Origin: Acidobacteriota bacterium
GTDB lineage: Bacteria > Actinomycetota > Acidimicrobiia > Acidimicrobiales > RAAP-2
DNA length: 33,990 nucleotides
Direction: 5' to 3'
NCBI GenBank assembly: GCA_019352075.1
Contig: JABBOA010000007.1
Coordinates: forward strand, 1 to 33,990
Positions 1 through 33,990 of the stretch are shown in pieces. The notes under the pieces were generated by a model. That model was not told the origin of the DNA, ran no database searches, and worked only from the letters and a program-made list of their open reading frames with translations. The first letter of the stretch is position 1, and every line of letters starts with the position of its first letter. The position numbers and the translations under genes were made by a program.

Positions 1-402
1 CGCTACACGACAACCGTTTTCACGTTTGCACAACTCTCACGGCCGAGCCGAAAACGTATTCTGACCCGCGCACCTAGTGGTGTCCGTTGCTGAAATTGCG
101 AAAGGGACGGAAACGGGTCCATGACCTACTCTCGGGCGGCGCCACCTGTGTCCATCATCGACGACGACAGATCAGTGTTCGAGTAGTTGGCGAAGTCACG
201 AACGGTATTGCATCGAGCGCAGTTGCGCACTCGCGCGCTGGTGTTGGCGGTGAATGGCGCAACACACCATGGGTTGGCTGAATTGATGATCGTGAACCCG
301 AACCCAGTGCCAATGTGGCGACGATGATCCGACGTAGAGGGCTTGGCCGGCGCCGGAAAGATCGTGCCGGGTCGAAGACGCCAGACGTCGCCACCCGAGG
401 TC

Positions 403-566
403 GATGCGACTCGGTGGGGCCCGAGGTCGTTGGTCACACACATAGAGATCAGTCACGTCACCGTGCGGCGCATCTGGAAGGACCACGGTCGCCAAACCTG
501 GAGAACCGACGCCTTCAAGGTCTCGACGACCCCTCGGTGCACAAGGCGGCACCGAGGGTGACCTGA
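403..566 (+). pseudogene. IS630-family transposase N-terminal (HTH) remnant
   Basis: Translation DATRWGPRSLVTHIEISHVTVRRIWKDHGRQTWRTDAFKVS resembles the IS630 HTH segment; frame then shifts (DDPSVHKAAPRVT*) and no intact ORF continues. Confidence 0.65.
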
Positions 567-1053
567 CTCGCTCGCCCGAAGCCTGCTCGCTGACACCTGC
601 ACTTCACGACGGCCAGTTCGTCGTGGCCACATGCCGCGAGTTCTGTTTCAGCCAACTCACCATCCGTCCTTTGAAGAGGGGCGTTCTCGCCGGTCGCTCC
701 ACTCGAAGTCGCGATCGGAGCGTGCACGGCTGGGAGGACGATCCTCAACCCTTCGTCTGTGGGAACCCCGCGCACGAGATGATTGCCAAGGTGCAGCGGG
801 CCGAACGAAAATGTCCACAGCCAATTCAGCGACAGGACACCCGACCATATGGGTCATTGTTGGCGGCTGACGATAACTCCAACCTCAATCTAAGGTTCGG
901 AGGAGTTTGAGAGCCGTAGCTCAAGGCCCACCAAGAGTGGCAACATCCAGCCACTGAAACCACACGCAGTAGTTCGTCGTGATTGTCGTTCGTCGCGGTG
1001 AAGCGACGCGCGGCGCCGTGTCGGCTCACGGCTTCGCCGTCCGGTTCACGCGA

Positions 1054-1080
1054 TTGAGTCGTGCACTGTTGAGTCGTGCA
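1054..1080 (+). repeat. Tandem direct repeat TTGAGTCGTGCA x2 (period 15 bp) upstream of trpS leader
   Basis: Exact 12-bp copies at 1054-1065 and 1069-1080. Confidence 0.8.
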
Positions 1081-1081
1081 G

Positions 1082-1087
1082 TACTAT
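1082..1087 (+). promoter_or_regulatory. Putative -10 element TACTAT of the trpS leader transcript
   Basis: TANNNT motif about 22 nt upstream of the leader-peptide ATG; no well-spaced -35 found. Confidence 0.45.
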
Positions 1088-1109
1088 GTGTCGCGTGATA
1101 GGTAGCACG

Positions 1110-1136
1110 ATGACTAAGTGGTGGTGGCCGCTGTAG
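1110..1136 (+). CDS. Trp leader peptide MTKWWWPL (possible in-frame upstream start at 1086 giving MCRVIGSTMTKWWWPL)
   Basis: ATG ACT AAG TGG TGG TGG CCG CTG TAG: three consecutive Trp codons directly upstream of mutually exclusive hairpins and trpS. Confidence 0.88.
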   Translation: MTKWWWPL

Positions 1137-1197
1137 AGCGGTCCGCCTCTGTCGTGTTGCGCAAGGGACCGCCTTCGGGGGGTCCCTTTCTGCTTCT
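1126..1197 (+). promoter_or_regulatory. Ribosome-mediated transcription attenuator of trpS
   Basis: 1:2 pairing 1126-1132/1137-1143; antiterminator GCGGTCC (1138-1144) with GGACCGC (1166-1172); terminator AAGGGACC (1163-1170) with GGTCCCTT (1181-1188). Confidence 0.88.
1163..1197 (+). terminator. Attenuator terminator hairpin (segment 3:4)
   Basis: AAGGGACC-G-CC-TTCG-GG-G-GGTCCCTT followed by pyrimidine-rich TCTGCTTCT. Confidence 0.8.
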
Positions 1198-1243
1198 CTG
1201 AGTGGGCGCCTCCTGAGGGCACCGTGAATCAGGAGGAAGCGTA

Positions 1244-2314
1244 ATGCCAACCGATACCAATGATGAGAGTTTTGAGGTCGCTACTCGGCGAAGCGTGGGA
1301 CTGGAGAACGAGCTCCAGGCCCATCCCGAGCGGTTCCGAATGCTGACGGGAGATCGTCCCACGGGTCCCCTTCATATCGGCCACCTCTTCGGGACTCTGC
1401 TCAACCGCGTCCGGATGCAAGATCTCGGTGTTGACGTCTTCGTGCTGATCGCTGACTATCAGACCATCACCGATCGCGACGCGCCCGAGCGAATGCGAGA
1501 TGACGTTCTGGGTCTCGTCGCCGACTATCTCGCCGTCGGGCTTGACCCGCAGAAGTCGACGATCTTCGCCCACAGTCAGATCGCCGAACTGAACCAGCTC
1601 ATGCTCCCGTTCTTGAGCCTGGTGAACGTGAGCGAACTTCAGAGGAATCCCACGGTGAAGGAGGAGTTCGCGGCCCACGGAGCGCCCTCGATGAATGCTC
1701 TGATGTTCACCTACCCGGTGCACCAGGCAGCCGACATCTTGTTCTGCGGTGCGAACGTCGTCCCAGTGGGCCGGGATCAACTCCCGCACCTGGAACTCGC
1801 TCGGCTGATCGCTCGTCGCTTCAATGATCGTTACTGTCGTGAGGAGCCGTACTTTCGTGAGCCGACGGCGCTGCTGAGCGATGCCCCATTGATCCTCGGA
1901 CTTGACGGACGCAAGATGGGCAAAAGCCGCAACAACGCCATTTCGTTGTCGATGGACGAAGACGAGACCGCTCGCCTCGTTCACGCGGCCAAGACCGACG
2001 GTGAACGGCGGATCACCTTTGACCCCATCCACCGCCCCGAAGTGTCGAACCTTCTGTTGATTGCTTCGCTGTGCACCGGCGAGGCGCCAGAGAGTGTCGC
2101 CTCCGAGATTGGTGACGACGGTTCTGAGGTATTGAAACGGCGGCTCACCGAGGCCCTGAATGAACGACTGCGTCCGATCAGACAGCGCCGGCGCGACGTC
2201 ATGAAGGACACGGCCCTCCTGAGCGCTCTGTTGTCGCGCGGCAACGAACGAGCCCACACGGTCGCCGCTCAGACGCTGGGGGACGTTCGCGCCCTGATGC
2301 ACATGCGCTACTAG
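1244..2314 (+). CDS. trpS: Tryptophanyl-tRNA synthetase, GDRPTG-type (TrpRS II/auxiliary-like)
   Basis: LTGDRPTGPLHIGHLFG signature, QNPTVK-like RNPTVKEE, KMSKS-equivalent GRKMGKS; SD AGGAGG upstream. Confidence 0.95.
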   Translation: MPTDTNDESFEVATRRSVGLENELQAHPERFRMLTGDRPTGPLHIGHLFGTLLNRVRMQDLGVDVFVLIADYQTITDRDAPERMRDDVLGLVADYLAVGLDPQKSTIFAHSQIAELNQLMLPFLSLVNVSELQRNPTVKEEFAAHGAPSMNALMFTYPVHQAADILFCGANVVPVGRDQLPHLELARLIARRFNDRYCREEPYFREPTALLSDAPLILGLDGRKMGKSRNNAISLSMDEDETARLVHAAKTDGERRITFDPIHRPEVSNLLLIASLCTGEAPESVASEIGDDGSEVLKRRLTEALNERLRPIRQRRRDVMKDTALLSALLSRGNERAHTVAAQTLGDVRALMHMRY

Positions 2315-2515
2315 TCTCACGCATCGTTGATTCCTTCACATTTGGTGGTGACGGTACGAAGACGGGCCGTGACATGATCTACTGGTGTGGCGGAACTGTC
2401 GAACACGATCGTTCGACGCTGACGAGTTGGACGCTCTTCGTCAGTGCGTGCGGGTCTGGCGATGCGCGCCAAGTCAGTCCTGACCATCACTGACGGACTG
2501 GGCCCCTCGGCGGTC

Positions 2516-2743
2516 TCGCGACTCAACCTCGTCGAGGTGTTCTTTGGCATCACCACTCGACGAGCCATTCGAAGAGGATCCTCCGTGAGGGTGAAGGAGC
2601 TGGTCACCGCCATAACTCAGTTCATCGATCGGTGGATCGACCGAGGTCACCCCTTCGTGTGGACCAAGACGGCCGAGCAGATCCTTCCCCATGCACAACG
2701 TCAACCAACGTCAGACCCGCGACACCAGAAGAAGCAACGCTGA
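2516..2743 (+). pseudogene. IS630-family transposase C-terminal remnant
   Basis: SRLNLVEVFFGITTRRAIRRGSSVRVKELVTAITQFIDRWIDRGHPFVWTKTAEQILPHA matches the DDE C-terminal region of IS630 transposases (LNLVEVFFG...PFVWTKTADEI); N-terminal part absent. Confidence 0.8.
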
Positions 2744-3004
2744 GGAGTCCGACACGCGACCCGCGGGCACCGCACGGGTCAGTTGACCCGAACCACTGCC
2801 GATGTGTCGAGCTCGAACAAGCAACCAACACGGGCGCCGAAGCGATCAGATCGCCAGGTGGCGCTTCGCACCCACGACCACATCGTCGGCCGGGCACGCG
2901 CCGCCACGGCGACGGCGGAAGGTAACCGTCGGTGACGAAGTGTCACTTCGTCCTCCGAGCCCGACCGCTCCCCGTACCCACGAGAGTACTCGCGGCCAAT
3001 GACT

Positions 3005-3379
3005 TTACCGCGACACGACGTGACTGACGATCCGGCAAGGAATCAGCTCGTCTTCACTGAGTTGGTAACTCGCGCAGATGCGGTGGTAACCGTCGGCAAC
3101 CCAGAGGGGCGTTCCCCGCACCAATAAGACGGGCGAGAGCCTCTCGCCGGTTCGTACCTTATACAGATCCTTGGCGACTTCGTGGTCGTCCTCACCCAGA
3201 AGGGGCAGACTGCTGGCCCGAAGGATGTCCTTCGCCAGGAAGTGGACGAGGTGCGACTGGCGCTTCATCGCTTTGACGATGATTTTCGCCTCGCGGGGAG
3301 CCACGAGGAGCGACAAGTAGTTGAGAGCCGCAGGAAAGTCCTTCTCCTCGGGCTGCTCCTTCCAATGCTCTGCGACCAT
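3005..3379 (-). CDS. Hypothetical protein with ParB/sulfiredoxin-like motif
   Basis: LSPVLLVRGTPLWVADGYHRICASYQLSEDELIPCRIV resembles ParB-like nuclease-fold segment. Confidence 0.7.
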   Translation of the reverse strand: MVAEHWKEQPEEKDFPAALNYLSLLVAPREAKIIVKAMKRQSHLVHFLAKDILRASSLPLLGEDDHEVAKDLYKVRTGERLSPVLLVRGTPLWVADGYHRICASYQLSEDELIPCRIVSHVVSR

Positions 3380-3549
3380 GCTGGCCCCCGTCCTCGAGAA
3401 TCGGCGGAGTACGTCGTCCGCCCCGTGAGCCTAGACCCGCGTGTCTCGGTACGACTGGTCCCTCGACGGTGCGCGGGTGGCGAGGGCGCTAGTGCCGACG
3501 CACTCTCTCGTGGCCAGATGTGTGGTCGTGGCCAGCACGCGCACGCGAG

Positions 3550-4374
3550 TTACGACGCGCGGGGGGGTGCCCCCTGCCCGGATCCACCCTCGGCCGCGGC
3601 GACGGAGATGTCGTCACCGCCCGGGCCGCGCAGCACCTCGGCGATGACGACCGCGAGGACGGCTCCCGCGATCGGACCCACCGCGTAGACCCAGTAATCA
3701 AAAAAGTTCGACGCGATCAGGTCTGGACCGAAGGTCCTCGCCGGGTTCATCGAGGCTCCCGACAGCGGACTGGCCCACAGACCCGCGAGGGCGATATAGC
3801 CTCCCACGGCGAAAGCGCCGAGGACGCCCACGTTCTGCGCACCCGAAGCGGTGCCGAGAATGACGCTGACGAGACCCGCGGTCAAGACCAACTCCATCCA
3901 CATGGCGGAGGTGGCGGAGTGGGCGAGGGCTGGATAGTTGGCTCCGTAGAAGGACGAAACGTGCAGCACGGAGTGCAGGAAGACCGCGGCGAGGACGGCG
4001 CCAACGAACTGAACGATGACGTAGCCGGGCACGCGCCGCCACGGGAAGTCGCCGCGAAGGGCGAAGGCGAAGCTGACCACGGGGTTGAGGTGCGCTCCAC
4101 TCACCTTGCCCATGAACAAGATGACCGCCATGACCATGAGGCCGGGTGCGACCACGGCGGAGGAGCGTCCCACGGTGCCCGGAAACGCCGTGTTCATCAT
4201 GCCCGCACCTGCGGCGACCAGGACGAGGAAGAAGGTACCGAGCAGTTCTGAGAACAGGCGCCGCCACTCTTGGCGGGGATCGTGGAAGTTCACGGCACCC
4301 TGGTGGGCGTCGCGCACGTGCGAATCGTGAGAACCCGACGTGTCCACCGATCTACGAGCGTTCATCCTCACCAC
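3550..4374 (-). CDS. MIP-family aquaporin/glycerol channel
   Basis: Six-TM pattern with AHLNPVVSFAFALRG (NPV variant of first NPA box) and SMNPARTFGPDL. Confidence 0.92.
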   Translation of the reverse strand: MVRMNARRSVDTSGSHDSHVRDAHQGAVNFHDPRQEWRRLFSELLGTFFLVLVAAGAGMMNTAFPGTVGRSSAVVAPGLMVMAVILFMGKVSGAHLNPVVSFAFALRGDFPWRRVPGYVIVQFVGAVLAAVFLHSVLHVSSFYGANYPALAHSATSAMWMELVLTAGLVSVILGTASGAQNVGVLGAFAVGGYIALAGLWASPLSGASMNPARTFGPDLIASNFFDYWVYAVGPIAGAVLAVVIAEVLRGPGGDDISVAAAEGGSGQGAPPRAS

Positions 4375-4567
4375 GCCTCTCCGTTCGATGGCTCGTGAGC
4401 GTCACCCTCGGCCGGCGCCGCTTCACCTGAAGGGTAGTCCCTCCCCGCGGCCGGGTTGGCACTCGCGAGCAAGACCGATGATGACGGCTCTCGCGGATGA
4501 ATGGTCCATGGTCATGACTCGGTGGTCCGAGATGTCCTGGAGAAACCGAGATTTTTCCTGATGATGG

Positions 4568-4585
4568 TGACTATACGGATAGTCA
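4568..4585. promoter_or_regulatory. 18-bp perfect dyad TGACTAT-ACGG-ATAGTCA
   Basis: Seven-bp perfect arms between the divergent aquaporin and csp genes. Confidence 0.45.
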
Positions 4586-4760
4586 ATGGTCGAGGCTGGC
4601 CCCTCGCGGCACGGTGCACCGAGGTTCGTCATCGTACCGAGTGAAGGGAAATTCCCGAACCTCACGCAAAATTCATCCCCGCGGGGGCTGGGGGGGGAGT
4701 AACATGGAAGTGGCGAGTGGTTCGAATTGGTCGGGCTCTCGCGTGAAGAATTGAGTATTC

Positions 4761-4961
4761 GTGGCACAGGGCACAGTTAAGTTTTTTAATGCGGAAAAGG
4801 GCTTCGGCTTCATCTCGCGCGAACAGGGTGATGACGTCTTCGTCCACTTCTCCAACATCCAGGGTGACGGGTACAAGAGTCTCGACGAGGGTCAACTCGT
4901 CGAGTTCGACGCGGTGCCTGGCAAAAAAGGCGAAGAAGCACAAAACGTTCGCGTAATCTAG
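4761..4961 (+). CDS. Cold-shock protein (CspA family)
   Basis: [33 protein letters not shown] signature. Confidence 0.97.
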
Positions 4962-5031
4962 GGTTTCGCACCCTTGATCGGTGGCGTCGTCCGCGACGTC
5001 ATTAGTGTGATCAGATCATCATTCTGACCGA

Positions 5032-5064
5032 AACATCGACACCGCCTAGGGCGGTGTCGATGTT
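5032..5064 (+). terminator. Terminator-like hairpin downstream of csp
   Basis: Perfect 15-bp stem AACATCGACACCGCC-TAG-GGCGGTGTCGATGTT; weak U tract. Confidence 0.75.
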
Positions 5065-5316
5065 CGTGTTAGTGGACTGGACTTGAACGACATCGCGCAT
5101 CATTGCGTCGTGATCGTCGACGTCGACCCCGGGGTTTCACTACGGTCTCGGACCGGGGTGCGTAGAAGGGTCGCCGTGGTGTTGGCCGCCGCGAAAGCAG
5201 GGATGCAGCCATGAATATCGTGCCCGACGTTCCCCAGTAGTGTGGAACGTCGGGTCCTCCGTGGGGGGATTCGTAGCGCTGAAGGTGGCGCTTCGTCATC
5301 ATTTATCTCCCGAAGG

Positions 5317-5631
5317 ATGGTTCGAGTGGCTGTTTTGGCTGGTTCTTGGAATGCGACATTGAGCACCCCGATTGGCACCATGAAGGTCGTCTTTCACATC
5401 ACCGAAGTCGATGGAGGACTGAGTGGCGTGGCGACCTCGGACGCCGAGTCGGTCGAGATGGTAGATATCGTGGCGGACGGGGATCGGTTGACGTGGACGC
5501 AGATGGTCACGACACCAATGAAGTTGACGCTGAAGTTTGACGTGACCGTTGAGGACGACCGAATGAGCGGCGGCTACAAGGCCGGAATCTTCCCGTCTTC
5601 AAAGGTGGAGGCCACTCGCGCGGGAGCCTGA
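5317..5631 (+). CDS. Small conserved hypothetical protein
   Basis: AGSWNATLSTPIGTMKVVFHITEVDGGLSGVAT...TPMKLTLKFDVTVEDDRMSGGYKAGIFPSSKV, repeat-beta small protein; internal ATG chosen. Confidence 0.7.
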   Translation: MVRVAVLAGSWNATLSTPIGTMKVVFHITEVDGGLSGVATSDAESVEMVDIVADGDRLTWTQMVTTPMKLTLKFDVTVEDDRMSGGYKAGIFPSSKVEATRAGA

Positions 5632-5861
5632 CGCCTTCCGAGAGCGGTCGCGAGCCTGTTAACTCGCCCGTTGAATCGAACGCGGTGTTGGCCTTCCGGG
5701 GAACTGGTCGCCTGAGCGCTCGCGTGGGCCGTACCCATCGGACGTTTCGACACCAGACGAGTGGGGCCGCAAGCGGGTGTCGCGAATCGGTCGCACGAAC
5801 TCGGCGAATTTCGTGGATGATTTCGGGCATGGCGGATCCGGTGGCGTCGATGTGACGTCGT

Positions 5862-7106
5862 TCAATTCATGCCGCAGACGCCGGTGAACACCGGGAGGTG
5901 CGCGAGTGACGGACCCTGCGCGTCGTGGTACATGCGTGCGATGGAGGGTGACTGGTCGGCGAGCGCGATCGCACTCGTGGGGAGTCGCGCGAGGTGCAGT
6001 GATATCGCCAGGAACCGCACCGTCGTCGCCACCACGACGCGGAACGCGGCCTTGTCGACACCGTCGTACGGGGGGAGGTGGTGCGCGCTTTGAAGTTCGA
6101 GGAACCATTTGTCGCTCTGGTGGATATCGCGATACAACGTCACGGCGCTCGTGGGCGAGTTGCATTGGTCGTCACGACTCTGGACGACGAGGAGCGGAAC
6201 GGGTCGAGGTCCAGCTGCGTAGTTGCGCGCGGCCTCCTCCTGTCCCGACAGGATCACGATCGCTTGGACCGACAAACCCGCGTCCAGACGCGAGTAGGGG
6301 ACACCCTGGGGATCGAGTCCGGTGTCGTAGGCGAGGGTGGCGACGGCGTTGGCGCCGTCGGAGTGTCCCGCCAGCGCGATGTGGGCACCATTGACCAAGC
6401 CGTGGACCAGGGGACAACCCGGTGTCGCGACGCGTGACGCCTGCAGCACTCGCCTCGTGACGAACGCCAGATCACCTGGTTCGTTCGCCAAGTCACCCTC
6501 GGTGTTGGCGCCGTGCTGCGCCGCGACGGCGGAACTCTTCTCGTCGGGGAAGAACGGTGCCACCACCACGTAGCCCGCACGTGTCCACTCGTCGAGGAGC
6601 GCAGCGTACGTGTCGGGGGTCACGTCGTACCCGTGGGCGAACACGATGACGGGATATCCGCCGTGACGGGTCAATGGTGCGCCGTTGGGGGTCTCTTCGC
6701 CAGAGTGCGCGTTGGCGGCGATCGGGTACCTGATCTCGGTGAGGAGAGTGCGGTGGCGCGAGCGCACCGTCGCGGGTGACGTGGAGTAGTCGTCGACGGA
6801 GCGGGTGTCGTCGATGAATGTGCACCGCTCCACGCCCACCGCCAGGTGAGGGATCGGCGAGAGAGCCTGGGCGGTCGTCGGACCGCTCGTGGGCGTGGTG
6901 GTGGTGAGAACGCTGCCCGGCGGCGATGGGGCGCCTGGGTGGGGCGCGTGCGCACCGGGTGCGAGGGGATGCCCGAACGTCAGCAGTGGGGTCGACACGA
7001 TCGCGGGGGGCGCCACCGTCAGGACCAACGGAATGATCGCGACGTTGAGTGCACTGGCGAATTGCCAGCGTCGCCACGCGCGCCGTGGTGGGTTGCGGGT
7101 CAACAC
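5862..7106 (-). CDS. Exported alpha/beta hydrolase (chlorophyllase/PETase-like fold)
   Basis: N-terminal hydrophobic signal, HGYDVTPDTY oxyanion region and GHSDG nucleophile elbow. Confidence 0.85.
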   Translation of the reverse strand: MLTRNPPRRAWRRWQFASALNVAIIPLVLTVAPPAIVSTPLLTFGHPLAPGAHAPHPGAPSPPGSVLTTTTPTSGPTTAQALSPIPHLAVGVERCTFIDDTRSVDDYSTSPATVRSRHRTLLTEIRYPIAANAHSGEETPNGAPLTRHGGYPVIVFAHGYDVTPDTYAALLDEWTRAGYVVVAPFFPDEKSSAVAAQHGANTEGDLANEPGDLAFVTRRVLQASRVATPGCPLVHGLVNGAHIALAGHSDGANAVATLAYDTGLDPQGVPYSRLDAGLSVQAIVILSGQEEAARNYAAGPRPVPLLVVQSRDDQCNSPTSAVTLYRDIHQSDKWFLELQSAHHLPPYDGVDKAAFRVVVATTVRFLAISLHLARLPTSAIALADQSPSIARMYHDAQGPSLAHLPVFTGVCGMN

Positions 7107-7338
7107 CGGGACTTTACCCCCTCGGCTCGTCGGGCTCGCGCTAAACGGTGCGCGCCGATCCAGTGACGGAGCCCTAGCGTCTCGTGCGTGCGCGATCGTT
7201 CGTTCATCGTTCCCACCATCCGTCGCGATAGTGTCACTCTAGTTGCCGATCGCCGACCGTCTCCTGGGTCGCGTCAACGTCGGAAGGTCGGGGTCACGGT
7301 CCAGCGCGTGCACGCGGTCATCGCGAGGGGGGTCAACG

Positions 7339-8367
7339 ATGAAGGTGGGATTGAGTACGGGCTACTGGTCGGCGGGACCACCGTCGGGCGTCATCGACGA
7401 TGTCGCGGCCGCAGAGAGGATCGGATTCGATTCGATTTGGACGTCGGAGGCCTACGGATCGGACGCCCTCACGCCGCTCGCGTGGTGGGGGGCCTCCACG
7501 ACGAGAGTTCGTCTGGGGACGGCGATCATGCAGATGTCGGCGCGCACGCCCACGGCGAGCGCCATGGCCGCCCTGACGATGGATCACCTCAGTGGGGGTC
7601 GTTTCATCCTGGGCCTGGGCGCGTCAGGTCCTCAGGTGGTCGAAGGTTGGTACGGTCAACCGTTCTCGCGGCCTCTGGCGCGCACCCGTGAGTATTTCGA
7701 CGTGGTCCGTCAGGTCATCGCGCGCGAGGAGCCCGTGGCGCTCGACGGTGAGTTCTACCGGTTGCCCTTTCGTGGGGGCACGGGACTGGGCAAATCGCTG
7801 AAGTCCACCGTCCATCCCCTGCGACGTGACATCCCCATCATGCTGGCCGCGGAGGGGCCCAGGAACGTTTCGCTGGCGGCGGAAATCGCCGATGGGTGGC
7901 TCCCACTGTGGTTCTCGCCCAAGAGCGACGGGTTCTATCGATCGGCACTCGCCGAGGGATTCGCCCGTCCCAGTAGTCGCCACCAGGGACTCGAGACTTT
8001 CGAGGTGATATCGCTACTGCCCGTCATCATCGCCGACGACGTCGAAGCGTGTGCCGACCTCCTGCGGCCCATGCTCGCGCTCTACATCGGTGCAATGGGC
8101 GCTCGCGAATCCAACTTCCATTTCGACGTCTTCGCGCGACTCGGCTACGAGGCGCCGTGCACCAAGATCCGCGATCTCTACCTCAGCGGCGCGAAGGGCG
8201 AGGCAATCAGGGCCGTGCCCACCGCGTTGGTCGAAGATGTTGCCCTCATCGGACCGCGCGACAAGGTCGCGGGTGAGGTCGCGCGGTGGAAGGAGACCGT
8301 GATCACGACCGCTCTCGTGTCGGGTCCCGCCTCGCAGTATCGAATGATCCTGGAGTTGCTCTCCTAG
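7339..8367 (+). CDS. Luciferase-like (LLM class) F420-dependent-type oxidoreductase
   Basis: MKVGLSTGYW...AAERIGFDSIWTSEAYGSDALTPLAW...LGTAIMQMSARTP; SD GGGGGG 6 nt upstream of ATG. Confidence 0.9.
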   Translation: MKVGLSTGYWSAGPPSGVIDDVAAAERIGFDSIWTSEAYGSDALTPLAWWGASTTRVRLGTAIMQMSARTPTASAMAALTMDHLSGGRFILGLGASGPQVVEGWYGQPFSRPLARTREYFDVVRQVIAREEPVALDGEFYRLPFRGGTGLGKSLKSTVHPLRRDIPIMLAAEGPRNVSLAAEIADGWLPLWFSPKSDGFYRSALAEGFARPSSRHQGLETFEVISLLPVIIADDVEACADLLRPMLALYIGAMGARESNFHFDVFARLGYEAPCTKIRDLYLSGAKGEAIRAVPTALVEDVALIGPRDKVAGEVARWKETVITTALVSGPASQYRMILELLS

Positions 8368-8441
8368 ACATCCTTTCGAGGGTATGTCGCCGCGGCGCCG
8401 ACGCCCGTTGGGGTCCGCCCAGGGGCCAAATGTCACCGCTC

Positions 8442-8478
8442 GACACTGACGTCACTACCGTGGTAGTCGAGCAGTGTC
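8442..8478. promoter_or_regulatory. Nested inverted repeat upstream of the oxidoreductase gene
   Basis: Outer arms GACACTG/CAGTGTC (8442-8448/8472-8478), inner ACTACC/GGTAGT (8454-8459/8462-8467). Confidence 0.5.
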
Positions 8479-8500
8479 ACGCGAGGTAGAAGGAGACGAC

Positions 8501-9187
8501 GTGAAGATCGCAATTATCGGAGCAGGCAACATTGGTGGGAATCTGACCCGCCGCCTCACGCACCTGGGACACGAGGTGAGGGTCGCGAATTCCCGGGGAC
8601 CCGAGACCCTCGAGGAACTGACGACATCCACGGGAGCCGTCGGTGTTGACGTCGCGCACGTGGCCGACGGCGCCGAGGTCGTGGTCGTGGCGGTGCCGGA
8701 GAAGGTCGTGCCCCATCTGCCCGATGGCCTTCTCGCCGGGGCCCAGCCCGGGGTGGTCGTCGTAGACACCGGCAACTACTACCCCCAGCAACGTGACGGT
8801 CGGATCGCGGAGATCGAGGAGGGGGTGACCGAGAGCCGTTGGGTCGCCCAACAGATCGGTCATCCGGTTGTCAAGGCCTTCAACGGCATCTACGCCGCGA
8901 ACATCATCGACCGCGCCCGCCCCGAGGGCGATCTCGAGAGAATGGCGTTGCCGGTGGCGGGAGATGACGCGAGGGCCAAGGACGTGGTGATGGCGCTCAT
9001 CAACGAGTTGGGGTTCGACGCCGTCGACGCGGGTACCCTCGATGATTCCTGGCGTCAACAGCCCGGAACGCCGGTGTACGGCGCGACGACCGACGCGAAC
9101 GGCGTGCGCCTCGCGCTCGCCGCCGCGCACCACGTGCGAACCGAGGAGTGGCGCGCGCAGGGGACGGCTCGAGTTTCGCCCGCGTGA
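8501..9187 (+). CDS. NAD(P)-binding oxidoreductase, NADPH-dependent F420 reductase-like
   Basis: GTG start after AAGGAGACGAC; VKIAIIGAGNIGGNLTRRLTHLGHEVRVANSRGPETL. Confidence 0.88.
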   Translation: MKIAIIGAGNIGGNLTRRLTHLGHEVRVANSRGPETLEELTTSTGAVGVDVAHVADGAEVVVVAVPEKVVPHLPDGLLAGAQPGVVVVDTGNYYPQQRDGRIAEIEEGVTESRWVAQQIGHPVVKAFNGIYAANIIDRARPEGDLERMALPVAGDDARAKDVVMALINELGFDAVDAGTLDDSWRQQPGTPVYGATTDANGVRLALAAAHHVRTEEWRAQGTARVSPA

Positions 9188-9249
9188 GGCGACACGTCGG
9201 TCCACGCCGGGCGGGCGAAGGTCAAGGAACGGGTGTGGCCCGTGCGGTT

Positions 9250-10002
9250 CTAGCGGTGAACCACACGCGCGACGAGCAACGCCAGGGCCAATAGGGGTCC
9301 GCCACGGCACAGGGTCTTGAGCGTGTTCTCCAGTGGCGCCAGGATGGTCTCGGCGTCGATGGCGACGCGCGAACCGTCGAGTCGGTACGCCACCCCTTCG
9401 ACTGACGAAGTGCGACGGCGAAGTTCTCGCGCCGGCGTCGAGAGTTGCTGTTGCGCCAGGGTCACCATGGCGCCGTATCCAGCGGCCAGCAGACTCGCCA
9501 CACTGAGGTTGTGGTGTTGCGCGTAGTAGGCGGTCACGATAGGAAAGGCACCCCAACTCACGACGACGACCGTACGGTGGTGCAGGCGCGCCCCGAAGAG
9601 TTCGAGGTTGTAGCCCACGGCCACGACGACCCCGACCACGATGAAGGCGGCGAGCCAACCTCCGACGACGAATACGCCCACGACGCCGAGGGCGACCGCA
9701 CCACCCAGACCAACGATCGCCGCAGCCACGAGTTGCCAGTTCGGCAGGCGTGTACCCAGAGGCCGCCCGTGCAACTCGTCGAGGCAGTGCGCACCGATAC
9801 CCACGGCCAGGAAGAACGCCGCGACGGTGGCGCCCAAACGCGCCAAGTTCACGGGTCCACTGAGGCATGCTCCGAGGGTGACGAGCGAGAGGTGCAAGAG
9901 CGTGTAGGGCGGGTGCAGGACGCTCCACCAGTCTCGCAACGCCCCGCGGCCCAGGAAACGCGGTCGCGCGTAGTAGGCCGGGGGAGAAAGGGCGTCGTCC
10001 AC
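9250..10002 (-). CDS. UbiA-like prenyltransferase family membrane protein
   Basis: Multiple TM segments, GIGAHCLDELHGRPLGTRL and GYNLELFGARLHH; GTG start just after the upstream methyltransferase stop. Confidence 0.65.
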   Translation of the reverse strand: MDDALSPPAYYARPRFLGRGALRDWWSVLHPPYTLLHLSLVTLGACLSGPVNLARLGATVAAFFLAVGIGAHCLDELHGRPLGTRLPNWQLVAAAIVGLGGAVALGVVGVFVVGGWLAAFIVVGVVVAVGYNLELFGARLHHRTVVVVSWGAFPIVTAYYAQHHNLSVASLLAAGYGAMVTLAQQQLSTPARELRRRTSSVEGVAYRLDGSRVAIDAETILAPLENTLKTLCRGGPLLALALLVARVVHR

Positions 10003-10004
10003 CG

Positions 10005-10754
10005 CTAGTCCCGACGGTAGCCCGAGATCACGACGCCCCCGCCGAGACTCATCCGTCGAACCTCCACGTGTTCGATGCCGGCGTGACGCCACGCCTCGCG
10101 CGTCCACTCGAGGGAGTAGCGACGGTAGTGCTGGGAGATGGAGGGTCCCAGGAATCGACCCACGCCCCACCACGCCCTCCCTCCCGTCAAGAAACCGCCG
10201 ACGGGTAAGAGTAGACGCGTGTACAGCCACCACGACCCGCGCCACCACCACCGCCGTGGCACCGCGAATTCGAGCGACGAGATCGCCCCACCCGGCTTGA
10301 CCACTCGCGCGATCTCGCGAATCGTGGCCGCCGGGTCATCGACGTAGCGCAGCAGGTAGGTGAAGGTCAACGCATCGAAAGTGGCATCGGCGAAAGGCAA
10401 CTGTTCCGCTCGTGCGCGCACGAAGTTGACGCGCGGACCCCACGATCCGCGATTGAGGAGATGACGTCCTCGCCTCAGCATCGGCTCGCTGAGATCGACC
10501 CCCACGATCCGCGCGCGCGTCGTGACGGCCAGCCTCTTCGTGACGGCACCGGTGCCGCAGGCGACGTCGAGGACGAGTTGCGGCTCCACGCCCACCACCC
10601 GCTGGACCATGGCCGAACGCCAGCGACGATCCTGACCGAGGGAGAGCACGGTGGCCAGGGCGTTGTAGCGGACCGGTAGGGGAGCGAAGAGTTCTTGGGA
10701 GAACTCATTGGGGGCTCGACGTGACGATTGGCCCCCGTGGCGCACTACTCGCAT
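10005..10754 (-). CDS. Class I SAM-dependent methyltransferase, UbiE/MenG-like
   Basis: LVLDVACGTGAVTKRLA, RAEQLPFADATFDALTFTYLLRYVDDP, VVKPGG motifs. Confidence 0.88.
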   Translation of the reverse strand: MRVVRHGGQSSRRAPNEFSQELFAPLPVRYNALATVLSLGQDRRWRSAMVQRVVGVEPQLVLDVACGTGAVTKRLAVTTRARIVGVDLSEPMLRRGRHLLNRGSWGPRVNFVRARAEQLPFADATFDALTFTYLLRYVDDPAATIREIARVVKPGGAISSLEFAVPRRWWWRGSWWLYTRLLLPVGGFLTGGRAWWGVGRFLGPSISQHYRRYSLEWTREAWRHAGIEHVEVRRMSLGGGVVISGYRRD

Positions 10755-11492
10755 CGACCCTCCGCAACTTTGCGCCTGGTGGTACCCACATTCACTCCTC
10801 TCGCTCACGGAGCCTAGGGCCGACGCGACGACTCTGGCGCCATCGACGACCCGCATCGCCAAAGACGGTTTAGCGGCCAGAGTCGCCTGACGTGACGCGC
10901 TGGAGGAATCATCGCGTGCCGACTTGCGCCGAAGTGCGTCTCGATGCGCCGGTCGAGCGGGGGGCGGATCGACGGGCACATCAAGGCGCGCGACGGATGA
11001 GCAGCACGTGAACGACGTGAGACTGGTGGTGAGACGAGGGCCGAGAGGTGGTTCGCTCATAGCGGTCCATGTCCGAGGTATCACCCCGCGCCCGACCAGG
11101 GCAAGGCACCGCTGAAGGACCGAGCGACGAGTCCACTTCGTCAGTTGCGGACGCCCACGAAGTCCTCGGGCCAGACCCCCGGCGCTCACGTCCTGCATGG
11201 TTGAGCGATCGCGCGACGGCCGAATGACGCAAGTCGCGCCCCACGACACCAACGTCCTCGGCCAGTGGCGCGACCCAGCTCGGCTGACCTCACGCGTGCG
11301 CGCAGTGGCGATGAACGGTGCCGAGTTTGTGACCTCTCGCGGGGTTGATGAGGAGGTGCCAGCATCCCGACTACACCGCTCGGCAATGTCAGGCTCGGAC
11401 TTAGTACCCTACGGCGTCGATAACGACGTGCACCGTTCGTAGGACAATCGAGTAGAGCGCAAATTCGAATGCGTTGTGATCAAGGAGGCAGT

Positions 11493-13046
11493 ATGTCCTT
11501 ACTTAACTCCCGTTCCTCGTCACGAGACGAGATTCCCACTGAGGCCCTCTCCGAGCGAGGACAGCAGAAGGCCCATGTCCTCGGGCTGAGTTCAGCCACG
11601 GCGCTGGTGATCGGCAGCATTGTGGGCACCGGAGTCTTCACGATGCCCGCCGTCCTCGCGGGTGCGGGCACCATGGGCATCGCCGTTCTGGCGGTGATCG
11701 CGGTGGGCGCCATGTTGCTGGCCGTCTTGTTCGGGCAACTCACCAAGCGCGTCCCCAACAGCGACGGTGGGGTCTACGCGTACACCCGACACGAATTCGG
11801 CGACTTCGCCGGGTACCTCGTCGGATGGTGCTACTGGATCCAATCCTGGGCGGGCAACGCCGCGATCGTCTCGTCGTGGGTCTTCTACGTCAACGCCCTG
11901 TTCAAGTCGTCGAACCCGAGTGGTCTGCAGAACTGGAGCATCGCCATGGTGGGTCTGTGGATTCCCGCCGTCATCAACCTCTCCGGAGTGCGACACATGG
12001 CCTGGTTCCAGAACATCACGGTCGTCTTGAAGTTCCTGCCGTTGCTCTTCGTGGGGGTCGTCGGTTGGTTCTTCGTCGCGAAGGCGAACTTCGGCCCGTT
12101 CAACGCCTCGGGTGGCAGCCTCTATAACGGCATCGGCATCGCGGCGGGCGTCGCGCTCTTCTCCTTCATCGGTGTGGAGGCGGCGGCCATCACGGCCAAG
12201 CGGGTCAGGGACCCGCGCACCAACGTCCTGCGGGCGTCAGTGATTGGCACCGTCGCCAGCGCCGGACTGTACGTGCTGGTCACTGCGGCCGTCATGGGTC
12301 TGGTGAATCACAACACCCTGGTGAACACCGGATCGCCCTTCGTCAACGCCTTCGAAGCGATGTTCCCCAACAGTGCGTGGGCGGGGCAGTTCGTGGCGGG
12401 GGTGGCGGTCGTCTCGGGTCTGGGAGCGCTGATCGCCTGGACGTTGATCGTCTCGGAGACCTCGCGCGCGATCGCCCAGGACGACCTGTTCCCGCGACCG
12501 TTCGCGTGGTCCGATAAGCGCGGCACGGCGTGGTTCGGCATCCTGGTCGGCACCGCGTTACCGTCGCTGCTGATGCTCTGGCGCTATTCAATGAGCTCGG
12601 GTCTCACGGTCTTCACGTACCTGGTGAACCTCAGCGTCGTCACGGTCGCCATCCCGTACTTCTTCTCCTCGATCGCCCAGTTGACGTTCCTGGTGTCCAA
12701 GCGTCGACACGTGCAGGGTTGGCAGTTGGCCCGCGACCTGTCTGTGGCGGGCGCCAGCGTGCTCTTCTCGATGTGGGTGACCTTCGCCTCGGGCTACCAG
12801 GTCGTGTATCAGGCACTCGTCGTCTTGCTGGCGGGACTGGTTCTCTACGCGTTCTTGAACGCCCGCCGTCAGGGACTGGGCGAAAGCCCGATACCCGTCG
12901 ATCTGCCGGATGAGGTTCCCGTGGCGTGGCACGCCGAAGTATTGGCCCACGATGAGGTCCAGTCCGTAGGACGAGACCCGGTCGCACCAACCGACCGAGG
13001 TCCAGCAGTGACGACGAAGGGTTCAGGCAATGACGTTGCACGTTGA
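11493..13046 (+). CDS. arcD: APC-family amino-acid antiporter (arginine/ornithine type by context)
   Basis: [35 protein letters not shown]; followed by arcA, arcB and arcC. Confidence 0.85.
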
Positions 13047-14247
13047 TTCCGAAGTAGGTCGACTCACCCAGGCGATTCTTCACCGTCCGGGCCTCGAACT
13101 CTCTCGGCTGACGCCGTCGAACATCGACGGCCTGCTGTTCGACGACGTGTTGTGGGCCAAGAAGGCCCGTGAAGAACACGACGCCTTCGCGCAAGCGTTA
13201 CGCGACAAGGGCGTCCGCGTCCATCTGTTCGGTGAACTGCTCGCCGACGTCGTGTCGCTCGAGGAGGGGCGGTCGTTCGTCCTCGACTCGTTGTGCACCG
13301 ACGACCAGATCGGTCCGTCGCTGGCGGGGCCCGTTCGCCAGCTCTTGGACGACCTCGACGGGGAGAAGTTGGCGGAGTTCCTCGTCGGTGGGATCTTGAA
13401 GGCGGACTTGGCGCCGCTGCGCGCGAAGAGTCTCTCCTGGGAGCAGTTGCGCGCCGATGACTTCGTCTTGGCGCCGCTACCGAACACGCTGTTCCAGCGC
13501 GACAATTCGTGTTGGATCTACGGGGGCGTGACCATCAACCCGATGGCCAAGGCAGCGCGTCGACGTGAGTCACTGCACACCCGGGCCGTCTACCGATTCC
13601 ATCCACTCTTCAAGGACGAGAAGTTCGACCTGCTGCTCGACCTCGAGGGGCTGAACCATTCGGCGACGATTGAAGGAGGGGACGTGCACGTCGTGGGACA
13701 CGGGACGGTGATGATCGGCATGGGCGAGCGCACCACGCCCATCGGAGTGGAGATCCTGACTCGTCGATTGTTCGAAACGGGTCAAGCGTCTCGCGTCATT
13801 GCTATCGAACTGCCCCACAGCCACGCCTTCATGCACCTGGACACGGTGATGACGATGATCGACCGCGCCACCTTCGTGCTCTACCCGTATTTCGACAAGA
13901 ACCTGCGCAGTTGGACGATCGTCCCCGGCGACGCGCCCGACGAGATCGCTCTGTCACCGAACGATGACCTGTGGGCGACCCTGGCCCAGATCCTCGAGGT
14001 CGAACGCGTGACGGTTCTGACCACCGACGAGGACCTCCGCGCCGCCGAGCGCGAGCAGTGGGACGACGGGACGAACTTCCTCGCCGTGGCGCCGGGCGTC
14101 ATCGTGGGCTACGACCGCAATGTGGCGACCAACACGATGCTGCGAAAGAACGGCATCGAGGTCGTCACGATCGAGGGCAGTGAACTGGGTCGAGGACGTG
14201 GCGGACCCCGGTGCATGACCTGTCCGATCGAACGAGTGAGCGCGTGA
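13030..14247 (+). CDS. arcA: Arginine deiminase
   Basis: [21 protein letters not shown]...[12 protein letters not shown]...[21 protein letters not shown]...[16 protein letters not shown]. Confidence 0.96.
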
Positions 14248-15266
14248 TGACGCAGTCCGGCGTCGAATCCAGCCTCAAGGGCCGAAGTCTCCTTGAGGAC
14301 GCCGACCTCACCAAGGAGCAGTACGTCGGTCTGCTCGGTCTGAGTGAACGACTGCGCCACGAGAAGAGGTCGGCGACCGAGAGGGAACGTTTGAGGGGCA
14401 AGAACATTGCCCTGATCTTCGAGAAGTCCTCCACGCGTACCAGATCGGCCTTTGAAGTGGCGGCCTACGACCAAGGTGCTCGCGTGACCTACCTCGGGCC
14501 CGGCGAGTCCCAGATGGGCCACAAGGAGACCGTGAGGGACACTGCGCGCGTCCTGGGTCGTATCTATGACGGCATTGAGTTCCGGGGATACGCCCACCGC
14601 GACGTGCAACTGTTGGCCGAGTATTCGAACGTGCCGGTCTGGAACGGCCTCACCGACACCTGGCATCCGACGCAGTTACTGGCCGACATGCTCACCATCA
14701 GAGACCACTGCACCAAGCCGCTTGAAGAAGTGAAACTGGCCTACCTGGGCGACGCCCGCAACAATACGGCGAATTCCCTGCTCTGCGCGGGCGCGCTGCT
14801 GGGCCTGGACGTGCGGATGGGCGCTCCCACCCACTTACAACCCGCGAAGGAGATCGAGATGATCGCGCGGGACCTGGCGAGGTCCTCCGGCGCGGCGATT
14901 GCGATCACGACGAACGTGCAGGAGGCCGTCGCGGCAGCCGACTTCATCTACACCGACGTCTGGGTGTCGATGGGCGAGCCGACCGAGTCCTGGTCCGAAC
15001 GGATCGACGCCCTGCGTCCGTACCAGGTGAATTCGGACGTGATGCAGGCGTCGGGCAATCCTGATGTTCGATTCATGCACTGTCTCCCGGCGCTGCACAA
15101 CACCGACACGGACGTCGGCGCCCAACTCCATGAGCAGTACGGCCTGGACGCCCTCGAGGTGACCGATGAGGTCTTCGAGTCCGCGGCGTCGATCGTATTT
15201 GACCAGGCGGAGAACCGCCTCCACACGATCAAGGCCCTCCTGGTCGCGACCTTGACGGGAGTTTGA
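14247..15266 (+). CDS. arcB: Ornithine carbamoyltransferase
   Basis: [20 protein letters not shown]...[20 protein letters not shown]...[14 protein letters not shown] overlap with arcA. Confidence 0.96.
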
Positions 15267-15267
15267 G

Positions 15268-16167
15268 ATTCTTATCGTTGCGGCACTCGGTGGAAACGCT
15301 CTCCTGCAGAGGGGCGAGCAACCCTCGGCGCAAATCCAACAGCACCACGTCACCGACGCGGTCCAGCAACTCGCCCGCATCTGCGAGGGCAACGAGGTCA
15401 TCGTCACCCACGGCAACGGCCCCCAAGTGGGAATGCTGGCGCTCGAGAGCGCCAATGATCCCGTCCTCAGCCAGCCCTTCCCCTTCGACGTCCTGGGCGC
15501 ACAGACCCAGGGCATGATCGGCTACTGGCTGGTCCAGGCCCTGGGCAACGTCCTGCAGCGTCGGGTCGTCGCGTTGCTGACGCAGACGGTGGTCGACGGC
15601 GACGACCCGGCCTTCCACGACCCCACCAAGTTCGTGGGTCGCGGCTACTCGCGCGATGAGGCCATTCGCGTGGACGGTGGTACGTGGATCATCAAGAGGG
15701 ACGGCGATCGCTGGCGTCGGGTCGTGGCGTCCCCCGAACCCGTGGATATTGTCGAGATCGCCACCGTGAAGGACCTCGTCGAAGCCGGCACCATCGTCGT
15801 GTGCGCCGGCGGAGGCGGCATTCCGGTCGTGCGCAACGCGACGGGGAGCCTCGAGGGAGTGGAAGCGGTCATCGACAAGGACCTGGCCGCTTCGTTGCTG
15901 GCCCGCGCGGTCGGCGCTGACGCCCTGTTGCTGCTCACTGACGTCCCGGCCGTCTTCGGAGACTATGGGCTGGCGACCCAGTACCCGTTGCGCCAGGTCA
16001 CCGTCGCTCAACTGCGCTCGATGAACTTCGCCGCTGGATCGATGGGCCCCAAGGTGGAGGCCGTGTGTCGCTTCGTCGAGGTCACCGGCCGCCACGGGTC
16101 CATCGGCACCTTCGACGATGCGCCGGGGCTTCTGCGCGGCACCGCGGGCACGACCGTCGTCGCGTGA
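15268..16167 (+). CDS. arcC: Carbamate kinase (apparent ATT start)
   Basis: ILIVAALGGNALLQRGEQPS...EGNEVIVTHGNGPQVGML; in-frame TGA at 15253-15255 and no ATG/GTG/TTG before the conserved N-terminus. Confidence 0.92.
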   Translation: MLIVAALGGNALLQRGEQPSAQIQQHHVTDAVQQLARICEGNEVIVTHGNGPQVGMLALESANDPVLSQPFPFDVLGAQTQGMIGYWLVQALGNVLQRRVVALLTQTVVDGDDPAFHDPTKFVGRGYSRDEAIRVDGGTWIIKRDGDRWRRVVASPEPVDIVEIATVKDLVEAGTIVVCAGGGGIPVVRNATGSLEGVEAVIDKDLAASLLARAVGADALLLLTDVPAVFGDYGLATQYPLRQVTVAQLRSMNFAAGSMGPKVEAVCRFVEVTGRHGSIGTFDDAPGLLRGTAGTTVVA

Positions 16168-16389
16168 ACCGCTGACGCGACGGTTCTGCGCGTCGATCGC
16201 GGGTCTCGAGCACGGGGCCGCCAACGCACTCGGGGGACCTCGCGAGTGGCCACGGTGGCTTCTCAGAATCAATCGATGGAGTTGGCGGATCCATGAAGTG
16301 ACTCAAGTCACTGGGGAGTTCGGTGCCACTCGGTCATCATGGGAGGGGGGAATCCGCCCGGGACCGACCAAACGCGCCGAAGGGGATTG

Positions 16390-18789
16390 ATGTTGCTCAG
16401 CCGAGAGGTGTCCGAAAGCGCCGAAGTCAGTGGACTGGGCATGGCCGCCGCTTTGGAGCCCGTCATCGTGGCTAAGGCTCGGCGCGACGCGTCGGGACGG
16501 ATTCGTGACTTCGATTACGTCGAGGTCAGCGACTCCGCCTGTCGGTTCCTCGGCCGCGACCGCCACGAGTTGTTGTCGACGAGCATTCGTGGGGTCTGGG
16601 CGACGCACGTCGCCGATGAGCTGGTGGAGTTCTTGGCCGGCGTCGTCGAATCACACGCGAGTGCCGAACGGCGCGACGTGGCGTTCGTCACACCACTGAT
16701 CGAGACCACTGGTCGATTCCGCATTCGCGCCGCGAGCAGTGGTGAGTTCGTCGGCTTTTCGTTCAACGACTCTGGCGAGGCTCGCGAATTGGCCCAGAGT
16801 TATCGCCTACTGCTCGAGAACTCGTCCGACATCATCCTTCGCACCGACGGCGACGGGCGAATCGAGTGGATCTTCGACACCGTGGCGCTCGTGCTGGGTT
16901 ACAGCGCCGAGGAACTCGTCGGCGAACGATTGGGGGATTTCGCGCACCCTGACGACGCCGCGGCGCGCGGCGAGGCGCGACGCAAATTAGACGCCGACGG
17001 CATCGTGCGCTGCCGTCTGCGCCTCAAGGCCAAGGACGGGGTCTTCCATCACTTCGGTGTCCTGGCCCACCCGCAGTCGACGCCAGCCAACGAGACGAGT
17101 GGGTACATCGCCGGACTGCACCTCATCGATCACGAGGTGGCGGCGGAGCAGGCAGCGGTGCTGGCCGACGAACGCTATCGCTTGATGGCCGAATACGGCA
17201 GCGACGTCATCGCGCTCGAGCGCCGCGGCGCCATCGAATGGGTGTCCCCCTTCGTCGAGCGATTGCTGAACCTGCGAGTGGACGACGTGCTGGGACGCTC
17301 GCTCGCAGAACTGGTGCACCCCGACGACCGGCCCTCGCTGCAGAACTTCGATCGCGACCTGGTCAGAGCGGAGCCCTTGACGCTCACGTTGCGTATGCGC
17401 ACGACGGACACTAGCTACCGTTGGGTCACCGTGCGTTCGCGCGAGGTGGTCGACACCGTTGCGGGCGGAAGGGTCCGCGTGACGTCGTGGCGTGACGCGC
17501 ACGATGACGTCACGGGGCAGCGCGCCTTGATGGCGTCGGAGAGCCGGTTCCGCATGCTCGCCGAGAGCGTGAGCGACGTCGTCTTCGAATGCGCCACGTC
17601 GGGCGTGATCGTGTGGACGTCGCCCTCGGTGAAGGCGGTTCTCGGTTGGTGCGCGGATGACCTGGTGGGCCGCCGGGTCGCGGACCATGTCTACGTCGAC
17701 GACCTGGGGCGCTCGATGCTCGCGCACGGATCGGTGTCGATGGACCCGGGTTCGGACGCGGTCGAGGTCCGCTACCTGACCTCGACGGGCAACGTACGGT
17801 GGATGCTCCAACGGTTGCGCCGCGTGCGCGGCGTGGGCGGCGACGCGGACACCCTGATCGTCGCGCTGCACGACATCGACGAGAAGGTGCGCCAGCGTCA
17901 GCACATCGAGGAGACCCAGTGGCAGTTCCGACTCCTCGCCGAGAACATGACCGACGTGGTCTACCGGGTGAATCTGGAAGGTCAGTTGACGTGGGTGTCG
18001 CCTTCGGCGACGGCCCAGTTGGGATGGCTCCCCGACGACCTCGTGGGACACAGCGTGCTGGATTTGATGTTCGTAGAGGATCGTGCCCGGGTGCTCGCGT
18101 GGCGTCGACTGCTGCACCTCGGCGAGGTCCTCGACGAGATGACCATACGAGTGCGTCAATCCTCGGACGACTTCGTCTGGATGAAGGTGCACGCCCGACC
18201 CGTGCACGGCGAGGGAGGTCAGGTCAACGGGGTCGTGGCGGCACTGAGGAACTGCGAGGCCGAAGTGGTCACGGCGCGCGCACTACGGACCATCTCGGCG
18301 GGTACGCGCGTGTTGATCCGCGTGCGCACCGCCCAGGAGCTCCTTTACCAGATGTGTCAAGTCGCCGTCCAGGAGGGCGGCTACCTCCTGGCGTGGTACG
18401 GCCAGAAGATGGATGACGAGCGCTCGACGCTGAAGGTGCGTGCCGCGAGCGTCGGTCACGAGTCGTACCTCGAGGGGCTCGAGGTGCGCTGGAAGGACGA
18501 CTCGCTGGGCGACGGGCCCGCTGGGCGAGCGGTACGGTCGGGCCGGATCTGCACGGTGGCCGACATCGAAAATGATCCGTCGTTCGCCCCGTGGTCACAG
18601 CGCGCTCGCCTCCACGGCTTCCGTTCCACCGCCGCGATTCCGGTGGTGGTGGGGGGGCGCGTCCACGGTAGCTGGCAGGTCTACGCCATGGAACCGCGCG
18701 CCTTCACGCCCGAAGTACTGAGCGTCCTCGAGGATCTGGCGATGGAGATCGGTCTGGGTCTGACGCGTTTGAGCGACGAGGGGGACTGA
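16390..18789 (+). CDS. Multi-PAS (about five) plus C-terminal GAF sensory protein lacking an output domain
   Basis: Repeated [16 protein letters not shown] / [15 protein letters not shown] / [15 protein letters not shown] / [15 protein letters not shown] blocks then a GAF domain to the C terminus. Confidence 0.9.
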
Positions 18790-18830
18790 GGACCGCGTCG
18801 TCGGATCGTGAGATCGTCGTGGACCCGCCG

Positions 18831-19220
18831 CTAGTGCGCGCCCGACATGGCCTCGATGGTGGCCACGATGTCGTCCATCGACGCGCCGGGGCCGAAGGTC
18901 GCCGCGACGCCCGCGTCACGCAGGGTGGCCACGTCCTCTTGGGGGATGATGCCGCCCACCACGACGGGGATGGCCGCATCCAGTCCCCGCAGGGCGTCGA
19001 TCACCAGTGGCACCAGGGTCAGGTGCGCCCCCGACAAGATGGAGAGCCCCACCACGTCAACGTCCTCGTCCACGGCCGTGCGCGCCACCGATTCGGGCGT
19101 TTGGAACAGACCGGTGTAGACGACCTCCATCCCCGCATCACGCAGCGATCGTGCGATCACGTTGATGCCGCGATCGTGTCCGTCCAGACCCACCTTGGCG
19201 ACGAGCACGCGCGTGGTCAT
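18831..19220 (-). CDS. Cobalamin-binding subunit of acyl-CoA mutase
   Basis: [40 protein letters not shown] (DxHxxG B12 motif), [10 protein letters not shown]. Confidence 0.95.
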
Positions 19221-20851
19221 CGGGCCCCCACCTGGTAGCGCCCGAACACCTCGGCCAGCGTCGTCATCATCTCGCCCACGGTGGCTCGCGCGCGAGAGGC
19301 TGCCATCAGGGACGACATGAGATTGACCTCGGGGTCGAGGGCGGCGTCGCGTAACTCAAGGAGCGTGCGCGCCACGGCGTCGCTGTCACGCTCGCGTCGG
19401 ACCTTGGCGAGGCGCTCGACCTGGCGCGCGTCCCCGTCACCGGACATCTGATTGGCGGGTGCGGGCGCCGGCGAATCGTCGACGAAGGAATTGACCCCGA
19501 CGATGAGTCGCTCGCCCGCCTGGACGGCGCGCTGGTGCGCGTAGGCCGCGTCGGTGATGTGCGCCTCGAACCAACCATTGTCAATGGCGGCCAGGCACCC
19601 TTCGAGCATCGAACCGTGACCGAGTTCCATGAGTTCTTCGAGCAATTGGCCCGCGTCTCGCTGGAGTTGATCGGTGAGACTCTCGACGAACCAGCTGCCG
19701 CCGAGGGGGTCGGCGACCTGGGTGACGTTGGTTTCGAACGCGATCACCTGTTGGGTGCGAAGAGCGACTCGCGCCGCGTCGGCGGAGGGGAGGGACCACG
19801 CCTCGTCGAAGGCGTTCGTGTGCAGCGACTGCGCGCCGCCGAGGACCGCGGCCAAGGCTTCGACGGCGGTGCGAGCGTGGTTGTTGTCGGGTTGCTGCGC
19901 GGTCAGGGACACGCCCGCCGTCTGGGCGTGGAAGCGCAACTGCCACGACCGTTCGTCGCGGGCGCCGTAGAAGTCGCGCATCCACGTGGCCCACAGACGT
20001 CGCGCGCAACGGTACTTCGCCACCTCCTCGAAGAAGTCGATGTGCGCATTGAAGAAGAACGACATCTTGGGGGCGTAGCTGTCGATGGCCAGACCCGCGT
20101 GACGGGCCAGCTCGACGTACGCGAACCCGTTGGCCAAGGTGAAGGCGACTTCTTGGGCCGCGGTGGAACCCGCCTCGCGGATGTGATAGCCCGAGACCGA
20201 GAGGGGATGCCAGCGCGGCATCTCACGGGTGGCGAAAACGACGGTGTCACGAACGAGCCGCAGCGACGGCCGCGGCGCGAACACGTACTCGTGTTGGGCC
20301 TGATACTCCTTCAGGATGTCGTTCTGCAGAGTGCCGCCGAGTCGCGCGCGATCCACCCCGTGGTCCTCGGCGTTGGCGACGAACATCGCGAAGACGACGG
20401 CCGCCGGCGCGTTGATAGTCATCGACGTGGTGATGTCCCCCAGGTCGATGCCGGCGTAGAGATCAGCCACGTCGTCGATGGTGTCAAGGGCGACGCCGCA
20501 ACGCCCGACCTCGCCCAGGGCTCGCACGTCGTCGGAGTCGATGCCGAGTAGCGTCGGCATATCGTAGGCCGTGGAGATTCCCGTGCCCCCCGCATCGATG
20601 ATCTCGTGGAACCGTCGATTGGTCTCGGGGGCGGTACCGAAACCGGCGAACATCCTCATGGTCCAGAGCTTGGAACGGTACATGGCGGGATGGATGCCCC
20701 GGGTGTAGGGGAACAGACCGGGGAATTCACCGTCATCGGGGCCGTAGACGGGCTCGATCGGTGCGCCCGATTGCGTGGTGGCGTGTGTCGCGCCCGCGAG
20801 GGTCCCCTCGTACGCCTCTTGCCACTTCATCCGACTGCTGCGATGGTCCAC
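19217..20851 (-). CDS. Acyl-CoA mutase large subunit (isobutyryl-CoA mutase-type residues)
   Basis: [25 protein letters not shown]...TSMTINAPA...[20 protein letters not shown]...[20 protein letters not shown] start after GGGAGGT. Confidence 0.93.
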
Positions 20852-20955
20852 GTTGACCTCCCGGTGAACTGGTTCTCGGTTGAACGCTCCTGACGTCATT
20901 CTTACTCCCGATCCGACCCCTGCGCACGTTCGGGGAGGTTCGAGGAGTGGCCGGC

Positions 20956-22989
20956 TCAGGCGGCCAACGACATCAGGTGTGCGCCGGTGTTGACCGCGTT
21001 GACGATCTCGTCCAGATTCGAAGCCAGCGACGCCGCGGCGGGATCGCCGCCCAGCGTAGCCGTGGCGAGACGGTAGACGGCGCGCGGGTCGTCGCTCGAC
21101 GGGCGCGGGCGCGCCTCGCCCAGGGTCTCGAGGCTGCGCACCAATACGCGCCGCAACTCCTCGAGGGCGGCGGTGGCGACCACGCGTTCGCCGCGCTCCG
21201 CCGCGAAGCGAAGGGCGTGGGTCGCGCGCAAGATCCGCAGACCACTCGTCAAGAGCCCACGCTCGACCTGGGCGTCACCTCGAGTGGCGCTCGGCTCTCC
21301 GAGTGAACGCGCGACCGCCGCCTCGGCGTCGGCGAAGCGGAAGTGCGCTCGCCGCGAGCTCGCCGCGATCGCCGCTACGTCGCTGCTCGAGCGAAAGCAG
21401 AGCTGGAGGACCTCGTCGAGGTAGTGCGCCAGTGCCGAGAAGAGCGCGGCTTCACTCCGGCGGACGTCGTTCGCCGGCGACGATGGCCACAGTAGGTACG
21501 TCGCGGCCGCGATGATCGTGCCCAACACGACGTCGATGAGCCGATCGAGGGCGGTACCGACCGAGTTGGTGGAAATCAAGGAGAGCAGGATGAGCACCAG
21601 CGACGTCACGAGTCCGATGGCGACGGAGAAACTCGCGGGCCAGGCGCTATACGCCAGGGCGGCGACGAGGCCGATCAGGACCGTACTCACCAAATAGTTC
21701 GGGTGCAGCTCGCTGACGAGGATCGCCGCGAGCGAGGCCCCGAGGGCGGTGCCGACGACGCGTCCCACCCCGCGGCGCAACAGGGTGCTGTAGTCGGGCT
21801 TGAGGATCACCGCGACGGCGAAGGCGACCCAATAGCCCCGCGGCAGGTCCAGCAGGTGGGCGAGACCCGTCGCCGCCAGTACCGCCACGACGAGGCGCAC
21901 GCCGTGGCGAAACGCGACGGAATCAGTGCGCAGGTTGTCGCGGAACAGAGCGACGTTATCGCGCCAGTGCGGACGCCCCAGTGCGCCCCAGCGCACGTCC
22001 ATCCGCCAGACACCCCGTGGGGCGTCGAGGGCCTCGCGCGCCACGAGGTTGCCGATCGAGCGCAGCTGTCCCGCGAGGGCCTCGAGGTGCGCGAGAACCT
22101 GGACCATGAGGACTCGCGACTCGGCGCCCCCGCGGGCGACGTCGAGGCCGGTCCGCAGCTCGTCGATTCGCTGGCGCAGACGGCCCTCGCCCTCGCGCCA
22201 CGCGACGGGCTCATCGGGTCGACGGACCGCGAGGGCGAGTTGCGTGAGCGCGTCGGCGACGTCGCTGAGGGCGTGGTGCACCTCGTCCAGGGGCGCCGGA
22301 TCGACCTCGCTGAGGCGAGTGCGCAGTCCCGCGAGGGTGGTGAAGTCGAGGCGGGCGCGGCGCACCTGGTCGACGATGCCGCGCAGGTCGCGGTCATCGC
22401 TTCGCCCGAACAGCGAGAGGGGCGAGAGCACGCGTTGGGCGGCGTCGATACTGGTCAGAACGCCCATCGCGGAGGCCTCGGCCGGCGTGGTGGCGTAGAC
22501 GGCCAGGCTGGTGAGTGCGTCGGCGACCGTGGCGCGCTGGTAGCGCAAGGTCGGCGGGAGCCGCAGGACGAGCAGCGCCGCGATCTCGACGAGCGCACCG
22601 AGGGTGACCAGGAGACCGAGGGTCGTGGCGTTCACCAGCGAACTGGAGAATCGTCCCAACACCACGTAGGCGACGATCGCCTGAGAGCCCAGGACGGCCT
22701 GTGTCTGTCCGTAGACGACGGCCATGCCCGCGACGAAGCACAGTGGCACCAGCACCGCGGTGTGCAGCCACGGCAGTGAGCCGGTGATCGTGCCCAAGAA
22801 CACGGAGACTCCCAGCGCCCCCGCGTCGAGCACCGCGAGGCGCAGCGGCAGCTTGGGTGCGCCGACGAGCGAGACGATCGCGACCAGATTGGCCCCCACC
22901 GCCATCGTGATCGCCGCCTGGGGATCGTGCAGGAGCAGTCCGATCGAGAGGACCGCTACCACGGGCACTGCGGTGATCAGGCCACGCAC
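20956..22989 (-). CDS. FUSC-family membrane protein (aromatic acid exporter-like)
   Basis: Two TM modules including FRHGVRLVVAVLAATGLAHLLDLPRGYWVAFAVAVILKPDYSTLLRRGVGRVVGTALGA; start uncertain (GTG 22989 or a noncanonical start near 23091). Confidence 0.85.
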   Translation of the reverse strand: MRGLITAVPVVAVLSIGLLLHDPQAAITMAVGANLVAIVSLVGAPKLPLRLAVLDAGALGVSVFLGTITGSLPWLHTAVLVPLCFVAGMAVVYGQTQAVLGSQAIVAYVVLGRFSSSLVNATTLGLLVTLGALVEIAALLVLRLPPTLRYQRATVADALTSLAVYATTPAEASAMGVLTSIDAAQRVLSPLSLFGRSDDRDLRGIVDQVRRARLDFTTLAGLRTRLSEVDPAPLDEVHHALSDVADALTQLALAVRRPDEPVAWREGEGRLRQRIDELRTGLDVARGGAESRVLMVQVLAHLEALAGQLRSIGNLVAREALDAPRGVWRMDVRWGALGRPHWRDNVALFRDNLRTDSVAFRHGVRLVVAVLAATGLAHLLDLPRGYWVAFAVAVILKPDYSTLLRRGVGRVVGTALGASLAAILVSELHPNYLVSTVLIGLVAALAYSAWPASFSVAIGLVTSLVLILLSLISTNSVGTALDRLIDVVLGTIIAAATYLLWPSSPANDVRRSEAALFSALAHYLDEVLQLCFRSSSDVAAIAASSRRAHFRFADAEAAVARSLGEPSATRGDAQVERGLLTSGLRILRATHALRFAAERGERVVATAALEELRRVLVRSLETLGEARPRPSSDDPRAVYRLATATLGGDPAAASLASNLDEIVNAVNTGAHLMSLAA

Positions 22990-23086
22990 CGGCGAAAGGG
23001 AGCGGAAATTGACCTCCAGCGCCGCGCGCAGCGCCCGGGACGATCCACCTCGACGGTGCGAACTCGTCGGAGTCGGCGAATCCTGG

Positions 23087-24637
23087 CTAATGCGAAGACC
23101 TCGGCGAGAGATCTGAGGCCCCCGAGGAACTCGACAACGGATCGACGATCTCGAGCGCCAGGAGCGGTGCCGACGCCTTGGAGATGCACTCGTGGTATTC
23201 GAACTCCGGTCGGGAGTCGGCGACCACACCGCCGCCGGCCTGCACGGTGGCCACGCCATCGCGCAAGGACACGGTACGGATGGTGATGGCGAAGTCGGCG
23301 TCACCGCGCAACGAGAAGTATCCCAGGGCACCCCCGTAGGGTCCGCGACGAACGGGTTCGAACTCGTCGATGATCTGCATCGCGCGCACTTTGGGTGCCC
23401 CACTGAGCGTGCCGGCCGGGAAGAGTGCGTCGAAGGCGTCGAAGGCGTCCAGGTCGGAGCGCAAGCGACCGGTGACCTGAGAGACCAGATGCATGAGGTG
23501 GCTGAAACGCTCGACGTGCGCCAGTCGTTCAACGCGCACGGTGCCGGGAATCGAGACCCGGCCCACGTCGTTGCGCCCGAGGTCGACCAACATCACGTGC
23601 TCGGCGATCTCCTTGTCGTCGGCCAGTATCTCCGCCTCGAGGGCTCGATCGTCGGAGTCGGTGGCGCCGCGCGGACGTGTCCCGGCGATGGGACGGGTCG
23701 TCACCTCCCCGTCATTGACGCGCACGAGCATCTCGGGTGACGCGCCGACGATCTGGGCGTCGCCGGTGTCGACCAGATACATGTAGGGCGACGGATTGAG
23801 TGCGCGCAAGACGCGATACAGGGTGAGCGGCGCGACACTCGCCGGTCGTGTGAACTGTTGGGACGGGACGACTTGGAAGATGTCACCGGCGAAGATGTAC
23901 TCACGAGCCTTCTCCACCACCTCGCGGTACTGCTCGAGCGAGAAGTTCGAGAGTGACGCGGCGATCTCGCGCACCTGAATGCGCTCACGTTGACTCGGTG
24001 CGGTGGCCACCATTCGCTCGACCCGGGGGTCGAGGGTCGGTCCCGGGGCGAGGAGCGTCGCGACGATTGATTCGAGGCGATGCGTCGCCGCGTCGTAGGC
24101 GTCACGCTCCGACTCGTCGGTCGTGAGCGAGGCGAGTACGACGACGGTGGTCGAGTGGCGCAGATGGTCACAGATCAAGACCGTGCCGGGAAAGGAGAAA
24201 TCGACGTCGGGCCAGGGGAGGGCGTCGGGCGCCCGCGGCAGGTCCTCGAGTCGACGCACGTAGTCGTAGGTCACGAACCCGACGGCACCACCGAAGAATG
24301 ATGGCAGGTCCGAGGGCGCGTGCGTGCGGTACGTCGCGAGGACGGCGCGTAACGTCGCCATTGCTCCTTCGGCGCTCACCGCGTCGTCACGCCCCTCGAG
24401 CCTCACGTCGCTACCGTAGGCGTGCAGGCGCCACTGACGGTCGAGTCCAATGAAGGAGTAGCGGCCCGTGTCGTCGCCCAACGCCGCGCTCTCGAGCAGG
24501 CAGAAGGCCCGTCCCTCGGCGAAGCGCTGGTAGATCGACACGGGGGTGTCGCGATCGAGTTGCAACGTCTCGGTGAGGGCGATGGTGTTGAAGCCCTCGC
24601 GCGCGAGGGCCTGGAAGTCGGAGAAGGTAAGCACCAC
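23087..24637 (-). CDS. trpE: Anthranilate synthase component I
   Basis: FQVVPSQQF...SPYMYLVDTGDAQIVGASPEMLVRV...TRPIAGTRPRG...DLGRNDVGRVS...PAGTLSGAPKVRAMQIIDE. Confidence 0.95.
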   Translation of the reverse strand: MVLTFSDFQALAREGFNTIALTETLQLDRDTPVSIYQRFAEGRAFCLLESAALGDDTGRYSFIGLDRQWRLHAYGSDVRLEGRDDAVSAEGAMATLRAVLATYRTHAPSDLPSFFGGAVGFVTYDYVRRLEDLPRAPDALPWPDVDFSFPGTVLICDHLRHSTTVVVLASLTTDESERDAYDAATHRLESIVATLLAPGPTLDPRVERMVATAPSQRERIQVREIAASLSNFSLEQYREVVEKAREYIFAGDIFQVVPSQQFTRPASVAPLTLYRVLRALNPSPYMYLVDTGDAQIVGASPEMLVRVNDGEVTTRPIAGTRPRGATDSDDRALEAEILADDKEIAEHVMLVDLGRNDVGRVSIPGTVRVERLAHVERFSHLMHLVSQVTGRLRSDLDAFDAFDALFPAGTLSGAPKVRAMQIIDEFEPVRRGPYGGALGYFSLRGDADFAITIRTVSLRDGVATVQAGGGVVADSRPEFEYHECISKASAPLLALEIVDPLSSSSGASDLSPRSSH

Positions 24638-24676
24638 GTCTTCAGGATAGTGAGACCGACCACCTAGGATGCGGGT
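24638..24676. promoter_or_regulatory. Compact divergent promoter between trpE and trpG
   Basis: 39 bp between start codons; -10-like TAGGAT (+, 24665-24670) and TATCCT (-, 24644-24649) each only about 6 nt from the start codon. Confidence 0.55.
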
Positions 24677-25348
24677 ATGTCGAGCACACCGCATCTGCTG
24701 GTCGTTGATAACTACGACTCCTTCGTCTACAACCTCGTGCAGTACGTCGGTGAGCTCGGGGCGAGCGTCGAAGTCGTGCGCAACGACAAGATCACGGCGT
24801 CCCAGGTGACGCGGGCGCGTTTCGACGGGGTGATGGTGTCACCGGGCCCGGGCTACCCGCGGTCGGCCGGCAATTGCCTCGACATCATTCGTCACTGTGG
24901 TGACCTGGCGATACCCATGCTGGGTATCTGTCTCGGTCACCAGGCGCTCGGCGAGGCGTTCGGTGCTGACGTGGTGTGCGCGCCCGAGTTATTGCACGGT
25001 CGTTCGAGCGTCGTCGACCATACGTCGAAGGGCGTCTTCGCCGGGCTGCCCCAACCGATGATCGCCGGGCGTTATCACTCACTCGTGGTCGACGCCTCGA
25101 CGTTGCCCGCGTGCTTCGAAGTCACGGCCACCAGTGGTGATCTCATTATGGGCATCCGCCACACCACCGCTCCCCTCGAGGGGGTGCAGTTCCATCCCGA
25201 GTCGGTGCTGACCCAGCACGGGTACCGCATCCTGGCGAACTGGTTGATGCGCTGCGGCTCCGACGTGGCGCTGGCGCGCGCCGATGAACTCGTCGAGGTT
25301 AGCGAGCGAGTTCGCCGCTCCTTGCCCCAACCCGCGGGGTCGCGCTAG
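24677..25348 (+). CDS. trpG: Anthranilate synthase component II / glutamine amidotransferase
   Basis: VVDNYDSFVYNLVQY...VSPGPGYP...MLGICLGHQALGEAFG...GVQFHPESVLT. Confidence 0.94.
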   Translation: MSSTPHLLVVDNYDSFVYNLVQYVGELGASVEVVRNDKITASQVTRARFDGVMVSPGPGYPRSAGNCLDIIRHCGDLAIPMLGICLGHQALGEAFGADVVCAPELLHGRSSVVDHTSKGVFAGLPQPMIAGRYHSLVVDASTLPACFEVTATSGDLIMGIRHTTAPLEGVQFHPESVLTQHGYRILANWLMRCGSDVALARADELVEVSERVRRSLPQPAGSR

Positions 25349-26079
25349 AAGTGCTGGCCGACGCCCACGCGCTGTTCGCGCACCTCGTCACCCTCGCGCG
25401 TCACCAGGTAGGCCGCCGGACCGATGAAGGCGGGTATGCGCGCGTCAGCGACCACCCGGGTCGCCGTCGTGCCCTCGTACCAGACACCCACGTGATCATC
25501 GGTGGCGTAGGCGATATCGGGCAGGACGCCCTCGCGCATCAGTTGGTGCAGGAGCGGACGCCGTTGGGCCTCGGAATCGTAGTGCACACCGTTGGCGTAG
25601 GGCAGCAGACCCAGGGCGTTGGTGACGGGCATCAGATCGGGTCCGAAGGAGTCCGTCGTGCCCCCGACGTGCCAACACAGGCTCCCGGCCGACACGCCAC
25701 TCAGAATCACGCCCCGCTCCCAGGCCGCGCGCATCGCCTCATCGAGGCCGTGGAGACGCCACAGCGCGAGCAGGTTAGCGACCGAGCCGCCGCCCACCCA
25801 CACGAGGTCCGACGAACCGAGTCGCTCCTCGGGGTCGGCCGACGGCTGGGGGAAGAGCCGCAGGGCTGAGACGTCGCACCCCGCCTCGTTGAACGCCTCG
25901 TAGGCCAGCGCGTAATAGCCGGCGTCGTCGCCCGACGCGCTCAACACGAGGCAGACCTTCGGACGGGTTTGGCCAGTGAGGGCCAGCGCCTCGAGGACCA
26001 TGAGGCCGAGGCGCGCACTCTGTTGCACCGTCCCGGGCACGAAACCCCCCGACGTGGCCAGGATGCGCGGAGTCGTCAC
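25345..26079 (-). CDS. Peptidase E-like (S51 family)
   Basis: VWVGGGSVANLLALWRLHGLDEAMRAAWERGVILSGVSAGSLCW (GxSAGS). Confidence 0.9.
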   Translation of the reverse strand: MTTPRILATSGGFVPGTVQQSARLGLMVLEALALTGQTRPKVCLVLSASGDDAGYYALAYEAFNEAGCDVSALRLFPQPSADPEERLGSSDLVWVGGGSVANLLALWRLHGLDEAMRAAWERGVILSGVSAGSLCWHVGGTTDSFGPDLMPVTNALGLLPYANGVHYDSEAQRRPLLHQLMREGVLPDIAYATDDHVGVWYEGTTATRVVADARIPAFIGPAAYLVTREGDEVREQRVGVGQHF

Positions 26080-26087
26080 GCGGACTC

Positions 26088-26789
26088 CTACTTGTCTCGC
26101 AAGTGCGTCGAGAAGAATGCGAGGGTGCGCGCGTGCGCGTCAGCGGCGTCGACCGCGTTGAAGACCATCGGGCGTCCGTCGCAGTGGAAGCCGTGGTCGG
26201 CGTCGGGGTAACGCACGACCTCGGTGTCGAAGGGCGCGTCGGATGCTGCGTTGCGCAGGGCCTCGACCTGTTCGATGGGGATTCCCTTGTCGAGGTCCCC
26301 GTAGAGTCCAATCCAGGGCGCCCGCAGCGCGGGGGCCAACTCAAGGAGGGGTGGGAAGCCGAAACGCCCCGCCTCGATGCCCCCGCCGTAGAAACTCGCC
26401 GCCGCGCCGACGATGCCGAGGGTGGCGGCGACGAAACTCACCGTGCCCCCCATGCAGTATCCGACGATGCCGATCGCCGAGGGCGCGAATTGGGCGGCGG
26501 CGAGGTAAGCGGCGGCAGCTCGTAGGTCCTGTTCGATGCCCGACGCGTCCAGCGCGGACATGGCCGCCATCGCGTCAGGGAAGTTGTCGTAGTCGACTTC
26601 CGGTGAACCGACCCGGTGGAAGAGTTCGGGGGCAATCGCGAGGTAGCCGGCGGCGGCGAAGCGATCGGTCACGTCGCGGATATGGTCGTTGACGCCAAAG
26701 GCCTCCTGGATGACGATGACGGCGCGTGGTGAGCTGATCTCACCGGCCACGTGGAGGGGAACGCTCTCAAAGATCTGTCGAGTGGTCAT
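26088..26789 (-). CDS. Dienelactone hydrolase family protein
   Basis: AVIVIQEAFGVNDHIRDVTDRFAAAGYLAIAPELFHR...GIVGYCMGGTVSFVAA (GxCxGG). Confidence 0.93.
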   Translation of the reverse strand: MTTRQIFESVPLHVAGEISSPRAVIVIQEAFGVNDHIRDVTDRFAAAGYLAIAPELFHRVGSPEVDYDNFPDAMAAMSALDASGIEQDLRAAAAYLAAAQFAPSAIGIVGYCMGGTVSFVAATLGIVGAAASFYGGGIEAGRFGFPPLLELAPALRAPWIGLYGDLDKGIPIEQVEALRNAASDAPFDTEVVRYPDADHGFHCDGRPMVFNAVDAADAHARTLAFFSTHLRDK

Positions 26790-27391
26790 AGAAATGAGGG
26801 TCCTTCGCTACGGGTTCGTTTGAGTTCGTAAAAGCCGGGGGTGCTGGCCACGGCGACGACACCATCGAACAAGGTACCAGCCGCTTCGCCCTTGGGGGCC
26901 GGGGTCACCACGGGACCGAAGAAGGCGATGTCGCCCACGTGGATCACTGGTGTACCGACGTCGAAACCCACCGGATCCATCCCCGCAAAGTGACTGACGC
27001 GCACCGACTCGTCGAGCTCGTCGCTGAGGGCGGCCTCGGCGAGTGAGGGGTCGAGGTGCACGTCACCCAGGGCCGCTCGGACGGTCGCGAGAAAGTCGTC
27101 GCGCTCCGCACCGACGTGGTAACGCTGACCGAAGGCGCTGTAGAACGGCTCGAGGTGCTCTCGGCCGGCGCGCTGCTCGACGGCGATCATCACCCGCACC
27201 GGGCCCCACGCCCTGCTCATCAGATCGGTGTACTCCTCGGAGAGTTCACGACCTTCGTTCAGGACCGCCAGGCTCATCGTGTGCCAGTGCAGGTCGATGT
27301 CGCGCACCGACGTCGTCTCGACAAGCCAGCGTGACGTGATCCAGGCCCAGGGGCAAATGGGGTCCACCCACAGGTCGACGCGTTGGGTCAC
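26786..27391 (-). CDS. DsbA-family oxidoreductase (mycothiol-dependent nitroreductase-like)
   Basis: RVDLWVDPICPWAWITSRWLVE; overlaps the next gene by ATGA. Confidence 0.88.
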   Translation of the reverse strand: MTQRVDLWVDPICPWAWITSRWLVETTSVRDIDLHWHTMSLAVLNEGRELSEEYTDLMSRAWGPVRVMIAVEQRAGREHLEPFYSAFGQRYHVGAERDDFLATVRAALGDVHLDPSLAEAALSDELDESVRVSHFAGMDPVGFDVGTPVIHVGDIAFFGPVVTPAPKGEAAGTLFDGVVAVASTPGFYELKRTRSEGPSFL

Positions 27392-28791
27392 GACCCCGCC
27401 TTTCGCTGGTTGAAGGCCACCAGGATGCTGGTCACCGCATTGGTGACCGCCACGGCACAGGGCAAGTCGAGCATTTCGTCAATGCCGTGAGCGTTGGAAT
27501 CGGGTCCGAGTACGCCGGTGGCGACGAATTGGACCTCGGGGTAGCGGCGACCCAGCGACGCGAGAAACGGTATGGTACCGCCCTCGGCGGTGAATCCGGC
27601 GTCGCGTCCGAAGGATTGTCGCGAGGCCTCATCGAGAGCTGCGGCCAGCCACGGCGCCAACGGTGGCGTCGACCAGCCATCAGCGCCGTGGGTGCGCACG
27701 GTGACTCGCGCGCCGTTAGGGACATTGGTGCTGAGCGCCCTTTCGAGGGCGGCACACGCGAGCTGGCTGTCGACGTTGGGGGGCAGACGAAAGGACAGTG
27801 AGGCCGTGGTGAAGGGGCGAAGGACGTTACCCGCCACTTCCGGGGCGGGGATGCCGCTCATGCCCACGACCGACAAAGTGGGGCGCCACGTCTGGTTGAG
27901 GATGCGATCGGCCTCGTCCTCGCCCATTAGGGAAAGTCCCTCCACGACCGGCAGACTCTCGGTGAGCTCGTCGCCGAACTCACGCGCCACGGCGTCCGCA
28001 GCGAGGCGCGCGTGGCTCGGGATGGCGCCGTGCAACTCCTCCAGCAGGACCCTCCCCGTCGTGGCGTCTTCGACGCGGTCGAGCAGTTGGCGCAGGACCC
28101 GAAACGACGACGGCACGACCCCGCTCACCGAGCCACTGTGCTGACCGCGCGTGAGGACCTCCACGGTGAGTTCGACGCCAGCCAGGCCACGCAGCGACGT
28201 GGTCACCCACAGGCGGTCGTAGGTCAACGCTCCCGAATCCAGGCAGATCATGAGTTCGACGCGCCCTAGCCGATCGGCCAAGTGGTCGAGATAGGCGTCG
28301 AGATCGGGGCTGCCGCTCTCCTCACTGGCCTCGATGAGGACGACGACGCGACTGTGGGCGATCCCCGCGGCGACGAGTTGTTCCAGGGCCAGCAGGGCCG
28401 AGAAGGTGGCGTAGCCGTCGTCGGCGACGCCCCGGGCGAAGAGGCGATCACCTCGACGAACGGGTTGGTAGGGCGCCAAGCCCGGCGACCACTCGCCCAG
28501 GGGGGGCTGCTTGTCCAGATGGCCGTAGACCACGACCGTGGCGTCATCGTCGTTGGTGGGCTCCACGTTCACCAGCAATAGCGGCGTACGCCCTTCGAGA
28601 CGTAGGACCTCGACGTGGAAGTCGCCCAACGTCCGCTGCCGGGCCCACTCGGCCAGGAGGTTCACCGCGGCGTCCAAGTGTCCGTGAGCCTCCCATTCGT
28701 TGTCAAAGGCCGGCGACAGGCACTCGATCGAGGCGTAGGTCGTGAGCGTCGCCAGCGCGTCGCGTTCGAAGTCATTCACGGTGAGGGGCAC
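27388..28791 (-). CDS. M20-family metallopeptidase
   Basis: TVVVYGHLDKQPP...RGVADDGYATFSALLALEQL...IEASEESGSPDLDAYL. Confidence 0.93.
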   Translation of the reverse strand: MPLTVNDFERDALATLTTYASIECLSPAFDNEWEAHGHLDAAVNLLAEWARQRTLGDFHVEVLRLEGRTPLLLVNVEPTNDDDATVVVYGHLDKQPPLGEWSPGLAPYQPVRRGDRLFARGVADDGYATFSALLALEQLVAAGIAHSRVVVLIEASEESGSPDLDAYLDHLADRLGRVELMICLDSGALTYDRLWVTTSLRGLAGVELTVEVLTRGQHSGSVSGVVPSSFRVLRQLLDRVEDATTGRVLLEELHGAIPSHARLAADAVAREFGDELTESLPVVEGLSLMGEDEADRILNQTWRPTLSVVGMSGIPAPEVAGNVLRPFTTASLSFRLPPNVDSQLACAALERALSTNVPNGARVTVRTHGADGWSTPPLAPWLAAALDEASRQSFGRDAGFTAEGGTIPFLASLGRRYPEVQFVATGVLGPDSNAHGIDEMLDLPCAVAVTNAVTSILVAFNQRKAGS

Positions 28792-28800
28792 CCCGTGAGG

Positions 28801-29448
28801 TTATCGCTTCAGACGCTCGAAATGGACCGCTCGCCAGCAGTACCACGCGACGTCGGAGCGCACGCCGCTCAGGGCGTCGCCCGAGTGGCGCAACTGCTTT
28901 TCGCTGATCAGTTCGTCGAGTCCGTGCACGATGCTCCAGCCGCTGCGCACGCCGAAGTCGCCGGCCGGCCAGACGTCGCGGCGGCCCATCGTGTGCATGA
29001 GGTACATCTGCGTGGTCCAGGGTCCGATGCCGTGCACCGCGGTGACTTCCTCGATGATCTGCGCATCGCTCATTCGGCCGTGCGCGCCGAGTTGCACTCG
29101 CTGATCACGCGCGTGCGCCGCGAGGTCCAACATGGCGGCCGCCTTGGTGCGCGAGAGTCCGGCAGCGCGTAGGTTGTCCGCGCCGGCGGCGAGGACCGAC
29201 TCCACACTGACCTGTCCGCCGCAGGCGTCGACGACGCGAACGTGGATGGTGGCGGCCGCCGCCGTAGCGAGAAGTTGATAGGTGATTGATCGAATCAGCG
29301 AGGGGAACCGCTCCGAGACTGGCGAGGCACGCCGACCGGGGGGGAGTCCGGCTCGCGCCACGATGTCGGCGAACGCCACGTCGCGCGCAACGATGTCCGC
29401 GGCGATGTGCGCACAAGGGTTCACGATGCTGGCACGGTCCTCTCGCAA
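28801..29448 (-). CDS. HhH-GPD DNA glycosylase (AlkA-type)
   Basis: VTAVHGIGPWTTQMYLMHTMGRRDVWPAGDFGVRSG. Confidence 0.92.
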   Translation of the reverse strand: MREDRASIVNPCAHIAADIVARDVAFADIVARAGLPPGRRASPVSERFPSLIRSITYQLLATAAAATIHVRVVDACGGQVSVESVLAAGADNLRAAGLSRTKAAAMLDLAAHARDQRVQLGAHGRMSDAQIIEEVTAVHGIGPWTTQMYLMHTMGRRDVWPAGDFGVRSGWSIVHGLDELISEKQLRHSGDALSGVRSDVAWYCWRAVHFERLKR

Positions 29449-30387
29449 CTAGGGCAACGTTTCGGGGTTATCGGGGCTATCGGGGATGACCACACCCTGG
29501 GGGACCTTGCTCGCTTCGCGCACCACGGTCGAGAGCAGGGCGTGGATCGCTCGGACGGGGGCCGCGGGGAAGCCGAAACGCCGGCGAACGAGGCACACCC
29601 GCCGTAGGGCGATCTTCTCGATCGGCACGGCGCGGAAGGTCTCACGCAGGTGCGACGACAACATCGTCGACGGGAGGATCGAGGGTCCGTACCCGTCGAA
29701 GGTCATTGACGCGATGGTGCGCAATCCGTCGAGTTCGATGAGCGGTCGTAATTCGACGCCCTGCGCGTGCGACGCTTCGTCGATCTCGCGACGGATGGGC
29801 GTACCCGGGAAGGGGAGAAGAATCTCGTAGGGTTCGAGATCGGCGAAGGTCACCGAGGCGTAGTGGGCCAAGGGGTGCGTCTTCTCAGTGATCAACACCA
29901 AGTCTTCGCTGTAGAGGTCCACCGACGAGAGTTCGGGCGCGCCCACCGGCCACGCCAGCACCGCGATGTCGAGCGCTCCCGACACGAGTTGTGGTTCGAT
30001 GACCGAGTTGGTCCCTTCGGTGATGCGTAACGAGATGTGCGGGTAGGTCTCGCGCTGCGCCTTCAACAGCAACGGGACGATCCAACGTCCGGCGGTTCCG
30101 ATCATCCCGAGCGAGACGCGACCACGGATGTCGGCGGTGAGTTCCGAGACGTCGGCGGCGATGGCGCTCACTTCGCTCAGGATTCGCCGCGCCCGCTCCA
30201 CCACGACGGCACCAGACTCCGTCAACGCGCCCGAGGCGCGGTCGATCAACTCCGAGCCCAACTCTGCCTCGAGACGGGCGATGCGGTTGGAGATGTTGGA
30301 TTGCACGGTCCCCAGCGCTTCGGCGGCGCTCGAAAACGTTCCGTGTTCGGCAATTCCCACCAGGGCTTCGAGCTGTCGTATCTCCAT
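29449..30387 (-). CDS. LysR-family transcriptional regulator
   Basis: MEIRQLEALVGIAEHGTFSSAAEALGTVQSNISNRIARLEAELGSELIDR. Confidence 0.95.
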   Translation of the reverse strand: MEIRQLEALVGIAEHGTFSSAAEALGTVQSNISNRIARLEAELGSELIDRASGALTESGAVVVERARRILSEVSAIAADVSELTADIRGRVSLGMIGTAGRWIVPLLLKAQRETYPHISLRITEGTNSVIEPQLVSGALDIAVLAWPVGAPELSSVDLYSEDLVLITEKTHPLAHYASVTFADLEPYEILLPFPGTPIRREIDEASHAQGVELRPLIELDGLRTIASMTFDGYGPSILPSTMLSSHLRETFRAVPIEKIALRRVCLVRRRFGFPAAPVRAIHALLSTVVREASKVPQGVVIPDSPDNPETLP

Positions 30388-30398
30388 GTATCAAGTAT

Positions 30399-30413
30399 AT
30401 AGATGACAACTAT
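30399..30413. promoter_or_regulatory. Candidate LysR box ATAGATG-A-CAACTAT (T-N11-A type)
   Basis: Seven-bp arms with one mismatch; adjacent to minus-strand -10 TATACT (30394-30399) of the LysR gene. Confidence 0.5.
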
Positions 30414-30426
30414 TCAAGATATGCGC

Positions 30427-30455
30427 TTGATTGATAGTCAGTCAACCTGCATACT
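30427..30455 (+). promoter_or_regulatory. Putative promoter TTGATT-N17-CATACT of the 6C-like RNA, with overlapping dyad TTGATTGA-TAG-TCAGTCAA (30427-30445)
   Basis: Consensus-like -35/-10 with 17-bp spacer, predicted TSS near 30462. Confidence 0.7.
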
Positions 30456-30461
30456 GGTATC

Positions 30462-30540
30462 AGCCTGTTTCGCCCAACCCCCCAGGGTGAGACAAGGGTT
30501 TCGCAAAAGGGCCATCCACCCCCCCCGGATGGCCCTTTTG
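30462..30540 (+). ncRNA. 6C-type small RNA: two stem-loops with C-rich loops
   Basis: Stem 1 TGTTTCGCCC/GGGTGAGACA (30466-30475/30485-30494) with loop AACCCCCCA; stem 2 AAAAGGGCCATCC/GGATGGCCCTTTT with loop ACCCCCCCC; matches the defining architecture of actinobacterial 6C RNA. Confidence 0.88.
30505..30539 (+). terminator. Rho-independent terminator, 3' hairpin of the 6C-like RNA
   Basis: 13-bp perfect stem ending in TTTT. Confidence 0.85.
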
Positions 30541-30589
30541 TGCTGTCCGGGCGATTTTGCGGGGTGGTCGAATTGTTAGCGTGGCGGCC

Positions 30590-31804
30590 ATGAACTCGAC
30601 GCGAACCTGGCGGGTGCGATTAGCGGTCCAAGCCGTGCGTATGGTCAACGGACTCTCGCGTCGCTTGGGTCGAGGAGCGGGTACCGTCGTGGGCGGACGC
30701 ATCGGTCTGCTATTTGCGCCGGACCTCTTGCACGCGTTGTCGCGTGAACGTACGATCATCCTCGTCTCGGGCACCAATGGCAAGACCACGACGGCGGCCA
30801 TGGTGCGCGCCGGATGGGACGGCGACGTGGCCGGCAACGACACGGGGGCCAATATGCTCCAAGGCCACGTGGCGGCGTTGTGCGCGTCGCCCGCCCGCCG
30901 GGTCGTTCTCGAGACCGACGAGGCGTGGCTTGCCATGGTGGTCGCGGCGACGACCCCACGAGTGGTGGTGCTCTTGAACCTGTCGCGCGATCAACTCGAC
31001 CGCGCCAACGAGGTTCGTCAGATGGCCCTTCGCTGGCGCGCGTGCCTCGCCGCAGAAACGTTCGACGGTGTCGTCGTCGCCAACGCCGCCGACCCGTTGG
31101 TGGCGTTCGCCGCGGAGACCGCCCGCCGCATCCGTTGGGTCGACGTCCCCTCGTCGTGGCGTGGCGACGCGACCTCGTGCCCGCACTGCACTCGCGCCAT
31201 CAAGTTTGTCGAGGGCCACTGGTCGTGCGTCTGCGGCTTCGCCAAGCCCACCGATGTGAGCGCCACCCTCGGTGACGGGTTCGAGATCGACGGCGAGGCG
31301 TTCGTGCTGGACCTGGCGTTACCGGGGGACTTCAACCGGGTGAACGCCGCTTTCGCGCTCACCGCCTTGGCGCAGTGCGAGGTGGTGGTGGCGGCGGCGC
31401 TCGCACGGGTGGGTGCGCTCACCACCGTCGAGGGACGCTACGGCCGTCGTCGTTTCGAACAGCGCACCCTGCGATTGCTGCTCGCGAAGAATCCGGCGGG
31501 CACCGCAGCGTTGCTGGAGTCCCTTGACCCGGCCGATGAGGTCTGGATCGCGATCAATGCGCAGATTGCCGACGGTCGAGACCCCTCGTGGCTCTACGAC
31601 GTCCCCTTCGAGTCCTTGAGGGGCGCCCACGTTGTCTGCCTCGGCGAACGTCGTTTGGACTTGGCGACACGCCTGCTCTACGCCGGTGTGCCGTGCGAGG
31701 TCGCCGAAGATTTGGCGGTCCTGCGTCGCGGGAGGGGCAACGTGACCCTCGTCGCGAATTACACGGCTTTTCGTGAGTGGATGGGGAGGACGACTCCGTG
31801 GTGA
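30590..31804 (+). CDS. murT: Lipid II isoglutaminyl synthase, MurT subunit
   Basis: VSGTNGKTTTAAMV Mur-ligase P-loop, LLNLSRDQLDRANEV, four-Cys CPHC...CVCGF insertion. Confidence 0.94.
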   Translation: MNSTRTWRVRLAVQAVRMVNGLSRRLGRGAGTVVGGRIGLLFAPDLLHALSRERTIILVSGTNGKTTTAAMVRAGWDGDVAGNDTGANMLQGHVAALCASPARRVVLETDEAWLAMVVAATTPRVVVLLNLSRDQLDRANEVRQMALRWRACLAAETFDGVVVANAADPLVAFAAETARRIRWVDVPSSWRGDATSCPHCTRAIKFVEGHWSCVCGFAKPTDVSATLGDGFEIDGEAFVLDLALPGDFNRVNAAFALTALAQCEVVVAAALARVGALTTVEGRYGRRRFEQRTLRLLLAKNPAGTAALLESLDPADEVWIAINAQIADGRDPSWLYDVPFESLRGAHVVCLGERRLDLATRLLYAGVPCEVAEDLAVLRRGRGNVTLVANYTAFREWMGRTTPW

Positions 31805-32511
31805 GAATTGGACTCCTCTATCCGGATCTCCTCGGGACCTACGGCGACGGGGGTAACGCGGCAGTATTGGCGGCGCGCGCGAACGCGCGTGACATGGACG
31901 CCAAGGTCGTTCCCGTGACGATCGGCGAGGCTCTGGCACCCGCCGACATCTATCTGTTGGGTGGCGGGGAGGACGGACCACAGCGTCTGGCGTGTGACTT
32001 GCTGCGCGACGCCGGCTTCGTCGAGCGAGTGCACGACGGGGCGCACGTGCTAGCGGTGTGTGCGGGATTACAGATCCTGGGCACGACCTTCAGCATCGAG
32101 GGCGACGCGTCGTATCCGGGCCTGGGGCTGGTCGACGCAACAACCACGCGGGGCCCAATGCGCTCGGTGGGTGATTTGGCCACGATGGCGTCGGGGCGAA
32201 TGATGGTGGGCTTCGAGAACCACGGGGGAGTGACCGTACTCGGCGAGGGGGTGAGCGCTCTCGGTGAGGTGTTGGTGGGCCGCGGCAACGACGGGCGGGT
32301 GGACGGCTACCGGACGTCCACGATGTGGGCGACGTACGCGCACGGGCCGGTGCTCGCCCAGAACCCGTGGCTGGCCGACGAGGTCCTGAGCGTCGTCACC
32401 GGCCAGGAATTGACGCCGTGGCCGAGCGTGGCCGATTCCCTCTACGCCCAGCGTTGTGGATCGCTCAGTACTCGTCGCTCGGTCGTCGGCCGTATTGCGC
32501 GTCGCCACTGA
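31798..32511 (+). CDS. gatD: Lipid II isoglutaminyl synthase, GatD glutaminase subunit
   Basis: IGLLYPDLLGTYGDGGNAAVL...LLGGGEDGPQ...VLAVCAGLQILGTTF; GTG start overlapping murT stop. Confidence 0.94.
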   Translation: MVRIGLLYPDLLGTYGDGGNAAVLAARANARDMDAKVVPVTIGEALAPADIYLLGGGEDGPQRLACDLLRDAGFVERVHDGAHVLAVCAGLQILGTTFSIEGDASYPGLGLVDATTTRGPMRSVGDLATMASGRMMVGFENHGGVTVLGEGVSALGEVLVGRGNDGRVDGYRTSTMWATYAHGPVLAQNPWLADEVLSVVTGQELTPWPSVADSLYAQRCGSLSTRRSVVGRIARRH

Positions 32512-33202
32512 TCGTGCGACCGAGTTCGGCGACGGCTTCCTCGATGCGCGCGCCGAATCGCCGGATGTTCTCCGACCCTTCAGCCCTGAGGGGAGTGCCG
32601 AACACGATGGTGACGTGGTGGCGCCGCTGCGAGGGGCGCTGGGTGTACTGAGGGGCCTTGGCGTATTTGGTGCCACGAAGGTACCCGGCTTCGTGGATGT
32701 AGGTGGGAATGACCAGCGCCTTGGAACGTTCCCCCAGGTAGGCCGCGCCACCCTTGAATTCCTGTAGATTCCCGTCGGGACTACGACCACCTTCGGGGTA
32801 CAGCAGGAGGTTCCAGTGGTCTTCCACGAGTTCGAGGGCGAGTTGGGAACTGCGACGATTGATCTTGTGCCGGTCGATCGGGATGGCGTTGAACACGAGC
32901 ACGGTTCGAAACGCCTTAACGGTCTGCATGAAGAAGTTGTCCATCGCGGCGGCGACGATGGTGCGACGGCGCACGCGGGGTGGCAGTGCGCTCAGCAGGA
33001 GTGGCGTGTCGAGGTGACTGTTGTGATTGGCCACGAAGATGAAGGGTCCGTGGCCGTCGAGATTCTCGAGGCCCATCACGCTCAGGGTCGACATTCGTCG
33101 CACCACGGGCGTGATGTAGTACTTCCAGTAGAGGTTGCGGACGAATCGGGCCCCGTAGCCCCGGCCCCATTTGGTGGGGAAATCCAAACCCAACCGCGTC
33201 AC
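32465..33202 (-). CDS. 1-acyl-sn-glycerol-3-phosphate acyltransferase (PlsC-like)
   Basis: FVANHNSHLDTPLLLSALP (HxxxxD) and LLLYPEGGRSPDG. Confidence 0.93.
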   Translation of the reverse strand: MTRLGLDFPTKWGRGYGARFVRNLYWKYYITPVVRRMSTLSVMGLENLDGHGPFIFVANHNSHLDTPLLLSALPPRVRRRTIVAAAMDNFFMQTVKAFRTVLVFNAIPIDRHKINRRSSQLALELVEDHWNLLLYPEGGRSPDGNLQEFKGGAAYLGERSKALVIPTYIHEAGYLRGTKYAKAPQYTQRPSQRRHHVTIVFGTPLRAEGSENIRRFGARIEEAVAELGRTISGDAQYGRRPSDEY

Positions 33203-33204
33203 GC

Positions 33205-33852
33205 CTATCGCCGGTTCGTCTTCTTGGGGGTGTAGCGCTTAGAAGGAGCGGGGATGCGCGAGCTGGTCGTCGCCGACGTCGTCTTCGCCGCCCGGGATGT
33301 CGAGCCCTTATTGGCGCGACGCTCCTGGGCTCGCTCGCGAGCGCGCACGTTGGCGCCGCGGAATGTCGCGTCGCCGTATTTGCCGAGTCGAAATGCGCGC
33401 ACGGCCAACCACGCGGCCAGCGCCATGTAAAAGAGCCCCGCCGACCCCGTGGCGAACGCCAGAAGGAGTGATCCCACTATCACGCCCGCGCGCTTGCGGA
33501 AGTAACTGAAGCCGGCGATAGCCAGGCCTACGACAAGGAACACCAGGAACTGCAGCAACCAATAGGACGGGTGCGTCAACTGCGCCTTCGTACACACCGA
33601 CTTCACCATGGCGTACCCCGTCGGGCACGTGTGGTCCTTTAGGGCCTTTGCCGTCACGTGAATCGTGGTGTTCTTGATCAGATGCGGGATGAACAATGCG
33701 GCGAGCACCAGGGCGATGGCCGCGCCGCCGAAGCCGAACTTGCGTTCCAGGTCGTCGAGTCCCAGCACTAACTGCCGCGTCGTCGACGCTACCTGAGCGC
33801 CGCGGGCGAATCGTGGTCGTTTCTCAGGAGGTGGGGCATGGTTCTCGGGCAC
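33205..33852 (-). CDS. Hypothetical membrane protein with basic Ala/Arg/Ser/Thr-rich C-terminal tail
   Basis: Three or more TM segments; tail RAAKTTSATTSSRIPAPSKRYTPKKTNRR; start uncertain. Confidence 0.65.
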   Translation of the reverse strand: MPENHAPPPEKRPRFARGAQVASTTRQLVLGLDDLERKFGFGGAAIALVLAALFIPHLIKNTTIHVTAKALKDHTCPTGYAMVKSVCTKAQLTHPSYWLLQFLVFLVVGLAIAGFSYFRKRAGVIVGSLLLAFATGSAGLFYMALAAWLAVRAFRLGKYGDATFRGANVRARERAQERRANKGSTSRAAKTTSATTSSRIPAPSKRYTPKKTNRR

Positions 33853-33915
33853 GAGGTCAAGGCTACAACTCGGGCGCAAAACGCCACGGTACGCACGGGA
33901 TAGACTTGGGGCTTC

Positions 33916-33989
33916 GGGCGCTTAGCTCAGTTGGTTAGAGCGCAGCCTTCACACGGCTGAGGTCGAGGGTTCGAGTCCCCCAGCGCCCA
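33916..33989 (+). tRNA. tRNA-Val (anticodon CAC)
   Basis: Acceptor GGGCGCT/AGCGCCC, D-arm TAGCTCAGTTGGTTAGAG, anticodon stem CAGCC-TTCACAC-GGCTG, T-arm GAGGGTTCGAGTCCCC. Confidence 0.96.
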
Positions 33990-33990
33990 C

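Follow-up and report, generated by a model that had tools for sequence, protein, structure and literature searches.

Ribosome-mediated attenuation upstream of an auxiliary tryptophanyl-tRNA synthetase (TrpRS) gene has been described in Streptomyces. According to the papers in which this work is cited (PMC9437257 and PMC4787780), S. coelicolor has an indolmycin-resistant second TrpRS, and an auxiliary antibiotic-resistant TrpRS gene is under ribosome-mediated attenuation (Kitabatake 2002; Vecchione and Sello 2009, 2010), the attenuator being that of the auxiliary indolmycin-resistant trpRS1 (Vecchione and Sello 2010, J Bacteriol 192:3565, as cited in PMC4787780). In S. lividans, RNA-seq identified an attenuator with a leaderless peptide of 13 aa at trpL2/trpS (PMC8079986), and in S. 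avermitilis a classical attenuator was predicted before the second trpS (trpS2; Seliverstov et al. 2005, PMC1262725). The sequence-only reading of the stretch of DNA analysed here (33,990 nt, hereafter the window), which proposed a Trp-codon attenuator ahead of a trpS gene, had noted that such elements are known in some Streptomyces, and the S. avermitilis prediction (PMC1262725) and the S. lividans RNA-seq data (PMC8079986) bear this out. That is, Streptomyces already provides examples of such a switch, and what is new here is its presence in a distant actinobacterial class, the Acidimicrobiia.

With S. coelicolor trpRS1 and S. lividans trpL2 the window locus shares a leader of 12-13 codons that is predicted to be leaderless and has Trp near codon 9-10, a second TrpRS of like type encoded downstream, and the 1:2/2:3/3:4 layout of competing pairings, the last as judged from the Streptomycetaceae loci of the present analysis. 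It differs from them in having three Trp codons rather than one or two, in two traits of the window clade, namely an extra U-A pair in segments 2, 3 and 4 and a leader ending in WWWP(L/Q), and in its location in Acidimicrobiia, beside IS630 remains. As at S. avermitilis trpS2, a classical attenuator precedes a second trpS, but that study reported Streptomyces only and no other actinobacterial class. Tandem Trp codons and competing hairpins also characterize E. coli trpL and the Corynebacterium and Streptomyces trpE leaders; unlike these, the window element would control an aminoacyl-tRNA synthetase gene and not biosynthesis, and it gave no Rfam match beyond chance. A T-box or other Rfam family was considered and rejected on the same grounds, since no match to a T-box fold or specifier loop was found at the gathering score and the hits with E up to 5 were chance microRNA hits only. 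Our main reading, to which we give a probability of roughly 0.9, is that the element regulates an auxiliary trpS by ribosome-mediated transcription attenuation. It combines features of trp-type attenuators (an ORF with tandem Trp codons, mutually exclusive pairings with covariation, and a downstream gene, trpS, of the metabolism of the same amino acid) with those of the auxiliary TrpRS1 type (a second trpS in the genome, membership of the Streptomyces auxiliary clade, and absence of the active-site His associated with indolmycin sensitivity).

Inspection of the sequence readily gives the Trp-rich frame, ATG ACT AAG TGG TGG TGG CCG CTG TAG (1110-1136), which had been taken as a complete 8-codon peptide, MTKWWWPL. 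However, ATG 1110 is also codon 6 of a longer frame that begins, in phase, with GTG 1095 (1095-1136, + strand; VIGSTMTKWWWPL, 13 codons), and in which the Trp residues are codons 9-11 (1119-1127) and the stop codon is at 1134-1136. GTG 1095 lies 7 nt 3′ of a -10 promoter box, TACTAT (TAnnnT; 1082-1087, + strand), and the two closest relatives, loci L032 and L033, have an ATG at the exactly equivalent place, with the box reading TACCAT and TAGCAT, respectively, and the spacing kept. No -35 box was identified upstream of the window's leader. From this arrangement the predicted transcription start would be 1095 or an adjoining nucleotide, the leader most likely starts, leaderless, at GTG 1095, and ATG 1110 is probably an internal Met. 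The alternative is that the attenuator works as described, but with the 8-codon peptide translated from ATG 1110 after a 15-nt untranslated leader. The ATG at codon 6 is indeed conserved in the three closest loci (L001, L032 and L033), in which codons 6-12 are kept and codons 2-5 are not, so that translation could start there instead, and an AGG is located 8-10 nt 5′ of it in the window. We nevertheless regard this start as unlikely, since these three loci likewise all keep a start codon at 1095 or the matching position, 7 nt from the -10 box; an ATG occupies the equivalent position in 79 of the 82 leader-bearing loci described below, and the internal ATG is absent from most families; a length of 12-13 codons with Trp at codon 9 fits the longer frame only; and S. 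lividans trpL2 is leaderless, with 13 aa (PMC8079986). The very short peptide, earlier singled out as a special trait, would then most likely be a 13-codon leader with Trp from codon 9, which is the standard layout of the family.

The attenuator as a whole had been placed at 1110-1197, and every element listed for it is present, each of the three proposed pairings being exact: 1:2 joins GGCCGCT (1126-1132) and AGCGGTC (1137-1143), 2:3 joins GCGGTCC (1138-1144) and GGACCGC (1166-1172), and 3:4 joins AAGGGACC (1163-1170) and GGTCCCTT (1181-1188). On the + strand, segment 1 (1126-1132) overlaps the last Trp codon and the end of the leader ORF, segment 2 (AGCGGTCC, 1137-1144) can pair with either segment 1 or segment 3, and segment 3 (AAGGGACCGC, 1163-1172) with either segment 2, as antiterminator, or segment 4, as terminator; segment 4 (1181-1188) forms the 3′ arm of the terminator hairpin and is followed by a short U-rich tail (TTTCTGCTTCTCT). 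For the 1:2 hairpin the stem stands as drawn, but the structure is longer, since 1102-1111 (+ strand, codons 3-6) pairs with 1151-1160 in the minimum free energy structure and extends the 1:2 domain to just 5′ of segment 3. A similar 5′ extension appears in the folds of L032, L033, L038 and L049.

For the region 1100-1200 the folding energy is -53.8 kcal/mol, whereas shuffles average -36.9 (z = -4.7; none of 200 shuffles as good), with stem energies in isolation of -11.1 (1:2), -15.2 (2:3) and -18.5 kcal/mol (3:4); the 2:3 pairing was matched by only 1% of linker shuffles. To mimic ribosome stalling at the Trp codons, 1095-1133 was masked, and a partial transcript ending at 1172 then adopted 2:3; with the mask extended to 1148, as for a ribosome that has reached the stop codon, a transcript ending at 1184 adopted 3:4. 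In the full-length RNA at equilibrium, 3:4 beat 2:3 even with segment 1 masked, which means that the decision of the switch must be kinetic and made during transcription. In attenuators of the trp type in general, the decision is made during transcription. The terminator hairpin is strong (-18.5 kcal/mol), with a U-tract that is short and interrupted in the window and almost lacking in L038 and L040; termination could therefore be weak or partly factor-dependent.

According to the attenuation model, transcription would begin at about 1095 and the nascent RNA would be translated from its first codon into a 13-residue leader with three consecutive Trp codons. With plentiful Trp-tRNA, the ribosome would reach the stop codon at 1134-1136 and cover segment 2, so that 3:4 would form and transcription would end near 1190. 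When Trp-tRNA is scarce, either through Trp starvation or because the main TrpRS is poisoned by an indolmycin-like inhibitor, the ribosome would stall at 1119-1127 and cover segment 1, 2:3 would form and block 3:4, and trpS would be transcribed. The switch would thus bring in a spare synthetase when the main TrpRS cannot keep up.

The leader is conserved in relatives. L032 and L033 encode the two nearest relatives of the window TrpRS (80-82% protein identity), and in both loci the WWW codons, the position of the stop codon, the three stems and the spacing from the -10 box are preserved; compared with the window, the Trp codons, the CCG and the stop are unchanged and the Thr codon varies synonymously (ACT/ACG/ACC). 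Loss of the WWW codons or of the alternative stems in relatives had been named beforehand as evidence against an attenuator, and both are conserved in these two loci. More distant trpS genes (L038, L040, L041, L068, Microbacteriaceae and Streptomycetaceae) have the same layout with other sequences. A leader was scored when a TAnnnT box was followed, after 6-9 nt, by an ATG or GTG and then by 11-20 codons with two Trp codons at most one codon apart, and 82 of 156 trpS upstream regions carry one, as compared with 1 of 3120 shuffled regions. Among these 82 loci, the leader has 12-13 codons in 74, the first Trp is at codon 9 in 65, and the gap to the box is 6-7 nt in 80. Covariation in related trpS upstream regions, which had been proposed as a check, was counted on an alignment that was not fitted to the structure, with slid registers as control and the four sequences with the extra pair left out. 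Both 2:3 and 3:4 covary: stem 2:3 was 97% paired in register, with 18 double-change cells, versus 23-61% in the slid registers, and stem 3:4 was 100% paired versus 16-56%. The extra U-A pair of the window clade has been gained jointly in segments 2, 3 and 4, and the design covaries across the 82 leader-bearing loci.

These data also bear on the reading that the hairpin simply terminates a transcript from upstream and that the WWW ORF arose by chance. The 3:4 hairpin alone would look identical in that case, and WWW-type ORFs do occur in large genomes. However, the conservation of ORF, stems and spacing in 82 loci, the absence of the leader from 39 housekeeping and 27 mostly sole-copy trpS genes, the rarity of the layout among shuffles, the covariation of 2:3, a pairing for which a simple terminator has no use, and the lack of a convincing gene in the degraded region 5′ of the leader together make this reading extremely improbable.

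Three observations on the relatives may be added. Upstream of position 2501 in L037, the terminator and Shine-Dalgarno region are near-identical to those of L038, but the leader ORF has been lost through divergence of the sequence further upstream, as if recombined. L041 carries a TrpRS attenuator (1948-2038; MSSPTVRCCWRWPLLLRPR) on a 4.1-kb contig filed as Acidobacteriaceae, representing either transfer beyond Actinomycetota or a misbinned contig. Finally, many Streptomycetaceae leaders (e.g. L107 and L128) repeat, in the stretch from terminator to trpS, the motif of segment 2/4 (GGACGGCC) or that of segment 3 (GGGCCGTCC), and these extra copies could pair with segment 3 or 4.

Between the terminator and the gene lies the trpS Shine-Dalgarno sequence, AGGAGG (1231-1236, + strand), over which a possible hairpin of uncertain role can be drawn (1209-1236, + strand; CCTCCTGA 1209-1216 with TCAGGAGG 1229-1236). 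This raises the possibility of a second, translational layer, in which formation of 2:3 would free segment 4 (TCGGGGGG, 1175-1182) to pair with CCTCCTGA (1209-1216) and so unmask the Shine-Dalgarno sequence. The 4:5 pairing is strong in isolation (-24.5 kcal/mol) and is seen in the forced-ON fold of L033, and masking of the Shine-Dalgarno sequence is stronger than in shuffles for L032 and L033, with L037 and L038 lying near 5%. In the window itself, however, masking is no better than in shuffles (0.55) and the forced-ON fold frees the Shine-Dalgarno sequence only slightly (from 0.16 to 0.32), and in L038, L041 and L068 it is equally masked in both states. Constrained folding and shuffles thus lend no support in the window to a two-layer transcription and translation lock, and we consider a translational layer improbable.

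The gene downstream of the attenuator had been identified as trpS, and its product (1244-2314, + strand; 356 aa) matches TIGR00233 with 234 bits. The same genome has a second trpS on contig C48, which encodes a housekeeping TrpRS 36% identical to the window enzyme and is not preceded by a Trp leader. In the phylogenetic tree, the window enzyme groups with those of L032, L033, L037 and L038 inside the large clade that also holds the Streptomycetaceae enzymes, far from the housekeeping TrpRS. His43 of the Geobacillus TrpRS has been implicated in indolmycin sensitivity, its replacement by Asn leading to resistance (PMC4899734). The window TrpRS has Gln where the housekeeping copy of its own genome has this indolmycin-linked His; Gln occupies the position in 76 of the 76 window-type enzymes tallied and His in 35 of the 35 housekeeping enzymes. 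The likeness to the auxiliary antibiotic-resistant TrpRS of Streptomyces that had been suggested is thus apt, the window gene being a second copy of that type, and its product is a second TrpRS of the Streptomyces indolmycin-resistant type and may itself be resistant. The auxiliary enzyme might instead serve another purpose, such as Trp nitration together with a bacterial NO synthase. Its best solved-structure match is 1yi8/2a4m, which we take to be Deinococcus radiodurans TrpRS II. A role in nitration is known for Deinococcus TrpRS II (PMC9437257). The NO-synthase oxygenase domain PF02898 was, however, not found in the window's own genome (91% complete), in a search whose control found it in Bacillus subtilis, and a nitration role therefore appears doubtful.

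Presence of the leader was compared with the number of trpS copies. It precedes 69 of the 71 Streptomycetaceae trpS genes, one of the two exceptions (L095) having a single-Trp version (MHRSSCPCWRRSS). None of 39 housekeeping trpS genes has it, nor does any of 27 window-type genes from the phylum set, which are mostly sole copies. A second trpS is present in the window's own genome and in those of L032, L033, L037, L038, L040 and L041, and every leader-bearing genome checked had two TrpRS. Conversely, genomes with the window-type enzyme as sole TrpRS (e.g. G513, G707, G764, G716, G689 and G1117) are without leader; the second matches at E 1e-6 to 1e-8 in some genomes look, by length and score, like TyrRS. 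The leader therefore tracks the auxiliary status of the trpS copy, and genes for this enzyme that stand alone in a genome have none. This rule is imperfect, since in G802 and G804, each with two trpS copies, the window-type gene lacks a leader. Actinokineospora inagensis shows the reverse assignment, with a WW leader and attenuator (MMRTLDVNQWWGPNRRP) at the His-type copy (L090, 1362-1415) and no leader at the window-type copy (L039).

The window-type trpS is patchily distributed around its host. It was not found elsewhere in the relatives set, which comprises 60 further genomes (36 from the same genus) whose TrpRS are all approximately 34-44% identical to it, and at E <= 1e-60 a sample of 395 genomes of the class gave none except one match of 41% identity. 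With a covariance model of the attenuator family, which had been trained on the window site too, the window attenuator was the only clear case in the 395 sampled class genomes. The model also gave weak matches in other Acidimicrobiia (E 3e-4 to 0.01); the 11 inspected had no WW leader, and we ascribe these matches to chance resemblance of GC-rich sequence. Among the papers searched, none reported such an attenuator in Acidimicrobiia. The contig does belong to the genus, as judged from an aquaporin-like gene (3550-4374) that is 73% identical in two same-genus genomes. L032 and L033 come from close kin of the host, their housekeeping TrpRS being 86% identical to that of the window's own genome, and the downstream neighbours of trpS differ in these two loci.

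Just 3′ of the window trpS, a remnant of an IS630-family transposase, its C-terminal portion, is encoded at 2522-2698 (+ strand), with 57-66% identity to plasmid copies; among the plasmid matches listed, two are annotated IS630. A weak trace of HTH_32 (E 0.025, below the cut-off) was seen upstream, at approximately 385-477. Fragments of a decayed insertion sequence may therefore flank the trpS cassette on both sides. Its patchy distribution, the differences in neighbouring genes and the IS remains together suggest gain of trpS by transfer with sporadic loss, and the window trpS was probably acquired horizontally. The window-type trpS also occurs on plasmids of Streptomyces, Rhodococcus and Microbacterium (records H9, H15, H16 and H17), consistent with mobility; no copy was found in the viral contigs searched. 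We tentatively propose, at somewhat less than even odds, that attenuator and resistant TrpRS travel together between lineages as a self-contained, inhibitor-responsive resistance unit, which would need only the host ribosome to sense the loss of Trp-tRNA, and that the leader is lost once the enzyme has become the only TrpRS.

The locus widens the known range of this regulated spare-synthetase system from Streptomyces to include Acidimicrobiia and several uncultured lineages. The comparison further yields a simple testable rule, with a Trp leader before the auxiliary copy and none where the same enzyme is the only copy, and a leader of such layout can serve as a genomic marker of TrpRS genes that are regulated and probably inhibitor-resistant.
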